This document shows, piece after piece, positions 1 through 64,000 of a stretch of 64,000 nucleotides of DNA. The position numbers and the translations under genes were made by a program. This DNA comes from Vampirovibrio chlorellavorus. GTDB lineage: Bacteria > Cyanobacteriota > Vampirovibrionia > Vampirovibrionales > Vampirovibrionaceae. Location of the stretch: the NCBI GenBank assembly GCA_903866275.1, contig CAIPMU010000002.1:124001-188000 (forward strand), written 5' to 3'. Positions within the stretch are counted from its first letter, which is position 1. Each line of letters opens with the position of its first letter. Below the pieces are notes generated by a model, which was not told the origin of the DNA, did no database searches, and saw nothing but the letters and a program-made list of their open reading frames with translations.

Positions 1-937
1 GATCGACCTCAACCTTGTGCTGAAAAATCATCTGGGCGGCCTCTTGTAAGTCACAAAGCGCCGGGGAGTAGCTGGTGATCAGGTTAATCTCCCGGAAGTA
101 GAGACGGCTGGGGTCGATGGCGGTGCCTGCGGGGGCGCTGGTGAAGACGATCAGGTTGCCCCCGTCGCGCACGGTGTTCAGCGCCAGTTCAATGGTTTTG
201 GCATTCACGGCGGTTAAAAAGACGGTATCGACCTTGCCCAAGGGTACATGGCGATGGAGTGTTTCCTGCAGGCGATCGTTTTCCTGCGGGGCACTCAGAT
301 TGAAAGCCTCCATCACAAAGCCGGCAGATTGTGCCAGCACGTTGCGGCTGGCGTCCAGATCCACGCCATATACGGCATAGCCATCATTCTGATAGACCTG
401 AGCGGCCATCATGCCGATAAACCCCAGGCCTACAATCAGAACGGACCCGTTAATCTGCGTACCACCCCGACGGATGGCGCGCAAGACGCAGGCCAGTGGT
501 TCCACGCAACTGGCTTCAGGCACAGAGACTGTATTTGGCACTTTGAAGGCGGTGTGCTTGAGATGCTCCTCGGTGAGCGCGATGTATTGGGCAAAGCCGC
601 CGGGATTAAAGTTGGTGCTTTTGAACTGGCGGCACATCGACTCACTGTCATTGAGGCAGTAATGGCAGGTACGGCAGGGCGCATGGTGCGCGCTCACGAT
701 GCAATCGCCCAGTGTCCAGCCGCTGGGGTGGTCGTCATCCAGCGCCTCGATAATGCCTACCATTTCATGGCCCAGTACGCTGCCCGGGTGGGCTTTCTGG
801 TTCACAAACTTGTCCAGATCCGAGCCGCAAACCCCGCATCCCAGTACTTTCACGAGGGCGCCACGGGGGGGGAGGCTTGGAATGGGCATTTGGGCGAGCC
901 CAATGCTGTAATCTTCTTCGATGCGAGCAATCATCAT
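1..937 (-). CDS. Zinc-dependent medium-chain alcohol dehydrogenase (partial, 3' end outside window)
   Basis: Oxidises an alcohol or polyol with NAD(P); the substrate cannot be told. My translation of the minus strand shows a GroES-like domain with the catalytic-zinc residue Cys37 (GCGVCGSD), the GHE motif at 56-58, and a structural-zinc cluster CRTCHYC followed by a fourth Cys eight residues on. A Rossmann fold follows (VGLGFIG) with an Asp after the second strand (YGVDLDASR), which favours NAD over NADP. The start is ATG at 937, preceded by GGAG; a second ATG follows directly. About 312 residues lie in the window, and the family is usually about 340-350, so only the C-terminus is missing. 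It is divergent from the yceD operon. Confidence 0.9.
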   Translation of the reverse strand, partial: MMIARIEEDYSIGLAQMPIPSLPPRGALVKVLGCGVCGSDLDKFVNQKAHPGSVLGHEMVGIIEALDDDHPSGWTLGDCIVSAHHAPCRTCHYCLNDSESMCRQFKSTNFNPGGFAQYIALTEEHLKHTAFKVPNTVSVPEASCVEPLACVLRAIRRGGTQINGSVLIVGLGFIGMMAAQVYQNDGYAVYGVDLDASRNVLAQSAGFVMEAFNLSAPQENDRLQETLHRHVPLGKVDTVFLTAVNAKTIELALNTVRDGGNLIVFTSAPAGTAIDPSRLYFREINLITSYSPALCDLQEAAQMIFQHKVEVD

Positions 938-1094
938 GGCCGTGAAGTCTCCAGAATCCTAAGTGCCAGCTGGTTTTGGGCGAACTCTTCCCAAAGCTCG
1001 GGTTTCCGGTGGGAAGGTGCTATCCTTAATAAAAACGCAAACTGCCCTGATTTGCCAAGTGCCAGCATCTACCCGCATCTAAAGGAGTCATTGA

Positions 1095-1580
1095 ATGATG
1101 GAAGCCTCGTCTGAATCCCCGTCGCCGGAAGTCCTTGCCGATGGCGCTTTGGCTGAAGTGTTGCAGAATGAGATTGTGAAAATTGGTGATTTGCGGCGCA
1201 ACCGGAATGCTCCTACACACTACGAGGGGATTTATCGGTATGAGGATCTGAAAACCATTGGTCCCGTTGTGTGTGACTGGTCGCTGGCCCTGGAGGCTGC
1301 TGGCTTTGTGGTGCACGGTAACCTGCAAGCCAATGTGGAACTGGAGTGTGTTCGTTGCCTGGCCCCGGTGGTCATTCCCGTGGCCTTGCAGATTGATGAG
1401 CGCTTTGTGTTTGACAGTTTTGTAGACCGCTCTGAGAAAGAAAAGGAGCTGCTCTCCGATGACTTTTATGAAGTGGTCGATGAAGAGGGCGAGCTGGATC
1501 TGAAAGATCTGGCCCATCAATGGCTGTTGCTGGAATCGGAGAATCACCCGCTTTGTGGCCGCGCCGAATGCCAGTTTTAG
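1095..1580 (+). CDS. yceD: YceD/DUF177 family protein
   Basis: 161-residue member of the DUF177 family, linked in other bacteria and plants to 23S rRNA accumulation. The conserved Cys pair (ECVRCL) and the acidic tail region are visible. Its position directly before rpmF is the classic arrangement in many phyla and supports the assignment. The start is ATG at 1095, 7 nt after AAGGAG; a second ATG follows at once. It is the first gene of the fatty-acid/phospholipid operon on this strand. The molecular activity of the family is not settled. Confidence 0.9.
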   Translation: MMEASSESPSPEVLADGALAEVLQNEIVKIGDLRRNRNAPTHYEGIYRYEDLKTIGPVVCDWSLALEAAGFVVHGNLQANVELECVRCLAPVVIPVALQIDERFVFDSFVDRSEKEKELLSDDFYEVVDEEGELDLKDLAHQWLLLESENHPLCGRAECQF

Positions 1581-1720
1581 ACCATCGGGGATGATCAGTT
1601 GTTCCCCGTGCTTCTTCCGTGTACTATGACTTAATCTCACTTACGTTCCTGCACCTTGTTGCACCCTCTTGTGTCTGTGCAGTTTTTTTGTAAGAATCAT
1701 CGCTACGTCATTGTGTCCTG

Positions 1721-1738
1721 GATCTGCTCCGGCAGATC
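1721..1738 (+). promoter_or_regulatory. Short hairpin upstream of the rpmF ribosome site
   Basis: GATCTGC and GCAGATC form a perfect 7-bp stem with a 4-nt loop, ending 10 nt before the AGAGGA ribosome-binding site of rpmF. It could tune L32 translation or simply be chance. No family of leader motif is recognised. Confidence 0.3.
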
Positions 1739-1762
1739 TGATCAACTAGAGGATTTACCCCC

Positions 1763-1957
1763 ATGCCCGTTCCCAAGAAGCGTGTTGGCCACTCCGATCA
1801 AGCTCACCGTCGTGCCAACTGGAAAGCTATCCTGTCTCAAGTGACCAACTGCCCGCACTGTGGTGTTGTGAATCGTCCTCACTGCCTGTGCACCAACTGC
1901 GGCTGGTACAAGGGTCGTGTGGTCAGCGAAAAGCTGCATGCGCATCACGAGCACTAG
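1763..1957 (+). CDS. rpmF: 50S ribosomal protein L32
   Basis: 64 residues, starting with the family signature MPVPKKRVGHSDQAHRRANW. It has a zinc-ribbon made of two Cys pairs (CPHC and CTNC), so this is the zinc-binding form of L32. It is a structural protein of the large subunit. Start ATG at 1763 with AGAGGA 9 nt upstream. It lies between yceD and plsX, the standard gene order yceD-rpmF-plsX-fabH. Confidence 0.98.
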   Translation: MPVPKKRVGHSDQAHRRANWKAILSQVTNCPHCGVVNRPHCLCTNCGWYKGRVVSEKLHAHHEH

Positions 1958-2003
1958 GCTCCAGTTTTTAAACAGAGACTCGTTTAGGTAAAGATCCACC
2001 CTC

Positions 2004-3044
2004 ATGGCTAACCACCCCATTCGAATCGCAGTCGATGCGATGGGGGGCGATTACGCTCCTCAAGACATTGTTGAAGGAGCCCTGCAAGGCGCCCGAGTCC
2101 ACGGGGTGGAAGTATTGCTGGTCGGGCAACCCGACCGTATTGAGGTCGAGCTGAAAAAGCACGACACCCAAGGTGTGACCTATCGCGTGGTGCCTGCCAG
2201 TGAAGTCATTGAAATGGGTGAGTCTCCCGCCACGGGCCTACGCAAGAAAAAAGATGCCTCTATCATCGTCACGGCCAAGTGTGTAAAGGATGGCGAAGCC
2301 CAAGGGATGGTGGCGGCCGGCAGTACCGGTGCCGCTATGGGTGCCGCTACTTTATATGTGGGTCGTATTCCCGGTGTGGAGCGCCCCGCCATTGGGGTGC
2401 TGCTGCCTTCACCTTCAACGCCCTGTCTGCTGATTGATGCCGGGGCTAACGCTGATTGTACTCCTGAAATGCTGGTGCAATTTGCGGTCATGGGCAACAT
2501 CTATATGGCCAACGTTCATCAGGTGGCCAAGCCTCGCGTGGGCTTGCTAAACATTGGTGAAGAGGACGGCAAGGGTAACGTTTTTGCCCATCAGGCTTTT
2601 GAGGCATTGGAAAAAGACGGTCGTTTTGCCTTTGCGGGCAACGTGGAAGGCCGCGATTTGTTTAACGGTGGCGCCGATGTCGCCGTGACGGATGGCTTTA
2701 CCGGCAATGTGGCCCTCAAATCTGCTGAAGGCGTGATGAAGATGTTCAGTACCGTCCTGAAGCGGGAGATGAAGCGGTCACTGTTGACGCTGGCCGGTGG
2801 TGCCTTGTTAAAGCCCGCCTTTGATTCCGCCAAAAAACTGGTGGATCCCGAAGAAGTCGGGGGCTCTCTGCTCTTTGGTATTAAGGGTGTTTGTGTTATT
2901 AGTCATGGTGGCAGCCATGCTCTGGGCGTGCAGAACGCCATTCGGGTCGCCAAGGAAGCCATTGTCGCTGATGTGCTGGGCAAGATCAGCGATCAAATTC
3001 GAGAAGGAATAGAGATTCATGAGCACGTCTCCGAAACAATCTGA
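2004..3044 (+). CDS. plsX: Phosphate acyltransferase PlsX
   Basis: Converts acyl-ACP to acyl-phosphate, the donor used by PlsY to begin phospholipid synthesis; a peripheral membrane enzyme. 346 residues, the normal length, opening with the diagnostic IAVDAMGGDYAP. Later family blocks include VAAGSTGA and LIDAGAN, and a C-terminal region with HGGSHA. Its 3' end overlaps the fabH start by 26 nt, so the two are probably translationally coupled. This joins phospholipid and fatty-acid synthesis in one transcript. Confidence 0.97.
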   Translation: MANHPIRIAVDAMGGDYAPQDIVEGALQGARVHGVEVLLVGQPDRIEVELKKHDTQGVTYRVVPASEVIEMGESPATGLRKKKDASIIVTAKCVKDGEAQGMVAAGSTGAAMGAATLYVGRIPGVERPAIGVLLPSPSTPCLLIDAGANADCTPEMLVQFAVMGNIYMANVHQVAKPRVGLLNIGEEDGKGNVFAHQAFEALEKDGRFAFAGNVEGRDLFNGGADVAVTDGFTGNVALKSAEGVMKMFSTVLKREMKRSLLTLAGGALLKPAFDSAKKLVDPEEVGGSLLFGIKGVCVISHGGSHALGVQNAIRVAKEAIVADVLGKISDQIREGIEIHEHVSETI

Positions 3045-4185
3045 TGAATTGGGCACAGGTGCCCGTTCGGATGCTCAAGACAGTTTGAAACACCCGCACC
3101 AAGGGTTGCAGGGTGCGTTTGGCATTAGTGTAGTCGGGATTGGGGCCTTTGTGCCGGAACGCTGCATTACCAATGATGATATTGCGACTCTGGTCGAGAC
3201 TTCAGATGAGTGGATTACCAGCCGTACGGGCATTAGCACTCGTCACGTGGTCAGTGGAGACGAAAGTGTGGCTGATTTGGCCATTGCCGCTGCCAAAGAT
3301 GCTTTGGCCAGCGCGGGAATGGAAGGGTCTGAGATAGAGCTTATTATTGTGGCCTCTTCCACGCCGGATACGATTTATCCTGCCGTGGCCTGTCAGGTGC
3401 AAACGGAGATCGGTGCCGTGAATGCGGCCGGTTTCGACATGGCGCTGGCTTGCTCGGGTTTTGTGTATGCGATGGTGATTGCCCAGCAGTTCCTGAAAAC
3501 AGGCATGCACAAGACTGCGCTGGTGATTGGGGCTGACACGCATTCGCGGTATACCAACTGGCACGACCGGAACACCTGTATCCTCTTTGGGGACGGTGCT
3601 GGGGCAGCCATTTTGCGTGCCGAAGCGGGCGCGGAAGACAATATTCTGGCCAGTGATCTGCACATCGACGGAGCCAAAGGGATGGAACTGACGCTATTTA
3701 CGCAGGCTGAAAATTGCCCGCTGGTTGCGCCCAAGACACCCGTGAACAACTTTGTGTACATGAATGGCCGTGAAGTCTTTAAATTCGCCGTGGGGGTGGT
3801 GCCGAAATCCATTCAGCACGTGCTGGCTCGCGCGAATATGAACATTGAAGACGTGGATCACGTGGTGCTGCACCAGGCGAACATTCGTATTATGCAAGCC
3901 ATGTCGGAGAAGCTGAATATCCCGGAAGAGCGCCTGATTGTGAACTTGCAGCGCTTTGGCAATACCTCGGCGGCTTCGATTCCGATTGCTCTGAATGAAG
4001 CCGTGTTGGCTGGTCGGGTTAAGCCCGGCGAGCTGCTGGTGATGTGTGGCTTTGGTGCCGGGCTGGCTTGGGGTACAACCATTCTACGCTGGACGGCGGT
4101 GGATCAACGCTTGCCTCAGACGCTTAAAACCGAGATGCAACAGAAGTTATCTACGATGAAACCGTTGGCGGCTGCTTCCTGCTAG
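3019..4185 (+). CDS. fabH: Beta-ketoacyl-ACP synthase III
   Basis: Condenses an acyl-CoA starter with malonyl-ACP to begin type II fatty-acid synthesis. The Cys-His-Asn triad is visible: Cys145 (ALACSGF), His285 (VLHQANIRI) and Asn315 (RFGNTSAAS). The start at 3019 is backed by GAAGGA about 10 nt upstream, although it lies inside plsX. It gives an N-terminal extension of about 35 polar residues before the core (GISVVGIGAFVPE). With a 25-residue C-terminal tail, the protein is 388 residues against the usual 320-330. The N-terminal extension has no obvious function; a later start without a good ribosome site cannot be excluded. Confidence 0.96.
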   Translation: MSTSPKQSDELGTGARSDAQDSLKHPHQGLQGAFGISVVGIGAFVPERCITNDDIATLVETSDEWITSRTGISTRHVVSGDESVADLAIAAAKDALASAGMEGSEIELIIVASSTPDTIYPAVACQVQTEIGAVNAAGFDMALACSGFVYAMVIAQQFLKTGMHKTALVIGADTHSRYTNWHDRNTCILFGDGAGAAILRAEAGAEDNILASDLHIDGAKGMELTLFTQAENCPLVAPKTPVNNFVYMNGREVFKFAVGVVPKSIQHVLARANMNIEDVDHVVLHQANIRIMQAMSEKLNIPEERLIVNLQRFGNTSAASIPIALNEAVLAGRVKPGELLVMCGFGAGLAWGTTILRWTAVDQRLPQTLKTEMQQKLSTMKPLAAASC

Positions 4186-4360
4186 TCGTCTCAGTTTAGT
4201 CTTCCGCGCTGGATGCGTTTCTCACAGGGTAAATTGTTACAGGCGGAACGGTTTTTCAGTATTCAATCCGGTGATTATGCGCCTTGGCGTCTGAGAATCA
4301 TCCCAAAAATCAATTAGAAGCTAGAAATAAAAATCAGAATAGAGAAAAGGCTAGAGACCG

Positions 4361-5311
4361 ATGAGCAAAGTCGCATTTGTGTTTCCTGGACAAGGCTCCC
4401 AATCCGTGGGGATGGGACTGGATTTTTACGAGCACCCTGCGGCGCGGCACGTCTTTGACGTTTTTGATCGGTTGGTGGCTCCCAATTTGAGTCAGGTTTG
4501 CTTTCGCGGGCCTGAGGAAGAGCTGCGGCGCACCATTTATACCCAGCCTGCCATTTTGGGCACTGCTATCGCGGCGCTGGAACTTTTCCGAGAGCGTTGC
4601 CCGGTGCAGCCTCATGTTTTGGCCGGGCATAGCCTGGGTGAGTACGGTGCGCATTATGCGGCTGGAGTGATTTCTCTGGACACTGCGGCCCAGCTCATCA
4701 AGCGTCGCGCTGAGTTGATGGAAAACGCCCCGAAAGGGGCCATGAGCGCCGTGTTAGGCTTGTCTGGTGAGGCTGTGGCGCAGGTCATTTCAGGGTATCG
4801 TGAAGAAACGGGTGCGGTGATTGCGGTTGCCAACTACAATACCGACCAGCAAACCGTGATTTCTGGCGCGGTGGATGCGGTGGCGGATGTTGCGGCTCGT
4901 CTGAAGGACGCGGGAGCCAAACGGGTAATGCCCTTGCCCGTGGGTGGGGCTTTTCATTCCCCGCTCATGCAGCCCGCTGCTGAGTCTTTTGCAGGCTATT
5001 TGGCGGAATTTAAGTTTCAGAATGCCTCAGTGCCTGTGGTAACCAATGTGGATGCCGCCCTGACCACCGACGCCGCGGAGATTCAGCGTAAGTTGGGTAG
5101 TCAGATTGACGGGTCGGTGCGTTGGACGCAAACCATGACCCGCATGGTGTCTGACTGCGGCGTGGATACGGTGATTGAATTTGGCCCCGGCAAAGTGCTG
5201 ACCGGCATGTTTAAAAAGAGTTTTCCGGCGCTGCGCGTGTTCAACGTGCTGGATCTGGCCTCGCTGGAAGAGACGGTGGCCCAGTTGGGAGCCTGTCTGG
5301 CTTGCGTTTAG
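4361..5311 (+). CDS. fabD: Malonyl-CoA:ACP transacylase
   Basis: Moves malonyl from CoA to ACP, supplying the extender unit. 316 residues. It begins VAFVFPGQGSQSVGMG, has the active-site serine in GHSLGEYGAHYA (Ser91) and the catalytic His in GAFHSPLM. Start ATG at 4361 with AAAGG upstream. A 175-nt gap separates it from fabH, longer than the other gaps in the operon, so an internal promoter is possible. Confidence 0.97.
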   Translation: MSKVAFVFPGQGSQSVGMGLDFYEHPAARHVFDVFDRLVAPNLSQVCFRGPEEELRRTIYTQPAILGTAIAALELFRERCPVQPHVLAGHSLGEYGAHYAAGVISLDTAAQLIKRRAELMENAPKGAMSAVLGLSGEAVAQVISGYREETGAVIAVANYNTDQQTVISGAVDAVADVAARLKDAGAKRVMPLPVGGAFHSPLMQPAAESFAGYLAEFKFQNASVPVVTNVDAALTTDAAEIQRKLGSQIDGSVRWTQTMTRMVSDCGVDTVIEFGPGKVLTGMFKKSFPALRVFNVLDLASLEETVAQLGACLACV

Positions 5312-5371
5312 GTCGTTTGGGTTTGCTCTATCAACAGAATGTCAAGGATTTTAGATTAAGGAAAATTGGAA

Positions 5372-6106
5372 ATGACCAATCAAAGCGGAAAAGCAGCCAT
5401 TGTTACTGGAGGATCCCGGGGGATTGGCCGTGCCATTGTTTTGACTTTAGCGGAAGCTGGCTTTAACGTTGCTTTCAGTTATGCGGCCAATCAGACAGCG
5501 GCTGCGGACGTGGAAACTACTGCCAAAGCCTTTGGCGTGGATTGTGTGGGAATTCAGTCCAACGCGGCGGATGTGAAAGAGGCCCAGGCATTGGTGGAGC
5601 AGGCCCATAAGCGCTTTGGTCGTATTGATGCGCTGGTGAACAATGCTGGCATCACGCGGGACGGCTTGTTGATGCGCATGAGTGATGATGATTGGGCTCA
5701 GGTACTGGACACCAACCTCTCCGGGGCCTTTTATACTTGTCGGGCGGCTTCTCGCATTATGCTGAAACAACGCAGTGGTTCGATTGTGAACATTTCCAGC
5801 GTGGTGGGGGTGTTTGGTAATGCCGGGCAAGCCAATTACGCGGCGAGCAAGGCCGGCCTGATTGGCCTCACCAAGTCTTTGGCCAAGGAGTTTGGCAGCC
5901 GGGGCGTCACAGCCAACGTGGTAGCGCCTGGGTTTATCGCAACCGACATGACTGAGAGCGTTCCCAAGGAAAAATTAATGGAGCATATCCCTCTGGCGCG
6001 ACTGGGCGAGCCTGAAGATATTGCCAAGACGGTTCTCTTTTTGATAACATCGGGTGGTTATATAACCGGGCAAGTCATTCATGTGGATGGTGGGCTTGTG
6101 TTTTAA
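5372..6106 (+). CDS. fabG: 3-oxoacyl-ACP reductase
   Basis: NADPH-dependent reduction of beta-ketoacyl-ACP. 244-residue short-chain dehydrogenase with the cofactor motif TGGSRGIG at 12-19, NNAG at 90-93, Ser at 142/143, and Tyr156-x3-Lys160 (NYAASK). The C-terminus GGYITGQVIHVDGG is typical. An in-frame TTG lies at 5366, but TAAGGA ends at 5362 and is well spaced only from the ATG at 5372, which I take as the start. Confidence 0.97.
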   Translation: MTNQSGKAAIVTGGSRGIGRAIVLTLAEAGFNVAFSYAANQTAAADVETTAKAFGVDCVGIQSNAADVKEAQALVEQAHKRFGRIDALVNNAGITRDGLLMRMSDDDWAQVLDTNLSGAFYTCRAASRIMLKQRSGSIVNISSVVGVFGNAGQANYAASKAGLIGLTKSLAKEFGSRGVTANVVAPGFIATDMTESVPKEKLMEHIPLARLGEPEDIAKTVLFLITSGGYITGQVIHVDGGLVF

Positions 6107-6146
6107 GCGCAGTTGAGCAATTCCGGTTGGAATTTTAAACTCGTCA

Positions 6147-6197
6147 TTGAATCGATCTATCGGATCAAAAAGTGGCATCAAACGGTTGAATCGATCT
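6147..6197 (+). repeat. Pair of 12-bp direct repeats upstream of acpP
   Basis: TTGAATCGATCT occurs at 6147-6158 and again at 6186-6197, 39 bp start to start. Each contains the palindrome ATCGAT. They lie in the 143-nt gap between fabG and acpP. Two spaced identical sites in a promoter-length gap suggest an operator or promoter element for acpP. No regulator is identified. Confidence 0.4.
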
Positions 6198-6249
6198 CTC
6201 AAAACCAGTTTTACTCACTCAAAAATCAATTGTATTGGAGGCTAAAATT

Positions 6250-6498
6250 ATGAGCAATGTAACGCAGAGTGTATTCGAGCGCGTGAAGAAAGTCATCGTT
6301 GAGCAACTGAGCGTTGACGAAGCGGAAGTGACTCCGGAAGCCAACTTTACCCAGGATTTGGGTGCTGATTCCCTGGATACCGTGGAATTGGTTATGGCTT
6401 TTGAAGAAGAGTTCGGTACCGAAATCCCTGATGAAGAAGCTGAGAAAATTCAAACCGTGAAAGATGCGGTCAGCTTCATCGAGAAAAACCAAGGCTAG
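6250..6498 (+). CDS. acpP: Acyl carrier protein
   Basis: 82-residue acidic four-helix carrier of growing acyl chains. The phosphopantetheine site is Ser41 in [13 protein letters not shown]. The start is ATG 6250, preceded at good distance by TTGGAGGC, a strong ribosome site fitting a very abundant protein. The TTG inside that site is not the start. A stable hairpin separates it from fabF and could raise acpP mRNA relative to fabF. Confidence 0.98.
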
Positions 6499-6518
6499 TT
6501 TCTAGCGCAGTATCTTTG

Positions 6519-6550
6519 CTTCACTGGGCTCTGTGGTGAGCCCGGTGAAG
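6519..6550 (+). terminator. Intra-operon hairpin between acpP and fabF (attenuator or processing site)
   Basis: Thirteen-base arms CTTCACTGGGCTC and GAGCCCGGTGAAG pair with one G-U wobble around a 6-nt loop, starting about 20 nt after the acpP stop. It is followed by TCTATTCTAAATT rather than a clean T run, so it would be a partial terminator or a 3'-end stabiliser, not a full stop. fabF follows 50 nt later on the same strand. Confidence 0.55.
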
Positions 6551-6599
6551 TCTATTCTAAATTACAGCCCTAAAAATCATAAGGTCCTGATCAATCATC

Positions 6600-7862
6600 A
6601 TGGCAAATATTGGAAAACGCCGTGTTGTTGTTACTGGCATGGGTGCAATAACCCCCGTTGGCAACACCTTAGACACCATGTGGAGCAACCTGGTCGCCGG
6701 TAAATCCGGAATTGGCCCGAATACCCTCATTCCGGAATCTGAAATGACTTGCCGCATCGCTGGCGTATGCCGCGAATTTGTGCCGGAAAACTACATGGAG
6801 AAAAAAGAAGCCCGCCGGATGGATCGCTACACCCAGTTTGCGGTGGCGGCGGCCAAGTTGGCCTATGAAAGTTCCGGGCTATATGAAGGCGCCGTGGATC
6901 CGAACCGCTTTGGCGTGGTGGTCAGTAGTGCCGCTGGCGGGATTGGTACCATTGAAACCCAGATGAAAAGTTCACTGGAAAAAGGGTTTAACAAGTGTAG
7001 CCCCTTCCTGGTGCCAATGATGATTTGTGACATTGCTGGTGGCTGGATTGCCATTGAATACAATGCCAAAGGGCCGAACCAGTCTGTCGTTACCGCTTGT
7101 GCGACTGGTTCCAATTCCATCGGCGATGCGTTTCGTATGATTCAATATGGTGAAGCCGATGTGGTGATCGCCGGTGGGGCAGAAGCACCCATTACCTCCT
7201 TGTCTGTGGCTGGTTTTTATACGATGCGTGCATTGTCGTCTCGTTATGACGAGCCGGAATTGGCCAGCCGTCCCTTCGATAAAGACCGTGACGGCTTCGT
7301 GATTTCTGAAGGCGCCGGGGTCATGGTGCTGGAAGAGCTGGAGCACGCTGTGGCTCGCGGGGCCAATATTCTGGGTGAAGTCGTTGGGTACGGCCGAACA
7401 GCTGATGCCAATGACATTGTTGCCCCTTGTGCGGATGGCAACGGTGCAGCGCGGGCCATGCAGCTGGCGCTGGATGATGCGGGCTTGAAGCCTGAAAAGG
7501 TGGATTACATTAACGCACATGGGACCAGTACACCGCTGGGCGATATTGCTGAAACATTGGCGATTAAACGTGTTTTTGGCGACTATGCCACGAACGGTCT
7601 GGCGGTGAGTTCCACCAAGAGCATGACGGGCCATATGTTGGGCGCTACCGGTGCGGTGGAAGCCATCATTTCCCTGATGGCCTTGCAAAACAAGACCATC
7701 CCCCCGACCATCAATCTGGTCAACCCCGATGAACAGTGTGATTTGGACTATACCGCTCATAAGGCACGTCAGGTGGAAACGATGGAGTATGCTATGTCGA
7801 ACTCGTTCGGGTTTGGTGGGCACAACGCTTCATTGGTATTCAAAGCTTACAGCGTGAATTAA
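6600..7862 (+). CDS. fabF: Beta-ketoacyl-ACP synthase II
   Basis: Elongating condensing enzyme of type II fatty-acid synthesis. 420 residues. The catalytic set is Cys167 (TACATGSN), His307 (NAHGTSTPLGD) and His345 (MTGHMLGATGA), which distinguishes FabF/FabB from FabH. The C-terminus NSFGFGGHNASLVF is typical. It is the last gene of the operon; a hairpin follows 40 nt after the stop. Confidence 0.97.
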   Translation: MANIGKRRVVVTGMGAITPVGNTLDTMWSNLVAGKSGIGPNTLIPESEMTCRIAGVCREFVPENYMEKKEARRMDRYTQFAVAAAKLAYESSGLYEGAVDPNRFGVVVSSAAGGIGTIETQMKSSLEKGFNKCSPFLVPMMICDIAGGWIAIEYNAKGPNQSVVTACATGSNSIGDAFRMIQYGEADVVIAGGAEAPITSLSVAGFYTMRALSSRYDEPELASRPFDKDRDGFVISEGAGVMVLEELEHAVARGANILGEVVGYGRTADANDIVAPCADGNGAARAMQLALDDAGLKPEKVDYINAHGTSTPLGDIAETLAIKRVFGDYATNGLAVSSTKSMTGHMLGATGAVEAIISLMALQNKTIPPTINLVNPDEQCDLDYTAHKARQVETMEYAMSNSFGFGGHNASLVFKAYSVN

Positions 7863-7901
7863 CGCCCCTGGACGCTTGCGTCTGCAAGTGCTACAAAATG
7901 T

Positions 7902-7933
7902 AAACGGCAGCTTCATTGACGAGGCTGCCGTTT
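7902..7933 (+). terminator. Terminator-like hairpin after fabF
   Basis: AAACGGCAGC and GCTGCCGTTT form a perfect 10-bp stem with a 12-nt loop, followed by a weak T-rich stretch (CTGATTT). It lies inside a longer open frame that runs into the next gene, which is one reason to put that gene's start further downstream. Confidence 0.65.
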
Positions 7934-8109
7934 CTGATTTCGGTACATTCACGGCTAAGGGATTTGGGAGTGGGCGCTGTGTCAATGACACTAGCTCGGT
8001 GGATAGTCCATGTTCCAGACAATGGGGGATTGCCCTGATGGAGGTCAAGGGCTACGATGAACACATCAATAGCCAGCAGCGTCAGGCAAGCGGCGCTGGA
8101 AGGAGGGGC

Positions 8110-8856
8110 ATGACTTTATCTGCGGGACAACCATCACAATCCCAAAGTTCGACTGGTGCTCATGCGTCCGTGGGGCAGTTTTTTGATCAGTTGAGCGCCA
8201 GTTATGATGCTGCGATTTTAAAGGGTATTCCGCCGTATGCGGAGTTGATTGGCAGTGTGTTGGGCTATTGTGACATGGATTCAAACCGACCCTGGTCTAT
8301 TTTGGAGCTGGGGTGCGGGACGGGTAATCTGTCGCTGGCGATTCGGGAGATGTTTCCAAAGTCAAAGCTCACGCTGGTGGATTTATCCCCCGAGATGTTG
8401 ACGCAGGCCGCCGCCAAGTTAAAGCAGGCGGGAACGCCTGAAGACCATCTCACCCTAGTAGCCAACGGATTTATGGCGCTGGATTTTCAACCGCAGTCCT
8501 TTGATTTGGTGATCTCCAGCATGGCCTTGCACCATTTGCTGGATTCCGAAAAACCGGTTTTATATCAACGAATTTTCAACTGGCTGAAGCCCGGTGGTTT
8601 GTTTCGCTGCGTGGATGAGACGCTCTCGTTGCCTGCCTTTGCGCAGGCCAAAAACATGACCCTGTGGGAAGCCTGGGCCAGAGAGTCCGGGGCGACTACG
8701 GAGGATTTGCAGGTGTGGATTGATCATGCGGAGCAGCATGACCACTATGCCCCACTGGCAGAACATTTTCGCTGGCTGCAAGCGGTGGGTTTTAGCAATG
8801 TGGATTGCTACTGGCGTAAGTTAATGTGGACCACTTTTGGCGCTCTAAAGCCTTGA
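8110..8856 (+). CDS. Class I SAM-dependent methyltransferase
   Basis: 248-residue methyltransferase of unknown substrate. Motif I is ILELGCGTGNLSLA, followed by the acidic strand-2 residue in LTLVDLSPEM. A post-II region with the loop VISSMALHHLLD and LKPGG resembles small-molecule methyltransferases of the UbiE/Tam type. The start is set by GGAAGGAGG just upstream of ATG 8110. The open frame extends to 7876, but that part overlaps the fabF terminator and is unlikely to be translated. It lies alone between fabF and a minus-strand orphan. Confidence 0.82.
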   Translation: MTLSAGQPSQSQSSTGAHASVGQFFDQLSASYDAAILKGIPPYAELIGSVLGYCDMDSNRPWSILELGCGTGNLSLAIREMFPKSKLTLVDLSPEMLTQAAAKLKQAGTPEDHLTLVANGFMALDFQPQSFDLVISSMALHHLLDSEKPVLYQRIFNWLKPGGLFRCVDETLSLPAFAQAKNMTLWEAWARESGATTEDLQVWIDHAEQHDHYAPLAEHFRWLQAVGFSNVDCYWRKLMWTTFGALKP

Positions 8857-8921
8857 CATCCAGAGGCCAAGATGCTGATGGGGTTCATTTTTAATAAGTG
8901 GAACCATTAAAAAGTACGTGT

Positions 8922-9509
8922 TCACATTGAATTCAGTTGAAGTTCACTGCTAATTGGCAGGGATGTATAGATGTAGGTCATTGGAAATTTAAGGACTTTG
9001 GGTGTGAGGATTTTGCTAATTTCGGCTTTCTTTTGATTGTTTTTAGTGGTTACCGTGATCAATAAACTTTCGGTTGAATCATCACCCAAGGTTCGGTGTT
9101 CTTCATAGTTTTGGCTCGAATCTTGATAGCGAAAGTGCTTTGATTCAACCTGGTTTAGGCGCTTTAAATGATTGGGTTTGCCTAGGTAGATCTGGTCTTG
9201 TTGCGTGATTATAAATGCTCTGCCATCTTTTAATTTGCCTGCATGGTAAAGCTTATCCTCATTAGCGAAGCCTTTCTTGTCTTTCAGGCTGCTTGCCAGA
9301 TATTGGAGATCTTGCAATGTGAGTTTCAGGGGGCACAGTTTATCGGCCAGTTTGGAAACATCGTTTTCTGAAGAAAAAGAATAGCTATCCCCGTTGTGTC
9401 TGGCAGGATGTGTGGTCTGTGCCGTACGTTGCAATTGAGATGAATGCGTCCCTGAGAAACGGCAATTACTGGCACTAACCGCCAAAGGTCTATCCCATTG
9501 TGGTTTCAT
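8922..9509 (-). CDS. Orphan protein with N-terminal CRFSG motif
   Basis: 195 residues, not recognised. There is no signal peptide or membrane segment. The first 45 residues are polar and probably disordered, and include Cys16-Arg-Phe-Ser-Gly20, which resembles short motifs near the N-termini of other orphan proteins here (21513, 22826, 63580). The rest looks like a small alpha/beta domain rich in Lys, Ser and Leu (for example DGRAFIITQQDQIYLGK). AAGGA precedes the start at a normal distance. Codon use is more AT-rich than that of the metabolic neighbours. Confidence 0.6.
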   Translation of the reverse strand: MKPQWDRPLAVSASNCRFSGTHSSQLQRTAQTTHPARHNGDSYSFSSENDVSKLADKLCPLKLTLQDLQYLASSLKDKKGFANEDKLYHAGKLKDGRAFIITQQDQIYLGKPNHLKRLNQVESKHFRYQDSSQNYEEHRTLGDDSTESLLITVTTKNNQKKAEISKILTPKVLKFPMTYIYTSLPISSELQLNSM

Positions 9510-9632
9510 TTCTTGAATGTCCTTGTTTTGGGTGGGGTAAATCTAAAAGCTGGCCATTAATTATTTTTTAAATCTAAAAAATTAGGAGGAAGAAATGAGA
9601 AGAAGATTAGTGAGAAATGGATGCATTCAATC

Positions 9633-9663
9633 AAAACAGGGCAATCATGAAAATTGCCTGTTT
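9633..9663 (-). terminator. Terminator of the ilvE-mlaE strand
   Basis: On the minus strand, AAACAGGCAAT pairs with ATTGCCCTGTTT (one bulged base) around a short loop and is followed by TTTGATTG. It lies about 20 nt past the stop of the mlaE-like gene. Confidence 0.55.
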
Positions 9664-9684
9664 GGGGGAGGATGGGGTGGAGAT

Positions 9685-10530
9685 TTATCCGTTGCCATCC
9701 AGGGTGGTGCCAAAAAAGATCCAGGTGAGAAAAAAATCGGCAATGATAATGATAATAGATATCCAGACCACCGCTTTGGTGGTGGAACGCCCCACATCCT
9801 GCGCGCCGCCTTTGGTGCTGATACCCACCGTGCAACTGATAGCGCCCAGAATCAGGCCGAAAATGACTGCCTTGAGCAGGCTGACCCGGATGTCGTAGGG
9901 TTTCAGGTAAAGCAGCACGGATTCGATGTACTTGTGATAATGCAACCGGGCTACGGATTGGGCCACCAGCATCCCGCCGATGATGGCCACCACTTCCCCG
10001 AGGATGGTGAGCATGGGCAGGGCAATCATACAGGCCAGAATACGCGGGGCAATTAGATAACGCACCGGATTCACCCGCATCACCCGCAGGGCGTCAATCT
10101 GTTCGGTCACTTGCATGTTGGCGATTTCCGCCGCGATCGCGGTACCCGCCCGCGCCCCCACGGCCAGACAGGTAAAAATGGGGCCGATTTCCCGCACGAT
10201 GGCCAGCGCGACCAGCCCGCCTACATAGGCATCCGCCCCGGTCTGGGCGAATTTATCGGCGGTTTGCAGCGCCAGTACGGACCCGGCAATCAGGCAGATC
10301 AACATGCTCATGCCCATCGAATCAAAGCCCACGGCGGCGGTCTGGGTGAGTGTCTTCATCACATCAAAGCGGAAGGTGATGATATAACGCAGGCTTTCCC
10401 ACGTGGTGAGAAATAGCGTACCCGCTGCCTCAAAGAAGTCCAGGACCGGCGCCTCAATGCCCAGCACCACACCCGACCGGGCCTGAGTGGGCAGGCTGGA
10501 CTTGGCTGGCTGTGACTTGGGCTCAGGCAT
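9685..10530 (-). CDS. mlaE: MlaE-family ABC transporter permease
   Basis: Inner-membrane permease of the MlaFEDB type, moving phospholipid or a hydrophobic compound between envelope membranes; in chloroplast/cyanobacterial relatives the family is TGD1-like. 281 residues with five or so hydrophobic segments. The hallmark stretch is IVREIGPIFTCLAVGARAGTAIAAE, given here only as residues about 115-139, followed by MQVTEQIDALRVM. A 35-residue polar N-terminus precedes the first helix. No MlaF ATPase or MlaD substrate-binding gene is adjacent. It lies 70 nt after ilvE and may share its transcript. Confidence 0.9.
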   Translation of the reverse strand: MPEPKSQPAKSSLPTQARSGVVLGIEAPVLDFFEAAGTLFLTTWESLRYIITFRFDVMKTLTQTAAVGFDSMGMSMLICLIAGSVLALQTADKFAQTGADAYVGGLVALAIVREIGPIFTCLAVGARAGTAIAAEIANMQVTEQIDALRVMRVNPVRYLIAPRILACMIALPMLTILGEVVAIIGGMLVAQSVARLHYHKYIESVLLYLKPYDIRVSLLKAVIFGLILGAISCTVGISTKGGAQDVGRSTTKAVVWISIIIIIADFFLTWIFFGTTLDGNG

Positions 10531-10600
10531 GCGCCGGGGTCCTATGCTTCAGGGTTGTGAAACTTGCTGTATTGTAGCGTGTTTAGCAGGGTGTGTGGGT

Positions 10601-11581
10601 CTATAAATCGACCAGCGTGCACCATTGTTGATACTGAGACAGTTTGTTTTTTACCGTGTCGAAATAGGTGTCCTGAATCTTGCGGGTCCAGATGCCGGGC
10701 TCTCCCGTGCCAATGGGGCGGTTGTCGATGGCTGTAATGGGGGAGACTTGAGCCCCGGTGCCGCAGAAGAAGGCTTCATCGGCCAGATACAACTCGGTGC
10801 GGTCGATGGTTCGCTCCACGGTGTTCAAGCCCAGTTCGTTTTTAGCCAGCGTAATGATGGAATCACGGGTGATGCCTTCCAGAATGTCCTCGGTTTTGCC
10901 GGGGGTGATCAGGGTGTTGTCCTTGATGATGAACAGGTTCATGGCGCTACCTTCCGAGACGGTGCCCGCCTCGGTCAGGAAGATGGCGTCATCAAATCCC
11001 ATCTTGCGGGCATCCGTTACGGCCAGCGCCGTGTTCATGTAAGCGCCACCCGCTTTGGCCCGTGCGGGAATCGCGTTATCCGGCACCCGGCGCCAGTTGG
11101 AGATGCAGACGCTAAGGCCTTTATCCAGGGCCAGATACTCGCCCAGGGGCTTGGTCCACAGGCAGAATTCGGTGGGGACGTTCTCCAGCGTTGGGGTGAT
11201 GGTTTCTCCGCTTTTGTAGAGGGTCGGGCGAATGTAGAGATCGGAGGTGATCCGGTTCTTTTTCACCAGATCCACCGTAATCTGGCAAAGGCCTTCCACG
11301 CTGAGATCGGGGGTCATGTGGAACAGGCGACTGTTGTTCAACAGGCGCTGGTAGTGTTCTTTCATGCGGAAAATGCAAAGCTGGCCGGTTTCCGGTAGCC
11401 AGTAGCCCCGGATCCCCTCAAACAGGGAGGTGCCATACAGGAAGGCGGGATTGCGAAGGCTCAGGGTGGCTTCGCTGAAGGGGATCATCTTGCCTTCGAA
11501 GTAGGCGTATTCGGTGTGGGGGGATTGAGAGTCGGCGGGTTGAGCGGTGGTCACGGGATTGGCCTCGGCGGTGAGTTTCAT
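10601..11581 (-). CDS. ilvE: Branched-chain amino acid aminotransferase
   Basis: Last step of Leu/Ile/Val synthesis, PLP-dependent fold IV. 326 residues. The PLP lysine is in RAKAGGAYMN (Lys176), with the family blocks LFEGIRGY and EAGTVSEGSAMNLF. The start ATG at 11581 has AGGA 7 nt upstream; an in-frame ATG at 11611 has none and would leave only 3 nt to the divergent gpmI. The two genes' start codons are about 33 nt apart. Confidence 0.95.
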   Translation of the reverse strand: MKLTAEANPVTTAQPADSQSPHTEYAYFEGKMIPFSEATLSLRNPAFLYGTSLFEGIRGYWLPETGQLCIFRMKEHYQRLLNNSRLFHMTPDLSVEGLCQITVDLVKKNRITSDLYIRPTLYKSGETITPTLENVPTEFCLWTKPLGEYLALDKGLSVCISNWRRVPDNAIPARAKAGGAYMNTALAVTDARKMGFDDAIFLTEAGTVSEGSAMNLFIIKDNTLITPGKTEDILEGITRDSIITLAKNELGLNTVERTIDRTELYLADEAFFCGTGAQVSPITAIDNRPIGTGEPGIWTRKIQDTYFDTVKNKLSQYQQWCTLVDL

Positions 11582-11614
11582 AATGGGTCCTGTCTGTGTT
11601 AACCTAATCATTAT

Positions 11615-13171
11615 ATGAAAAAATCTGTTTTGCTTTTAATTCTGGATGGCTGGGGCATTCGCGAAGCCGAGCCCGGTAATGCCATCAAGCTGGCCCAGCC
11701 CAGCTATTATGACTCGCTTTTGGCGAAATATCCAAACATTGCCCTGGAAGCGTCCGGGGAGGCCGTTGGCTTACCCGATGGGCAGATGGGTAATTCCGAG
11801 GTCGGGCACCTGAACATGGGTGCAGGACGCGTGGTGTATCAGGAAATTACCCGCATCAACAAGTCTATCCGCGATGGCGATTTTTTCACCAACCCGGTGT
11901 TTCTTGATGCGGTAGCACATGTGCAGCGCACCGGGGGGCATCTCCACCTGATGGGGTTGGTCAGCGACGGCGGTGTTCACAGTCTGCTCAGTCAACTGGA
12001 AGCCTTGCTGGATTTCACTCATAAGCAGGCCCTGAAAAAAGTGCGGGTGCATGCCTTTCTGGATGGCCGGGATGTTTCCCCGCAGAGCGCGGAAGGCTAT
12101 CTGCGCCAGCTGGAAGAAAAGCTGCTCGCTTTGGACTTGCCGCAAATCGCCACCATTAATGGCCGCTATTTTGCAATGGATCGGGATAATCGCTGGGAGC
12201 GCATCCAGGCGGCTTACGACAATATGGTCTCGGCCAGCGGGCGGAAACACCCGTTCAGCATTGATGCCCTGAACTGGAGTTATCATCAGGGTGTGACCGA
12301 TGAGTTTGTGGCACCTGCCGTGACCGATTTAACCTACGAAGGCATGCAGGACGGCGACGCGGTGTTGTTTTTCAACTTCCGTCCTGATCGGGCCCGCCAG
12401 ATTACCCGTGCCTTTACGCAGCCCGATTTCACGGCGTTTTCGCGCCAGAAAACCATCGACAATCTTTACTTTGGTTGCATGACTCTATACGATGAGCGCT
12501 TTGATTTGCCGGTCGCTTTTCCCAAGCAAAAGCTGGATCGCATTCTGGCTCAGGTGATCAGCGATCACGGGATGACCCAGTTTCACACGGCGGAAACGGA
12601 AAAGTACGCCCATGTGACGTTCTTTTTCAACGGCGGTTTCGAAGAGCCCTACCCCGGTGAAGACCGTCTGGTGGTGCCGTCTCCCAAAGTGGCGACTTAC
12701 GACTTGCAGCCCGAAATGAACCTGGGGCAACTCACTGATGTGATTTGCGAGGCGCTGGACAGCGGCAAGTATGACTTTGTGGTGGCCAACTTCGCCAACC
12801 CGGATATGGTGGGCCATACAGGCATTTTGCCTGCCGCCGAAGAAGCGGTAAAAGCCATTGACCACGCCATTCAGCGGGTGAGCGAAACCATTCTGAAGCA
12901 TGATGGGGTGATGCTCCTGACCGCCGATCATGGCAACTGCGAAACCATGATTGATGAGCACGGCGGCCCGCATACCGCTCACACCACCAATCTGGTGCCG
13001 CTGATTCTGGTGTCCAATCGGCCGGAGTTGCAACTGGATAACAGTCAGCAATACAGCCTGAGCGACATTGCCACAACCCTGCTGGACTTGCTGGGCTTGC
13101 CCAAGCCCGTGGAAATGACTTCGCCCTCGATTCTGAAAATAGAGCAATCGGTGCCTCAACCCAGTACTTAG
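11615..13171 (+). CDS. gpmI: 2,3-bisphosphoglycerate-independent phosphoglycerate mutase
   Basis: Interconverts 3- and 2-phosphoglycerate; a glycolytic metalloenzyme of the alkaline phosphatase superfamily. 518 residues. It begins with the metal ligand motif LILDGWG (Asp11) and has the phosphorylated serine Ser61 in QMGNSEVGHLNMGAGRV and late metal ligands in TADHGNCE. It has no ribosome-binding site: only 33 nt separate its ATG from that of ilvE, and these are AT-rich (TAATCATTATATG), so the mRNA could be nearly leaderless. A strong terminator follows. Confidence 0.97.
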   Translation: MKKSVLLLILDGWGIREAEPGNAIKLAQPSYYDSLLAKYPNIALEASGEAVGLPDGQMGNSEVGHLNMGAGRVVYQEITRINKSIRDGDFFTNPVFLDAVAHVQRTGGHLHLMGLVSDGGVHSLLSQLEALLDFTHKQALKKVRVHAFLDGRDVSPQSAEGYLRQLEEKLLALDLPQIATINGRYFAMDRDNRWERIQAAYDNMVSASGRKHPFSIDALNWSYHQGVTDEFVAPAVTDLTYEGMQDGDAVLFFNFRPDRARQITRAFTQPDFTAFSRQKTIDNLYFGCMTLYDERFDLPVAFPKQKLDRILAQVISDHGMTQFHTAETEKYAHVTFFFNGGFEEPYPGEDRLVVPSPKVATYDLQPEMNLGQLTDVICEALDSGKYDFVVANFANPDMVGHTGILPAAEEAVKAIDHAIQRVSETILKHDGVMLLTADHGNCETMIDEHGGPHTAHTTNLVPLILVSNRPELQLDNSQQYSLSDIATTLLDLLGLPKPVEMTSPSILKIEQSVPQPST

Positions 13172-13201
13172 TCTGACCAACAGGCAGGACAACTTAAATT
13201 G

Positions 13202-13232
13202 AAAAAGCCGGAGCGTTTCACTCCGGCTTTTT
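13202..13232 (+). terminator. Terminator after gpmI
   Basis: AAAAAGCCGGAG and CTCCGGCTTTTT form a perfect 12-bp stem with a 7-nt loop and a terminal T run. Confidence 0.92.
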
Positions 13233-13326
13233 GATGAGTTGGGTGCATGGCGCAACAGTTCAAACGGGTCGTGAGGGTGTAAGATAGAGTGAGGTTGGGC
13301 GTTGATCGTGAGAGGACTGTTTGCGC

Positions 13327-14451
13327 ATGTCGGTGAAAACAAATATCCCGCTGGTGAATTTAAAGCGTCAGGTGGAAGCCCACCGGGCTGAATTTGAACG
13401 GGACTTTCAGGCCCTGCTGGAAAAGACCGATTTTATTGGCGGAAAAGCCGTGGGCGAGTTTGAGGCGGCCTTTGCCGCTTATTGCCGCGCGTCGTATTGC
13501 GTGGGCGTGGGCAATGGCACCGATGCCCTGTCTATTATTTTCCGGGCGCTTGAGTTGCAACCCGGTGATGAGGTCATCACCACCCCCATGAGCTTTATGG
13601 CCACCGCAGAAATTCTCTCGCCACTGGGCTTGCGTGCCGTGTTTGCGGATATTGATCCGCAAACGTATACGCTCGACCCTAAAACCGTGGCCCCGCTGAT
13701 TGGCCCGAAAACGCGCGTGTTGCTGCCGGTGCATCTTTACGGGCAACCTGCGGACATGGCGGGCTTGAATGCCGTGGCCAGTCAGCACAACCTGAAGGTC
13801 ATTGAAGATTGTGCCCAGGTGCATGGCGCGGAATTTCAGGGCAAGCGGGCGGGAACACTGGGCTTTGCGTCGGCCTTCAGCTTTTATCCCGGCAAGAATC
13901 TGGGTGCCTTTGGCGATGGCGGGGGCATTGTGACCCATGATGAAGCCTTTGCCCAAAAAGTACGCATGCTGGCCAATCATGGGCGGCTGTCCAAGTACGA
14001 ACATTTGATAGAAGGCGTCAACAGCCGACTCGATACCTTTCATGCGTCGGTCTTGCTGACAAAATTGAAGTATCTCGATGAATGGAATGGCTTGCGTCAG
14101 CGGTGGGCGAACCTGTATAGTGAAATGCTGGCGGGGATCCCTGGTCTGGTGTTGCCCCAGTTGGGCGAAGACAGAACCCATGTTTACCACCTGTTTGTGG
14201 TGCAAACGCCCCTGCGGGATGAGTTGCTCCAGTTCTTGCAGGCGGAAGGCATTGCCGCGGGGATTCATTACCCTATTCCGCTCCACTTGCAACCCGGCTT
14301 GCAGTATCTGGGCTATCAGGCCGGAGACTTCCCGATTGCCGAACAATTGGCGCAACAGTGCCTTTCGTTGCCACTTTTCCCGGAATTGACGGAAGGGGAA
14401 GTGCAAACGGTGGCCGCTGCCGTGCGACAGTTCTTCCAAACCAGAGTCTGA
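13327..14451 (+). CDS. DegT/DnrJ/EryC1/StrS family sugar aminotransferase
   Basis: PLP enzyme of the sugar aminotransferase family that makes amino sugars from keto-sugar nucleotides, for surface glycans. 374 residues from ATG 13327; a TTG two codons upstream is the alternative. It begins with the typical IPLVNLKRQ. The cofactor aspartate is in VIEDCAQVHGA, and the PLP lysine in FSFYPGKNLGAFGDGG. The order fits the family along its full length. It stands alone, far from the sugar operon at 46-51 kb. The specific sugar cannot be assigned. Confidence 0.92.
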   Translation: MSVKTNIPLVNLKRQVEAHRAEFERDFQALLEKTDFIGGKAVGEFEAAFAAYCRASYCVGVGNGTDALSIIFRALELQPGDEVITTPMSFMATAEILSPLGLRAVFADIDPQTYTLDPKTVAPLIGPKTRVLLPVHLYGQPADMAGLNAVASQHNLKVIEDCAQVHGAEFQGKRAGTLGFASAFSFYPGKNLGAFGDGGGIVTHDEAFAQKVRMLANHGRLSKYEHLIEGVNSRLDTFHASVLLTKLKYLDEWNGLRQRWANLYSEMLAGIPGLVLPQLGEDRTHVYHLFVVQTPLRDELLQFLQAEGIAAGIHYPIPLHLQPGLQYLGYQAGDFPIAEQLAQQCLSLPLFPELTEGEVQTVAAAVRQFFQTRV

Positions 14452-14565
14452 GCAGCCCCTCAGCACGGAGGGCTTGAGTCGCTGTCACCTCACCCGGCGG
14501 CTCGGTTTTTGCTGCAATTCCACAGCGCCAGTGGTAGAGTGTTGAGCAATATTGAATGAACGCCA

Positions 14566-15594
14566 ATGATGACATTACGGTCTATAAAAATCTGTATGCG
14601 GATGCCAGGAGGCGTTGGGGCGCTGTTGGGGCTGTTGCTCTTTTGTGGTGTGCTGTCTTTGCCCGCTTTGGCGGAAACGCCCATTCAGGATGAGGCGCAG
14701 GCCTGGCAGATTGTGATCCTGCGCGGACATCTCACCCGCCGTTTTCTGGGCTATCTGGATGCGCAGAATCATGTGGCGAATCTGACCGATAAGCCCGGCC
14801 GATCGGTGCAGCACGCCTACGAAAGCCAGCTGATGTTGCGCTCGGCCCTGGGGGTGCAACTGACTGACCGTTTAACTTATTGGCAGGGTTTTGGCTGGAT
14901 GCCGTCCTTTCAGCCTCAGTTCCGCAATGAGTATCAGGCCTGGGAGCAGTTGCTCTACGAACGCCGGTTCAAGTATTTCAGCGTCACCAGTCGCACCCGT
15001 CTGGAGTCCCGGTATATTGAAAATACGGGCAGTGGTGCTTCCCACCGTGTGTGGAGCCAGTTACGCGTGGGTGTACCGCTGGGGCGCAACAGCCGCTGGT
15101 CGCTGGTGGTGTTTGATCAGCCCTTTTATAATCTCAATAGTGTTCCCAACGGCCCCCGGCACGGTTTTAACCAGAACTGGGCCTTTGTGGGCGTCGGGCG
15201 TCGTCTGACCAAGACCTTGAGTCTCGATGCGGGTTATTTGAATAACTATGTCCGAAACTATCGCCCGGTTCCTAACCGCATGAATCATGTGTTTTTTGTG
15301 TCGGTTGTTTACAACCTGGGCAATGCCGGAGTGGACCTGCGTAAACCCAAACAGCCCGATCATCAACCCAAAGCCTACGATGAAAGCGTGGATACACGCT
15401 CTCGGTTGAAGCTTGCTGACTTTAGCCCCGAAACAGCCACTGCCGAGAAGCCCAATGCCTTGGGTGCTGGTTTATCTGCTTGTACCCAGCCTGAATTTGA
15501 AATCACCCCGGTTGGCTTTTCGGATGAGATCAAGCACGAGCTATCTGAAGCGCCCGTACTTCTGATGGCGACAAAGACGCCCGGCTCTCACTGA
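14566..15594 (+). CDS. DUF2490-like outer-envelope protein
   Basis: 342 residues with a signal peptide (basic start, hydrophobic stretch, ALA-E near residue 37). The middle, about residues 45-255, looks like the DUF2490 beta-barrel-like family. It has alternating aromatic strands and blocks such as RNEYQAWEQLLYERRF, SRTRLESRYIE, RVGVPL and the closing HVFFVSVVYNLG. About 85 polar residues follow the barrel-like part. Probably in the outer membrane; function unknown. The ribosome site is weak. Confidence 0.7.
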   Translation: MMTLRSIKICMRMPGGVGALLGLLLFCGVLSLPALAETPIQDEAQAWQIVILRGHLTRRFLGYLDAQNHVANLTDKPGRSVQHAYESQLMLRSALGVQLTDRLTYWQGFGWMPSFQPQFRNEYQAWEQLLYERRFKYFSVTSRTRLESRYIENTGSGASHRVWSQLRVGVPLGRNSRWSLVVFDQPFYNLNSVPNGPRHGFNQNWAFVGVGRRLTKTLSLDAGYLNNYVRNYRPVPNRMNHVFFVSVVYNLGNAGVDLRKPKQPDHQPKAYDESVDTRSRLKLADFSPETATAEKPNALGAGLSACTQPEFEITPVGFSDEIKHELSEAPVLLMATKTPGSH

Positions 15595-15828
15595 GGTTGA
15601 GTTTCTCGATAGACTGCTGTTGTCGCGGGGTGAGTCTGTTGAATCAATTAAACGCTGGTTGAGGCCGGTTTAGCGCGGCATGGGGGCTTGTCTGTTTTTG
15701 ACTGCTCTGTGATCGATTGTTATTTTTTTGTAATTAAAATTTAAAAAAAGAATCTTTAGACTGGAAGCTGGGCATTGATTATTTATCCAATTCTGTATCT
15801 CTGTATGCAAATATGAGGTTCTTTTGTA

Positions 15829-16599
15829 ATGCAACATCGTAAACAGTGGGTGGCTTTCTTATTGAGCGTTGGCGTGATGTCTTCACTCTGCCTGGCGGGT
15901 TACGCGGATCCCGGTAGTGGTGCTGGCGCTTCCTCGGGCGGGACACAGGCTGCTCCCGGAAATTTTAACCGTGGTATCGGTAATGGCCAATGGGCCCAAA
16001 ATCACCCGCGTACAGCGGAGTATTTGAAAAATCATCCGGAGATGGCCGATCGGGTTCAGGAACGGCGGGCTGAACGACGTGAAGAGCGTCGTGATGATCG
16101 ACAAGCAGGTCAACCGAATGGCCAGGGAAATGGCCAATGGAGGCAAAACCATCCGAAAGCGGCTGAATTTGCCAAGAATCATCCCGAAATGACTGATCGG
16201 ATGCAGGATCGTAATCAGGATCGCCGGATGGACCGTAGACAAGATCGCCGTGCAGATGGTTCTGGCGCTCAGGGAACTGGTCAATGGGCGCAAAACCATC
16301 CGCGAGCGGCTGAGTTTGGAAACAACCACCCTGAAATGGCCGATCGGATGCAGGATCGCAATCAGGATCGCCGGATGGATCGTAGACAGGACCGCCGTGC
16401 AGATGGTCTTGGCGGTCAGGGGAATGGTCAAGGTCCTCGCCAATGGGGTCAGAATGGGGGCTTTGCCGGTAATGCTGAGCGGATGCAGGCCCGGAATCCG
16501 GGTGGCCTCAGAGACGGCACTGCCAGCGGTGATCGTCCCCAGTTGGGTGGCGGCCCTGGAAACGGGCAGTTTGCGGGTGGCGCTCGTCGACATCAATAG
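15829..16599 (+). CDS. Secreted Arg/Asp/Gln-rich protein with three tandem NHP repeats
   Basis: 256 residues. A signal peptide is clear, with cleavage likely after AGYA (about residue 26). The mature part carries three copies of a unit of about 48 residues. Each opens with GQW-x-QNHP, continues with AE and NHPEM-x-DR, and ends in a very charged segment (QDRNQDRRMDRRQDRR). Copies 2 and 3 are nearly identical. The tail is Gly/Arg/Gln-rich. The alternating Arg/Asp stretch is probably a long charged helix, and the His/Asn/Pro corners could bind metal. I do not recognise the family. A 234-nt AT-rich leader precedes it. Confidence 0.75.
   Translation: MQHRKQWVAFLLSVGVMSSLCLAGYADPGSGAGASSGGTQAAPGNFNRGIGNGQWAQNHPRTAEYLKNHPEMADRVQERRAERREERRDDRQAGQPNGQGNGQWRQNHPKAAEFAKNHPEMTDRMQDRNQDRRMDRRQDRRADGSGAQGTGQWAQNHPRAAEFGNNHPEMADRMQDRNQDRRMDRRQDRRADGLGGQGNGQGPRQWGQNGGFAGNAERMQARNPGGLRDGTASGDRPQLGGGPGNGQFAGGARRHQ
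15985..16420 (+). repeat. Three tandem coding repeats in the NHP protein gene
   Basis: Units begin near 15985, 16129 and 16279 (GGCCAATGG/GGTCAATGG words). The second and third share long identical stretches such as GATGCAGGATCG and CAGGATCGCCGGATGGA, pointing to recent duplication. Confidence 0.75.
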
Positions 16600-16620
16600 T
16601 TGGGAAGCATTTAAACCTGA

Positions 16621-16648
16621 AAGAGAGGCTGTTTACAGCCTCTCTTTT
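16621..16648. terminator. Bidirectional terminator between convergent genes
   Basis: AAGAGAGGCTG and CAGCCTCTCTT form an 11-bp stem with loop TTTA. It has T residues on the plus side and matching A residues on the other, so it can serve both the repeat protein gene and the convergent acyltransferase gene. Confidence 0.85.
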
Positions 16649-16673
16649 CGCATCTTTACAGTTTTAAGGCCGG

Positions 16674-17756
16674 CTAGGCGGGTAACGCGGAGTCGGTCTT
16701 GGGACGTTTGGGCAATTTCAAGTATTTGCCGGGGTAGAACATGAAATCGATGGTTTTGTTGTGCCGTGCCCACCAGCCAATCAGGACGGGAAATAAAATG
16801 CCGACGATCATGGCGGCGCTCAGGTGCAGGGCAAGGTTATTGGTATGTAATAACTTCTGCAACACAATGCGGACCGCTGCGGAAGGCATGGTGTGCAGCA
16901 AATAAATCTCAAAAGAAAACATTCCCAGCCAGCTGAATATTGCATTGTTCCAGCGTACGGTCAGAAAGAGTGTTTTTACGACAAACAGCGTGAGCAGAAT
17001 GCCACTAAACGCCAGTAAAACCGAGGCCAGTGTTGCATCCAGTGGGGCCAGGTTTCCTCGAACGGCCTCCATGGTGTTCTCATTGTAGAAAAGCAGGTTG
17101 AGCGGTAAGTAGGTTAGTCCAGCCAATCCCATTAAAAACGGATGCTTTAAGAGTGGTTGTGCATGGCGTGCAACCAGGGTTCCTGCATAAAAGTAGAGTC
17201 CATAAGCCATAAACCATTCCACAAAGGGGAGAGGCACATGCACATTAAACAGGGAGGGTAAGCATTTCAGAATGACCAAAATGCCGAATATCAGCGCATC
17301 CTTGCGAAAGGCAATTTCCATCCGGGCGATCAGGATAAAAATGGCGAGCAGGGCATAAATAAACCAGAACTGATCGAATGGACTGGCGTACATTTTAATA
17401 AAGCGAAAAGGATCAAAATAGCGATTGGTGTATTTATTGAGTACCAGGTGCAACAACCCCTGAATCCAGGAAAAGAGTACAAAAGGGATACCAAGGCGGA
17501 TGAGTTTTTTGATTAAAACTTCTTTTGCTTTTTCAGGGGTGGCACGGTCTTCATAACGCCCATATAAGTAACCACTGATGGCAAAAAACAGGGGCATGTG
17601 AAAACTGTAAATGGTGTAAACGACATAATTTAGACCGTTTGTATATTGCGGGTACATCTCCGCCGTGAGAAACCCAATCAGCACATGGCCCAGAACGACC
17701 AGTAAAATGGCAAAACCTTTGGCAATATCGAGCCATTGTTCTCTGTTGGAGCTCAT
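16674..17756 (-). CDS. Acyltransferase family 3 membrane protein
   Basis: 360 residues with about ten hydrophobic segments. It belongs to the OafA/fucose-4-O-acetylase group that acylates surface sugars. The signature is at the start: Asp10 in WLDIAKGFAI and the catalytic His24 in VLGHV, then SFHMPLFFAISGYLYG. The start is ATG 17756 with AAAGGA upstream; a start 16 codons earlier would add unrelated residues. The sugar target is unknown. Confidence 0.85.
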   Translation of the reverse strand: MSSNREQWLDIAKGFAILLVVLGHVLIGFLTAEMYPQYTNGLNYVVYTIYSFHMPLFFAISGYLYGRYEDRATPEKAKEVLIKKLIRLGIPFVLFSWIQGLLHLVLNKYTNRYFDPFRFIKMYASPFDQFWFIYALLAIFILIARMEIAFRKDALIFGILVILKCLPSLFNVHVPLPFVEWFMAYGLYFYAGTLVARHAQPLLKHPFLMGLAGLTYLPLNLLFYNENTMEAVRGNLAPLDATLASVLLAFSGILLTLFVVKTLFLTVRWNNAIFSWLGMFSFEIYLLHTMPSAAVRIVLQKLLHTNNLALHLSAAMIVGILFPVLIGWWARHNKTIDFMFYPGKYLKLPKRPKTDSALPA

Positions 17757-18276
17757 CGGAAAGGGTCCTTTAACTTGTGAGGGAAGGAGGTACCATTGCA
17801 ACATGGCGCGTTACACGTTACAAAGTCGAGGCTGGGGGGCATCAATGCCCAAAAAGCAAATCAGGCTATGGAAAGGCTCGGAGGTCTAATCGGAATAGGG
17901 TTTCGGGGTGAAGGGGCAAGTTATGGTAATCAAAACATCCAGACACTCTCGAAATGCTAGCATAAGGTCGATTGTTTTTTGAAAGGTTTGTTACAAAATT
18001 TGAATCAGGAAATTGAGCCGATGGATGAGCGCGATGCAGCGGCGCTGTGTGAGGGCGGGATGGCCTAAAGGCTGGGTTTGCTCGGCATGGTTCTTGGTGG
18101 GTGGCAGGGCTGAAAAATAGTAAGCCTTGAAAGAAGGGGATTGTATATTGTCCCTGTCTGGCCCATAATGCCAGCAAAGATTTTTTGTACGGGTTTGTTT
18201 TTTTCATTCCAATAAAAACACGGGCCTCATCTTAAAGTCTGGTTTATTTATTAATTCAAACGAGGTCCAAACTTCA
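17757..18276. other. 520-nt intergenic region without a recognised gene
   Basis: It holds the leader of the minus-strand acyltransferase gene, with a possible promoter TTGATG-N17-TGTAAC reading left. A small palindrome GGGCAT-CA-ATGCCC (17837-17850) overlaps the -35. The AT-rich leader of the zinc-ribbon gene, with GAGG before its start, is at the right end. Short open frames here lack ribosome sites and coding character. Confidence 0.5.
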
Positions 18277-18603
18277 ATGTTAGCTACTGATATCACCTGT
18301 GCAGCCTGTGGCACCGAGTTCCCTTTTACCCAGGAAGAGCGTGAGTTCTACGAATCCAAAGGGTTCCAGCCCCCCAGAAAGTGCAAACCTTGCCGTGATG
18401 CTGCCAAGCAAAACCGCGATGGCGGTTACGGCGGTGGTGGTAACCGTGGCGGCTACGGCGGCGGTGGTTACGATCGTCCCCAACGTGCGATGTTTGATGC
18501 CGTTTGCGCCGGTTGCGGCGTGAACACCCAAGTGCCTTTTCAGCCGAATGGCAGCAAACCGGTTTACTGCCGTGATTGCTTCCAGAGCCGCGCTTCCTAC
18601 TAG
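18277..18603 (+). CDS. Small double zinc-ribbon protein with Gly-rich linker
   Basis: 108 residues. Two Cys4 clusters are visible: CAAC...CKPC (residues about 8-38) with the zf-trcl-like spacing, and CAGC...CRDC near the C-terminus. A Gly/Tyr/Arg-rich linker (GGYGGGGNRGGYGGGGYD) joins them, resembling RGG-type RNA-binding linkers. It lies just before a 35-aa basic protein and a DEAD-box helicase, so a role in RNA handling or ribosome stress is plausible. The biochemical role of this family is unknown. Confidence 0.8.
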   Translation: MLATDITCAACGTEFPFTQEEREFYESKGFQPPRKCKPCRDAAKQNRDGGYGGGGNRGGYGGGGYDRPQRAMFDAVCAGCGVNTQVPFQPNGSKPVYCRDCFQSRASY

Positions 18604-18614
18604 GAAGCGCCCTG

Positions 18615-18722
18615 ATGGCCAAGAATAACCAGAAACAAGAGAAAGCTGCCCGTAATCGGGAAAACGCTCGCAAGTACCGAAAAAAAACTGCCAGCTCTTC
18701 ACGTTCTAAGCGCCGATTTTAA
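18615..18722 (+). CDS. Very small basic protein (35 aa)
   Basis: Starts ATG 18615, 11 nt after the preceding stop, with AGGAAG as ribosome site; ends TAA 18722. Composition is extreme: about 15 Lys/Arg of 35, with no hydrophobic core (MAKNNQKQEK start, SKRRF end). It probably binds RNA or the ribosome. Its stop codon lies inside a 28-bp perfect palindrome. Translational coupling to the zinc-ribbon gene is likely. Confidence 0.6.
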   Translation: MAKNNQKQEKAARNRENARKYRKKTASSSRSKRRF

Positions 18723-18734
18723 AATCGGCGCTTA
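18707..18734. repeat. Perfect 28-bp palindrome over the end of the 35-aa gene
   Basis: TAAGCGCCGATTTT is followed directly by its reverse complement AAAATCGGCGCTTA. As RNA it would form a GC-rich hairpin with an A/U loop. It lacks a T run afterwards, so it may be a 3'-end stabiliser, weak terminator or protein-binding site. Confidence 0.7.
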
Positions 18735-18953
18735 GCGCATGTTTACCCAGGTTTTGCCCCGAATTTTGAATCAAGGTGAGTCGGCCCATCCAGCCAGTTT
18801 TCTAATGAATTGACTTTTCGGTTTCTCGGAAGTCCCATATCAAAAGCTTTTCCCCCTTTTTCCCTAGCCTTAATATCCCGAAGCTCCCCACCGCTTGATG
18901 ATCGAGCCCAATTTTAAAGAACCAAACTTTAAAGAAAGATCCATTCCGTTATT

Positions 18954-20060
18954 ATGAACAATCTGAATCTCAGCGAATACCTTTGTCAGGCCGTCCGTGA
19001 CATGGGCTTTACCGAAGCCTCTCCCATTCAGGCCCAAGCCATTCCCTTGCTGATGGAAGGCAAGGATGTGATCGGTCAGGCCCAAACCGGCACCGGTAAG
19101 ACTTGTGCTTTCGCCATTCCGCTGATTGAACGCATTCAACCCGGTAACCGGCATATTCAGGCGCTGGTGCTCTGCCCCACTCGAGAACTGGCGTTGCAAG
19201 TGACGCAAGAGTTTAAAAAGTTGGCCAAGTACAAACAAGCCGTCATGATTCTGCCCATTTACGGCGGACAGTCCATTGAGCGGCAAGTGCGCGCGCTAGG
19301 TCAGCATCCCCAGATTGTGGTGGGTACCCCTGGCCGGGTATTGGATCTGATCAATCGCGGCAATCTGCATCTGAACACCGTACAAACCGTGGTGCTGGAT
19401 GAAGCCGATGAGATGCTGAACATGGGCTTCCGGCGCGATATTGAAAAGATCCTGAAACAAACCCCGACCACGCGGCAAACCGTATTCTTCTCGGCCACGA
19501 TGCCACCGGCCATTCTGGATTTAACCGCCAAATACCAGCGCAATGCGGTGCAGATCAAGGTGGCCAAGCATGATCAGCCGGTGGTGGAAATTGATCAGAC
19601 TTACTTTGAAGTGGAAAAACCGGTTAAAATCGCGGCCTTGCTTAGCCTGCTGCAACACCATCAGTTTGGCTTGGCCCTGGTGTTCTGCAACACCAAGTGG
19701 AAGGTAGACTCTCTGGTGAAGCGCCTGCGCGCTGCCGGGTACGCTGCTGAAGGGCTGCATGGCGGCAAAACCCAATCCCAGCGCGATCGCATCATGCAAA
19801 GTTTCCGCAAGGGCAGCACCACTTTGTTGGTGGCTACCGATGTGGCCGCCCGTGGTCTGGATGTAAACAATGTGGAAGCCGTGTTCAACTTCGATTTGCC
19901 CAAGGACACCGAGTTTTATGTGCACCGCATTGGCCGCACCGGCCGGGCAGGAAAGTCGGGACAGGCTTTCACCTTTGTGGAGCAGACTGAAATGCAACAA
20001 CTCCGGGAAATCCGTAAATATCCCACTGTGAACCTGAAGAAGCAGGAGCTTCCTGCCTAA
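18954..20060 (+). CDS. DEAD-box ATP-dependent RNA helicase
   Basis: 368 residues, the bare two-RecA-domain core with almost no C-terminal extension. All motifs are present: Q motif (GFTEASPIQAQAIP), I (AQTGTGKT), Ia (PTRELALQ), Ib (TPGR), II (VLDEADEML), III (FSATM), IV (LVFCNTK), V (ATDVAARGLD) and VI (HRIGRTGRAGKSG). Likely a cold or ribosome-assembly helicase. It lacks the RNA-binding tails of RhlE, CsdA or DbpA, so a specific symbol is not given. A strong terminator follows. Confidence 0.95.
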   Translation: MNNLNLSEYLCQAVRDMGFTEASPIQAQAIPLLMEGKDVIGQAQTGTGKTCAFAIPLIERIQPGNRHIQALVLCPTRELALQVTQEFKKLAKYKQAVMILPIYGGQSIERQVRALGQHPQIVVGTPGRVLDLINRGNLHLNTVQTVVLDEADEMLNMGFRRDIEKILKQTPTTRQTVFFSATMPPAILDLTAKYQRNAVQIKVAKHDQPVVEIDQTYFEVEKPVKIAALLSLLQHHQFGLALVFCNTKWKVDSLVKRLRAAGYAAEGLHGGKTQSQRDRIMQSFRKGSTTLLVATDVAARGLDVNNVEAVFNFDLPKDTEFYVHRIGRTGRAGKSGQAFTFVEQTEMQQLREIRKYPTVNLKKQELPA

Positions 20061-20128
20061 ATAGGCTCAAGGTCGACTTTCGGATCCCAGGTCATTCTGG
20101 GTATGGTCTGCTGGACTGTAACGCGTTT

Positions 20129-20175
20129 CATGGCATTTCAGGCATCTGAACGCCTGAAATGCCATGAGCGTTTTT
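20129..20175 (+). terminator. Terminator after the DEAD-box helicase gene
   Basis: CATGGCATTTCAGGC and GCCTGAAATGCCATG form a perfect 15-bp stem around an 8-nt loop; TTTTT follows at 20171-20175. Confidence 0.88.
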
Positions 20176-20199
20176 ACACCAGACGGTTGAGCGTTTGGG

Positions 20200-21249
20200 T
20201 TAGGATTTTAAGGCCGGAGTCTGCTGTTGGGGCGCCGCCTTCATTGGCTTGATTGGCCTGAGGGCTTGTGGGGCCGATGAAGGCTTACCGTTGACCTCGG
20301 TGGCCAGGCCTGCCCAGCGGAGCAGTTTGATGATGACAAATGTCACATCAAGTTCTTTCCAGTGAAACCCCATGCAGGCTGTTCGGGGATGGGCGTGATG
20401 GTTGTTGTGCCAGCCTTCCCCCCAGGTGAGCAGGGCCACCCACCAGTTGTTGCGGCTGGTGTCACTGGTTTCAAAGGTTCTGTAACCCCACAGGTGGGCT
20501 GCGGAATTGACCAGCCATGTGCAGTTCAGCACATAGATAATGCGCAGGAAGCCGCCCCATACCAGAAGGGAAGTCCCCATGCGCCAGCCTCCAAAGGCGT
20601 ATCCAGCGGCAAAGAGGAATGTTAAAAATAGCACGTTGATGGTGGTGTAGTGCCGCTCTAAAAATGCTAGTCCCGGATCGGCGTAGATGTCTCGGGCGAG
20701 TTTGCGCGTGGTTTCTTCTGATTCATCCAGTTGAGGATGCCAGAAAAAGGGCCACAGAAAGTGCGCCCATAAAAAGCTGTAGCGCGGCGAATGCGGATCG
20801 CCTTCTTCATCGACTTTACTGTGATGTAGCCGGTGCGTGGCTACCCACCAGGCCGGGCCGCGCTGATAGGCCAGACATCCCAGAAAAGCCAGAAACACGG
20901 TAAGCGGTTGAGGCAGCTTGTAGCTGCGATGCGCCAGCAATCGGTGGTAGCACAGGGTAATGCCCAGACAGGTGGTGATAAAGGACATCGCCATAAAGAC
21001 GATGAGTCCCGGCCAGCTAAATGTAAACGGGGCAGCCAGCGCCGCGATATGCAGAAATACATATGTGGTGAACAGTGGGGCGTTAAACCGCTCCCGGTTG
21101 GCATAGGCGGGGATAAAGCCGAAGGTAGTGGCCAATGCCGTGTCTCCTTTTGGGTCTACAGTGGATGAGGGGAACGCCTCTGAAATTTTTTCAGGCTGAT
21201 GGAATCGCCCGGTGCTTTTGGAAACGGGCAAAGCGTGCAAGCGGCTCAA
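20200..21249 (-). CDS. Acyl-CoA/acyl-lipid delta-9 type fatty acid desaturase
   Basis: Introduces a double bond into membrane fatty acids with a di-iron centre. 349 residues. The three His boxes are visible: HRLLAH, HRLHH and HNNHH. About four membrane segments lie between them, and the WGEGWHNNHHAHP block is typical of the DesC/stearoyl-CoA desaturase family. About 50 polar residues precede the first helix, and a Pro/Gln-rich tail follows the last box. Cold induction is common in the family, but no signal for it is seen here. Confidence 0.93.
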   Translation of the reverse strand: MSRLHALPVSKSTGRFHQPEKISEAFPSSTVDPKGDTALATTFGFIPAYANRERFNAPLFTTYVFLHIAALAAPFTFSWPGLIVFMAMSFITTCLGITLCYHRLLAHRSYKLPQPLTVFLAFLGCLAYQRGPAWWVATHRLHHSKVDEEGDPHSPRYSFLWAHFLWPFFWHPQLDESEETTRKLARDIYADPGLAFLERHYTTINVLFLTFLFAAGYAFGGWRMGTSLLVWGGFLRIIYVLNCTWLVNSAAHLWGYRTFETSDTSRNNWWVALLTWGEGWHNNHHAHPRTACMGFHWKELDVTFVIIKLLRWAGLATEVNGKPSSAPQALRPIKPMKAAPQQQTPALKS

Positions 21250-21512
21250 TACTTCAGCGCGTCAGCAATTACCCACACCCAGATAGTTCATAGATTAGCA
21301 TAGTGTCTCAGCTTTTCATAACGTCATGCCTCGAAGTGTCGGGAGGCCAGAGGGCCCCAGTATTCTGGCCGGTAGCCAGATGTTTGCTGTGTCGTTTTCG
21401 CAAAAAAAGTGGGGATGTTTTTGGCTCCGGTTTCATTTGTGGTAGGATTCACCCTTGAAAAATCGGATGCCAAATAGAAGAATCAAACCACGTGTATTGG
21501 GATGTTTACCGT

Positions 21513-22553
21513 ATGGATTCTTTGTTTTCGCCGTTGAAAATTTCTCGACGGATTGATGGCCAGGGCCAGCAGTCTGCTCGGGTTCGTTTTGGCATACAAG
21601 CCCGTCCACCGGTTGTGCTTGAAAGTCACCCGTTGCGGTCCTGGTCATCGTCCTCGATAGCAATTAGCGATTCGCTTTCCGCGCTTCTGGATGAGGCCTT
21701 GGAGATGTTTGATTCGAGTGCCTCCGGGCGACAGGCTTCCGATGCCAGTAGCCCGTTACCCTTCCATGAAGTCTCAATGCAGGCATTAACGCTCGCTCAG
21801 CTGAAAGCCTTATTACCGGCTACTTCATTTTCTCCCCCGCAGGAAGCGGTCAAGCACACCAATCCGCGCAAAGTCGATGTCGCTCAGCAGTTGGCCCGAT
21901 GGATGGAAGACACACTGGCCCAGGAGGGCGCCATCCTGGCCGTCGTGGCGAGACAAGGGGGTTTACAGCATAAAAAGTATGACCGGACGGGCATGCTGCA
22001 TACCGGTTTGGTGATTTGGCATCCGCAAGAAAAGCGCTGGAAGATTTATAACCTGATCGATCGTCCCCAGGGACGGGGTACGCGATGCGATGTGCAATGG
22101 ACTGAGCCTGTGGATTTCTTTATCCAGCAAGGGGGACGTCAGAAAGAGGCCTTGTTGATGATCCCGGATCGCATTTTGCAGGCTCGTATGCGGGCGGCCT
22201 TGCTCAATGGCGATGCTGCCCGACTGTCGTTTACGTCGGATTACAACATTATTTCTCCGCCTCATAGTGAGACCAGTCTGAACTGTAACAAGTGGGTGCT
22301 TCTCAATTTGCTGGCGGCGCAAATGCAGACGTATGAGCCGAAACATCTGCTTGATGTAATCAAACGGGAATATAAACCCGGGCAGATTCAAGTGCATCCG
22401 CTGGCGCGACTGTTTGCCAAGCATCAATCCCGCGTCAAGGCCAGTGAGGTGCCCTGGTTGGCCCCCATTGAAACAGTGACGGTGCAAAGTCTCTGTGATT
22501 CGGGATTGTTTGAAAAAGCCCTGTTTTGCAGTGCGAGCCAGCCTGAATTGTAA
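21513..22553 (+). CDS. DUF2145-like protein (possible permuted NlpC/P60 fold) with N-terminal VRFG motif
   Basis: 346 residues from ATG 21513; a GTG at 21492 would add seven. The N-terminal 120 residues are polar with no signal peptide and contain Val24-Arg-Phe-Gly27. The C-terminal half resembles DUF2145. A conserved-looking His is in MLHTGLVIWHP and a Cys in SLNCNKWVLLNLLAA, the His-then-Cys order of circularly permuted papain-like folds. Such proteins may be amidases, peptidases or lipid-handling enzymes. The match is by eye and uncertain. It precedes the AAA+ gene on the same strand by 272 nt. Confidence 0.55.
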   Translation: MDSLFSPLKISRRIDGQGQQSARVRFGIQARPPVVLESHPLRSWSSSSIAISDSLSALLDEALEMFDSSASGRQASDASSPLPFHEVSMQALTLAQLKALLPATSFSPPQEAVKHTNPRKVDVAQQLARWMEDTLAQEGAILAVVARQGGLQHKKYDRTGMLHTGLVIWHPQEKRWKIYNLIDRPQGRGTRCDVQWTEPVDFFIQQGGRQKEALLMIPDRILQARMRAALLNGDAARLSFTSDYNIISPPHSETSLNCNKWVLLNLLAAQMQTYEPKHLLDVIKREYKPGQIQVHPLARLFAKHQSRVKASEVPWLAPIETVTVQSLCDSGLFEKALFCSASQPEL

Positions 22554-22825
22554 ATGGAGACCACCCTGCGGATTGAAGAGCGCTACAAAATGATGACAGA
22601 TTGATGGGCGTTGGATTGAAATTTTGTTACGATTCCTTCATACTCTGGCATCAAAAGTGATGTTCGGGTTTTTCAGTAAAAGGTTTCATATAGAAAATTG
22701 AAAACCTCAGGTCTATCGGGAGCAGTGGGAATGGAAGCGTCTCCCGAGCTTGGCGTTTTGTGTGTTTGAACAGTGACACCATTGGCATTCGTGGGTTTAT
22801 AGCAAAGAATTTTTGGAGAGAAAAC

Positions 22826-25156
22826 ATGTCGGAAATCATTTCCCGGTCTCGTCCTGTGCTTAGCATGTCTCAACGGGAGCTATCTGAGAAGCAAATCAGA
22901 ATGGCATCGACGTACCCCCTGACAAGCCGGTTGAATGTGTCGGACAACCGAGCGCAGTCCAGTCTTTTCAACGCTGACAGTGCCGGGGATTCGGTTCATT
23001 TTTCGGGAAAAGATAACAGGAAGCGGGCACGGCCCTCGCTCAAGCCGAATGACAATCCACCAGAACCACCAGAGGATCCCATAGACAGTGATTCGGAAGA
23101 TGATCAGTTTCCATCCCGAAATCCGCTTTCGGGAAAAGATAACAGGAAGCGGGCACGGCCCTCGCTCAAGCCGAATGACAATCTACCAGAACCACCAGAG
23201 GATCCCATAGACAGTGATTCGGAAGATGATCAGTTTCCATCCCACAATCCGTTCAACAGTTTGGTTCAACTGCTGACCGGAGGTGCCGGGGTGCAACCCA
23301 AAGGCCCCAGAGTTGCCCCTAGTATGCTGATGCAAAAAAATATTCAGTCTTTAGAGGCCAAAAATTCCGACTGGAAGGCTTACAGGGCCGTGGCGGAACC
23401 TTTTGCCCATCAGTTGGCGGATATTCTGGATCGCACCCACCTGAAGCATGTGGTGCTACAAGGGAATAATGAGCAGCTTCAGCAGGCGATTATGATGACC
23501 TTAAAAGAAAATGCCAAGGATAAGTCATTTTACAAGGTGGATGCCTCACACGATAGCCTGGATGGGATTAAGCGCTTTTATCGGGGGCCAGCCCTGGCGA
23601 ATGAACTGACCAGACCCGCTGCCGAATTTGGTTTGTCTTCCGAAAAGCCGACGGTGCTTTATGTGCAGAACGTGGATGATGAGCGTGAATTGAATGCCTT
23701 GAAAGATGGAGCGCTTTTTCAGCGCATTCAGGATGAAAACCCGCATTATCGGTTCATTATTGCCCAGCCTGAAGAGGACCATCATGAGCATGGCGCGGAT
23801 GAGCATAGCGAAATTCTGTCATTGGGCAAGATTATGCTTATCCCGAATGGGGAACAGGAGACTTTGCCAGTGAGCAAAGAAAAAGCGCCCTTTGATGTGA
23901 TCAAGGTACCCCAGTTGACCACGAGTCAATGGGCAACAGTGCTGCCTCAAGACCCTGTGGTTCAGGGGATTTTTAAGCATCGTAAACTGGCATTCACCCC
24001 AGATACTTTAAAGCTGTTTCTGGATGGATTGCCCGGCCAGAAGAAAAAGCCACTGGATCGAGACAGTATCCTGACGCATCTGGAGCATTTTGGTAGTTTT
24101 GTTCGCAATTCAAAGTCAGGCAAGCTTTCCCAAAGTGACATTGAAGCGTTTCACAAAAAAGTGAATCCACAGGCTCTGATTCTGTCAGGCAAGCGGCCCG
24201 CATTGTCCGCTGAGCCGAAAGACCAGAAGCCCTATAAAATTATCAAGGCCAGCGATATTAATACCCGACTGGATGATGTGGTGGGCCTGGAGGAGGCCAA
24301 AGTCACCCTTAACCGGGTGTTGAAAAAAGCGCGTTTCCCTCGGTTCAATTCGTTTTTAAGCAAGAATGATACCGACAGCCAGACGGATCGGGTGTTGTTA
24401 ATGGGCGAACCGGGTGGTGGCAAAACCATGCTGGCCAAGGCCATGGCGGGTCAGGGGAAGGCCACTTTCATCAGCACCTCAGGTTCACAGTTTGTGAATA
24501 TTTATGTGGGCATGGGCGCTAATAATATGCGTCAGTTGCAGGATGCCATTAATCACGCCACCGAGGATCTGGTGGTGGTGTTTATGGATGAAATCGACAG
24601 TTTGGGCAATCGGGAGTCTGGCAGCGGCCTGGGCGGTGGAGGGGCTCGGGAAGAGACCCAGACCATCAACCAGTTTTTGGCCCTGACAGAGGGGATCGAA
24701 AAAGACAAGAAAAAAGTGTTGCTGATTGGCGCCACCAACCGCCCAGAAGCCCTTGACCCAGCTATCCTGAGCCGCTTCCATCATAAAATTCAGGTGGGCA
24801 AGTTGACAGCGCCCCAGCGTAAATTGTTGCTGGAAAAACAGATGGCCCAAAAAATGCTGAAACCCGATAAAAGCGTGGATCTGGATGAGGTTGTCAAAGA
24901 GACGAATGGCTTCAGTGGGCGGGATATTCGGAACGTGATGAAGTTAAGTCAGGAGATGTTGATCGATCAGCTGCCCATTACCGAAATGGAGGAGCTGGAA
25001 AAGAATCCGCCACTGTTGAAAAACTTTAAATTGACCCTCACGGCAGATGTGCTGGAACAGGCGATTCATGATGTTAAAAAAGGCTGGGCAGATGTCCACA
25101 AAGGCCTCACGGAAAAACCCATGTCAGACGAAGTGCGGATGTCGATGTATACCTAG
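22826..25156 (+). CDS. Two-domain AAA+ ATPase, first domain degenerate, with duplicated acidic linker
   Basis: 776 residues from ATG 22826, with GGAGAG upstream. Residues 1-65 are polar and contain VHFSGK (57-62). Two near-identical 42-residue segments (about 59-142) are Lys/Arg then Pro/Glu/Asp rich. Residues about 195-420 look like a degenerate AAA+ domain: VVLQGNNEQ sits where Walker A should be and TVLYVQNVDD where Walker B should be. The second domain is intact: Walker A GEPGGGKT (527-534), Walker B VVVFMDEID (Asp588, Glu589), sensor 1 GATNR and an arginine in LSRFHH. It resembles the FtsH/spastin AAA class but has no protease or membrane part. Probably an unfoldase or remodeller of unknown target. 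Confidence 0.75.
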   Translation: MSEIISRSRPVLSMSQRELSEKQIRMASTYPLTSRLNVSDNRAQSSLFNADSAGDSVHFSGKDNRKRARPSLKPNDNPPEPPEDPIDSDSEDDQFPSRNPLSGKDNRKRARPSLKPNDNLPEPPEDPIDSDSEDDQFPSHNPFNSLVQLLTGGAGVQPKGPRVAPSMLMQKNIQSLEAKNSDWKAYRAVAEPFAHQLADILDRTHLKHVVLQGNNEQLQQAIMMTLKENAKDKSFYKVDASHDSLDGIKRFYRGPALANELTRPAAEFGLSSEKPTVLYVQNVDDERELNALKDGALFQRIQDENPHYRFIIAQPEEDHHEHGADEHSEILSLGKIMLIPNGEQETLPVSKEKAPFDVIKVPQLTTSQWATVLPQDPVVQGIFKHRKLAFTPDTLKLFLDGLPGQKKKPLDRDSILTHLEHFGSFVRNSKSGKLSQSDIEAFHKKVNPQALILSGKRPALSAEPKDQKPYKIIKASDINTRLDDVVGLEEAKVTLNRVLKKARFPRFNSFLSKNDTDSQTDRVLLMGEPGGGKTMLAKAMAGQGKATFISTSGSQFVNIYVGMGANNMRQLQDAINHATEDLVVVFMDEIDSLGNRESGSGLGGGGAREETQTINQFLALTEGIEKDKKKVLLIGATNRPEALDPAILSRFHHKIQVGKLTAPQRKLLLEKQMAQKMLKPDKSVDLDEVVKETNGFSGRDIRNVMKLSQEMLIDQLPITEMEELEKNPPLLKNFKLTLTADVLEQAIHDVKKGWADVHKGLTEKPMSDEVRMSMYT
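23001..23252 (+). repeat. 126-bp tandem duplication in the AAA+ gene
   Basis: Two copies begin at TTTCGGGAAAAG (23001 and 23127). They differ by only a few bases, such as AATCCACC versus AATCTACC, so the duplication is recent. The period of 126 is a multiple of three and adds 42 residues in frame. Confidence 0.92.
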
Positions 25157-25203
25157 AGTCCGTGCTTTAGAGCGGGATACGCTCTCGTAATTATTGGAAT
25201 TGC

Positions 25204-25944
25204 TTACGACCAGAATGCCCTGCCCGATTGCCCCGATTTGGTGAAAAACACCCAGTCGGGGTTTTGGGCGCGTTGGGGGTAATTCAGCATTTCTGGCTGC
25301 GGGGGGAGGGTTTGAATCTGAATCGCGCCGTCGGGTTTGAACAAGGTGACATGCCGAATGCCCAGACTGACCAGCAAGCGCTGCGATTGCACCGTTTCCG
25401 ACAGGGGAACGGTCAGGCGCAGCGGACGGGGATCGGGCAAATACAGATGCGCCACTTGGGCGTAGCGACTCCGAGCCAGCCCGTCCACCACATGGAGCAC
25501 GGCAGCGACTTGATTGATGGCCTCCTGGTCATCGGCGGCGGGAGGCAGTTGTGCCAGCACCCACACCACGGGCGTGAGTCGTTCGGCCTTGTTGCTGGCC
25601 CACTGGCCGGGACTATCCCGCCGGGGAAAGCGATACGCCGGAGGAATCAGCCGCCCGGTTTCGTATTCGTAGCGTTGCATGGCCGCTTGAATGTCGCGGT
25701 TTAACGCTTCCGAAAATACCGGCGTAACCGTCTCAATGGCGGCGTAGGGCGGTCTGGCCCGCTGAAAGTCATCCGCGTTATCAATGGCTGGCGGCGCATT
25801 CGAATCAACCCTCGGGGGGACTGAGCTTGGGCGTGTTGCGGCTTGGGCTGTTTGCAGCCAGTTTCCCCATTGCTGGGAAAGGCTCAGTCGCCGGGATGGG
25901 GCTGTGTGCTGGCGTTCAGCATGCGGGGTGGGCGAGGCGAGCAT
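25204..25944 (-). CDS. Orphan protein
   Basis: 246 residues, unrecognised. The first 75 are Pro/Ser/Gln-rich and probably disordered, with no signal peptide. The remainder is a compact alpha/beta region with a run AINQVAAVLHVVDGLARSR (helix) and the strands LTVPLSE and HVTLFKPDG. It is convergent with the AAA+ gene, and a weak 6-bp hairpin (25169-25185) lies between them. It is 16 nt downstream of the glyoxalase gene and may share its transcript. Confidence 0.6.
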   Translation of the reverse strand: MLASPTPHAERQHTAPSRRLSLSQQWGNWLQTAQAATRPSSVPPRVDSNAPPAIDNADDFQRARPPYAAIETVTPVFSEALNRDIQAAMQRYEYETGRLIPPAYRFPRRDSPGQWASNKAERLTPVVWVLAQLPPAADDQEAINQVAAVLHVVDGLARSRYAQVAHLYLPDPRPLRLTVPLSETVQSQRLLVSLGIRHVTLFKPDGAIQIQTLPPQPEMLNYPQRAQNPDWVFFTKSGQSGRAFWS

Positions 25945-25960
25945 GGTTGATCCCGATCGC

Positions 25961-26380
25961 TCAGTGCTGGCCGATTTCGGTCAGTGTGGCTTGCAACTTT
26001 TCGAAATCGCCGGGGGCAAACGATAGCAGTTCAATCTCGTAGCCGTCCGGGTCTTCGATGAACGCCATGTTGCCGCCATCGCGCCGGTCGCTGGGTTCTT
26101 CCGTTATTTTGACCCCGGCCTCGCGCAGTTTGGCGATGCTGGCGTGCATGTCTTCCACCCGGAACGCCAGATGGAAGATGTCCTCGGGGATTTGAAAATC
26201 TGGATCCCACGGCAGGTAGGCCAGTTCCAGCTCGGTGGGGGAGCCGGGCATGGTCATAAACGCCAGTTGGCTCCCGCGCGGCGAGGTTTTGCGGTCCCGG
26301 CACACCATGTGAAAGTGCTCGCTGTAAAACGCAATCGACCGCTCCAGATCCCGCACTTTGAGTCGCGTGTGTAAAAACAT
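25961..26380 (-). CDS. gloA: Lactoylglutathione lyase (glyoxalase I)
   Basis: 139-residue vicinal-oxygen-chelate protein that isomerises the hemithioacetal of methylglyoxal. The metal ligands are in place: His4 (FLHTRLKVRDLERS), the Glu in TELELAY, the His in IFHLAFRVED and the Glu in YEIELLSF. The N-terminal helix AFYSEHFHM and the GGNMAFIEDPDGYEIE block are typical of bacterial, nickel-type GloA. It is followed closely by the orphan at 25204-25944. Confidence 0.92.
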   Translation of the reverse strand: MFLHTRLKVRDLERSIAFYSEHFHMVCRDRKTSPRGSQLAFMTMPGSPTELELAYLPWDPDFQIPEDIFHLAFRVEDMHASIAKLREAGVKITEEPSDRRDGGNMAFIEDPDGYEIELLSFAPGDFEKLQATLTEIGQH

Positions 26381-26476
26381 ATGGCCTCTCGCTTTTTAAA
26401 TTGACGCAGCGCTATCGTAAGACGTCCAAGCGGGTTTTCCAAGTGGCAGGATGGATAAGTAAAGAAAGGCTTTGGT

Positions 26477-26908
26477 TTATTGGTGGATAGCAAAATCTGG
26501 TGGCCTATTGCATGGAATGGCTGGATAGTTGATATTCACAATAATATTTTTGTAATGCTTTTGATTCTTTTTAATTTCAAAGATTATCTCGTGCTTGTTT
26601 TTCCATTTTGTAGGGTAGTAATTGTATGCATCATGTCTTTTTGATGGATAATCTAAATAGCAGGCGCCAATTATTTTTTTATTCTGGAAGAAGGAATTCG
26701 AAACTAAATTATATTGATAGAAATAGTTGCTTTCGGCGTCATCATACCAGACTTCTAGTATTTGCTTTTTGTCTGGAGAAGGAAACGTTTCTAGTTTTGT
26801 AAAGAAAGGATTCGGGTAAAATATAAAAAATATGCTAGCCAGTAAACATAAGATAATAATGATACCCAATATTATGGTTAGCTTTATTAAGAAGGGTTTA
26901 AGTCTCAT
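26477..26908 (-). CDS. AT-rich orphan with one N-terminal membrane anchor
   Basis: 143 residues. A basic start and one long hydrophobic segment (ILGIIIILCLLASIFFIF) suggest a signal anchor. About 110 residues rich in Asn, Lys, Tyr and Phe follow, including two Cys. The base composition is strikingly AT-rich against the neighbours, a sign of recent acquisition. No family is recognised. Confidence 0.6.
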   Translation of the reverse strand: MRLKPFLIKLTIILGIIIILCLLASIFFIFYPNPFFTKLETFPSPDKKQILEVWYDDAESNYFYQYNLVSNSFFQNKKIIGACYLDYPSKRHDAYNYYPTKWKNKHEIIFEIKKNQKHYKNIIVNINYPAIPCNRPPDFAIHQ

Positions 26909-26965
26909 TGATATATTTCCCGTGAGCGGATAATTGAAAGATTTTGTGGTTTGTTTTGATTTCGA

Positions 26966-27310
26966 TTAGTTCTCGTTATTTGTTTCCGCTTGAGTCAATA
27001 AATCTTGTCCAACACGGTCGATGTGGTCTTTTAAATTTTCATTCTGCAGACTGGGGTAATGAGTGACATCAAACAAGTAAGGTGTGGGTAGTTCGGCCAA
27101 GGCGCTGAGCAACTGCAGGCTATGATCAACTGGGCCGGAAAATGCCAAATCAATATCGCTGCCGGGGTGGTAGGTGCCCAATGCCCGGGAGCCATAGACT
27201 TTGACCCACTCAACATCAGGATAACGAGCAAAGCAGCTCTGAACCTGGGTGAGCGTTTCCTCGGGGATGCCAAATCGCACGGCTACAGTTTCCCCTGAAA
27301 ATAGGTGCAT
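26966..27310 (-). CDS. mntA: MNT-type nucleotidyltransferase (HepT/MNT antitoxin)
   Basis: 114 residues. The minimal nucleotidyltransferase signature is complete: GSRALGTYHPGSDIDL at 40-55, with metal Asp52 and Asp54. In characterised pairs this protein blocks the HEPN toxin by adding AMP to its active-site tyrosine. Its start overlaps the 3' end of hepT by 28 nt, so the two are translationally coupled. The RFG in its first 15 residues belongs to the normal family start and is not counted with the orphan-protein motif. Confidence 0.88.
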   Translation of the reverse strand: MHLFSGETVAVRFGIPEETLTQVQSCFARYPDVEWVKVYGSRALGTYHPGSDIDLAFSGPVDHSLQLLSALAELPTPYLFDVTHYPSLQNENLKDHIDRVGQDLLTQAETNNEN

Positions 27311-27687
27311 ACCTGCTGTAACGCCGGTTGAAACTGCTGATGGATCAGCTGCACCACTTTGGCCGCTTGGGCGTCATCGTAAGTGTGAGAGGTTTTATTG
27401 CGCGCTTCCAGCATGTCGATCCAGGTTTGCCCGTCCTGAATGAGTTGCGCTTGAAAGGCTTGCCGTATCACATCTCGCGGGAGGGAGGCTTCTTGCGCGC
27501 CTTGAAACTTCAAATAGTCTTTAAGCACCTTCCAGCCTAACTCAATGGAAAACTCAAAGGCTTGAATGGTGGCCATCTCGTAGAGGTGATTGCCAGGCTC
27601 TTGGGCCAAGGCGTTCAATGCCTCATGCAAGCGACCTAGGGCTTTCTGGTAGTTCTCAAACCGTTGTTTCCAGCGAATGTCTTCCAT
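27283..27687 (-). CDS. hepT: HEPN-domain toxin of a HepT/MNT pair
   Basis: 134 residues from ATG 27687, with GGAG and AAGGAAAC upstream; an in-frame start 15 codons earlier is less likely. The HEPN RNase motif R-x4-H-x-Y is intact (Arg96, His101, Tyr103 in RNKTSHTY), so the toxin should be active. It also matches the HI0074-like family of nucleotidyltransferase partners. It is probably autoregulated with the downstream antitoxin gene. Confidence 0.87.
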   Translation of the reverse strand: MEDIRWKQRFENYQKALGRLHEALNALAQEPGNHLYEMATIQAFEFSIELGWKVLKDYLKFQGAQEASLPRDVIRQAFQAQLIQDGQTWIDMLEARNKTSHTYDDAQAAKVVQLIHQQFQPALQQVCTYFQGKL

Positions 27688-27813
27688 GGCTCCAATGTTT
27701 CCTTTGCAGCAAGGTGCTTGAATAGTGCTCAAAGCATAGCATTCATAAGCGTTTAAGGCGATAACAAAACGCGCTTTTGCTGGTTGGGTTGAATTAGGGT
27801 ATTAATCATTTAA

Positions 27814-28149
27814 TTATTTCTTTTTGGTGTGAAATAGCTTTGAAATTAGGGAGATGATACCGACCATTACAAGAGAAAAAACAATCATTGCAATGATGAT
27901 GGCCGTGTAAAATACGATCAAAGTGAAATCCCTTTGTTGTTCCCGCATGGGGCCCACAAAGTCGGCAAGGGGCCATAAAACGCCGAATACTATAAGTAGT
28001 AATAGTATGCCCAATAATGTGGCCCATACGGGCCAGAGCAAAATGACGAGCCCTAAAGCGCCAAAGCTCACTGCTAATTTGGCATTAGTAGTTGTTTTAA
28101 TGGGATCTTTTCGCCCGGCTGGGCCCTCTAGTTCTTCTCTCTCACTCAT
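27814..28149 (-). CDS. Small membrane protein of unknown function
   Basis: 111 residues with three hydrophobic segments. A polar N-terminus of about 25 residues comes first, then FGALGLVILLWPVWATL, a paired LLGILLLLIVFGVLW, and FYTAIIIAMIVFSLVMVGII near the end. The C-terminus is basic (KLFHTKKK). No family is recognised. It lies between the toxin-antitoxin pair and tRNA-Arg and is somewhat AT-rich. Confidence 0.55.
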   Translation of the reverse strand: MSEREELEGPAGRKDPIKTTTNAKLAVSFGALGLVILLWPVWATLLGILLLLIVFGVLWPLADFVGPMREQQRDFTLIVFYTAIIIAMIVFSLVMVGIISLISKLFHTKKK

Positions 28150-28240
28150 TGCCTCAACCCTTTTTAAAATTAAGCAGCAACCAATTGGTGTTTAATGGAT
28201 CGGGGGGAACATCATTTTCTAGTATAACTTTACTTACTAA

Positions 28241-28266
28241 AAAATGACCCGAAAGAGGGTCATTTT
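28241..28266 (-). terminator. Terminator of tRNA-Arg
   Basis: AAAATGACCC and GGGTCATTTT form a 10-bp stem with a 6-nt loop. On the minus strand it is followed by TTTTTT, 11 nt past the tRNA CCA end. Confidence 0.85.
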
Positions 28267-28276
28267 AAAATCTAAA

Positions 28277-28353
28277 TGGTGCGCTCGGAGAGATTCGAAC
28301 TCCCGACCTCATGGTTCGTAGCCATGCACTCTATCCAACTGAGCTACGAGCGC
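28277..28353 (-). tRNA. tRNA-Arg (anticodon ACG)
   Basis: 77-nt cloverleaf on the minus strand. The acceptor GCGCTCG pairs with CGAGCGC; the D arm is AGCTCAGTTGGATAGAGT; the anticodon loop is CTACGAA with anticodon ACG; the T arm contains GTTCGAATC. Discriminator A and an encoded CCA end are present. The A34 is expected to become inosine by TadA. Confidence 0.96.
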
Positions 28354-28357
28354 ACAT

Positions 28358-28385
28358 TTATTAGGAGAAGATTATTCTGCGTCAA
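28358..28385 (-). promoter_or_regulatory. Possible promoter of tRNA-Arg
   Basis: On the minus strand, TTGACG (28385-28380), a 16-nt spacer and TAATAA (28363-28358) lie immediately before the tRNA. The predicted start would fall at or just inside the mature 5' end, which weakens the call. Confidence 0.3.
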
Positions 28386-28642
28386 AGGGCGCGCGGATGC
28401 AAGCCCTTGGCCAGAAATTTTTCAAAAAGCCGTTACATGGGCTGGCATGCCGCTGGGGGAAGGGGCTTTTGCCATGCGCCGGGGCTGGCTCCACGGCACA
28501 GATGGGGCCAAGTGCAGGGCGCTAACATATGCCTTTTTCCCAAAAAGCCCTAGAATAGGAAGAGGGGCCGCGCCATGCAGCGACCCTGCAACAGCGCCCG
28601 AGCCACTGGCTCCGTCGGCGCGGGCAAGAGGTGGAGCAGTAC

Positions 28643-30010
28643 ATGTCGGATTCCGGAAGTTTTCAAAGCCCGTTTCCTGAAGACAAGCTGATAGAGACCC
28701 GCACGCGCATCCGGGAGATTCTCTACAAGACCGACCTGTACAAGTACAAGGGTCGGGTCTCAAAATTGCAGGGCCTGACCGTGGAAGCCACGCTGCCCAA
28801 GCTGAAGATTGGCGATCTGTGCTTCATCGAGAGCATGGACGGCACCCCCAAGGCTGCCGAAGTGGTCGCGTTCAAGGGCGACACCGCCCAAATGCTCCTG
28901 CTTTACGATGGCACGGGGATTTATCAGGGCAGTTGGGTCGCCACTACTGGGGCGGCCATCACCGTGCCCGTCGGGGATTTCCTGCTGGGCCGCCTGATCT
29001 CCCCCCTGGGTGAGCCCATGGACGGTCGCCCGCTGGATCTCAGCAAGGCCAAGTACGTCAACGTGGACGCCTCACCGCCCGACCCCTTGCACCGGCCCAT
29101 TATCAAGCATAAGTTCTCCACCGGGGTGCGCGCCGTGGATGCCCTGCTGACCATGGGCGCGGGGCAGCGCATGGGCCTGTTTGCGGGCTCCGGTGTCGGG
29201 AAATCGACCATGCTGGGCATGATTGCCCGGAACTCGGAGGCCGACGTGAACGTGGTGGCGCTCATTGGCGAGCGGGGCCGGGAGGTCAAGGAGTTCATGG
29301 AGAATAGTCTGGGCGAAGAGGGCATGAAGCGCTCGGTTTTGGTCTGCGCCACCGGCGATCAACCGCCCCTGCTGCGGATGAAATGCCTGCTGACCGCCAC
29401 CGCCGTCTGTGAATACTTCCGGGATCAGGGCAAGAAAGTCTTCTTGATGACTGATACCGTGACCCGGTGCGCCATGTCCGGCCGCGAGGTGGGCCTGGCC
29501 ATTGGTGAGCCACCCACCATGAAGGGCTACCCGCCCTCGATCTTCTCCTGGCTGCAAAAGGTGCTGGAGCGCTCCGGGGCCACCGAAGAGGGCTCCATCA
29601 CGGCCCTCTATACCGTGCTGATGGAAGGCGACGACACCAACGACCCCGTGGTTGATACTGTGCGGGGGATCATCGACGGTCACATCTTCCTGAAGCGCAA
29701 GATTGCCGCCCAGAACCGCTTCCCTGCCATTGACGTGCTGGACAGCGTGAGCCGTCTTTTTACCGAGATTTGCGACCCCGAGCACATGCAGGCAGCCGCC
29801 AAAATGCGCGAGCTGATGGCCGTCTATCAGGATGCCCGCGATCTCATTGATGTGGGCGCTTATGAACACGGCTCCAATCCCAAGATCGACATGTCCATCC
29901 GCATGATGCCGGAAATTGACCAGTTCCTGCGCCAGTCCGTCAAAGATCTGGTGAACATGGACACCACCATTGCCAGCCTGAAAGACATGATGGGCGACGT
30001 GCGCTTTTAA
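28643..30010 (+). CDS. fliI: Flagellar export ATPase FliI
   Basis: 455 residues, an F1-beta-like hexameric ATPase that powers export through the flagellar type III apparatus at the membrane. Walker A is AGSGVGKS and the ALIGERGREVKEF block follows. The stretch GLAIGEPPTMKGYPPSIF favours FliI over virulence-type YscN/SctN. The start is ATG 28643 after GGTGGAG. It is alone: no fliH, fliJ, fliF or fliG flank it, so flagellar genes are scattered in this genome. The coding region is more GC-rich than its neighbours. Confidence 0.9.
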   Translation: MSDSGSFQSPFPEDKLIETRTRIREILYKTDLYKYKGRVSKLQGLTVEATLPKLKIGDLCFIESMDGTPKAAEVVAFKGDTAQMLLLYDGTGIYQGSWVATTGAAITVPVGDFLLGRLISPLGEPMDGRPLDLSKAKYVNVDASPPDPLHRPIIKHKFSTGVRAVDALLTMGAGQRMGLFAGSGVGKSTMLGMIARNSEADVNVVALIGERGREVKEFMENSLGEEGMKRSVLVCATGDQPPLLRMKCLLTATAVCEYFRDQGKKVFLMTDTVTRCAMSGREVGLAIGEPPTMKGYPPSIFSWLQKVLERSGATEEGSITALYTVLMEGDDTNDPVVDTVRGIIDGHIFLKRKIAAQNRFPAIDVLDSVSRLFTEICDPEHMQAAAKMRELMAVYQDARDLIDVGAYEHGSNPKIDMSIRMMPEIDQFLRQSVKDLVNMDTTIASLKDMMGDVRF

Positions 30011-30058
30011 GCGCGTTTAGCCTGGCGGGTAATCAGCATCCAGTCGGCGGCGGAGCCT

Positions 30059-31642
30059 TTAATACGGCGTGTCGCAGAACTCGATGTTGGGATTTTTCTC
30101 TTTCATGTAGTTCATAGCCCACTCGCCTTTAATCAGGGCCACGACGCGGCCGTCCGCGTCTTCGGCCTTGCGGGCGTTCACAATCCATTCCGCCTGATCA
30201 ATCGCCTCGGGGGGCGCAGCCAGCCAGCGCGCGTGGGTGTATTCGGTCAGGTGTTCTATTTGGGTTTCCACGTTGTATTCGCTTTGCAGGCGGTACTGCA
30301 CCACTTCAAATTGCAAACGGCCTACGGCGGCTAAAATGGGGTTGCGCTGCCCGGAATCCTGGAAGTACATGACCTGAATCGCGCCCTCTTGCCGGAGCTG
30401 GTCGATGCCCTTCTGGAATTGCTTGTACTTGGAGGGGTTGGGGTTGCGCAGCAGGGCAAAACACTCGGGGGCAAAGCAGGGGATGGGTTCAAACTCAAAC
30501 GCTTGCCCCACGCACAGCGTATCGCCAATGGCGAACTGATCGTTGCTGCTCAGGCCCACGATATCGCCTGCGTAAGCTTCGTTGACTGTTTCCCGGTCTT
30601 GCCCAAACAGGCGGTGCGAGTGCGACAACCGGATCATCTTGCCCGTGCGCGGGTGCTTCACCTGCATGTCTCGGGCGAACTGACCCGAGCAAATCCGCAT
30701 AAATGCGATGCGATCCCGGTGCTGGGGATCCATATTGGCCTGAATCTTGAAGATAAAGCCGGAAAAATGATCGTCTGCCGGATCAATCGGCCCGTGATCG
30801 CTTTTGCGCGCGCTCGGGGCCGGGGCCAACGCTAAGAATTGCGCCAGAAACAGCTCAATCCCGAAGTTATTGGCCGCGCTCCCAAAAAACACCGGCGTCA
30901 TCAGACCGGCCTGATAGAACGCTTCCGAGAACTCTTCGCCGGCCATGTCCAGAATTTCAATCTCTTCCACCAGCTGGTTGTAGGTGGATTCCGGCATCAT
31001 GGCCTTGACCGAGGGATCATGTACATCGCCCACGGAGACCGGGGCCTTGTACTTGCCGTGATCCGTGCGCTCAAAGGTGTGTAGCTTATTCTCGCGCCGG
31101 TCGTAGACCCCTTTGAAAGTGTCTCCCATCCCGATGGGCCAGTTAAAGGCGTAAGTTTTAATATCAAACAGGCGTTCCACTTCATCCAGCAGTTCCAGTG
31201 GTTCGCGGCCGGGGCGATCCAGCTTGTTGATGAACGTGACCACCGGGATGCCCCGGCGTTTGCACACCTGATACAGCTTCTTAGTCTGGGTTTCTACCCC
31301 TTTGGCATTGTCCAGTAGCATAATCACGCTGTCGGCGGCCATGAGGGTGCGGTAGGTGTCCTCGCTGAAGTCCTGGTGACCGGGGGTGTCCAGCAGATTG
31401 ATGTGAAAGCCGTTGTACTCAAAGTTCAGCACGGTCGAAGTAATTGAAATCCCGCGCTGGCGCTCCAAGGCCATCCAGTCGGAGGTGGCTTGGCGTTGCT
31501 GCTTCTTGGCTGCCACGGATCCCGCCAGGTTCAAAGCGCCCCCGTAAAGCAACAGCTTCTCGGTGAGGGTTGTTTTCCCGGCATCGGGGTGGGAGATAAT
31601 GGCGAACGTGCGTCGCTGCTGGACTTGGGGGGCAAAGGTCAT
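30059..31642 (-). CDS. prfC: Peptide chain release factor 3
   Basis: 527-residue translational GTPase that removes RF1/RF2 from the ribosome after termination. G1 is SHPDAGKTTLTEKLL, G3 is DTPGHQDFSEDTYRT and G4 is NKLDR. The C-terminal part carries the RF3-specific blocks AAVGRLQFEVVQYRLQSEY and LTEYTHARWL. It is convergent with fliI, with 48 nt and no hairpin between the stops. Confidence 0.97.
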   Translation of the reverse strand: MTFAPQVQQRRTFAIISHPDAGKTTLTEKLLLYGGALNLAGSVAAKKQQRQATSDWMALERQRGISITSTVLNFEYNGFHINLLDTPGHQDFSEDTYRTLMAADSVIMLLDNAKGVETQTKKLYQVCKRRGIPVVTFINKLDRPGREPLELLDEVERLFDIKTYAFNWPIGMGDTFKGVYDRRENKLHTFERTDHGKYKAPVSVGDVHDPSVKAMMPESTYNQLVEEIEILDMAGEEFSEAFYQAGLMTPVFFGSAANNFGIELFLAQFLALAPAPSARKSDHGPIDPADDHFSGFIFKIQANMDPQHRDRIAFMRICSGQFARDMQVKHPRTGKMIRLSHSHRLFGQDRETVNEAYAGDIVGLSSNDQFAIGDTLCVGQAFEFEPIPCFAPECFALLRNPNPSKYKQFQKGIDQLRQEGAIQVMYFQDSGQRNPILAAVGRLQFEVVQYRLQSEYNVETQIEHLTEYTHARWLAAPPEAIDQAEWIVNARKAEDADGRVVALIKGEWAMNYMKEKNPNIEFCDTPY

Positions 31643-31803
31643 GGCGATGGGTTGGGTCTGGGGCTTTCAGGGCGGGTAACGAGAGCCCATCTTAGCACGG
31701 ACTTTTGGGGGTGAAAATGCGCTTCTGCTGATGGTGGTGTCAAATCAGCCCTTTGAAAAGACGGGTATGAAACCCCCGGGTTGTAACAGCTCCGTTACAA
31801 AAT

Positions 31804-31831
31804 TAAAGTTTTGCCGTTCTAAAGCCGATGT
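31804..31831 (+). promoter_or_regulatory. Near-consensus sigma-28 (FliA) promoter
   Basis: TAAAGTTT at 31804-31811, a 12-nt spacer and GCCGATGT at 31824-31831, against the enterobacterial consensus TAAAGTTT-N11-GCCGATAA. All eight -35 bases and six of eight -10 bases match, with one extra spacer base. It is 47 nt upstream of the GTG start of the next gene. Confidence 0.7.
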
Positions 31832-31878
31832 ATGGATAGAGTATTCAGCCGTGATTCAGCGTAGAAGGACACGATACA

Positions 31879-32208
31879 GTGGGTTTAGCTGCCAGCCAGG
31901 CCAGATTTTTAGCCTTGACTGCCCGAAAGAGTGACTTGGAACTCACCGGGCAACAGATTAACCAGTCACGGATGCAGTTGGCCAATGTGACGAACAATCT
32001 GTTTAACCTGACCACCAATCTGGAGCCGGACTCGGCTGCGGCTGTTCAGATTCAGACCCGAATCAATGCCATGCAGAGCCTGGATAAATCGCTGGAGTTG
32101 CAATTGCGCCGGGTAGACACCCAACAACAGGCGGTTCAAACCGAAATTGACGCCGTGCAAAAGGTCATCGACAAGAACATTGATATGTCCTTTAAAACGT
32201 TCGGGTAA
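31879..32208 (+). CDS. Small coiled-coil protein of the MGLAASQARFL type, likely sigma-28 controlled
   Basis: 109 residues, GTG start with AAGGA upstream. It opens MGLAASQARFLALTARK and continues with Gln/Asn/Leu heptad-like stretches (LELTGQQINQSRMQLANV, LDKSLELQLRRVDTQQQAV). This predicts a helical, coiled-coil protein without a signal peptide. I recall similar starts in hypothetical proteins from Melainabacteria and related phyla, but the function is unknown. The sigma-28 promoter ties it to the late flagellar regulon, perhaps as an export chaperone, filament-associated protein or assembly factor. Confidence 0.75.
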   Translation: MGLAASQARFLALTARKSDLELTGQQINQSRMQLANVTNNLFNLTTNLEPDSAAAVQIQTRINAMQSLDKSLELQLRRVDTQQQAVQTEIDAVQKVIDKNIDMSFKTFG

Positions 32209-32864
32209 CGAATGACCCATAGGATTGCTAAATATACTGCTCACTGGGGCAATGTGGGTGAGGTCTAATTCGGGGGATGTAGGAACTGGAAAAAAACTTT
32301 CACCAGCGGGTTTAGGTCGTTGAGTTAATGAAGGTGATATGCATGTTTGATATATTAAAAATATCCAATAGGCTGTCTTCCTCAACGACTCAACCATTCA
32401 AAGCCCTGCACCTCACGGTCAGGGCTTTTTTTTGCTCATGTTGTGGGACAGGATAGATACCAAAAAATAAAGCTTCCCAGCGAGTTTGTGGCAAGGTTTA
32501 TATGCTGGGAAGCAGAATCTGGTTCACGATTGATATGTATTTGTGAGTTAAGAAATGACTAAAACTGTAGGGGATTAGGGGGTTGAAAGGGTCAAGCTAA
32601 ATGACGGATTGAGCGTGGGGTTGCTTGAAGTGAATCCTCAGGCAGAGCGATCTCAGAACAGGCCAGTAGCTTATTTTTAAGTTTAGCGGATGCATATTGA
32701 GTTTAACGTTTCAGTTCTGTAAGAAATGATGCTTGGGGAATATCGGTATCGCGGTCTGGCTGGCAATGTAATTGTTTACACCATAAAATGACTCTTTCAA
32801 CTTGCCGAGATCGCGCTAAATCGGATGGGGTGGAATTATTAGACCGGACAAATGTAACCTGGTT
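32209..32864. other. 656-nt region without a recognised gene
   Basis: It contains a terminator at 32400-32433 and an inverted repeat, GCTTCCCAGC (32472-32481) with GCTGGGAAGC (32504-32513), around a 22-nt loop. The rest is stop-rich in all frames. A short minus-strand frame overlapping the previous gene lacks support. It could hold a small RNA or a decayed gene. Confidence 0.5.
32400..32433 (+). terminator. Terminator downstream of the sigma-28 gene
   Basis: AAAGCCCTG and CAGGGCTTT pair, extended by ACC/GGT, and a run of eight T follows. It lies 190 nt after the stop of the small protein, so the transcript would have a long 3' tail or a second promoter lies between. Confidence 0.85.
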
Positions 32865-34130
32865 TTAGTGTTTGATTAAATTTAAAATTAATGTAATGCC
32901 TGCAAGGGCCATCAGGATTGTAATCAGCCATCCCAGTGTATTGGACAGTGTTCGGTTCTGTTGTTGACGCATAATTTGGGGATTGTTGGCAATGAGTAAA
33001 ATGAGCGCCATCAGGGGTGGGGCACATAGACCATTCAAAATGGCCGTGTAATACAACAGTTTAAATGGCGGCAGATGGGTAAAATGAATACAAAATCCAG
33101 CCAGGGTTGCTGCCGTAATGATTCCGTAAAAGCCAAGTGCGCTTTTGGGCTTTTTATAGAGTCCGTTTGGCCAGGCGAAGGTTTCAGAAAGGGCATAGGC
33201 GGCTGATCCGGCCAGTACGGGGACTGCGAGCAGGCCGGTCCCTAAAATGCCAATGGAGAACAGGGCAAATGCTCCTTCTCCCGCAATGGGGCGAAGTGCC
33301 TGGGCGGCTTCGGCAGCGGTGTTAATCTGGGTGAGGCCTTTGGCCCCCAGGGTGGATGCGGTGGTGACAATGATAAAGAACATGATGAGCTGTGAAAAAA
33401 ACATCCCACCGGCGGTATCCCACTGCATGTCCTGAATATCCGCTGGTGCGAAGCGGGGGTGTCCTTGCCCCATGTCGCTTAATCGGCCTTCTTCAACCGC
33501 TTGTTCAACTTCTTCGCTGGTTTGCCAGAAAAACAGATAGGGGGAAATGGTCGTACCCAGTAAGCCCACCAAATTCATCAGGTAAGCGGGATTCAATGAT
33601 AGTTGGGGGATGAGTGTATCGTGCAGGATGTGTTTCCAGTCCTGATGCACGACCAGAGCGGTGATGATATAGGCAAACAGCGATAAGGTCAGGACTTTCA
33701 GGAATTTGGAGTAGCTTTGGTAAGGTATAAAAACCTGTAAACCGATCGATAGAAGCGTTATACCAATCAGGCAGGGAAGGATGGGCCAGCCAAACAGCAG
33801 GCGTCCGGTTTCGGCCATGGCGCCGAGATCCGCCCCAATGTTGACTGTGTTGGCGACGAACAGGATCAGGACGGCGCCATACAAAATCGGCGCCGGGTAA
33901 TGGGCTTTGATGGTTTGAGCCAGTCCCTTGCCGGTCACCAGACCAATGCGGCCACACATCTCCTGAATGATGGTCATAAAGGGAAAGAAAAACAGGGCGG
34001 TCCACAGTTGAGAATAACCCCATTGCGCCCCGGTCTGGGAGTAGGTGGCGATCCCGGACGGGTCATCATCGGATGCCCCGGTGATAAAGCCGGGACCCAG
34101 AATCTTGAGCAGTCGTTTAAATGCAGACAT
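32865..34130 (-). CDS. Nramp-related metal ion transporter with non-canonical site
   Basis: 421 residues with about eleven hydrophobic segments; inner-membrane, proton-coupled metal uptake family. In helix 1 the usual DPGN motif reads DPSG (GASDDDPSGIATYSQTGA). In helix 6 the usual MPH reads SPY (TTISPYLFFWQTSEE), so the methionine that selects Mn/Fe-type ions is missing. This resembles divergent Nramp branches that carry other ions such as Mg2+. The start is ATG 34130 after GAGGGA; upstream in-frame starts lack one. Confidence 0.85.
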   Translation of the reverse strand: MSAFKRLLKILGPGFITGASDDDPSGIATYSQTGAQWGYSQLWTALFFFPFMTIIQEMCGRIGLVTGKGLAQTIKAHYPAPILYGAVLILFVANTVNIGADLGAMAETGRLLFGWPILPCLIGITLLSIGLQVFIPYQSYSKFLKVLTLSLFAYIITALVVHQDWKHILHDTLIPQLSLNPAYLMNLVGLLGTTISPYLFFWQTSEEVEQAVEEGRLSDMGQGHPRFAPADIQDMQWDTAGGMFFSQLIMFFIIVTTASTLGAKGLTQINTAAEAAQALRPIAGEGAFALFSIGILGTGLLAVPVLAGSAAYALSETFAWPNGLYKKPKSALGFYGIITAATLAGFCIHFTHLPPFKLLYYTAILNGLCAPPLMALILLIANNPQIMRQQQNRTLSNTLGWLITILMALAGITLILNLIKH

Positions 34131-34239
34131 CAGCCCGTCCCTCTGCCACATGCTAGCAGAGCGGGCCACCTTTCGTAAGGCTCTGTTGGCGGATAGTCAG
34201 GGCTTTCTGTAAAACAGCAGCGCAAACACGAGAAATGCA

Positions 34240-34272
34240 AAAAACCCTTCGGCTGAATGCTGAAGGGTTTTT
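34240..34272 (-). terminator. Terminator of tRNA-Gln
   Basis: AAAAACCCTTC and GAAGGGTTTTT form an 11-bp stem around an 11-nt loop; on the minus strand a T run follows, shortly after the tRNA 3' end. Confidence 0.85.
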
Positions 34273-34280
34273 AAAAGAAG

Positions 34281-34352
34281 CTGGGGCGAAAGGATTCGAA
34301 CCTCTGAATGCCTGGACCAAAACCAGGTGCCTTACCGCTTGGCGACGCCCCA
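34281..34352 (-). tRNA. tRNA-Gln (anticodon TTG)
   Basis: 72-nt cloverleaf. The acceptor TGGGGCG pairs with CGCCCCA, discriminator G. The anticodon arm CCTGG-TTTTGGT-CCAGG gives TTG, and the T arm has GTTCGAATC. The CCA end is not encoded (CTT follows), so it depends on a tRNA nucleotidyltransferase, a candidate for which lies at 55281-56732. Confidence 0.96.
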
Positions 34353-34382
34353 TTATGTAAGGTCTGCCTTGAAAGTTTTTAT

Positions 34383-34411
34383 ATTCTATCGGGGGGGAGT
34401 TCTGGAATCAA
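34383..34411 (-). promoter_or_regulatory. Promoter of tRNA-Gln
   Basis: On the minus strand, TTGATT (34411-34406), a 17-nt spacer and TAGAAT (34388-34383). The predicted start lies about 20-25 nt before the tRNA 5' end, a normal leader. Confidence 0.6.
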
Positions 34412-34545
34412 GTGCCTTTAACGAATTTGATCCATTTTTTTCAGGAAATGGGCAGGAAAGGCAGAAGTCAGCCTGTTGGGTAGCATGAGACTGACCGGGA
34501 TACCCTGCTTTTCAGGATGATGCCGTACACCGTGCCACTCTGCCA

Positions 34546-35703
34546 TTAGCCTTTGGCTTGACTGAGGCCCATCAGGCACGCCACGATGTCCTCGGTGGCG
34601 TTGGGATGTCCCTGTTGTCTCGCTGCGTCTCGCATCCTGGCGAGTCGCTGGGGCTCATGCATCAGGGGACGCAGTGTTGCCAGCAGATTGTCGCCGGTAC
34701 ACTCGTCATCCTCCAGCATGAGGGACGCCCCCACCCGCACACAGGCCTGTGCGTTCTTGTGCTGATGATCCGCGGCGGCAAAGGGGTAGGGAATCAGGAG
34801 AGTGGGCACCCCGCACACCGCCATCTCGGAGAGGCTGAGCGAACCGGCCCGGCAGACTGCCAGATCGGCAATGGCCAGCAGCGCTGCCATTTCACCGCTA
34901 TAGGGGCGCAGCCAGTAATGGGGGTGGTTTTGAATCGCTGGATGAGACTGTTTCAAAGCGGCCACGGTTTCATCGTAGCGTTTTTTTCCGGTGAGGTGTG
35001 CCACCGCAAAACCAAAGTCATTCAACAGGGTGGGCAGGGCCTCCACAATGGCCTGATTGATGCGCCGTGCCCCTTGAGAGCCCCCTGTCACCAACAGGAC
35101 GGGCTGTTCGCTGGGCCAATCAATGCCCAACTGTCGGAGTGCTTCCGCCTTGCTGAGTGCGCCAATGCGCCCCCGGATGGGGTTCCCCGTTACCAGCACC
35201 TGTTGCTCGGGTCGATGGCCCAGTGATTCCGCGCCTTCGCTGAAGCTGGTGGTGATGATGGCCGCGTTACGGGACATGAGTTGATTCACTAACCCCGGCT
35301 TGGCATCCGGCTCGTGCACGACATACGGAATGTTCAGGCTGTGTGCGGCCATGAGGACCGGCGCGCTGACGTACCCACCGGTGCCAAACACCACGTCTGG
35401 CTGCAGGCGTTGAAGAATGGTTCTGGCATGCGCTCTGGCTTCCCGGAGTTTCCAGCCCCAGGCGAGTAATTGAAATGGCAATAATGGAGACTTGCCCCGT
35501 GGCATTCCATAAAAGCGGATGCCTTCAAAAGCGACGCCATTTTGGGGCACCAGCTCGCTTTCCAGTCCATCAATCTTGCCCACGTAAGTGACCGTGTTGC
35601 CGTTTGCGTCATTGGCTGGCGTCATGCCTTGTACCATCTCCGCCACCGCCAGCGCGGGATAAATATGCCCGCCCGTGCCGCCACCCGTCACCACCAGTCG
35701 CAT
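34546..35703 (-). CDS. murG: Lipid II-forming GlcNAc transferase MurG
   Basis: Adds GlcNAc to lipid I on the cytoplasmic face of the membrane. 385 residues, GT28 fold. The N-terminal glycine loop TGGGTGGHIYPALAVAE and the second-domain LVTGGSQGARRIN are both present, as is the donor-binding CRAGSLSLSEMAVCGVPTLLIPYP. It is the last gene of murF-mraY-murD-ftsW-murG, with 5 nt to ftsW. Confidence 0.97.
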   Translation of the reverse strand: MRLVVTGGGTGGHIYPALAVAEMVQGMTPANDANGNTVTYVGKIDGLESELVPQNGVAFEGIRFYGMPRGKSPLLPFQLLAWGWKLREARAHARTILQRLQPDVVFGTGGYVSAPVLMAAHSLNIPYVVHEPDAKPGLVNQLMSRNAAIITTSFSEGAESLGHRPEQQVLVTGNPIRGRIGALSKAEALRQLGIDWPSEQPVLLVTGGSQGARRINQAIVEALPTLLNDFGFAVAHLTGKKRYDETVAALKQSHPAIQNHPHYWLRPYSGEMAALLAIADLAVCRAGSLSLSEMAVCGVPTLLIPYPFAAADHQHKNAQACVRVGASLMLEDDECTGDNLLATLRPLMHEPQRLARMRDAARQQGHPNATEDIVACLMGLSQAKG

Positions 35704-35708
35704 CGGCG

Positions 35709-36956
35709 CTAAAATGCCTCCGAGGCGTTACCGGTGGACCGGTATCTGGAAATATTCAGCAGTATCCCAATCATGCCTAGCGTCACGACCATCGAAGTGC
35801 CGCCGTAGCTTATCAGCGGCAAGGTCACGCCGGTTACCGGCATCAGTCCGATGGTCACGCAAATGTTAATGCTGGCTTGCAGCACGATGGCCATGGTCAG
35901 GCCAAAGGCCAGCATCTTCCCAAAGCGGCTGGGGCAATGGTAGGCGATGGTAAAGCCTCGCCAGGCCAGCAGACCAAACATACCAATCACGATGGCGGCT
36001 CCAATGATGCCCCACTCCTCGCAAATCACCGAGAAAATGAAGTCAGTATGCTGAAAGGGCAGATAGTAGAGCTTTTGAATGGAGTTGCCGAGCCCCACCC
36101 CATACAAGCCACCAGAGCCAATGGCGTAGTAGGACTGAATCAGGTTATAACCCGCATCCTGAGAGAGTTGCCACGGGTTGAGCCAGCCCACGATGCGCTT
36201 TTTCTGGTAGGGGGTCTCCAGAATCTTTTTGTAGACGATAAACCCGATGCCCACGAGGGAGCACGTCAGGAGCTGGATGTTGATACCTGCCAGAAACAGC
36301 ATCACCACGGTGAGGATCCCCAGAATCATGGACACGCTCAGGTTGGGTTGCTGGTAGATGAGGGTGATCATGAGGCTGACCATGCCCAGATTCAAAATGG
36401 TGCTTTGCGTCCATAGCTTGCGGGGATGACTGGTGGCTTGCGCCATCAGTAGAATCGCCGCCACTTTGGCCACATCCGAGGGTTGAAACTGAAAGCCGAA
36501 GGGCAGGGCAATCCAGCGTTCGCTGCCGTTGGCTGTGGTGCCTGCCAGCATGGTGAGCAACAGCAGGCCAAGCGAAACCAGGGCCAGTGGGCGGGCCAGA
36601 TTTTTCAGTTTTTCAAAGGGAAATCGGGCCATCCAGAGCAGCGCGCCATAGCCTAGCGCCGCAGAGATAAACTGTTTAAACAACAGCGAAACGCTATTGC
36701 CGGTTTCCAGGTCTGCCTGAGCCGCGCTGGCAGTAAATACCGAGATTAATCCCACCACGACCAGCGCCAGCGTGGTGTAAACCAGTGCATTATCCCACGG
36801 AGCCACCCGCGCAATACGTAAACGGCCTCGCCCCCCGCGATCCCCGAATTGGGTGCGCAAATCGGGCTCAAGTCCGTTTTCCAGCCCGTCAAGCGGTTGA
36901 TGCGGGGCTCGTGCCCGAGCCGGTTGACCTCGCTGAGGGAAGTAGGAGGAATCCAT
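35709..36956 (-). CDS. ftsW: Septal peptidoglycan polymerase FtsW
   Basis: SEDS-family glycosyltransferase that polymerises lipid II at the division site. 415 residues, about ten membrane segments after a 50-residue Arg/Gly/Pro-rich cytoplasmic N-terminus. The family signatures GSERWIALPFGFQFQPSDVAK and GLMPVTGVTLPLISYGGTS (paraphrased here by their residues about 155-175 and 375-395) are both intact. Position between murD and murG favours FtsW over RodA. Confidence 0.95.
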   Translation of the reverse strand: MDSSYFPQRGQPARARAPHQPLDGLENGLEPDLRTQFGDRGGRGRLRIARVAPWDNALVYTTLALVVVGLISVFTASAAQADLETGNSVSLLFKQFISAALGYGALLWMARFPFEKLKNLARPLALVSLGLLLLTMLAGTTANGSERWIALPFGFQFQPSDVAKVAAILLMAQATSHPRKLWTQSTILNLGMVSLMITLIYQQPNLSVSMILGILTVVMLFLAGINIQLLTCSLVGIGFIVYKKILETPYQKKRIVGWLNPWQLSQDAGYNLIQSYYAIGSGGLYGVGLGNSIQKLYYLPFQHTDFIFSVICEEWGIIGAAIVIGMFGLLAWRGFTIAYHCPSRFGKMLAFGLTMAIVLQASINICVTIGLMPVTGVTLPLISYGGTSMVVTLGMIGILLNISRYRSTGNASEAF

Positions 36957-36962
36957 AATGGG

Positions 36963-38384
36963 TTAAGACCTCAAGGGGTTTTCGGTTTTGGCTTTCAGCG
37001 CCGCGACAGACGCCTTAAAGGCCTTGCCGCGCTCTTCAAAGTTTTTGAACATATCAAAACTGGCGCAGGCCGGTGCAAACAGCACGGGTTCTCCGGTGCT
37101 GAGGTGGTAGGCTTGGCCAATGGCAGCATCCAGATCGGCGGCAAATTCCACGGCATGATAGCCAGCGGCTTCAAAGGCCTGGGCAAAGCGATCCCGCGCC
37201 GCGCCAATGAGAATGACGGATTGCGCGTTGGCCTGTACGGCTGTCACCAGATCATCCAGCGGGGTCATTTTGTCGTAGCCCCCGGCAATCAGGATGACCT
37301 TGCGGCTCTTGAACGCGCGCAGGGCCGAGATAGCGGCATCGGTGTTTGTGGCTTTTGAATCGTTGTAGAAGACCACGCCTTTGGAACCCAGCGTGTCCAC
37401 TTTTTCCAGCCGGTGTTCCAGTCCTTGAAAGCTCAGACAGGCCTGCGTGATAATGTCGACAGAGATCCCCAGCAAAAAGGCGGCGCTTACGCTGGCCAGT
37501 ACGTTTTCGTAATTATGATCCCCAATCAGTTGTAACTGATCGACCGAAAAAAGTTTCACAGGCGCTTGCCCGGCCAGATGAATCACCACATGCTGACTGT
37601 CATCCAGATAGGCTTTGTGCTCGTAGCCTGCGACCAGATGCTGATCCCGCGAGAACCAGAGCACCTTGCCCGTGGTGCGGGAGGCAATGCACTGGCTGAC
37701 CGGATCATCGGCCAGAATGACCGACCATTCTGGAGATTGTTCGCCGGTGAATAACTTCATTTTGGCGTTCTGATAGGCTTCCAGGGAACCGTGCCAATCC
37801 AGATGATCCGGCTTGAAGTTGGTGAAGATGGCTACTTTACTCTTGAGCGTGGGCGAAAACTCCAGCTGGAAGGAGCTGAGTTCGGCCACCAGATAATCGG
37901 GTGAGCCTTCATGAATGACATCGGTGATGGGCACGCCAATGTTGCCACAGGCGGGAGCCTTGAGCCCGGCCTGCGTTAAAATCCAGGAGACCAGCGTGGT
38001 GGTGGTGGATTTGCCGTTAGTGCCCGTAATGCCCACAATGGGAATCTCCGGGGCTTGTCGGTAGGCGAACTCAACTTCGGAAATCACGGCTTTGCCGCTC
38101 ATGCGCAGCTGCTCAATCACTTCGTTGCTGGGGGGAATGCCCGGACTGACCACCACCAGCTCGGCATGGGTGAAGCATTGTTTGCTGTGGCCACCCATTT
38201 CCACGGTCACACCCAAGTTTTGCACTGCCTGACGCAGGGCTTCGTTCTGTGGGGAGGCTGGACTAGTCTCACTCAGGAAAACGTCGCCACCCCGCGCGGC
38301 CACATAACGCGCCACCGCACGTCCACTGCGGGATAACCCCAGTGCCGTCAGCTTTTTTCCGATCCAGTCCGTCTTGGCCATCAT
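36963..38384 (-). CDS. murD: UDP-MurNAc-L-Ala:D-Glu ligase
   Basis: Adds D-Glu to UDP-MurNAc-L-Ala in the cytoplasm. 473 residues with the Mur ligase ATP loop GITGTNGKSTTTTL, the middle-domain FKPDHLDWHGS and the C-terminal VVFYNDSKATNTDAA. Two ATGs lie in tandem at 38384 and 38381. AGGGGG precedes them, and the first overlaps the mraY stop by one base (TAATG), so coupling is likely. Confidence 0.97.
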   Translation of the reverse strand: MMAKTDWIGKKLTALGLSRSGRAVARYVAARGGDVFLSETSPASPQNEALRQAVQNLGVTVEMGGHSKQCFTHAELVVVSPGIPPSNEVIEQLRMSGKAVISEVEFAYRQAPEIPIVGITGTNGKSTTTTLVSWILTQAGLKAPACGNIGVPITDVIHEGSPDYLVAELSSFQLEFSPTLKSKVAIFTNFKPDHLDWHGSLEAYQNAKMKLFTGEQSPEWSVILADDPVSQCIASRTTGKVLWFSRDQHLVAGYEHKAYLDDSQHVVIHLAGQAPVKLFSVDQLQLIGDHNYENVLASVSAAFLLGISVDIITQACLSFQGLEHRLEKVDTLGSKGVVFYNDSKATNTDAAISALRAFKSRKVILIAGGYDKMTPLDDLVTAVQANAQSVILIGAARDRFAQAFEAAGYHAVEFAADLDAAIGQAYHLSTGEPVLFAPACASFDMFKNFEERGKAFKASVAALKAKTENPLRS

Positions 38385-39376
38385 TACCCCCTATTGTACA
38401 GAAAAAGCGCCGCCACGCAGCAGAGAAACTGAAAGGTCACAAAGCTGTAAACCACTTGCGTTTCCTTGAGGCCGGACAGCTCGAAATGGTGGTGCAAGGG
38501 GCTCATGCGAAAGATGCGTTTGCCCGTGGTCTTGAAGGATAACACCTGCAGGATCACCGACAACGCCTCCAGAATGTAGATGGTGCCCAGCAGGCTGATC
38601 CACATTTCAGTCCGGCTGAGAATCACCAGCGCACCCAAGGCCCCACCGAGCGCGAGACTGCCGGTATCACCCATGAAGATGCGTGCCGGATGGCGGTTAA
38701 ACAGCAAAAAGCCCAGACAAGCACCCGCCAAGGCCTGAGACGTCATGGCCAAATCGGGCATGCTGATGCCAAAGAGCAGGAGCGACAGCGTCATAAAACT
38801 GAGCAGCAGGTTGCTGGCGGCCAACCCGTCGAGGCCATCGGTCAGGTTGACTGAATTGGAGGCACCGGTAATCACAAAAGCCGAGAACACAGGATAAAAC
38901 CACCCCAAGTGGATGGTACTCAGCCCAAAGAAGCTAACATTGCCACCATTGGGAGAGGTTTTCAGGATGTAAACGCCCAGTGCCACGCCCACTGCCACCT
39001 GGACCAGCAGCTTGGTATACCCGGAGACCCCTTTATTTTTCTTTTTGGAGATTTTCAGGTAATCATCCACAAAGCCCAGCAGGCCAAAGCCCAGGGTGAT
39101 GGCGATCACCAGCCAGACGGGAAGAGACAGAAAACCGGGCCCCTGCAGGATGGCAAGGGCCGCAATCCCGAACAGAAAGGCCGCGAGCATGAGCACGCCA
39201 CCGGCAGTGGGGGTGCCAGCTTTGGATTGGTGGCTTTGTGGGCCATCGTCCCGGATGTATTGGCCCATGTACCGGCGTTGCAAAAACTGAATGTAGGGCC
39301 CGCCCAAGGCCTGACTGAAACCAAAAGGGGCCAGACCTGCGACAGCGGCTGCTAAATGGGTAATGTTCATGGTCAT
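38384..39376 (-). CDS. mraY: Phospho-MurNAc-pentapeptide translocase MraY
   Basis: Transfers phospho-MurNAc-pentapeptide to undecaprenyl phosphate, making lipid I. 330 residues, ten membrane segments. The magnesium motif FVDDYLKI, the NLTDGLDGLA block and the late HHHFE motif are all present. The start overlaps murF by four bases (ATGA), a coupled arrangement; an ATG two codons later is possible. Confidence 0.97.
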   Translation of the reverse strand: MTMNITHLAAAVAGLAPFGFSQALGGPYIQFLQRRYMGQYIRDDGPQSHQSKAGTPTAGGVLMLAAFLFGIAALAILQGPGFLSLPVWLVIAITLGFGLLGFVDDYLKISKKKNKGVSGYTKLLVQVAVGVALGVYILKTSPNGGNVSFFGLSTIHLGWFYPVFSAFVITGASNSVNLTDGLDGLAASNLLLSFMTLSLLLFGISMPDLAMTSQALAGACLGFLLFNRHPARIFMGDTGSLALGGALGALVILSRTEMWISLLGTIYILEALSVILQVLSFKTTGKRIFRMSPLHHHFELSGLKETQVVYSFVTFQFLCCVAALFLYNRG

Positions 39377-40794
39377 GGGCTTACCGCCGTTTCGCTGGAT
39401 GTTTTCAACGGACTGAGCGCTGCCGGGATTTCATCCAGCCGGTAGGCGCGGGAGCCTTTGAGGTAGATGACCGCGTCTTCCAGCGGGATGCTACCGTGGG
39501 CCAGTTGCTGGATCAGGTGATCCAGCGTTTCGGCATAGCGCACCGGGAATGGCGCGTTTTGAGCGGCTTCTGCAATCCAGCGGGCTTCTTCACCCACCGT
39601 GAACAGGGCGTCAATGCGCGGCTGTCCGGCCAGCCAGAGGCCCAGTGTTTCATGATAGTTCCGGGTGAAGTCCCCCAGTTCTTTCATCCCACCCAGTACC
39701 AGAATATGGCGCTGTTCCCGGTTGGCACTGCTGAGAAACGCCTGAATGGAAGCCTTGGCGCTGTCCGGGTTGGCGTTATAGGCGTCATTGATGATCCAGG
39801 CATTGTCATAACCGGGCAGCGGTGTTCGCTCCCAGCGGCCTTTTTCAGGAACAAACCCTGCAAGCCCGCGCGCCAGATCCGGCAGGCTGAATCCGGCGGC
39901 TTGTCCTGCCTTTAAGACACCCAGAGCGTTAGCCACCATGTGGTTTCCTGGGACGGGCAACTCTACGGGCACACCGGCATAGGTAAACTGCACGCCGGTC
40001 ACGCCGTTGATCGGGTAAGGCTGAATGTCCTGCGCTTCATTCAGACTGAAGTAATCCGTGCGCCCCGACCACAGGGTGGGAGCCAGTTCGCTCAGGTGCG
40101 GACTATCGCCATGCAGGATGAGCAATCCTAGCTCGGGATTCAGCCCTTCGGCGATTTCCAGTTTGGCGCGGGCGATGTTTTCCAGTGAGCCCAGCATGCC
40201 GATATGCGCCGGGCCAATGTTCATGATCAGGGCAATATCTGGCCGGGCGGCTTCCGAGAGGATGGAAATCTGACGCAGACCGCGCATGCCCATTTCCACA
40301 ATCAGCACTTCCGTGCCGGGCTCCAGAGCCAATAGGGTCTGGCAGACCCCCACTTCGTTGTTAAAATTTTTCTCGGTTTTGACCGTTGTTTTCAGCGGTG
40401 CGATGGCCGCATACAACATTTCTTTGGTGGTCGTTTTGCCGGAGCTCCCGGTGACCGCAATCACCAGCGGGTTGATGGTTTCCCGGTGGTGTCGTGCCAC
40501 GGCCAGATAGGCCTCCAGCGGATCGGGTACGGTGATCAGGTTGGGGAACTGTTGCCATTCCGGGTGATCCTTGGCTTTTTCAATCTGCACAAACGCACCG
40601 ATGGCTCCGTTGGTGAAAGCCGTTTGCAGATAGTCGTGACCGTCAAAGTTTTCGCCAGACAGCGGCAGGAAGAAGTCGCCCGCTTGCAAGGTACGGGTAT
40701 CCGTCCACAGGCGGGCGGATTCAAATGCGGTTGGCGTGCTGAAGGATTGGCCGCCGCTGGCGTTCAGCAGTGTTTCAAAAGAAAATGTAGACAC
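39373..40794 (-). CDS. murF: UDP-MurNAc-tripeptide:D-Ala-D-Ala ligase
   Basis: Completes the pentapeptide precursor. 473 residues; GTG start at 40794 with AGGG upstream. The ATP loop is AVTGSSGKTTTKEML, followed by EMGMRGLRQI and the NDAYNANPDSAKAS block specific to MurF. It is the first gene of the cell-wall operon seen here; murE and ftsI, common upstream partners, are not adjacent. Confidence 0.96.
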   Translation of the reverse strand: MSTFSFETLLNASGGQSFSTPTAFESARLWTDTRTLQAGDFFLPLSGENFDGHDYLQTAFTNGAIGAFVQIEKAKDHPEWQQFPNLITVPDPLEAYLAVARHHRETINPLVIAVTGSSGKTTTKEMLYAAIAPLKTTVKTEKNFNNEVGVCQTLLALEPGTEVLIVEMGMRGLRQISILSEAARPDIALIMNIGPAHIGMLGSLENIARAKLEIAEGLNPELGLLILHGDSPHLSELAPTLWSGRTDYFSLNEAQDIQPYPINGVTGVQFTYAGVPVELPVPGNHMVANALGVLKAGQAAGFSLPDLARGLAGFVPEKGRWERTPLPGYDNAWIINDAYNANPDSAKASIQAFLSSANREQRHILVLGGMKELGDFTRNYHETLGLWLAGQPRIDALFTVGEEARWIAEAAQNAPFPVRYAETLDHLIQQLAHGSIPLEDAVIYLKGSRAYRLDEIPAALSPLKTSSETAVSP

Positions 40795-40955
40795 AGTCAG
40801 ACCCTATTGGCTTTTGTGGATGATCGTACTTGCAGGGAAACGGGACTCAAACACCGTTGATCCGTTGAACGCCCTGCGGTTTTAAAACAAACGTCAGCGG
40901 TAAAGCGCCTTGATGAAAACCCGCCAGCCCGGACTGGATGAAGAAGGGTTCCATT

Positions 40956-41288
40956 TTAATCCAGATTGGCTCGCATGCGGGTGCCGTATTCCAGGCTCAA
41001 GCCAATCTCAGAGGCAGGCAGGTTGCGGGGAAAGAGGGTGCCGCTGACTTTGGCTTCCTTAATACTGGCTCCGTCCAGTTTGGCTTCGCTGAGATCCAGT
41101 GAGCGCAAGTCGGCGGAGCGCAGGTAGGCGCCGGTCAGGTCTGCCTTACGCAGTTTGCACTTGCGCATATCAAAGCCTCTGAGGTGGGCGCCGGTCAGGT
41201 CGACCACGCCGTTGGTGGCTTCAATCAGGTTGTTGAATTCAAGGATACGTTCTTCCTGGATCAAGTTCAACGCACGGGGATCTGCCAT
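40956..41288 (-). CDS. Small pentapeptide-repeat protein
   Basis: 110 residues. Residues about 28-85 form ten or so A(D/N)LxX-type repeats (LTGAHLRGFDMRKCKLRKADL and similar), predicting a short right-handed beta-helix. AAAGG precedes the ATG, and a TATAAT-like box lies at 41335-41340. It is on the same strand as murF with a 161-nt gap. Function of such short members is generally unknown. Confidence 0.8.
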   Translation of the reverse strand: MADPRALNLIQEERILEFNNLIEATNGVVDLTGAHLRGFDMRKCKLRKADLTGAYLRSADLRSLDLSEAKLDGASIKEAKVSGTLFPRNLPASEIGLSLEYGTRMRANLD

Positions 41289-41731
41289 TCTCGTTACCTT
41301 TCCTGGGCGCTCTAAGTCTCAACAATCTAGGGATATTATAACGTAAAACGAGGGCTTGGGTGGACCGATCCAAGATCCAAAACGGCAAAGCCGCCATCTG
41401 GAAGCGTGTGACAAATTGCTGTAAAAATTGGTAAACAGATCGGTCTACTACGTTTATTGGTTTGCAAAAAATTCGGTATGATCAATTCATCGACAGGCGA
41501 ACCTGGTGATCGACTTTAACGAGTCGTGTCATGAACTGAACCGGGTTCAAGCCACTCGTCTGATGGGGAACCTTGAAGCAATCCCCGGTGGTTTGATGCA
41601 AGAAGCTGTACCGAAATTCTGATCTGAGACTGTCTGAGGCAATGGGTTTGATGATTCGAACCCTGAGGATAATTTATCAGTATCGGTGAAGGTGCAGAGA
41701 CGACAAACAGGAAAGAGAGTTAGCGTTTCCA
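41289..41731. other. 443-nt region without a recognised gene
   Basis: The left end holds the promoter of the pentapeptide gene. The right two thirds (about 41450-41730) may be a long leader of the 52-aa gene. Several short complementary words occur (for example GGGGAA with CCCC near 41560-41600) but no known riboswitch or RNA family is recognised. Confidence 0.45.
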
Positions 41732-41890
41732 ATGTTGAAAATTGTGATTCAAAATCCTTCCAGTGAAACGATCATCAATAACGTCTACCCGGATGAGCTG
41801 GCGTTTTGGCGTGATCTGCTGGACGGTGCCGTGCAAGGCGAGATCAAGGTATTCGATTCCTTTAGTGGGGAAGAATATCAGGTCGCATAG
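41732..41890 (+). CDS. 52-aa orphan protein
   Basis: ATG 41732 to TAG 41890. The sequence has normal codon use and a folded-looking composition: a strand LKIVIQNP, then an acidic/aromatic helix YPDELAFWRDLLDGAV and a final FDSFSGEEYQVA. The ribosome site is poor: GGAAAGAGAG lies over 12 nt upstream. No family is recognised. It is flanked by two long non-coding stretches. Confidence 0.5.
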   Translation: MLKIVIQNPSSETIINNVYPDELAFWRDLLDGAVQGEIKVFDSFSGEEYQVA

Positions 41891-42477
41891 CTTTAAATCT
41901 TTAATAAAAAAGCCGGTTGAAGGGTAGCCCAACGCCTTAATCGAAGCGTTGCGTGTTCATTTGCATTGTATTGTTGAAACTGTTCTGAAAGGGGTGATGT
42001 TAAACTTCTGAATCGAAAGCGGTGCCTTGCGCCGAGGCGACGTAAACGCCGAAAGACACTCCGGTTCAAAAACGAGATGTGGTAATAAAGAGTCAATCCC
42101 TGTCTGAGTTTGAGCAAGTCAATAAGTCGCTAAAACAGAGTAAAAGGTAGTTAGAAACTGGCCCTGGCAAGTTGCTTGCCCAGGATGATTTTGGGAATTG
42201 GTCCTGAGGATCAGTTGGCCTGTTTTAGACTGCCGTCTGAATTTGACAGGTGCCTTCATCGATGGGGCTTGATGCCTTTTCGGTCTACTGGCAATTGAAG
42301 TTGCGTCTGATTCGTCCGGGGTGGTTACGCTTCTCACTTTATTAATCGTATAAACGCGTGGATCTGGGTTTTGGTCTAATTGACAACAATTTTTCCAAAA
42401 CTTTACGCTTAAAGGTTACTTACTGTGTTTGCCTTATGCTCGTTCTACGTCAATTCTATAAAAGGAAGTCCGTCCCT
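41891..42477. other. 587-nt region without a recognised gene
   Basis: No frame has coding character except short fragments. It contains GC-rich patches able to fold (around 42015-42075, CTTGCGCCGAGGCG). At the right end is the promoter-like sequence of the exonuclease gene. It was checked by eye for RNase P RNA, tmRNA and SRP RNA core motifs; none was seen. Confidence 0.45.
42380..42409 (+). promoter_or_regulatory. Possible sigma-70 promoter of the exonuclease gene
   Basis: A perfect TTGACA at 42380-42385 is followed after 18 nt by TACGCT (42404-42409), a poor -10. It is about 70 nt upstream of the start. Confidence 0.35.
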
Positions 42478-43158
42478 ATGCAGCAATCCTTATTTGGCAG
42501 CTTTGCCGCCGCAGATACTGCCACCCTGGAAAATGCGCCGCAAGCGCTGGGCTCGGTGTTGTTGGAAGATGCCGTTTTTGCGGTTCTGGATTTGGAAACC
42601 ACTGGCCTGAGCGCCAAAAAATGCGGTATCACCGAAGTGACCGCGATTCAGTACCGCAACGGGGAGCAGGTGGGGATTTACTCCACTTTGGTGAAACCCA
42701 CCGAAAGCATCCCGGAAGAAGTCGAATTGCTGACGGGGATCACCAATGAGATGGTGCGTAATTCCCCTGCCATCGTGATGGTGCTGAGCGAGTTGTCGGC
42801 CTTTTTGGGCGAGGCGCCCATTATTGTAGGCCACAACGTCTCCTTTGATATGGGCTTTTTGCGCGAAAAAATCAGCCACAATGGACTGGGTGCCTTCTTG
42901 CCGCGTTACGAGTTGAGTCGTGCCTTTTGTACCAAAGTGCTGGCCCAAAAAGCCCTGCCCAGCTTGCCCAGTTATGAGGGCGTGGTGGTGGCCACCGCCA
43001 TTGGGTACCACAACCCCAACCCGCACCGCGCGGAAGCCGATGTGCGCATGAGCGCCGGGATTCTCTTTGAGCTGATTAAAAAGCTCAAAGCCGAAAATCC
43101 CCACATAAAAACCGTGCAGGATCTGCTGAATTATCAAGGCGTGTTGAACGAACGCTAA
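42478..43158 (+). CDS. DEDDh 3'-5' exonuclease (DNA polymerase III epsilon-like)
   Basis: 226 residues from ATG 42478, with AAAGGAAG upstream. All DEDDh residues are visible: Asp and Glu in VLDLETTGLS, Asp in HNVSFDMGFLRE and His/Asp in HRAEADVRMSAG. It could be a proofreading subunit or a free-standing DnaQ-like exonuclease for RNA or DNA. The short N-terminus with QQSLFGSF is reminiscent of a clamp-binding peptide, which is only a guess. A terminator follows. Confidence 0.88.
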   Translation: MQQSLFGSFAAADTATLENAPQALGSVLLEDAVFAVLDLETTGLSAKKCGITEVTAIQYRNGEQVGIYSTLVKPTESIPEEVELLTGITNEMVRNSPAIVMVLSELSAFLGEAPIIVGHNVSFDMGFLREKISHNGLGAFLPRYELSRAFCTKVLAQKALPSLPSYEGVVVATAIGYHNPNPHRAEADVRMSAGILFELIKKLKAENPHIKTVQDLLNYQGVLNER

Positions 43159-43175
43159 GTATTCAGCTGTAAAGC

Positions 43176-43211
43176 AAAACGACCTGAGTGGCTTCCCGCT
43201 CAGGTCGTTTT
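43176..43211. terminator. Bidirectional terminator between exonuclease and xth genes
   Basis: AAAACGACCTGAG and CTCAGGTCGTTTT form a perfect 13-bp stem around a 10-nt loop, with T runs for both directions; the genes on either side converge. Confidence 0.9.
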
Positions 43212-43235
43212 CTTTATCCAAAAAATCGAAGGGCT

Positions 43236-44012
43236 TTAAAATTTCAGCGTCAGCGTCACCGGGCAGTGATCAGATCCTTGCACATCGGGCTCAATGGTGG
43301 CGGCCACCAGATTCTCTTTTAAATCCGGGCTGGTGAAGAAGTAATCGATCCGCCAACCCACGTTGCGTTCGCGGGCAAAGGTGCGCATGTTCCACCAGGA
43401 ATAGGCGTCTTTTTGCTCGGGGTGAAAATGGCGGAAGGTATCCACATAGCCGTGCTCGGTGAATTTGTCCATCCACGCGCGTTCAATGGGCATAAAGCCG
43501 GAAATCTTCTCGTTCTCTTTGGGGCGCGCCAAATCGATGGGATGATGGGCGGTATTAAAATCGCCGCAGGCAATCACTTTTTTGCCCGCCTTGCGCATGT
43601 TATCGATGTGCTCTAAAAAGACATCGTAAAAGCCCAGCTTGTATTGCAACCTGTCATCGCCGCGCCCGCCGTTGGGGTAGTAAATGTTGTAAAGCACAAA
43701 ATCCTTGTACTCGGCAATCAGGGTGCGCCCTTCGCTGTCCCATTCGGGAACGCCCAGGCCTTCGACGACTGAAATGGGCTCTTCCTTGGTGAAAATGGCC
43801 ACGCCGCTGTAGCCTTTTTTGCTGGCATGGCTCCAGTAGGTTCGGTAGCCCAGCGGGGCCACCATATCCAGCGTTAGTTGCTCGGCGCTGATTTTGGTTT
43901 CCTGTAAGCCCAGGATGTCCGGTTGATCTTGCTCCAGCCACTCATAAAACCCTTTTTTAATGGTGGCCCGAATGCCATTGACGTTCCAGGAGACGAGGCG
44001 AATACGTGACAT
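43236..44012 (-). CDS. xth: Exodeoxyribonuclease III (AP endonuclease)
   Basis: 258 residues, EEP-fold nuclease for base-excision repair. The catalytic residues are in place: WNVNGIRA, LQETKISAE (metal Glu), GDFNTAHHPIDL, WRIDYFFTS and the final GSDHCPV (His). Standard length and complete. Confidence 0.96.
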   Translation of the reverse strand: MSRIRLVSWNVNGIRATIKKGFYEWLEQDQPDILGLQETKISAEQLTLDMVAPLGYRTYWSHASKKGYSGVAIFTKEEPISVVEGLGVPEWDSEGRTLIAEYKDFVLYNIYYPNGGRGDDRLQYKLGFYDVFLEHIDNMRKAGKKVIACGDFNTAHHPIDLARPKENEKISGFMPIERAWMDKFTEHGYVDTFRHFHPEQKDAYSWWNMRTFARERNVGWRIDYFFTSPDLKENLVAATIEPDVQGSDHCPVTLTLKF

Positions 44013-44132
44013 GGTGTGTGTAGTCCATTGCTAGCTTGGGAATCATCGCCTATTGTGCCACAGTCCAGCCTGAATTTCACGGGGCAGCTTGTTACTGCTT
44101 CTGAGGCATGGTTTTTGAACTTTGGCGGATTA

Positions 44133-45908
44133 TCAATTCTGATTTCTGCGAAACACGCCATACCTTCCATAGCTTGCTTGTAGCGTGTAGTGGGTACTTA
44201 AAAATTCAGAGAGTGCCGGGATGGTTAATTGGGATGCGCTATACTGCGCAAACCGGGGATCTTTCAGGAGAGAATGCATGGTCATGTCATCCACGATCAA
44301 CAGGGGTTTATTTTTTTCTAAATCGCGCATAATTTCCTTAATTTGTGGCGCTGAGGTGTATTGAGGAATGATCAGCACAAAGCGCGTGGCATTTTGATAA
44401 CCACCGACCAGATACAGGCTGGGGCTTTCGCTAAATATAAACACGCTGCGTTTTTGTTCATTGGCTTCATGCAGGTGGTTTAGCAATTGCACCATCTGCG
44501 GGCCCGACGTATTGGGATCCGTGTAGAGCAAGGGTTGGGGCATGGTTTGGGTGGGGCTCAGCCAGCTCCCCCAAAGGAGCATGGTCAGTGAGCCGGTGAC
44601 CGCGCCGAGCAGCAATAAGCCGTAGAATCCACCAATGAGGGGCTGCATGAGTTTTTCCAGTTTGGGCCGCCGATTTAAAAAACGTGCCAGCACAACAGCT
44701 CCCAGCAAGAAGGCAATGCCCCCATTGCTGGTGATGTGCATGGATGTGGAGTAGCTCATGGTGGAAATGATCAGGGCAGTCCCGCATAGCCAGAGCAGCA
44801 GCAATTCATCATCCTGCCGTTGTAAAAGCCGGTAATGAAAACGATTGGGCAATGCGTAGCCCATGCCTAAAATTCCGAGAATGGGCAACGCGCCAATGAG
44901 AAACAAATGCAAGGCAATGGGAAAGCGAAAGATAAATAGCAGCGCCGCCGGAAAGGGAACCCCATCCAGAAAGGGTTTGATGGTTTCCACAAATTCCTGA
45001 TGAAACGTAGGATAATAGCCCAGCACCGACGTCTGGTTGTAGTGCCCTTCGGCCAGCCATTGAATGGTATCGCGCACAAAATCGGGCCAAATACCTAGCG
45101 TGATTAGAGTGAGAATGCATAGTCCATGCATGGCAAGCCAGGGCAATGCCCCAAAGCGCCCCCACTCCCTCAGCCAGCGAGCCAATACGGCCTGATTTTT
45201 GACTTGCCGGTAGCCGACGCCTTGTAGTTCGCGTTCATGTAAAAAGCAGTGCAGCAGGCTAAATGCGGTCAGTGCCCCGGTGAGCAGAATCCCCAGACTT
45301 TGGGTGAACCAGAACGTGGTCGCACAGAGGATGCCGCTCAGGGCAATCCAGCGTGGTTGTGCCTTGCCGTTGTAGAGGCTTTGCAGATAGCGCCAGCTCA
45401 TAAATACAGCGCCCAAGGCCACCAGTCCGCTCCAGAAGTGGTGCTGAAACACAGGATACCGGGAATCGGTGAGCCATAAAAACGCGAGCAACAAATTGAG
45501 CCAGGGCTTGGGCAAATGGTTTTTGCCCATGGTGTAAAGCATGAGCAGTTCCAGCAGCCAGCCAATAACCACCAGCAGGCGAATGCCAATGAGACTAAAA
45601 CCGTTCAGCCGGAAAAATAAGGAACCGATGAACTGACTGCCGGGGGTGACGAAATCGTAAAAATCCCGGTACGGGAGCAAGCCCTGAGCCATTTGCCGGG
45701 CTTGTAGCAGGTAAGTAGACTCATCGGTCAGGGGCCAGCTCATCAGGGGGCCAATCAGGCTGAGGAACATCAGCAGGAGAATCAGGCCGAGCAATGCCCG
45801 CCAAAGCCATTGTTTCCAATGGCGAGAAGCCGGTTGTAAGGGGTTTGTCATACAGGATGGGCTCTTCAGGGGCTTGCGCTGCGCGGTTGTCTGGCGCGGC
45901 TGTTTCAT
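44133..45908 (-). CDS. GT-C type membrane glycosyltransferase (PMT/ArnT-like)
   Basis: 591 residues with about ten to twelve hydrophobic segments. The first outer loop has the GT39/ArnT-like acidic motif LTDESTYLLQARQMAQG, followed by PYRDFYDFVTPG. The C-terminal 120 residues form a soluble domain. It probably moves a sugar from a lipid-phosphate carrier onto a protein or lipid outside the inner membrane. The start is uncertain: 45908 gives a basic N-terminus, while ATG 45851 is an alternative; neither has a good ribosome site. It is divergent from the sugar operon. Confidence 0.78.
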   Translation of the reverse strand: MKQPRQTTAQRKPLKSPSCMTNPLQPASRHWKQWLWRALLGLILLLMFLSLIGPLMSWPLTDESTYLLQARQMAQGLLPYRDFYDFVTPGSQFIGSLFFRLNGFSLIGIRLLVVIGWLLELLMLYTMGKNHLPKPWLNLLLAFLWLTDSRYPVFQHHFWSGLVALGAVFMSWRYLQSLYNGKAQPRWIALSGILCATTFWFTQSLGILLTGALTAFSLLHCFLHERELQGVGYRQVKNQAVLARWLREWGRFGALPWLAMHGLCILTLITLGIWPDFVRDTIQWLAEGHYNQTSVLGYYPTFHQEFVETIKPFLDGVPFPAALLFIFRFPIALHLFLIGALPILGILGMGYALPNRFHYRLLQRQDDELLLLWLCGTALIISTMSYSTSMHITSNGGIAFLLGAVVLARFLNRRPKLEKLMQPLIGGFYGLLLLGAVTGSLTMLLWGSWLSPTQTMPQPLLYTDPNTSGPQMVQLLNHLHEANEQKRSVFIFSESPSLYLVGGYQNATRFVLIIPQYTSAPQIKEIMRDLEKNKPLLIVDDMTMHSLLKDPRFAQYSASQLTIPALSEFLSTHYTLQASYGRYGVFRRNQN

Positions 45909-46074
45909 TTTATTCTAACAGTTCGTGCGGCTTTGATGATGGAAACGCCTGCCCGTGACCGCGGTGAACAGGCTCGAAAGGCGATGGATTTGCGTGGCTC
46001 TCCCCCAATGCGGGTAAGATGCTCTATAATAGAGGAGAGTGAGCAACAATTTTTGAGCGAGGGACAATCGAGCC

Positions 46075-47163
46075 GTGTCAAGTCCTGTGGAGTCATCGGC
46101 CGTGCGGGTTGCCGTGGTGGGCGCCGGGTACTGGGGGCCGAATATTATTCGCAACCTGCAGGAGAATCAGGATTGCGATCTGGTGGCGATATGCGACCGG
46201 GATACCCAGAAGCTGGGTTTGATGGGCAAGCGCTTCAAGAACGCCCTCAAGCTGGTGCCTGATTTTAATCAGTTGCTGCAGGATGATACTCTGGACGCCG
46301 TTGCCATTGTGACCGAGATTAACTCCCACTATCCGCTGGTGAAGGCGGCCTTAGAGGCTGGTAAGCACGTCTTTGTGGAAAAACCGCTGGCCACCACGCC
46401 GGAACAATGCGCCGAGTTGGGCAAACTGGCCGAACAGGTGCAGAAAACCCTGATGGTGGGGCACACGTTTATTTATAACCCGGCAGTTCGGGAGCTCAAG
46501 CGCATCGCGGAATCCGGCGCGCTGGGCGATATTTACTATATGCACGCCCAGCGGCTGAATCTGGGACGGATTCAAACTACGATCAACTCCGTGTGGAGTC
46601 TGGCGGTGCATGATGTGGCTATTGCCCTCTATTTATTTGATGAGCGCCCCACCTGGGTGCGTGCCTGGGGCAACGATTTCATTACCCCCGGCGTGGCGGA
46701 TGTGTCCTTTTTGAACATCCAGTTTCCCTCGGGGCGCTTGGCCAATATTCACACCAGTTGGCTCGACCCGGAGAAAAAACGTCAGGTCACATTAGTCGGG
46801 AGCAAGCAGATGGCCGTTTATGACGATGTCAGTCTGGATCGCAAAATAACCATTTACGATAAAGGCATTGAAAAAGTGCTGGTCGATAGCCCGATGGCCG
46901 AGTACAAGGACTTCAGCGAGTTTCAGTTGCTCACCCGCACGGGCGATGTGAGCATTCCCCATTTGAATTTTACGGAACCCCTCAAGCTGGAAATGCAGCA
47001 CTTCATGGATTGCATTCGGGGCAAGGTGAAAACCCCACTGACGGGTTGGCGGGAAGGGCTTGCCGTGGTAAAGGTGCTGGAAGCTGCCCAGCGCTCGCTG
47101 GATTTTGCAGGCATTCCCGTGGAATTGACCTGGGAGGACTGTGAATCGCATGCTGCCGTTTGA
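46075..47163 (+). CDS. Gfo/Idh/MocA-family sugar dehydrogenase
   Basis: 362 residues, GTG start. A Rossmann motif VVGAGYWGPNIIRN and the EKPLATT lysine motif mark the family. The second domain contains HDVAIALYLF, with the family His. Closest in appearance to UDP-sugar 3-dehydrogenases of surface-glycan loci (WbpB/WlbA type), by eye only. It begins a five-gene operon and overlaps the next gene by 23 nt. Confidence 0.9.
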   Translation: MSSPVESSAVRVAVVGAGYWGPNIIRNLQENQDCDLVAICDRDTQKLGLMGKRFKNALKLVPDFNQLLQDDTLDAVAIVTEINSHYPLVKAALEAGKHVFVEKPLATTPEQCAELGKLAEQVQKTLMVGHTFIYNPAVRELKRIAESGALGDIYYMHAQRLNLGRIQTTINSVWSLAVHDVAIALYLFDERPTWVRAWGNDFITPGVADVSFLNIQFPSGRLANIHTSWLDPEKKRQVTLVGSKQMAVYDDVSLDRKITIYDKGIEKVLVDSPMAEYKDFSEFQLLTRTGDVSIPHLNFTEPLKLEMQHFMDCIRGKVKTPLTGWREGLAVVKVLEAAQRSLDFAGIPVELTWEDCESHAAV

Positions 47164-47989
47164 CCCTATGAATTTTGAATCGCGGGAGTTTGAGCACCGG
47201 GATCAGGGCCGCAGCGGGGTTCAATTGGGCGGTGCCGAAATTATCCTGGAGCAAAGCCCAACCCCGGATGCGGCGCAGGACGAGTATTTGTCCATCGTGA
47301 TTCCCGCTTTCAACGAGGCGGATAATTTGGCCGCCGTGGTGCAGGAATCGCTGGATGTGCTGCAGGGCTTGACTCAACGCTTTGAAATTATTGTGGTGGA
47401 TGATTGCAGCACCGACGACAGTTGGCAAAAACTGCAAGCGCTGGCCAAAGAGATTCCCCAGCTCCGGCCCATTCTGAATGAGAAAAATCTGGGTTGCCAT
47501 CCGTCCTCGTTGATTGGTTATCAGGCGGCTCAAGGGGATTATTTGTACTTTATTCCCGCCGATCGTCAAATTCCCGCTGCGGAAATTTCCAAGTTTGTGG
47601 CCAAGGCCAAAACGGGTTGCGATGTGGTTTACAGTTGGCGTCAAAAGCGCGCTGATCCCCCGCATCGGCTGTGGATTAGCGGCTGTTACAATATGCTGTT
47701 GCGCCTGTTTTTCGGGATTCGGGTGCATGATGTGGATTCGTCCGAGTTGCTGACCCGCCGCGCGGTGGAAAGCTTGCTGCCCAAGGTGCGTTCTGATAGC
47801 GCCTTTATCACCGTGGAATTGCTGATGGAGGCCAGCCGCCAGGGGTTGGCCATCGGCGAGGTGGTGATCGAGCATCGGCCCCGTGTGGCGGGGGTTGCGC
47901 GCGGTATTAACCTGCACGATCTCAGCAAGGTGCCGGTACAATTTCTGGGCATGCTGTGGTGGTTCTGGCAGCAGCGCAATAAGCGCTAA
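47141..47989 (+). CDS. Glycosyltransferase family 2
   Basis: 282 residues. A 50-residue acidic extension precedes the GT-A core LSIVIPAFNEADNLAAVV, IIVVDDCSTDDSW, and DVDSSELLTRRAV. It resembles dolichyl-/undecaprenyl-phosphate sugar synthases, but the usual C-terminal membrane helices are missing. The start is GTG 47141 or ATG 47150, both after GGGAGGAC and inside the previous gene. Confidence 0.88.
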   Translation: MNRMLPFDPMNFESREFEHRDQGRSGVQLGGAEIILEQSPTPDAAQDEYLSIVIPAFNEADNLAAVVQESLDVLQGLTQRFEIIVVDDCSTDDSWQKLQALAKEIPQLRPILNEKNLGCHPSSLIGYQAAQGDYLYFIPADRQIPAAEISKFVAKAKTGCDVVYSWRQKRADPPHRLWISGCYNMLLRLFFGIRVHDVDSSELLTRRAVESLLPKVRSDSAFITVELLMEASRQGLAIGEVVIEHRPRVAGVARGINLHDLSKVPVQFLGMLWWFWQQRNKR

Positions 47990-48003
47990 AGGGGGAATCA
48001 ACC

Positions 48004-48513
48004 GTGAATCTCCCCAAATGGAGCAAGAAAAAGAAAATAGTCATTATTATTCTTGCGCTTGTCGTGGTGATTATTTCAATTTCTCTTTTACCCTTTTTTT
48101 TCAGTTGGCTGATTAGTCAACTCTTTCTGATAGAAGCTTACGCACCTTATCCGGATGCGGATATTCCTGGGGCAAAGGCCGATAAATTGGTGATAGAGAT
48201 CAAGCAAGCGGGGAAGCCGCCTCGTTCCACACATACCGATATAACATCGATTATTCTGAAAAATATTCCCTTGGGCAGTTCCAAAATGGTTGCCAAGCAA
48301 GTGTTTTTAAACAATGGTTTTACTGTGGATGAGAACAGTTTGGGTAAAGAAGTCATAAGTTTGTATGCGCACCGATATCCCGATGGAAGTGAACAAGGGC
48401 AAGGTAATGGTTCATTTAAATGTGTTTACCTTGTGGGCTTGAATTTTGAAAAAAATAAGTTGAAAGAAGTGGGCGCTGCAGATATACATTGTGATGGCTT
48501 ACAGGAATTTTGA
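48004..48513 (+). CDS. Membrane-anchored orphan within the sugar operon
   Basis: 169 residues, GTG start at 48004. A Lys-rich start and one hydrophobic segment (IVIIILALVVVIISISLLPFFF) suggest a signal anchor, followed by about 125 polar residues with two Cys. It is clearly more AT-rich than the genes on both sides and may be an insertion into the operon. No family is recognised. Confidence 0.6.
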   Translation: MNLPKWSKKKKIVIIILALVVVIISISLLPFFFSWLISQLFLIEAYAPYPDADIPGAKADKLVIEIKQAGKPPRSTHTDITSIILKNIPLGSSKMVAKQVFLNNGFTVDENSLGKEVISLYAHRYPDGSEQGQGNGSFKCVYLVGLNFEKNKLKEVGAADIHCDGLQEF

Positions 48514-48536
48514 GTATTCAAAAGAGGAAAAACGAC

Positions 48537-49652
48537 ATGGGCAAAAGTGTATTAGTTACGGGTGGAGCGGGTTTGATTGGCTCGCATCTGGTGGATTTAT
48601 TACTGAAGGAAGGGCACCGGGTGAAGGTGCTGGATAACCTGGATCCGCAGACGCACCCGAACGGCAAACCGCCCTGGATTCCCGGCGAAGTGGAATTTAT
48701 CCACGGGGACATGCGCAGCGATGCGGACGTGTTAAAGGCGCTGACCGGCGTGGAGTGGGTGTTTCATCAGGCGGCCTTTGGGGGCTTTACTACCGCGCTT
48801 ACGCAATATATTGACGTCAATGCCACCGGCACGGCGCGCATTTTTGAAACCATTCGCGAGCATCGTTTGCCGGTGGAAAAAATTGTGGCCGCGTCCTCGC
48901 AGGCCATCTACGGGGAAGGCCTCTATCGGTGCGCCGAGCACGGCACGTTCTCGCCCGCCATGCGGCCCCGTGCGCAACTGGTACTCGGCGATTGGGAAAT
49001 GCGTTGCCCGCAGTGCCAGCAACCGGCCAGCCCGCAACTTACCCCGGAAAGTTCCGTGATTAACGGCGAAACCATTTACGCCACTTCCAAGCTGGCCGAA
49101 GAACGCCTCACCATCGGGCTGGGTAAGTTGCTGGAAATCCCCACGGTGGCGCTGCGCTATGCGGTCACTTACGGCCCCCGGCAATCGATTTTTAACCCGT
49201 ACACTGGCGTGGTGTCTATTTTCTCCACGCGCTTGTTAAACGATAAAGCGCCGATTATTTACGAAGATGGCACCCAGACCCGCGATTTCCTGTTTGTGGA
49301 AGACAACGCGCGCGCCAATCTCTTTGTAATGGAGCATCCCGAAACAGCGCATCAGGTCTACAACGTGGGCACGCAGCAGCCCATTCGCATTGCGGATTTG
49401 GTCAATACATTGGCGGATATTTACGGCAAGAATATCGCGCCGGAAATGCCCGGCAGCTTCCGCCCCGGTGACGTGCGCCACTTTGTGCACAACAGTGAAA
49501 AATTAATGAGCCTGGGCTGGAAGCCCACGATAGATTTGCAGGAAGGCTTGCGCCGCTACGTGGCCTGGATTGAAACCCAGCAGGACATCCGTGATTATTT
49601 TGAAGAGGCTCAACAGCGCTTGCAGGCCCTGCAAGTGGTGGTGTCCCGCTAA
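48537..49652 (+). CDS. NAD-dependent sugar-nucleotide epimerase with Cys-rich insertion
   Basis: 371-residue extended SDR. The NAD motif is TGGAGLIGSHLVD; the catalytic residues are in AASSQAIYG and TIYATSKLAEE (Tyr-x3-Lys). Between them sits an insertion with YRCAEHG and MRCPQCQQP, probably a zinc site. I recall this insertion in dTDP-L-rhamnose 4-epimerase-like enzymes, so a 4-epimerase is the best guess. Start is ATG 48537 after AGAGGA. Confidence 0.88.
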   Translation: MGKSVLVTGGAGLIGSHLVDLLLKEGHRVKVLDNLDPQTHPNGKPPWIPGEVEFIHGDMRSDADVLKALTGVEWVFHQAAFGGFTTALTQYIDVNATGTARIFETIREHRLPVEKIVAASSQAIYGEGLYRCAEHGTFSPAMRPRAQLVLGDWEMRCPQCQQPASPQLTPESSVINGETIYATSKLAEERLTIGLGKLLEIPTVALRYAVTYGPRQSIFNPYTGVVSIFSTRLLNDKAPIIYEDGTQTRDFLFVEDNARANLFVMEHPETAHQVYNVGTQQPIRIADLVNTLADIYGKNIAPEMPGSFRPGDVRHFVHNSEKLMSLGWKPTIDLQEGLRRYVAWIETQQDIRDYFEEAQQRLQALQVVVSR

Positions 49653-49655
49653 TTT

Positions 49656-51647
49656 ATGTGTGGCATTCTGGGCTGGGTAAAATTCGGCGAGGAGGCGCAA
49701 TCCAGCCCCTCCCGCTCAACAGAAGCTCGGGCAATTTCGCCGGAGCGCTTTGCCAAGGCCTTGCATCTCATTCAACATCGCGGGCCGGATGCCTGCCGGA
49801 TGGCCTTTTTTGCGCCCAATCATGCGCCGCAATTGGTTTCCCTTGGAAATCAATGCCCTGAGCTGCCACCATTGCACGCGGCCTTGGGCCATGCGCGTTT
49901 AAGCATTGTCGATCTCTCGGCAGATGCCGCCCAGCCGATGAGTTTACAGGGCGGGACTTCCCCTGATGAGCAACCGGATGTGTGGCTGACGTTTAACGGG
50001 GAAATTTATAATTACCGGGAATTAAAAGCCCCGTTGCAGGCCCAAGGACAGGTCTTTCACAGTCAATCTGACACGGAAGTGCTATTGGCTTTAATGGCTC
50101 AACCTGAGGGGCCGCCGATGGCGGAACGTCTGCAATCGCTCAACGGCATGTTTGCCTTTGGGTTGTGGGATAGTCAGCGCCGTCGCCTCATTTTGGCCCG
50201 CGATCGCTACGGCATCAAACCGCTCTATTACACGCGCTTGCCGCATGGCGGCGGCTTTGCTTTTGCGTCCGAAATTAAAAGTTTGCTGGCACTGGGTGCG
50301 GATAAATCCCTGAATTTGCAAGCCCTTAGCGAACACCTCACCTTCCAGAATACCTTTGGCGATCGCACGTTATTGGCCCATATTCACATGCTGGAACCCG
50401 GTCATTGGGCCGAGCTGGACGCGCAGACCGGCGAGTTGATCATTCAACGCTACTGGCAGCCCGTGTTTGGCTCAGCGCCTGCGCCGGGCGGGGTTTCGGC
50501 ATGGACGGAGCACTTGGCCTCGCTGTTTGATCAAGCCGTGGGCAGCCAGTTGATGGGCGATGTGCCTGTGGGGAGTTTTCTCAGTGGCGGCATGGATACC
50601 GGGGCCATTACGGCAGTCGCCACGCGCAGCCTGCCGGGACTGCATACCTTTACCGCCGGATTTGAAGTCACTCAGGTTTCAGCGGAAGAACAACTGTTTG
50701 ATGAACGGGACGTGTCTCGACAGTTGGCCGCGCGCTACGGCACGCAGCATCATGAATTGACCATTGGCGCAGAAGCGTTGACGCAAACCCTGATGCCCGT
50801 GGTCTGGCATCTGGATGATTTCCGGGCGGGGATCAGCTATCAGGCCTATCTGGTCAGTCGCATGGTGCGGGAATCAGTCACAGTCGTGTTGTCTGGTGTG
50901 GGCGGGGATGAACTCTTTGCGGGTTACCCCTGGCGGTATCAGCCTGCTTTGGGGTTTCAGCACGGGAGCGAGGCCGCCTTTGGCGATGCGTACTATCAAA
51001 GCTGGGTGCGTCTGCTTTCTGAAGAGGAAAAGCGGCAATTGTTCACACCGCAAGTCTTGCAGGCGCTGGGCGATTATTCCAGCCGGGACAGTTTTAACGC
51101 GGTTTGGCAAAACTGTCAGGCGGAGAAACCACTGGATAAAGCCTTGTGCTTTGACATGCAGACTTTTCTGCACGGCCTGCTGGTGGTGGAAGACCGCTTG
51201 AGCATGGCGCACAGCATCGAAAGCCGGGTGCCCTTTCTCGATAACGCGCTGGTGGATTTTTGCCTGACTTTACCCGGTTCGGTGAAGTTGCATGCGGGTT
51301 CCGATCCCAATGAAGCCCTCACTGCCAAGTGGATTTTAAAACAGGCCCTCAGCCCGCTGTTACCCCCAGAGGTTCTCCAGCGCCGTAAGCAGGGTTTTAC
51401 GCCGCCGGATGCCAGTTGGTATCGGAATGTGCATCGGGGCTTTATTGAGCAAGTGCTGCTGTCTCCCCGTGCGATGGCACGGGGGCTTTTCCGCCCGGAA
51501 GGCTTGCAGGCTATTTTGGCCGCCCACTTTGAAGGACGGCGCAATCACCGCTTCCTGATCTGGTCCTTGCTCTGTTTGGAGACGTGGCATCAGTTGTTGT
51601 TGGATCCGGTAGAACTCTGTGAGCCGGAGTTGTTGATCCGGCGTTAG
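49656..51647 (+). CDS. asnB: Asparagine synthase-like amidotransferase
   Basis: 663 residues, glutamine-hydrolysing. The N-terminal nucleophile is Cys2 (MCGILGW), with RGPDA, FNGEIYNY and SDTEVLLAL following. The synthetase ATP loop is VGSFLSGGMDTGAI, which has Met where the common motif SGGLDS has Leu. The end of the sugar operon suggests that it may amidate a glycan or sugar acid rather than make free Asn. It is 4 nt after the epimerase. Confidence 0.92.
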   Translation: MCGILGWVKFGEEAQSSPSRSTEARAISPERFAKALHLIQHRGPDACRMAFFAPNHAPQLVSLGNQCPELPPLHAALGHARLSIVDLSADAAQPMSLQGGTSPDEQPDVWLTFNGEIYNYRELKAPLQAQGQVFHSQSDTEVLLALMAQPEGPPMAERLQSLNGMFAFGLWDSQRRRLILARDRYGIKPLYYTRLPHGGGFAFASEIKSLLALGADKSLNLQALSEHLTFQNTFGDRTLLAHIHMLEPGHWAELDAQTGELIIQRYWQPVFGSAPAPGGVSAWTEHLASLFDQAVGSQLMGDVPVGSFLSGGMDTGAITAVATRSLPGLHTFTAGFEVTQVSAEEQLFDERDVSRQLAARYGTQHHELTIGAEALTQTLMPVVWHLDDFRAGISYQAYLVSRMVRESVTVVLSGVGGDELFAGYPWRYQPALGFQHGSEAAFGDAYYQSWVRLLSEEEKRQLFTPQVLQALGDYSSRDSFNAVWQNCQAEKPLDKALCFDMQTFLHGLLVVEDRLSMAHSIESRVPFLDNALVDFCLTLPGSVKLHAGSDPNEALTAKWILKQALSPLLPPEVLQRRKQGFTPPDASWYRNVHRGFIEQVLLSPRAMARGLFRPEGLQAILAAHFEGRRNHRFLIWSLLCLETWHQLLLDPVELCEPELLIRR

Positions 51648-51700
51648 GATTTTGCCGCCTTGCATCTGGTGGGCTACAGCGTCCAAAAGGGGCAAAAAGG

Positions 51701-51740
51701 AATATCCGGGAACCGTGTCAACACGATTCCCGGATATTTT
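51701..51740. terminator. Bidirectional terminator after asnB
   Basis: AATATCCGGGAA and TTCCCGGATATT pair perfectly, extended by an inner CGTG/CACG stem. TTTT follows on the plus side; the minus side has A/T-rich flanks. The giant repeat gene converges from the right. Confidence 0.85.
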
Positions 51741-51756
51741 GTTGTTTTTATGGGGT

Positions 51757-54700
51757 TTATTGAGCCTGCATCTTCCTCAACATTTGCAGCAACAGGTTCA
51801 ACATCTGAAACAGTTGGGTGAACTGTTGCGGGCCAAATCCGGCGGGTGTGTTGCTGGCCGCAGCTGGTGTCGTGTTGATGGGTGAGTAGCCCGTTGCAGT
51901 GGATGGGGCTGGTTGAGCCGGCGTGTTGACGCTGCTGTTGTCGGCGGCAGCCGGTTTGGCTGGGGTGTGTGCTGCCACTGGTTTGGAGGGGCGTGCGGGA
52001 CGGTGCCGGTGGATATGAGTCGGGTGCTGAGGTGCGGTAGGGCGAGTAGCGCCTTTGGTATTATCCGGTGAATCAGCCGCGGGAGAATCGGGTTTGTAAG
52101 GCGCCTGGTTTGTATCCTTGCTGGGGGCCGGTGGAACGGGTGGCTTGGTGCCATAAGCTGGTGGGCAAGGCACACCGGGATGATCCGTTTGGGGATAGGT
52201 GTCGTGATTTTTGTCCGTTGCGGGTGGCTTTGGCGTTACCACGGGTGGGTTGGCAGGATAAGTGGGGGGGTAGGCGTTGTTATAAGCCACATCGACACCG
52301 TATTTTTTGTCGTAAATCGGGGTGCTGACGTTTTGGTAAACAGGCCGATCCTTGTAAACCGGTTTTTCTGTGTACACGGGTCGGTCGCTGTATTTGGGCT
52401 GCTCGGTATACACGGGACGTTCGCCGTAGGTGGGTTTGTCTGCGTAGACGGGTTGCTGGGTGTAGACCGGGCGTTCGCCGTAAGTGGGTTTGTCTTCGTA
52501 AATCGGTTTATCCGTGTAGACGGGCCGCTCTTTGTAAACCGGTTTATCTTGGTAGACGGGTTGTTGGGTGTAAACGGGTCGCTCGCCGTAAGTGGGTTTT
52601 TCTTCGTAAACAGGCTGGGTGTCGTAAACGGGCCGTTCACCGTAGGTGGGTTTGTCTGCGTAGACGGGTTGCTGGGTGTAAACGGGTCGCTCGCCGTAAG
52701 TGGGTTTTTCTTCGTAAACAGGCTGGGTGTCGTAAACGGGCCGTTCACCATAGGTGGGTTTGTCTGCGTAGACGGGTTGCTGGGTGTAGACGGGTCGCTC
52801 GCCGTAAGTGGGTTTTTCTTCGTAAACGGGCTGGGTGTCGTAAACGGGCCGTTCACCATAGGTGGGTTTGTCTGCGTAGACGGGTTGCTGGGTGTAAACG
52901 GGTCGCTCGCCATAGGTGGGTTGTTCTGCGTAGACGGGTTTATCGCTGTAAACCGGCCCATAAATGGGTGTTTGCGTGGTTTTGCTGGTGGACAGCGTGG
53001 TCGAATCCGGTTGGTTGAATTGAGCGTCGTAGTAAGTTTTCACGCCGTTGTAGGTTTGAGCCATGCCACCGGCAACGCCAGCGGAATCCCGGTATGTGCC
53101 AGCGCCATCCGGCACCCGGAAGCCATAGGTGGACTGGAACGTCGAGCGCATTTTATCCACTTGGGCGGGATCAGCGCCTGCGTCAATCAGTTTCTGACGG
53201 GTTTCTGCGGTAGGCTTGTCGTAGAATTCAAAGACCAGACGCTGTTCGTTGGTGCCGTTTTCACCGCCCGGCATGCTGGCATAGTAGAACTTGCCAGTGG
53301 GGTCGTTGGGATCTCCAATGACTTTGGTTTGACCGGGTAATAGGGGTGTTTTGCCGTCTAGCAGCAGTTGGCCGTTTTGCAGGATGTCGGTTTCTTCGTG
53401 CCCTTGATCGTCACGGGTCATGAAGGCATATTTGGTAAAGGCCTTGTTGCCCTGGCTGTTGATCGTATCCACCTGGGCGTTAATGGTTACCTTGCGGTCG
53501 GTGTCGCCACCGTGTTCGAACATGGTGTAGTTGCCTGTGCCTGGGGTAATGGTATCCGAGGCGTAGTTATTACCCTGACCGCCTACTTTGGGGTCGCCGG
53601 CAACGTACATGTTGTCCGATGTTTTATTATCGAAGATGCTTTCAGCGGTGCCGTTGGTCTGGTTGTCCTGGCTGGTCAGGCTGCTGACCCGGTATTGACT
53701 GGAATTGCTGGTAAAGAAGCTGTTGGCTTTGTTGGCGTCCAGCAATAGGCTGGTTCCCTGATTCAGAATATCGCCAACCGCCCCACCGTGAGAGAGTCCG
53801 TCCAGATCCCGGTTGACCGTGATGGTGCCGGTTTCAGTTTTGGTATCGTAGCCGACAATTTGGGTGCCGGTTTGCACTTTCTCGGTGCCGACCTGTACGG
53901 TTTGAGTACCGGTCTGATATTTCTCGGTGCCGGTCTGCACATTGTCGTAGCCGGTGAGTACTTTCTCGGTACCGGTCTGGTAGGTTTCCGTGCCGACCTG
54001 TACCTGTTTGGTGCCGGTTTGCACTTTTTCGGTACCGGTCTGATATTTCTCGGTGCCAGTTTGCACATTGTCGTAGCCGGTGAGTACTTTCTCGGTGCCG
54101 GTCTGGTAGGTTTCCGTGCCGACCTGTACCTGTTTGGTGCCGGTTTGAACCGTTTCGGTACCGGTCTGATATTTTTCAGTGCCGGTCTGCACATTGTCAT
54201 AGCCGGTAAGCACTTTCTCGGTGCCGGTCTGGTAGGTTTCCGTGCCAACCTGAACCTGTTTGGTGCCGGTTTGAACCGTTTCGGTACCGGTCTGATATTT
54301 TTCAGTGCCGGTTTGTACGTTTTCGTATCCGGTCAGTACTTTTTCGGTGCCATCCTGATAGGTTTCGGTACCGGTTTGTACTTTTTCTGTTCCGGTTTGT
54401 ACTTTTTCGGTGCCAGTCTGGTATTTTTCAGTGCCGGTTTGCACATTTTCGTATCCAGTCAGTACTGGTTCGGTACCGGTCTGGTAGGTTTCCGTGCCGG
54501 TTTGTACTTTTTCGGTACCCGACTGGTATTTTTCGGTGCCGGTTTGCACTTTCTCGGTGCCTACCTGGTATTGCTCGGTGCCAACTTGTGTGCGGGTGGT
54601 GTCATAGCCGACGATATTGTCGCCGTTTTCAGTTGTACCGTTGTAGGAGAGGGTCATGGTTTGGTAATTGTTGTTGGTTGCATTGTAGTTGAGCGATTGA

Positions 54701-54939
54701 CCATCAGTATTGCCCAGTTGGTAAACCGTTCCGCCGGCCGAGATATACTGGGGTTGGCTACCCTGTCCAAAGGGGACACTGGTGGTGTCTGCGGGGAGGA
54801 CGAATGGGTTGCTGGTCGATGCGCCAACCACACTGGGGGTTGCCGCTGCTGTTGCCGTCGCGGAGATGCTGCTGGCGGTGGCAGGGGTTGGTGTAAATGC
54901 GGGATTGATAGTGCTTTGAGGTAATAAATTTAAGCTCAT
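51757..54939 (-). CDS. Giant protein with two unrelated hexapeptide-repeat arrays
   Basis: 1060 residues, no recognised family. Layout: residues 1-115 are Ser/Thr/Ala/Pro-rich with no signal peptide, and contain VPFGQG at 55-60. Residues about 117-365 are forty or so six-residue repeats of the type [KT][VY]QTGTE. Residues about 365-660 look like a folded domain. Residues about 660-876 are about 36 six-residue repeats of the PVYxxx/PTYGER type, rich in Tyr, Pro and Lys. A Pro-rich disordered tail follows, and the end is a short amphipathic helix (LFQMLNLLLQMLRKMQAQ). AAGGG precedes the start. Composition of the second array recalls Tyr/Lys/Pro adhesive proteins. Export without a Sec signal would need another route. 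Confidence 0.8.
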   Translation of the reverse strand: MSLNLLPQSTINPAFTPTPATASSISATATAAATPSVVGASTSNPFVLPADTTSVPFGQGSQPQYISAGGTVYQLGNTDGQSLNYNATNNNYQTMTLSYNGTTENGDNIVGYDTTRTQVGTEQYQVGTEKVQTGTEKYQSGTEKVQTGTETYQTGTEPVLTGYENVQTGTEKYQTGTEKVQTGTEKVQTGTETYQDGTEKVLTGYENVQTGTEKYQTGTETVQTGTKQVQVGTETYQTGTEKVLTGYDNVQTGTEKYQTGTETVQTGTKQVQVGTETYQTGTEKVLTGYDNVQTGTEKYQTGTEKVQTGTKQVQVGTETYQTGTEKVLTGYDNVQTGTEKYQTGTQTVQVGTEKVQTGTQIVGYDTKTETGTITVNRDLDGLSHGGAVGDILNQGTSLLLDANKANSFFTSNSSQYRVSSLTSQDNQTNGTAESIFDNKTSDNMYVAGDPKVGGQGNNYASDTITPGTGNYTMFEHGGDTDRKVTINAQVDTINSQGNKAFTKYAFMTRDDQGHEETDILQNGQLLLDGKTPLLPGQTKVIGDPNDPTGKFYYASMPGGENGTNEQRLVFEFYDKPTAETRQKLIDAGADPAQVDKMRSTFQSTYGFRVPDGAGTYRDSAGVAGGMAQTYNGVKTYYDAQFNQPDSTTLSTSKTTQTPIYGPVYSDKPVYAEQPTYGERPVYTQQPVYADKPTYGERPVYDTQPVYEEKPTYGERPVYTQQPVYADKPTYGERPVYDTQPVYEEKPTYGERPVYTQQPVYADKPTYGERPVYDTQPVYEEKPTYGERPVYTQQPVYQDKPVYKERPVYTDKPIYEDKPTYGERPVYTQQPVYADKPTYGERPVYTEQPKYSDRPVYTEKPVYKDRPVYQNVSTPIYDKKYGVDVAYNNAYPPTYPANPPVVTPKPPATDKNHDTYPQTDHPGVPCPPAYGTKPPVPPAPSKDTNQAPYKPDSPAADSPDNTKGATRPTAPQHPTHIHRHRPARPSKPVAAHTPAKPAAADNSSVNTPAQPAPSTATGYSPINTTPAAASNTPAGFGPQQFTQLFQMLNLLLQMLRKMQAQ
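52310..52960 (-). repeat. Coding repeat array 2 (PVYxxx hexapeptides)
   Basis: 18-bp units grouped in a 108-bp higher-order repeat of six hexapeptides, present about three times between roughly 52565 and 52900 with few differences. Confidence 0.92.
53846..54591 (-). repeat. Coding repeat array 1 (QTGTE hexapeptides)
   Basis: 18-bp units grouped in a 126-bp higher-order repeat of seven hexapeptides (each ending near VLTGYD/EN), about four to five copies, the middle ones almost identical. Confidence 0.92.
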
Positions 54940-55280
54940 GTCGTGTCAACCCTTCTGATTATGTGAAATACAGCCTATGTCGAGTCACCATTCAAAAGAT
55001 GGTATTTCTCGCTCTTAAATATATAAAAACAATCTATTGGGGATAGATTGATCACATGACTGAGCTTCGTTACAAAACTATAGGGTAAAGGCTAGGTTCA
55101 CTCGGGTTAGCCTTTCTTGAACCATAAATTGGCACGCACGCGCCAAGATGGCAGGTTTTGGCCTGCTTTTTGTAGGGCTCATGTTTGTCAGCTAAGGGAT
55201 TGGTTCAATTGCTAAGCAGACCCTCCGGCATTTCGGTACCGAGGGACATATCAAGCGACGAGCGCTGATTGGGTGGTGTC
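54940..55280. other. 341-nt intergenic region, possible small RNA
   Basis: The left part is the AT-rich leader of the giant repeat gene, including the hairpin AATCTAT-TGGGG-ATAGATT (55031-55049). The right part reads on the plus strand through two hairpins, AAAGGCTA/TAGCCTTT (55087-55115) and the terminator at 55151-55171, with no plus-strand gene before it. Confidence 0.45.
55151..55171 (+). terminator. Orphan terminator
   Basis: GCAGG and CCTGC with a TTTTGG loop and TTTTT after. No coding gene reads into it from the left on the plus strand. Confidence 0.5.
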
Positions 55281-56732
55281 TTAGGCTTGCTTGTAGCGCG
55301 TGATCAACCAGGATTCGGCTTCTGCGGGGGTATTCACTTCGCCCAGCTGCTGTGCCTCTTGCAGGGCGTCGAGTATTTCTTTTAAATGGGGGCCGGGGCC
55401 AATACTCAAGGTTGTCATGATCTCATTCCCATTAAGCAGGCGGGGCAGTTGCAGGGTTTTCTCCTCGGCCTGGTAGTTTTCCATCAGCCACAAGTGCGCC
55501 TGATGCGAGGCTTCCATCTCTTCGGCATTGAGCCAGTCGCCGCAAGCGCTGTGGCGATCGGACAAGGCCAGCAGCAAAATATCCAGCGTGTCTTCACCCA
55601 TGCGGCGGTAGAACTTCAGCACGGATTTTCGCGGGGATTGCGGCCCAAACTGGCAGGGATACAAGTGCCATCGCACCAGCTTTTTAATGTAAGCCCGAAC
55701 GTCGTTGCTGACCTTTAATTGCCGTAACCACGGATCACACATTTCCTCGCCCAGTTCTTCATGCCCGTAAAAAGTCAGGCGTTGCCCGTGCACCGCATCT
55801 TCGCGGGTGCCCAGTGTTCCGGGTTTGCCAATATCGTGCAGCAGGCAGGCCAGCTTGACCAAACCAAAGCGGGTCGCGGCGGGCGTGAACGATTGACGTA
55901 GCCATGCTTGAGCAGGTTCGGGGCATTCATGAATGAGTTCTTCGGCTTGTTTGACCAGTTCCATGGTGTGATCAAACAGACCCAGGTGATGAAAGCCGCT
56001 GGAGCCGATCGTGCGCATGGGCGTGAGATCGGGGATGAGCACTTCCAGCAGGCCGCAGTCGGCCATGGCGCTGAGGGCCGGGAAGCATTGCTCGGCGCTG
56101 AGCAGGCGAAAGAGTTCATAACTAATGCGCTCGGCAGCTGATTCCCAAATTTTGGCGCCTTGCTGGCGAATGACCGCCAGGGTGGCTGCATCAAACTGCA
56201 CCGCAGTTTGATGCAGATTTTGCAGGCTGTGTAAGATCGCTCCGCAGCGAAACACGCGCAGCATGCGCAGCGGGTCATCCAGCAGGTTGAATTCGCTGAC
56301 CATGCGGATGGTTCGGGTATTTAAATCGGCTTGCCCGTTGCAAAGATCAATCACCTCGCCGGTGGTCAAATCCAGTGCCAGCGCGTTGATGGTTAAATCC
56401 CGGCGCGCGAGATCGGTGTGCAAATTGTTCTGCAGCGCGTCTGCGAGATCGACATTGATGCCGTCAACAAAGACCACCCGATGAATGCCAAACTCCCAAT
56501 CTAGCGGCACCAGATGCCCGCCCGCCGCGTCGGCCAGCGTTTTGGCCAAATCGGCCGCGCTGCAGTTGATCAGGGTGAAATCTAAATCCAGCGGCAAAGC
56601 GCCGGTCAGCAGCCAATCCCGCACCGCGCCGCCCACCAGATACGCCGTGCCTCCTTGCGCGCTGGCCAAGGCTTGCACCTGCCGGATCAGGGGCGTTTGT
56701 AGAATCTCTTGCGTGGCGGTGAGGGTGGGCAT
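55281..56732 (-). CDS. cca: tRNA nucleotidyltransferase / poly(A) polymerase family with HD domain
   Basis: 483 residues. Class II nucleotidyltransferase signature GGAVRDWLL followed by the metal pair Asp49/Asp51 (LPLDLDFT) and the RRDLTINALAL motif. The C-terminal half has an HD domain (LLHDIGKPGT). It should add CCA, or part of it, to tRNA 3' ends. The tRNA-Gln in this window lacks an encoded CCA and needs such an enzyme. An A-adding only variant cannot be excluded from sequence reading. Confidence 0.9.
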   Translation of the reverse strand: MPTLTATQEILQTPLIRQVQALASAQGGTAYLVGGAVRDWLLTGALPLDLDFTLINCSAADLAKTLADAAGGHLVPLDWEFGIHRVVFVDGINVDLADALQNNLHTDLARRDLTINALALDLTTGEVIDLCNGQADLNTRTIRMVSEFNLLDDPLRMLRVFRCGAILHSLQNLHQTAVQFDAATLAVIRQQGAKIWESAAERISYELFRLLSAEQCFPALSAMADCGLLEVLIPDLTPMRTIGSSGFHHLGLFDHTMELVKQAEELIHECPEPAQAWLRQSFTPAATRFGLVKLACLLHDIGKPGTLGTREDAVHGQRLTFYGHEELGEEMCDPWLRQLKVSNDVRAYIKKLVRWHLYPCQFGPQSPRKSVLKFYRRMGEDTLDILLLALSDRHSACGDWLNAEEMEASHQAHLWLMENYQAEEKTLQLPRLLNGNEIMTTLSIGPGPHLKEILDALQEAQQLGEVNTPAEAESWLITRYKQA

Positions 56733-56885
56733 GGTATGGGGTTCTCGGTTGAGTGAGTTTAAAGGCGTGAGCAGTCAGTTTAGCAAGCATGCTTCTTGGT
56801 CGCAAATGAGCCTATATTCGGTTTCAGACATTCAGTTTCAGAACAGTGAATCAGCGTGGATATAATTTAATCGGACAAACCGGCT

Positions 56886-57701
56886 TTAATCCCGATCCAT
56901 CTCGGCCACTAGGGCTGCCATGGCGGCGATGGCGGCGGTTTCGCTGCGCAGAATACGCTGGCCCAGGCTCACGGAAATAAAGCCTGCGCTTTGGGCGGCG
57001 GCTTGCTCGGTATCGCTCCAGCCGCCTTCCGGGCCAATGGTGAGAATGACCGGCTGCGCTTGAGTATGCTTGGTCAGCCGCGTTTTTAAACTCTGCCTGT
57101 CGGTGCCGCGCTCCATCAGCAATAACTTCAACGCCTCGGCGGGCGCTTGCTGAAGGAACTGCGCCACGGGCAGCGGCGGTAAAATCGCCGGAATGAACAG
57201 CCCCTCGCTTTGCTCAGCGGCCGAACGCAAGACCCCACCCCAGCGTTCCAGCTTTTTGGGAATATCGTCGCTGCCTAAGCGAATCATGCAGCGCTCGCTG
57301 AACAAGGGCTGAATGGCTCGCGCGCCCAACTCAGTGGCTTTTTGCAGCAGCCAGTCCCAGCGTTGTTCTTTAATGAGCGCCACGGCCAGCATGACATGGG
57401 GCAAGGGGTCTGCTGGGGTGGGCAATTGGCCCAACACGGTAAAATCGACGGATTTTTTTTGTACCGCCACAATGCGGGCGGCGTATGCGGTGGCCCGCGC
57501 GTCATCCGTTAAAATGACGGTTTCGCCCGGCTTAGCGCGTATCACCGTGCCCAGATGCCTTACCACAAAGTCATCGGTCACTGTCAGGTCTGTGGGGAAG
57601 CTCTCCAGCGGCTCGGCCAAGGCTGCAAAAAAATGTTTGAAGCCCGCACCTGAAAATTGGGCAAGATCCGGGGTGGCGTCGGGTGAGGGTTTGGCGGGCA
57701 T
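56886..57701 (-). CDS. rsmE: 16S rRNA m3U1498 methyltransferase
   Basis: 271 residues of the SPOUT class. The knot motifs are TIGPEGGWSDTE and SLGQRILRSETAAI; the N-terminal PUA-like part contains VVRHLGTVIRAKPGE. The start is ATG 57701 after AAGGGGAG; a longer frame runs back into prmA but lacks support. It follows prmA by 22 nt, a common pairing. Confidence 0.95.
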   Translation of the reverse strand: MPAKPSPDATPDLAQFSGAGFKHFFAALAEPLESFPTDLTVTDDFVVRHLGTVIRAKPGETVILTDDARATAYAARIVAVQKKSVDFTVLGQLPTPADPLPHVMLAVALIKEQRWDWLLQKATELGARAIQPLFSERCMIRLGSDDIPKKLERWGGVLRSAAEQSEGLFIPAILPPLPVAQFLQQAPAEALKLLLMERGTDRQSLKTRLTKHTQAQPVILTIGPEGGWSDTEQAAAQSAGFISVSLGQRILRSETAAIAAMAALVAEMDRD

Positions 57702-57723
57702 TGGGTCAACTCCCCTTGTAAAC

Positions 57724-58641
57724 TTATTGGGCCAACACGCCAGAGAGCGCGAACCAATCGCCCTGCTGACGGCGTTTAAAGTCGCTGAAGCCTGCCGCTT
57801 GCATGGCGGCCTCCACCTTGCCCACCGAGGTTTCAATCAGGCCGCTGGCAATTAGCATGCCGCCCGGTTTCAGTCGCAACAGCATCTCCGGGAACAGTTC
57901 CAGAATCACCGGGGCAATAATGTTGGCCAGCATGATGTCATAGGGGGTCTGGCACAGCTCGCCCAAAGGGCCGTCCGTGAACTCAATATAGCTTTCAACG
58001 CCGTTTATTTTGGCGTTTTGAATGGCCGTTTGCACCGCCAGTGAATCGTTATCAATCCCACGTAGATCCCGGCAGCCCCGTTTGGCGGCATAAATGGCCA
58101 AAATGCCGGAACCCGTACCTACATCCATCAGGTTGAGCTGGGAGAAATCCTGCTCATCGGCCAGCGTTTCCAGTGTCTTGAGCATGAGCTGGGTGGTTTC
58201 GTGGGTGCCCGTGCCAAAGGCGCACTCGGGATCCAGCAGAATCACGGTTTCATCGGGACTTTTTTGGGTGTAATCTTCCCAGGTGGGGCACACCGTCAAG
58301 CGATCTGTGACTGGGGTGGGGTGCCAGTGTTGCTTCCAGCTTTCCGCCCAGTCTGTCTCTTCCACCCAGCGGGTCTCGGTGATATCGCACACCTTCATCA
58401 GCTTGGGATTTTCTACCATCAGCACCTTCACGTAGTCTTCGCCCAGCGGATCGGTGGTGAACAGGTTTACATGGGTTAAATCTGAAGGCCGGGTTTCGTC
58501 ATCGGGCCGGGTGGTGTCGTAAATTTCGCCCACGCTTTGCACGCCGTTCAACGTCCAAAGCAGTTCTTGCAAATAACTGGCCAGTACGGGCGGGCATGAT
58601 ATGCGGATTTCCAGTACGGCGGTGCTTGAAACGGTGGTCAT
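57724..58641 (-). CDS. prmA: Ribosomal protein L11 methyltransferase
   Basis: 305 residues. An N-terminal substrate-binding part (about 1-110) is followed by a class I methyltransferase with MDVGTGSGILAIYAAKRG and the ligand motif DIMLANIIAPVI, which matches the PrmA NPPF-like position with NIIA. The start is ATG 58641 after AAGGAG; a frame extending 40 codons upstream is not supported. It pairs with rsmE in one transcript. Confidence 0.94.
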   Translation of the reverse strand: MTTVSSTAVLEIRISCPPVLASYLQELLWTLNGVQSVGEIYDTTRPDDETRPSDLTHVNLFTTDPLGEDYVKVLMVENPKLMKVCDITETRWVEETDWAESWKQHWHPTPVTDRLTVCPTWEDYTQKSPDETVILLDPECAFGTGTHETTQLMLKTLETLADEQDFSQLNLMDVGTGSGILAIYAAKRGCRDLRGIDNDSLAVQTAIQNAKINGVESYIEFTDGPLGELCQTPYDIMLANIIAPVILELFPEMLLRLKPGGMLIASGLIETSVGKVEAAMQAAGFSDFKRRQQGDWFALSGVLAQ

Positions 58642-58859
58642 GGCGGGGTGGCTCCTTGGCTGGGTTGCAAATGCGGGGCGGACGGCCAGCCGGGTGAAAG
58701 GCTTTCGAGCGTTCGCGCTTTGTGCTAGAGTACCCCAAGCTTTGACGCGCCACAAGGCCAAGCCTGCCCCCTGAGTTTATGGGCTGTCGTTGGCCACAAG
58801 CCATCTTTTTTGAGCGTCAGTTTGAAGTTTTATTTTAATTGAGTGCAGAGGACTAAACC

Positions 58860-60059
58860 ATGCCCCAACCCGCCGCCAATCTGGGAAAATTGCCCCCTTA
58901 CCTGTTTGCCGAAATTGACCGTAAAATCGCCGAAGCCAAAGGGCGCGGCGTGGATATTATCAGTCTGGGCGTGGGCGACCCGGATTTGCCCACTCCTGCA
59001 CCCATTGTGGACGCCATGAAAACCGCCGTGGCCGATCCGGCCAACCATAACTACCCCCCGTACCAAGGCACCGCCGAGTTCCGCAATGCCGCCACGAACT
59101 GGATGAAAACCCGCTTTGGCGTGACCGTGGATGCCGAAACCGAGGCCATGTCCCTGATTGGCTCCAAAGAAGGCCTGGCGCATCTGATTCTGGCGTACGT
59201 GAACCCCGGCGATGTGGTGCTTTGCCCCTCACCCGGCTATCCGGTGTACAACAACTACACCCTCCTCTGCCACGGCGAGCCTTATGTGGTGCCGCTCCTG
59301 GCCGAAAACAAATTCCTGCCCGATGTCTCCAAAATTCCCGCAGACATTGCTAAACGGGCTAAGCTGTTCTTCCTGAATTACCCCAACAACCCCACTGGTG
59401 CCATCATCGATGAGGCCAAAATCAAGGAAGTGGTGGCCTTCTGCCGCGACCACGATATTCTGCTTTGCCACGACAACGCCTATTCCGAGATGACCTTTGA
59501 CGGCTACCGCGCGCCCAGCTTTCTGGCTGTGGAAGGCGCGAAAGACGTCTGCATCGAGATGTTCAGCTTGAGCAAAATGTACAACATGACTGGCTGGCGT
59601 GTAGGCTTTGCCGTGGGCAACCCGGCGGCCATCAAAGCCCTGGGGCTGGTAAAGAACAACACAGACAGCGGCGTCTTCAAGGCTGTGCAGCACGCCTCGG
59701 CGGTGGGCTTGAACCACTCCGATGAGCTGACCAAGGACTTGAACACCATCTACGCCCGTCGCCGCGACATCATGGTGGAAGGCTTGAACCGTCTGGGCTG
59801 GGATTGCCCCAAGAACGAAGCGACTTTCTACCTCTGGGTGCCCGTGCCCACCGGGATGAAGAGTGTCGAGTTTGTGGCCCTGCTACTGGAAAAATGCGGC
59901 GTGGTGGTGCCTCCAGGCACTGGTTACGGGCCTGAGGGCGAAGGCTTCTTCCGCATTGCCCTGACTGTGCCGGATGATCGCCTGAAAGAAGTGCTGGCGC
60001 GCATGGAGCGTGAAGGCGTGACCTTTAAGCAATTGGCCAAGCAGGTCACTCCCGCTTAA
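58860..60059 (+). CDS. dapL: LL-diaminopimelate aminotransferase
   Basis: Converts tetrahydrodipicolinate directly to LL-DAP, bypassing the succinylase/acetylase route; known from plants, Cyanobacteria, Chlamydiae and some others. 399 residues, fold-type I PLP enzyme. The N-terminal LPPYLFAEIDRK and YPPYQGTAEFR blocks are typical; PLP Lys239 lies in SLSKMYNMTGWRVGF. It supplies DAP for peptidoglycan and Lys. A terminator follows. Confidence 0.93.
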   Translation: MPQPAANLGKLPPYLFAEIDRKIAEAKGRGVDIISLGVGDPDLPTPAPIVDAMKTAVADPANHNYPPYQGTAEFRNAATNWMKTRFGVTVDAETEAMSLIGSKEGLAHLILAYVNPGDVVLCPSPGYPVYNNYTLLCHGEPYVVPLLAENKFLPDVSKIPADIAKRAKLFFLNYPNNPTGAIIDEAKIKEVVAFCRDHDILLCHDNAYSEMTFDGYRAPSFLAVEGAKDVCIEMFSLSKMYNMTGWRVGFAVGNPAAIKALGLVKNNTDSGVFKAVQHASAVGLNHSDELTKDLNTIYARRRDIMVEGLNRLGWDCPKNEATFYLWVPVPTGMKSVEFVALLLEKCGVVVPPGTGYGPEGEGFFRIALTVPDDRLKEVLARMEREGVTFKQLAKQVTPA

Positions 60060-60085
60060 ATTGCCCGTTTGCAGTTTGAATTTTG

Positions 60086-60118
60086 AAAAACCGATGCGCT
60101 TCAAGTGCATCGGTTTTT
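60086..60118 (+). terminator. Terminator after dapL
   Basis: AAAAACCGATGC and GCATCGGTTTTT form a perfect 12-bp stem with a 9-nt loop and terminal T run. Confidence 0.9.
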
Positions 60119-60271
60119 CTGTTTTGACAGGCCTTTGGCCGTTTTTATTGCGATGCTTGGGGAAAAATCAGCCCAAGTCGGGTCAATCGCGCCAAAGCGT
60201 ATTATCATGGAAGATATAAGAAGAGATAACCTTGGGGCCGGGATGAATTTCTGGCTCTGCTGACCATAAGA

Positions 60272-61687
60272 ATGAGCCGGATGAACTTTGCCATGCTGAA
60301 AACCGCCTTTGCCGTGACGACCGGAAAAACCGTGGCTGCCCTGACCGCCTTCCTTAAGATGGGCTCCGGGACGAGCTTGCCGGGCAAAGTGGCGCGCAAG
60401 CTGGACCCCCAGTTGTTGCAAAATTTGGGGCGGCAAGTCACCAAGCAGGTGATTGCAGTTACTGGTACCAACGGCAAGACCACCACTTGCGGGCTATTGG
60501 CCCAATTTCTGCGGGAGAGTGACAGCCGAGTGGTGCATAACCAGTTGGGGGCCAACATGGTGCCGGGCATTACGGCGGCCTTGATGCAGCAAAGCTCCAT
60601 GCTGGGCCGTCTGGATGCGGATTATGCCGTACTGGAAGTGGATGAGGCCTCCATGCGGGGGCTGACCGGCGAGATTGACGTACAACGCGTCGTGGTGAGT
60701 AACCTCTTCCGGGATCAACTGGATCGTTACGGCGAGCTGGATACCACGGCGCGCATGATTCAGGAAGGCATTCAGAAAACCGGTATTGCCCAAGGCAAAG
60801 GCCGATTGATTTTAAATGGGGATGATCCTCTGGTGACGACCTTGGGGCAAGACCCCCGCTTGCAGGATGCGGCAGGCGCGCCCAAAAATGCCCTCCTCTA
60901 CTTTGGGGTGGAGCAGGTGAGTTATCAGCATGGGGCGGCGGTGACGGGCCCGGTGCCCTTTACGCGGGAAGTGACCCAGTGCCCGGCTTGTCAGGGGCCG
61001 TTAGTTTATCATCATTTGGTGTTTGGTCATTTGGGCGATTATCAGTGTTCCCAGTGCGGCTACCAGCGGCCCCCGCTGACCGTGGCTGCGGAGCATGTGT
61101 TCGTCAAGCCTGAGGAGAGCGAGATTCGGCTGCGTTACGGGCAAGCCGTGCTGGATGTGGTGTTGCCCTTGCCCGGTTTGTTCAATGTCTATAACTTGTT
61201 GGCTGCGGCGGCCGTGGTCTATGATTTGGGTCTGCCGCCTGAGGTCATTACCAAAGGCTTGACCCATTACCAAAGCGTCTTTGGGCGCGCGGAAAAGAAA
61301 GTATTGCAAGGCAAGAATGCCTTGATCATGCTGATTAAGAACCCCGTGGGTGCTTCTGAAGTGCTCAAGCTGGTGGGTGGCGATCCGCAGGGGCGTTTGC
61401 TGATTGCCCTGAACGACAATTACGCCGATGGCCGTGATGTCTCCTGGATTTGGGACGCCCAGTTCGAGGCCATCTCACCCGGTAAAACCGTTGTGGTCAG
61501 TGGGGTGCGCGCCGAAGATATGGCCATTCGTTTGAAGTACGCGGGCATTCCAGAGAGCAATATCACCCTGGAGCCCGATCTCCCTGCCGCGCTTCAGTTG
61601 GCCTTGGCTCAAACCCAGTCGGATGAAGTGTTGTATATCCTGCCTACTTATACAGCCTTGCTTAATCTGCATAAAATGTTGGGCTAA
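60272..61687 (+). CDS. murT: Lipid II isoglutaminyl synthase catalytic subunit MurT
   Basis: 471 residues. Mur-ligase ATP loop AVTGTNGKTTTCG, an internal Cys4 zinc ribbon (CPAC and CSQC, residues about 235-265), and a C-terminal DUF1727 domain including ALNDNYADGRDVSWIWD. This set is specific to MurT, which with GatD amidates D-Glu of lipid II. No gatD follows; the next gene is on the other strand. GatD may be encoded elsewhere or the enzyme may work differently here. Confidence 0.9.
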   Translation: MSRMNFAMLKTAFAVTTGKTVAALTAFLKMGSGTSLPGKVARKLDPQLLQNLGRQVTKQVIAVTGTNGKTTTCGLLAQFLRESDSRVVHNQLGANMVPGITAALMQQSSMLGRLDADYAVLEVDEASMRGLTGEIDVQRVVVSNLFRDQLDRYGELDTTARMIQEGIQKTGIAQGKGRLILNGDDPLVTTLGQDPRLQDAAGAPKNALLYFGVEQVSYQHGAAVTGPVPFTREVTQCPACQGPLVYHHLVFGHLGDYQCSQCGYQRPPLTVAAEHVFVKPEESEIRLRYGQAVLDVVLPLPGLFNVYNLLAAAAVVYDLGLPPEVITKGLTHYQSVFGRAEKKVLQGKNALIMLIKNPVGASEVLKLVGGDPQGRLLIALNDNYADGRDVSWIWDAQFEAISPGKTVVVSGVRAEDMAIRLKYAGIPESNITLEPDLPAALQLALAQTQSDEVLYILPTYTALLNLHKMLG

Positions 61688-61765
61688 TTGAGCTGTTTTG
61701 GGATGCTCGATTCAGGTGGAATTTGGGCAGAGTCCAGTTCAGTCCAAATGGAGCTGGAGAATAGA

Positions 61766-62353
61766 CTAACGGTTTATTAGCTCTTGCTCGCGTGCCTTGA
61801 AAAATTGGATGACTTTTTCATAGTCTGACTTACGCTGTGCATAGTCGGGCATCTGTCGATGTAGACTTTCGGTGCGAATTTCCGCTAATTTGCTCGGGTA
61901 AAGGTATTTGGGTGATGAAGGGCCTTCTATCTCTTCGTCTTTTAGCTGCCAGGCTTGAATTTGCGCATGTTTTCGGTGCAACAGCTCGGCAATGGAAAGC
62001 TCGCCATGGACGGCGCAAAGGGTATATGCTGTGTAGCCGGCCTTGTTTTTTAGGCCAATATTTGCGGCAGGCTGCTGAAGTAGTTCCTCTGCCAACGGGG
62101 TGTCTCCGACAATGACGGCATAGTGGAGCCAGGTGTTTTGTGCGTCTTGATCCATGATGGCGTTCACGTGTTTGCGTTCAGTAGCACCAGTGTGTTGACC
62201 GGTAAATAAAAGTAATTTGTGGTTTTGCGGGATAAATCGATCGCTGGCGATAGACGTTTGAACGAGTGACGCCATTTGGGTGGCGGGTAATGCCGCTGTT
62301 TGAGAGCGCATTGCGCCTGTTGAAGGCAAAAAGGAAAAACTGGTTTTCAGCAT
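61766..62353 (-). CDS. Small ankyrin-repeat protein
   Basis: 195 residues without signal peptide. Two ankyrin repeats are visible around residues 65-130: NTWLHYAVIVGDTPLAEELL and then the KAGYTAYTLCAVHGELSIAELL unit, the second slightly irregular. The N-terminal 60 residues are polar; the C-terminal 60 are charged and helical. Probably a protein-binding module of unknown partner. Confidence 0.75.
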   Translation of the reverse strand: MLKTSFSFLPSTGAMRSQTAALPATQMASLVQTSIASDRFIPQNHKLLLFTGQHTGATERKHVNAIMDQDAQNTWLHYAVIVGDTPLAEELLQQPAANIGLKNKAGYTAYTLCAVHGELSIAELLHRKHAQIQAWQLKDEEIEGPSSPKYLYPSKLAEIRTESLHRQMPDYAQRKSDYEKVIQFFKAREQELINR

Positions 62354-62623
62354 AATGAGTAACCCATTTTGTGATTTCTGATTGGATGGAGATCATTTGA
62401 ATAAATCTGATTAAAACCCGACAGCCATTAAAGCGTCATATAAGAGTAGACTGTGAATTTCAGAGAAAAAATACCCTGGAATGAATGATTGTTACGGCAT
62501 GTGTCAATGGAATGACATGAATAGACTGTCTGGAGGGACAATTTACATCGGATCGATTACAAAAGCAAGTGAAAAATCAAGCTTTGAGTTGGCGCTATGG
62601 ATAGGTTTGAAGGCCGGATGGAA

Positions 62624-63580
62624 TTAATGCGTGCTGGTAGACCAGAGACGCGCTTTTTTGAGACAGGATGCTTCGTTGAGCACTTCCCAACCTTTTAAAA
62701 CGGTTTTGCGTTCCTCGTTGCTTTTGTATTGAGGATTTGCATAATCGAATTCCTGACGCAAGGCTTGTTTCTCGGAGACAAGGCCCAGGAGGTCAGTACT
62801 TTTGACGGGTGTTTGCAGGATGCTGCTGACTAGCCCTTGCATGAGTGAACAGAATAATTTGGCCGGTAGTTGCGGGATATAAGTGTATGCGATTGCCAGT
62901 CCCTTAATTTCTAAACGCCGAAGTGAAAAACGGGGGAAAAGCTCTTCGAGCTCATCCGCTTCGCCTTTGAGCAGGGGCTTACTGGCTTTTTTAATGTTCA
63001 GGCCGGGATCGCGTTTTAAAAAGAGCGTGTATTTGGCCAACATCAGCATGTAGAGCTGTTTGGCTTTCTCCGGTGTGAGTGGCATGGTTTTGGTAAAGGC
63101 GTTCAGTTTGGTTTTATTAGTGAGGGCTTGATTGAGCCGGGCAATTTGGCTGATGTATTGCTCAAAGGGCTTTTGGTCTCGAGCTGCTTGGGTATTGGCA
63201 GGCATATGCTCATCAGATAGTTTTTGGGCCGCAGGCTTGGTAATTAATTTTTTATTTAAGGCTTGCCAGCTAAAAAGTTCAAACATCATGTCTGAGGATT
63301 CTTCCAGGATGCCCAGCTTCTTTTTCATCGCTTCGACTTCCTGGGGCGGCATATCATTACAGATGGCCTCAAAACGTTCTTGCTGCGCTTCGGGAAGCTT
63401 GTCGTAGCTACGCAGCAAGCTTAATTCTTTGTACTTTTTGAGGTCGGGCATGTCTTGAATGACGGCTTGATAAGGCCGGAGCTGGGATGCATCCAGTTTG
63501 CCAAAGCGCAGGGGCGCTGACCCCCTGACAGTCCGAGTCGGTTGCTGCGCGGCGGTGGCTAATTTGACTTGATGCAACAT
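62624..63580 (-). CDS. Orphan helical protein with N-terminal LRFGK motif
   Basis: 318 residues, unrecognised. No signal peptide or membrane segment. The first 30 residues are Gln/Thr/Arg-rich and hold Leu24-Arg-Phe-Gly-Lys28. The rest is mostly predicted helix, rich in Lys, Leu, Gln and Glu (for example QERFEAICNDMPPQEVEAMKKK, given by its position about 65-86). It shares its strand with the ankyrin protein, 270 nt away. Confidence 0.6.
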   Translation of the reverse strand: MLHQVKLATAAQQPTRTVRGSAPLRFGKLDASQLRPYQAVIQDMPDLKKYKELSLLRSYDKLPEAQQERFEAICNDMPPQEVEAMKKKLGILEESSDMMFELFSWQALNKKLITKPAAQKLSDEHMPANTQAARDQKPFEQYISQIARLNQALTNKTKLNAFTKTMPLTPEKAKQLYMLMLAKYTLFLKRDPGLNIKKASKPLLKGEADELEELFPRFSLRRLEIKGLAIAYTYIPQLPAKLFCSLMQGLVSSILQTPVKSTDLLGLVSEKQALRQEFDYANPQYKSNEERKTVLKGWEVLNEASCLKKARLWSTSTH

Positions 63581-63747
63581 TCAATAGACCCACGATTACT
63601 CACATACACCCTTTTCGTACAAAAACTCTAGCCAGTCAAGTAATTGCAAAGTTATCCCTCATTTAGCGGGCGTTTGGGTAGGTGCATCAGACGGTGGATT
63701 TTTAAGATTTAAGGCAGGTAAAAAACAATTGTATGGACAGATCGCAC

Positions 63748-63753
63748 TATAAT
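63748..63753 (+). promoter_or_regulatory. Possible -10 box of fliA
   Basis: A perfect TATAAT, 43 nt before the fliA ATG. No good -35 lies at the right distance. Confidence 0.35.
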
Positions 63754-63796
63754 GAAATGACCGGATCGGATGGCAGGAAAAAGGTTTTCTATTCTT

Positions 63797-64000
63797 ATGA
63801 CCGAGGCGCAACCCCCGCTTTCAAAAGCTTATACGGATGCTCGTCAAAGCGTACCCACGCCAGACGACGTGTTGCTGCTGTGGCAAAATTACAAGAAAAA
63901 CCCCAACAACGCTAAGCTGCGGGAACAGCTGATCCTGAAATATTTGCATCTGGTGCGGTATGTAGTCAGTCGGATGCCCATAACCCTTCCCATCAGTATT
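63797..64000 (+). CDS. fliA: Sigma-28 factor FliA (partial, 3' end outside window)
   Basis: First 68 residues of a sigma-70 family factor. After a 25-residue polar start comes region 1.2/2.1-like sequence LLLWQNYKKNPNNAKLREQ, then LILKYLHLVRYVVSRMPITLPIS, which matches the FliA/WhiG-type region 2. It would direct transcription of late flagellar genes, and the promoter at 31804-31831 fits its recognition sequence. ATG 63797 is the only sensible start; AAAAAGG lies about 12 nt upstream. Confidence 0.82.
   Translation, partial: MTEAQPPLSKAYTDARQSVPTPDDVLLLWQNYKKNPNNAKLREQLILKYLHLVRYVVSRMPITLPISI

What the first reader, a model, noticed from the sequence alone, without database searches (positions are those of the whole stretch)
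31804..32208. Near-perfect sigma-28 promoter driving a small MGLAASQARFL protein
Seen: TAAAGTTT-N12-GCCGATGT, 47 nt upstream of a GTG-started 109-residue coiled-coil gene, in a window that also carries fliA and fliI. Established: the FliA consensus is TAAAGTTT-N11-GCCGATAA. Inference: this conserved but uncharacterised small protein is a late flagellar gene, for example an export chaperone or filament accessory protein.
Basis: partly seen in the sequence, partly recalled or inferred. Interest (0 to 1): 0.65.

Follow-up and report, generated by a model that had tools for sequence, protein, structure and literature searches.

The report
Substrate candidate of flagellum-like exporter
The small gene carries a genuine flagellar-type promoter, but it belongs to a large, unnamed protein family that is also abundant in gut relatives without flagellin, so it most likely feeds a second, flagellum-like export machine rather than the swimming flagellum.

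Summary
Motif and gene are real, but the promoter is not near-perfect: 14 of 16 bases, spacer 12 instead of 11. Closest orthologues keep it. The 109-aa protein is a predicted helical hairpin of a family without accepted Pfam match, found in 18/18 genomes of its order (Vampirovibrionales) and 9/9 of family f6 (Gastranaerophilales, inferred). In f6 most members are long: the hairpin halves flank a variable, beta-rich insert, a flagellin-like layout. f6 has no Flagellin_N match (0/9), yet keeps FliA (4/4 tested), and FliA-type sites precede long members (24/48 against 4/342 control ORFs).

Vampirovibrionales carry two flagellar-type export sets; f6 keeps the second type. The window's fliI is of this second set (68-70% identical to f6 FliI, 51% to the genome's other fliI). 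A conserved partner gene looks translocator-like.

Best reading: a FliA-controlled axial or exported protein of a second, flagellin-less flagellar-type export machine. Export is inferred, not shown. Against: one paralogue subtype lacks the motif; families f5, f7, f8 have second-type FlhA but no detectable member.

The parts
31781..31800 (.). palindrome TTGTAAC-N6-GTTACAA directly upstream of the -35 element; possible regulator site
   Evidence: read; a GTTACA or TTACA half-site sits at the same place in several orthologues (alignment)
31804..31811 (+). FliA (sigma-28)-type -35 element TAAAGTTT
31824..31831 (+). FliA-type -10 element GCCGATGT, spacer 12
   Evidence: CGA and TAAAG core kept across the aligned orthologues
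31864..31869 (+). GAAGGA, likely ribosome-binding site
   Evidence: read; the same GAAGGACACG run precedes the ATG of paralogue L038
31879..32208 (+). 109-aa helical-hairpin protein (GTG start), GQQ subtype of the MGLAASQAR family
   Evidence: ORF; family; AF2 model helices 3-45 and 53-108, mean pLDDT 91.4
32400..32433 (+). terminator-like hairpin AAAGCCCTG...CAGGGCTTTTTTTT
   Evidence: read; not tested with a terminator scan
28631..30010 (+). fliI of the second flagellar-type export set
   Evidence: 68-70% identical to the best FliI match of four f6 genomes, 51% to the other FliI of its own genome; passes the fliI_yscN subfamily but neither the FliI nor the SctN equivalog cut-offs
30059..31642 (-). 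prfC (peptide chain release factor 3, name recalled), separates fliI from the gene; neighbour kept in three same-genus loci
   Evidence: ORF; tblastn 87-88% beside the orthologue in L072, L073, L074
63929..64000 (+). beginning of the FliA match, cut by the window edge
   Evidence: TIGR02479 match G000:C2:187929-188603, over cut-off

Best explanation
The gene encodes a small helical-hairpin protein transcribed by FliA RNA polymerase and, most likely, exported by a second flagellar-type type III export apparatus (FlhA2, FliP2, FliI2, FliH, FliF, FliE, FliOQR, a FliN-type protein and rod-type proteins) that coexists with the swimming flagellum in Vampirovibrionales. It is the short form of a family whose long forms in Gastranaerophilales keep the two conserved helical ends and carry a variable beta-rich domain at the tip, so members probably assemble as axial or surface subunits on, or pass through, this apparatus. 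Shown: motif, its conservation, family, two export sets, FliI type. Inferred: transcription by FliA, export, assembly.
For: Motif conserved in closest orthologues and in long members: Gastranaerophilales loci 24 of 48 members score >=13 against 4 of 342 control ORFs; Vampirovibrionales 7 of 34 against 10 of 320. FliA over cut-off in 15 of 15 genomes tested, including 4 f6 genomes that belong to the 9 of 9 f6 genomes without Flagellin_N. Strict FliA-type pattern: 40 sites in 9 f6 genomes against 4 for the reversed control; at least 13 of the 40 precede family members. FlhA tree: second FlhA of f1/f3 groups with f6 at 100/100. Window FliI is the second type. FliI lies beside a long member in 2 of 45 Gastranaerophilales loci, L147 and L149. 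The short member lies about 8-10 kb from FlhA in 5 of 9 f6 genomes. AF2: hairpin; long form helix, beta insert, helix, with flagellar axial proteins as best VIA-align matches, Z up to 9.6. Hairpin plus MSYKNDS pair conserved from Vampirovibrionales to Gastranaerophilales.
Against: No export or expression data. GQF-subtype paralogues lack the motif (0 of 16) and only 7 of 15 GQQ-subtype members in those loci have it. f5, f7 and f8 genomes have second-type FlhA but no detectable family member. In 4 of 9 f6 genomes short member and FlhA are on different contigs. G005 and G011 have no strict FliA-type site at all. No sequence profile match to flagellins or needles; Foldseek E-values at best 0.009 with TM about 0.15 for the long form.
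Confidence: 0.58

Rival explanations
1. One reading: a late gene of the swimming flagellum (export chaperone, filament or hook accessory) transcribed by FliA and working with the main flagellum of Vampirovibrio.
For: FliA-type promoter; Vampirovibrionales have flagellin, 18 of 18; only one FliA-type sigma over cut-off per genome, so the regulon is shared.
Against: Family abundant in flagellin-less f6 (9 of 9) and not detected in flagellin-bearing f5 (0 of 9; a profile search of 8 of these 9 gave only two weak partial matches, E 0.004 and 0.24); no chaperone family match; long forms up to 739 aa are not chaperone-like.
Confidence: 0.15
2. FliA-controlled but not exported by either flagellar-type system: for example a cytoplasmic coiled-coil protein or a surface protein that leaves by another route.
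For: No signal for the export route was tested; own-genome FliA-type sites also precede pilin-like FTLAEL proteins (L007, L204), so the regulon is not purely flagellar; many paralogues lack the promoter.
Against: Co-distribution with one FlhA branch, FliI adjacency in two loci, flagellin-like layout of long forms.
Confidence: 0.22
3. A WXG100 or LXG-type small helical hairpin of a type VII system.
For: About 100 aa hairpin; EsxA, CFP10-ESAT6 and Lap proteins appear among Foldseek and VIA matches.
Against: Such matches are expected for any hairpin, none with E <= 0.001; long forms split the hairpin around an insert at the tip, unlike LXG proteins (recalled); no match to such Pfam models.
Confidence: 0.03

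Closest known systems
FliA (sigma-28) class 3 flagellar genes
   Same: TAAAG...CGAT promoter about 60-75 nt before the start; FliA in the genome
   Different: spacer 12 here; target family abundant where no flagellin gene is found
Flagellin, FlgL, FliD and other flagellar axial proteins
   Same: long members: conserved N- and C-terminal helices around a variable beta-rich middle; best structural neighbours are axial proteins, Z 9.6 down to about 6
   Different: no Pfam or PDB sequence-profile match; own-order members have no insert at all; N-terminal signature MGLAASQAR
Non-flagellar type III secretion systems (injectisomes), including the secretin-less Myxococcales type
   Same: flagellum-derived export core without filament; possible translocator-like partner gene
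   Different: the second system keeps FliE, rod-type proteins and the FliF C-terminal domain; the Myxococcales systems lack FlgBCDEK, FliEG, FlgH and MotAB (PMC3459982, passages); secretin not tested
Partial flagella described in Gastranaerophilales
   Same: probably the same gene sets: literature reports subsets of flagellar genes that would not make a flagellum (PMC4040986, PMC3787301, passages)
   Different: read there as loss; here as a separate, retained export system with its own FlhA lineage, FliA regulon and large substrate-like family

Membership tests
FliA-controlled (class 3) gene | FliA-type promoter close upstream | tested here: met
   14 of 16 bases, N12, score at about the 99.9% null level
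FliA-controlled (class 3) gene | promoter kept in orthologues | tested here: met
   five distinct closest orthologues all score 14.0 or more; wider GQQ subtype 7 of 15, GQF subtype 0 of 16
FliA-controlled (class 3) gene | transcription lost without fliA | not testable with these tools
   needs an experiment
Component of the swimming flagellum | occurs with flagellin | tested here: not met
   present in 9 of 9 f6 genomes with 0 of 9 Flagellin_N
Flagellin family (PF00669) | sequence match to the family model | tested here: not met
   no match for the short or the long form
Flagellin-like axial protein | conserved helical ends, variable middle | tested here: met
   long forms only
Flagellin-like axial protein | same fold as axial proteins | tested here: inconclusive
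   Z up to 9.6 among candidates pre-ranked by Foldseek; Foldseek E 0.009 at best
Flagellar export chaperone | match to a chaperone family model | tested here: not met
   Pfam and NCBIfam scans gave only coiled-coil noise below cut-offs
Type III needle subunit | match to a needle model | tested here: not met
   no such Pfam match
Second system as flagellar-type export apparatus | FlhA, FliF, FliE, FliH, FliI, FliO, FliP, FliQ, FliR present | tested here: met
   f6 genome G020. Own genome: FlhA, FliF, FliE, FliH, FliP, FliI and FliN-type by model or identity; FliO, FliQ, FliR read from sequence and gene order only
Second system as flagellar-type export apparatus | FlhB present | not tested
   no search made
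Second system as NF-T3SS | lacks flagellum-specific genes | tested here: not met
   rod-type proteins and FliE present; criteria from PMC3459982 (passages)
Second system as NF-T3SS | has its own secretin | not tested
   no secretin search made

The most novel reading that the evidence does not exclude
Gastranaerophilales of the gut and the predatory Vampirovibrio share an independent exaptation of the flagellum: a rod-bearing, flagellin-less export machine run by FliA, with a large family of flagellin-like proteins with variable tips (17-26 matches per f6 genome) as its external fibre or tip, the MSYKNDS protein as a membrane-inserting translocator, and further FliA targets (a calpain-like protein among them) as delivered proteins. 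It would be an alternative to the type IV system proposed for the attachment spikes of V. chlorellavorus (PMC4451040, passages).
Probability: 0.22. Interest if true: 0.92.

Novelty: new variant of a known kind. Interest (0 to 1): 0.72.

Why it matters
Gut Gastranaerophilales have been described as having broken or partial flagella. The conserved FliA, the retained export core and a large family behind FliA-type promoters suggest that the machine is in use for something other than swimming. That bears on how these uncultured gut bacteria touch hosts or other microbes, on predation by Vampirovibrio, and on how often secretion systems arose from flagella. It gives a directly testable list of candidate substrates.

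Tried and rejected
Chance match: rejected because of position and conservation, although the window-wide expectation alone (0.41) would not exclude it. Spurious ORF: rejected, the 109-aa frame is kept almost without gaps across 20 relatives. Antisense ORF 31966-32397 on the minus strand: no family evidence sought or seen. Fold search with the short model: uninformative, any helical hairpin matches (784 matches with E <= 10, none <= 0.001; VIA Z 13.3 at best). PDB sequence-profile searches with both alignments: only coiled-coil or ferritin noise. Family in f5, f7, f8: looked for with an N-terminal profile, not found; two weak partial matches in f5, E 0.004 and 0.24. One photosynthetic-side genome (G224) matched at E 5e-4 and 0.26; treated as noise. 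Literature: searches for type III secretion with Gastranaerophilales, Melainabacteria or Vampirovibrio, for flagella with Vampirovibrionia or Gastranaerophilales, and searches listed no paper whose listing describes this system; only open-licence PMC texts are searched, so absence there is limited.

Thresholds: the score 13 used was chosen; spacer penalties were set by hand; the matrix comes from sites picked by consensus, not from mapped promoters. Alignment A4 holds 12 chosen rows, 11 with a visible motif and one weak (L018b); members without a motif were left out of it.

Full report
The observation. At 31804-31831 the window reads TAAAGTTT-N12-GCCGATGT, 47 nt before the GTG (31879) of a 109-codon frame ending at 32208. 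Against the published consensus TAAAGTTT-n11-GCCGATAA (PMC2859248, one passage) this is two mismatches and a spacer one base longer. In the whole genome the N11 consensus has 95 matches with up to 3 mismatches against 41 for the reversed control; 2 are perfect and 11 have one mismatch. Among them is TAAAGTTT-N11-GTCGATAC about 200 nt before a Flagellin_N match on contig C16, a useful positive control. In the window alone the N12 pattern would be expected 0.41 times by chance, so the match by itself is modest. A matrix built from 28 genome sites gives the window gene 16.7, near the 99.9% quantile (17.0) of a Markov null for 150-nt upstream stretches.

The family. The protein has no accepted Pfam or NCBIfam match. 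It has six copies in its own genome (a seventh listed row is a weak coiled-coil match). A single-sequence search finds relatives in 27 of 58 genomes: 18 of 18 in its own order and 9 of 9 in family f6, none in the other 31. Handle G004 has the contig length of the V. chlorellavorus contig LAPX01000005.1. With a profile, 132 of 292 drawn genomes of the phylum match: own, f6, f10 and one doubtful. In the own order the members are near 109 aa and align almost without gaps. In f6, 17-26 matches per genome were counted, some being the two halves of one protein; most members keep residues 1-48 at the N end and about 54-109 at the C end of proteins of roughly 200-740 aa with a variable insert.

Structure. 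AF2 predicts a hairpin for the window protein, helices 3-45 and 53-108, mean pLDDT 91.4. A long Gastranaerophilales member, L127, is helix 2-47, a beta-rich insert about 60-242, helix 244-318, mean pLDDT 88.8 but pTM 0.56. Foldseek gives no match with E <= 0.001; eight of its nine best rows are flagellar filament or cap proteins at E 0.009 to 0.29 with low TM-scores. VIA-align, limited to Foldseek's candidates, lists mostly flagellar axial proteins at the top (FliD or FliC complexes, FlgL, hook, FlgG), Z 9.6 down to about 6. By that tool's own note such Z values can arise from a common arrangement, so this is support for an axial-protein-like layout, not proof of kinship. The short model is uninformative.

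Promoter conservation with controls. In Gastranaerophilales loci, 24 of 48 members score 13 or more against 4 of 342 other ORFs of at least 200 aa; at 20 or more it is 9 against 0. In Vampirovibrionales loci it is 7 of 34 against 10 of 320; all seven are of the GQQ subtype (7 of 15), to which the window gene belongs, none of the GQF subtype (0 of 16) or of three others. The five distinct closest orthologues score 14.0, 16.0, 16.9, 17.6 and 24.4, and the C16 paralogue 20.2. An alignment of 12 chosen upstream stretches keeps the TAAAG and CGA cores and often a GTTACA just before. The strict pattern TAAAGWWT-N11/12-GNCGATAW has 40 sites in nine f6 genomes against 4 for the reversed control, 10 against 1 in the own genome, 3 against 1 in six f7/f8 genomes, and none in G005 and G011. 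Of the 40, 12 are followed by a family member (eight flagged by the script, four recognised by eye), and one more (G025 contig C34) by the match listed; others precede a 165-aa family (five cases), a 140-aa protein with weak similarity to the C-terminal domain of Fic-type enzymes, a calpain-like protein (Peptidase_C2, 21.0 bits, under the 23.8 cut-off), an EF-hand-like protein and an HD-domain protein.

Two export sets. FlhA (FHIPEP) is in 48 of 58 genomes; 17 of 18 Vampirovibrionales genomes have at least two matches, f6 has one full-length copy and one shorter match. Flagellin_N is in 27 of 58: 18 of 18 in the own order, 9 of 9 in f5, and 0 of 9 in f6. In a tree of 24 FlhA, the second FlhA of f1/f3 and the f6 FlhA form a group with 100/100 support; with f5b, f7 and f8 they stand apart from the first FlhA, f5a and E. 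coli (E. coli is a long branch, and the tool warns that long branches meet). The second cluster of the own genome holds FlhA, FliH, an unmatched 350-aa protein in the FliG position, FliF, FliE, a transglycosylase and two rod-type proteins; f6 genome G020 holds FliE, FliF, a 338-aa protein, FliH and FlhA in one run, FliN-type, FliO, FliP, FliQ and FliR in another, and a FliA-type sigma with four rod-type genes nearby (the FlgC-like one named by eye). FliA over the cut-off is in 15 of 15 genomes tested. The window fliI is 68-70% identical to the FliI of four f6 genomes and only 51% to the other FliI of its own genome; it fails both the FliI and SctN equivalog cut-offs. So the gene sits 1.9 kb from an ATPase gene of the second set, though in three same-genus loci only prfC, not fliI, is the neighbour.

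Linkage. In f6 the short member lies on the FlhA contig at about 8-10 kb in 5 of 9 genomes and on another contig in 4. In 45 Gastranaerophilales loci (627 kb) FliI is found beside a member in 2 (L147, L149), and none of the other apparatus genes; a third FliI row at 29% and one weak FliA-like match look like other ATPases and sigma factors. A gene whose product begins MSYKNDS follows the GQQ-type short member in Vampirovibrionales and lies next to members in 16 of those 45 Gastranaerophilales loci; V. chlorellavorus has the pair. The window copy lacks it, the C16 paralogue has it. This protein has two conserved Gly/Ala-rich hydrophobic stretches and a coiled-coil-like end, a layout recalled from type III translocators; no database match supports this.

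Reading. The most economical explanation is that FliA, shared with the swimming flagellum in Vampirovibrio, also runs a second flagellar-type export machine whose substrates or axial subunits include this family, and that f6 kept only the second machine. Papers describe f6-like gene sets as partial flagella (PMC3787301, PMC4040986, PMC5877343, passages). Against it stand the missing motif in the GQF paralogues, the absence of the family from f5, f7 and f8 although they have second-type FlhA, the loose physical linkage, and the lack of any export or expression data.

Noticed in passing
window 31781-31800: Palindrome TTGTAAC-N6-GTTACAA directly before the -35 element; a half-site is kept in several orthologues.
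   Followed up: partly
window 32209-32433: About 220 nt non-coding tail with an imperfect inverted repeat (GGTCGTTGAG / CTCAACGAC) and a terminator-like hairpin.
   Followed up: no
L174:603-1421 (G049): Calpain-like cysteine protease candidate behind a FliA-type site in a flagellin-less gut relative; Pfam match just under its cut-off.
   Followed up: partly
L007 and L204 (own genome): FliA-type sites before proteins with a pilin-like FTLAEL motif, hinting that the FliA regulon reaches type IV pilins.
   Followed up: no
L055:6456-7508 and L056:17232-18248: The protein in the FliG position of the second set is not recognised by Pfam as FliG (350 and 338 aa); the f6 copy has only a weak MgtE_N match.
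   Followed up: partly
G020:C6:10760, G035:C3:317649 and other f6 genomes: A second, shorter FHIPEP match covering only the C-terminal half, in a frame of about 500 aa, in 9 of 9 f6 genomes.
   Followed up: no
G029 (f5): 32 Flagellin_N matches in one genome.
   Followed up: no

Follow-up and report, generated by a model that had tools for sequence, protein, structure and literature searches.

Two repeat arrays of unlike sequence, matched in unit number, order and charge, suggest a zipped stalk in a Vampirovibrio protein

We describe a Vampirovibrio protein in which two repeat arrays of unrelated sequence, one with units of seven and the other with units of six residues, flank a central domain. 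The two arrays have the same number of units, their unit types follow one another in mirrored order, and the residues that come opposite each other are complementary in charge and size. Equal counts, mirrored order and charge matching make it very probable that the arrays zip one to one, and from the sequence comparison we are confident that the pairing would be antiparallel. It is likely that the result is a hairpin stalk, zipped from the two arrays and carrying the central domain at its tip, and that the protein is a fibrillar adhesin, secreted or held at the surface.

Results

The DNA analysed, here called the window, is a stretch of 64,000 nucleotides from contig CAIPMU010000002.1. A preliminary description, made from the sequence of the window, had proposed a single gene for a 1060-residue protein, and this was borne out: the 1060 residues are encoded by one open reading frame of 1060 codons with an ATG start (Table 1). 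A database search recovered the same proteins from Vampirovibrio sp. and Vampirovibrio chlorellavorus NCIMB 11383. The amphipathic helix described at the C-terminus was seen in the AlphaFold model, with low confidence, and in the Vampirovibrio homologues, too, the chain finishes with a short helix that is hydrophobic or amphipathic.

The upstream neighbour is separated from the array gene by a gap of 341 bases. The adjoining genes in this genome (Gfo/Idh, GT2, epimerase, Asn-synthase) form a surface-sugar operon, which sits between the array gene and membrane protein/exonuclease genes. The operon reported beside the gene is thus real in this genome, but in the three relatives with both gene flanks compared no match to a sugar-operon gene was found at the locus, so the operon is of little help in judging function. 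It is the gene of the CCA-adding enzyme that is conserved next to the array gene, in five genomes. Elsewhere in the window, short tandem repeats of 147 bp and 126 bp, with about two copies each, were seen at 16123-16431 and 23001-23251.

Table 1. Features of the array gene and its 3' flank, in positions of the window.
Feature	Position	Strand	Remark
Whole gene, 1060 aa	51757..54939	-	Starts at 54939; orthologues at the same locus in other Vampirovibrio genomes
N-terminal region, residues 1-115	54595..54939	-	No Sec signal; conserved NPFVLP...SQPQYIS..VYQ segment
Array 1 outer cap IVGYDTT, residues 109-115	54595..54615	-	Similar cap in 4/4 homologues
Array 1, 35 heptads x[VY]QTGTE, residues 116-360	53860..54594	-	Invariant Gly
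Array 1 inner cap IVGYDTK, residues 361-367	53839..53859	-	
Central domain, residues 370-643	53011..53832	-	Vampirovibrionales only in the searches made; also in array-free paralogues
Invariant Gly-Asp-Pro of the central domain, residues 448-450	53590..53598	-	12/12 homologues; weak match to GDPH domains
Array 2 inner cap TPIYG, residues 657-661	52957..52971	-	
Array 2, 35 hexads P[VT]Yxxx, residues 662-871	52327..52956	-	
Array 2 outer cap STPIYDKKY, residues 872-880	52300..52326	-	
C-terminal amphipathic helix, residues 1041-1059	51763..51819	-	AlphaFold, low confidence; Vampirovibrio homologues likewise end hydrophobic
Intrinsic-terminator-like inverted repeat and T run	51690..51740	-	Directly 3' of the gene, by reading

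Two long arrays around a central domain, with higher-order repeats in the DNA, had been noted before and were confirmed, the repeat of 126 bp corresponding to six heptads of array 1 and that of 108 bp to six hexads of array 2. The six-residue period that had been ascribed to both holds for array 2 only. Array 1 has a unit of seven residues, [KT][VY]QTGTE, and is strictly heptad, with an identity of 0.58 at lag 7 as compared to 0.004 at lag 6, whereas the unit of array 2 is six residues, PVYxxK/PTYGER, with an identity of 0.38 at lag 6. At the higher-order period the identity is 0.87 in array 1 and 0.70 in array 2. The periodicity of both arrays was above that of every shuffle, the shuffle maxima over all lags from 1 to 80 being 0.27 and 0.21, respectively. 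Repeat copies differ more at synonymous than at nonsynonymous sites in both arrays (pS 0.49 and pN 0.04 in array 1, pS 0.39 and pN 0.14 in array 2). In each array the units are most alike in the middle and diverge towards the ends, and cap motifs, IVGYDT-like and TPIY-like, are found at both ends of both arrays in all four proteins. Matches to the heptads or the Tyr repeats in other cyanobacteria and in plasmids were rejected as single-array look-alikes by composition.

The arrays had also been called independent, and this did not stand, as both copy numbers and residues are coupled between them. Array 1 was counted as the longest run with Gly at every seventh residue before the central domain, and array 2 as the longest run with Tyr or Phe at every sixth residue after it. 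By this rule the numbers of heptads and hexads are equal in all four full-length proteins, 35/35 in the window protein and 31/31 in V. chlorellavorus; one relative (G002) has two paralogues, with 49/49 and 19/19. The paralogues of G002 have central domains that are 94.5% identical and N-terminal regions that are only 21% identical, and they are thirty units apart, equally in both arrays. The higher-order periods, expressed in units, agree between array 1 and array 2 as well: 6/6, 3/3, 5/5 and 3/3 in the proteins with 35, 49, 31 and 19 units, where the 49-unit protein has an irregular but mirrored array, and 5/5 in a fifth copy that is broken across contigs. Equal counts in four separate genes from three genomes make it unlikely that the repeats are an assembly artefact, an explanation that the preliminary description had kept in view. 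In two other relatives contigs break off within or at the arrays (L029 1-708; L030 2-766; L032 1-653), and the copy number is unreadable there.

A process at the DNA level, or common ancestry, could give equal counts without any pairing of the protein, and would agree with the homology of the four genes and with the uniform middles and divergent ends of both arrays. The units are, however, 21 and 18 bp long with unrelated sequences, and the four values of N (19, 31, 35 and 49) are matched every time. Complementary charges in a single register, as described below, are not expected from a DNA process either, and we find this explanation extremely improbable.

The unit types are mirrored between the arrays, heptad k going with hexad N+1-k, and this includes the irregular array of 49 units. 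Recurrent partners are xYQTGTE with PTYGER, and xVLTGY with the PVYADK/PQYEDQ type. In a held-out test, the rules derived from three proteins ranked antiparallel shift 0 first among 42 registers for each of the four proteins, and in a control with 26 trained registers antiparallel zero generalised best, also when the array ends were trimmed. Parallel pairing of the arrays was rejected as it scored worse than antiparallel. Total mutual information by itself does not tell antiparallel shift 0 from shift -1, and where the arrays are strictly periodic it gives some parallel registers equally high scores. The ambiguity between shifts 0 and -1 is explained by the register at residue level.

The position pairs 1-5, 2-4 and 7-6 (heptad position first, the last with the next hexad) are among the strongest covarying. 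Between heptad position 7 and hexad position 6, 102 of 130 pairs have opposite charges and 2 have like charges, which gives a net charge score of 100 against a mean of 54 and a maximum of 74 in 5000 shuffles. Opposite charges are found in 72 of 134 pairs between heptad position 1 and hexad position 5, and like charges in none (maximum of 5000 shuffles, 63), and the charge matching at 7-6 and at 1-5 is in both cases the best of 26 registers; since the four proteins are related, and the repeats within an array are too, shuffle P values overstate the certainty. Tyr at heptad position 2 lies opposite Gly or Ser at hexad position 4 in 48 of 52 cases (Fisher P 1e-21, a value that ignores the relatedness of the repeats).

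The covariation statistics would be identical if the arrays paired one to one between two molecules, in a domain-swapped dimer or a larger bundle, and a lone two-stranded ribbon would presumably expose a face rich in Val, Tyr and Thr. A zero-offset antiparallel register beside a domain that joins the arrays is, however, simplest within one chain. Pairing within one chain is in our judgement quite likely, and pairing between molecules rather unlikely.

Matches to known families point to another reading, namely that the arrays are two independent fibres, array 1 a beta roll as in grass ice-binding proteins and YadA-type heads, and array 2 a Tyr/Pro/Lys glue resembling extensin/PRP and mussel proteins. 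Array 1 shares a seven-residue period with Gly with LbR_Ice_bind, a beta roll (PF21300), and with TIGR03057, and is above both cut-offs; PF21300 matches with 47.2 bits against a gathering score of 30, at the stretch 187-272 and others. In the PDB, a YadA-type adhesin and an ice-binding protein of a grass were matched, and relatives show extensin- and cementoin-like composition. However, the PF21300 and TIGR03057 models describe single arrays, whereas the heptads here co-vary with a second array, which argues for a partner of array 1 other than itself. Array 2 resembles plant extensins, proline-rich proteins and mussel foot proteins in its Pro-Val-Tyr-rich repeats, a likeness in composition alone, and differs from them in having a partner array that matches its Tyr repeats. 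Independent fibres would leave the equal counts and the cross-array charge matching in four proteins unexplained, and appear very improbable.

Vampirovibrio has the central domain, and more distant versions are present in further genera of the order Vampirovibrionales. Beyond the order it was not found in 382 genomes of the class, in a GTDB-wide scan or in viral contigs, the collections being scanned with short peptide patterns. Searches of Pfam, NCBIfam and PDB sequences gave no credible family match, and the best PDB sequence match, an amidohydrolase (E 0.02), was judged to be due to chance. The preliminary description had set its surface protein against a cytosolic enzyme; the profile search of the domain gave no cytosolic enzyme family, and the best structural matches, all sub-significant, were extracellular von Willebrand D domains. 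A low-confidence model of the domain, built from seven sequences (pLDDT 52), had MUC2, MUC5AC and Cypridina luciferase as its top probable Foldseek matches (E 0.1-0.3, none significant). The domain was rejected as a member of DUF1521, as hmmscan gave no match and hhalign to DUF1521 was not significant.

The central domain also occurs in array-free paralogues, together with TP-rich linkers and a second, DUF1521-like domain. DUF1521 autocleaves after Asp in GDPH with Ca2+ (PMC6506597), and it is conceivable that the array protein is a processed exoprotein, in which a GDPH-type (von Willebrand D/DUF1521) domain would cut itself at Asp449-Pro450 and the halves would be held by the zipped arrays. 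Such processing would be an addition to the zipped stalk, and compatible with it. Gly-Asp-Pro, a likeness to DUF1521 (MIIA, NopE) and von Willebrand D, is invariant in all twelve homologues, the weak structural search gave a beta-rich von Willebrand D-like fold with von Willebrand D domains as the top probable matches, and the second domain of the paralogues is related to DUF1521 (hhalign E 2e-6). Against this, the central domain matches the second domain poorly (E 0.012, probability 3.5%), the structural matches have E 0.1 or worse with a model of pLDDT 52, and the His of GDPH is not conserved. The central domain also differs from both groups in having no family match and no Cys. We find self-cutting improbable, and Asp449-Pro450 is a candidate cleavage site as a lead only.

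Central-domain paralogues are conserved in the genus at another locus (L031 7704-9782, minus strand; L027 8245-11199, plus; L028 367-2934, minus; L026 near 8001-10400, minus). They have long TP repeats, a domain that resembles DUF1521 (mostly GDPH) and, at the C-terminus, a hydrophobic helix. One array paralogue (L034 1202-3904) has a C-terminal domain resembling a calcium loop, LDLDGDG, and two other genera have this domain in their distant homologues (L051, L053). One other family of the class often carries DUF1521 (GDPH) domains, a single genome giving up to seven matches (L070, L077, L080 and others).

Discussion

In the stalk that we propose, the arrays would zip antiparallel, one heptad per hexad, into a long hairpin. 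The central domain would lie at the turn and form the tip, and we infer that the N-terminal region (residues 1-115) is the base, together with the Pro-rich C-terminus and its helix. Heptad position 1 would be opposite hexad position 5 (K with E/D), 2 opposite 4 (Tyr opposite Gly/Ser), 3 opposite 3 (Gln-Tyr) and 4 opposite 2, Gly5 would face Pro1, position 6 would bulge, and position 7 (Glu) would come opposite the Lys/Arg at position 6 in the hexad that follows. The leftover position 6 adjoins the invariant Gly, opposite Pro, and one bulged residue per unit would both reconcile seven residues with six and explain the invariant Gly. A beta ribbon with one bulge per unit is fairly probable. At about 2 nm per unit, a two-stranded ribbon is estimated to reach about 70 nm here, and 38-98 nm in the relatives. 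The low-confidence full-length AlphaFold model shows the array ends that adjoin the domain as long strands (345-374 and 648-674); with a pLDDT of about 22 in the arrays its quality is too poor for it to serve as proof of the stalk.

The extended fibre of the preliminary description stands in part. Our best guess is still a long and extended protein, secreted or at the surface, but its arrays would form one paired structure.

A comparable arrangement is known from antigen I/II (SpaP, SspB), where the A and P repeats associate and, in SpaP, hold the V domain more than 50 nm out, heptad Tyr meeting Pro-containing repeats in the stalk (PMC7732690). The Vampirovibrio protein is similar in that two unlike arrays flank a central domain and would associate antiparallel, here as read from counts and covariation. 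In contrast to antigen I/II it has no Sec signal, LPXTG or Ala-rich helix repeats, its units are of seven and six residues, rich in Gly, Val and Tyr, with counts from 19 to 49, and it belongs to a Gram-negative relative of the cyanobacteria. Pfam and NCBIfam gave no match to antigen I/II domains. As signal, anchor, repeats and domains all differ, the likeness is a functional analogy and apparent convergence, and not membership. We lean towards regarding the protein as a new architecture, in which two unrelated arrays of seven- and six-residue units flank a domain, evolve together in copy number, unit order and charge, and would form one bulged antiparallel beta ribbon, giving predatory Vampirovibrio an adjustable stalk of 19-49 units. 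Literature searches turned up no account of paired arrays of this kind with equal unit numbers, a limited argument for novelty.

It is probable that the stalk is secreted or at the surface. The N-terminus, MSLNLLPQSTINPAFTPTPATASS, was read as having no charged and hydrophobic leader, in agreement with the earlier statement that there is no Sec signal, and by reading the LPXTG sortase anchor is also absent from the protein sequence. The genome carries HlyB/HlyD loci beside RTX-like proteins, so type I export of the array protein is possible. Two such loci in the window's own genome (HlyB/HlyD, TolC-like; L068 7704-18025 and L069 7979-16728) each lie beside a large protein that is repeat-rich or RTX-like.

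V. chlorellavorus lives as an obligate predator on the alga Chlorella, to which it attaches via a pad described as of unknown composition, which was proposed by the authors to be a type IV secretion system (PMC4451040). The stalk protein may be part of this pad. It would be a secreted or surface-held fibrillar adhesin that presents its tip domain, perhaps for attachment to the algal prey, a role that we suggest tentatively from the biology of the organism.

The protein is a concrete candidate for a surface component of Vampirovibrio. Its arrays give a clean natural record of two repeat arrays that co-evolve unit by unit, and their contact register can be read from the sequence, which makes stalk length, pairing rules and the design of length-tunable zipped fibres testable. 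For annotation, the lesson is that seemingly independent repeats can be halves of one structure.

Another protein (L015 724-2838), judged by reading only, appears to be an odd chimera: its N-terminus is like that of a type IV pilin, its VAIG repeats are like those of YadA heads, and its C-terminus resembles a phage-type intramolecular chaperone.
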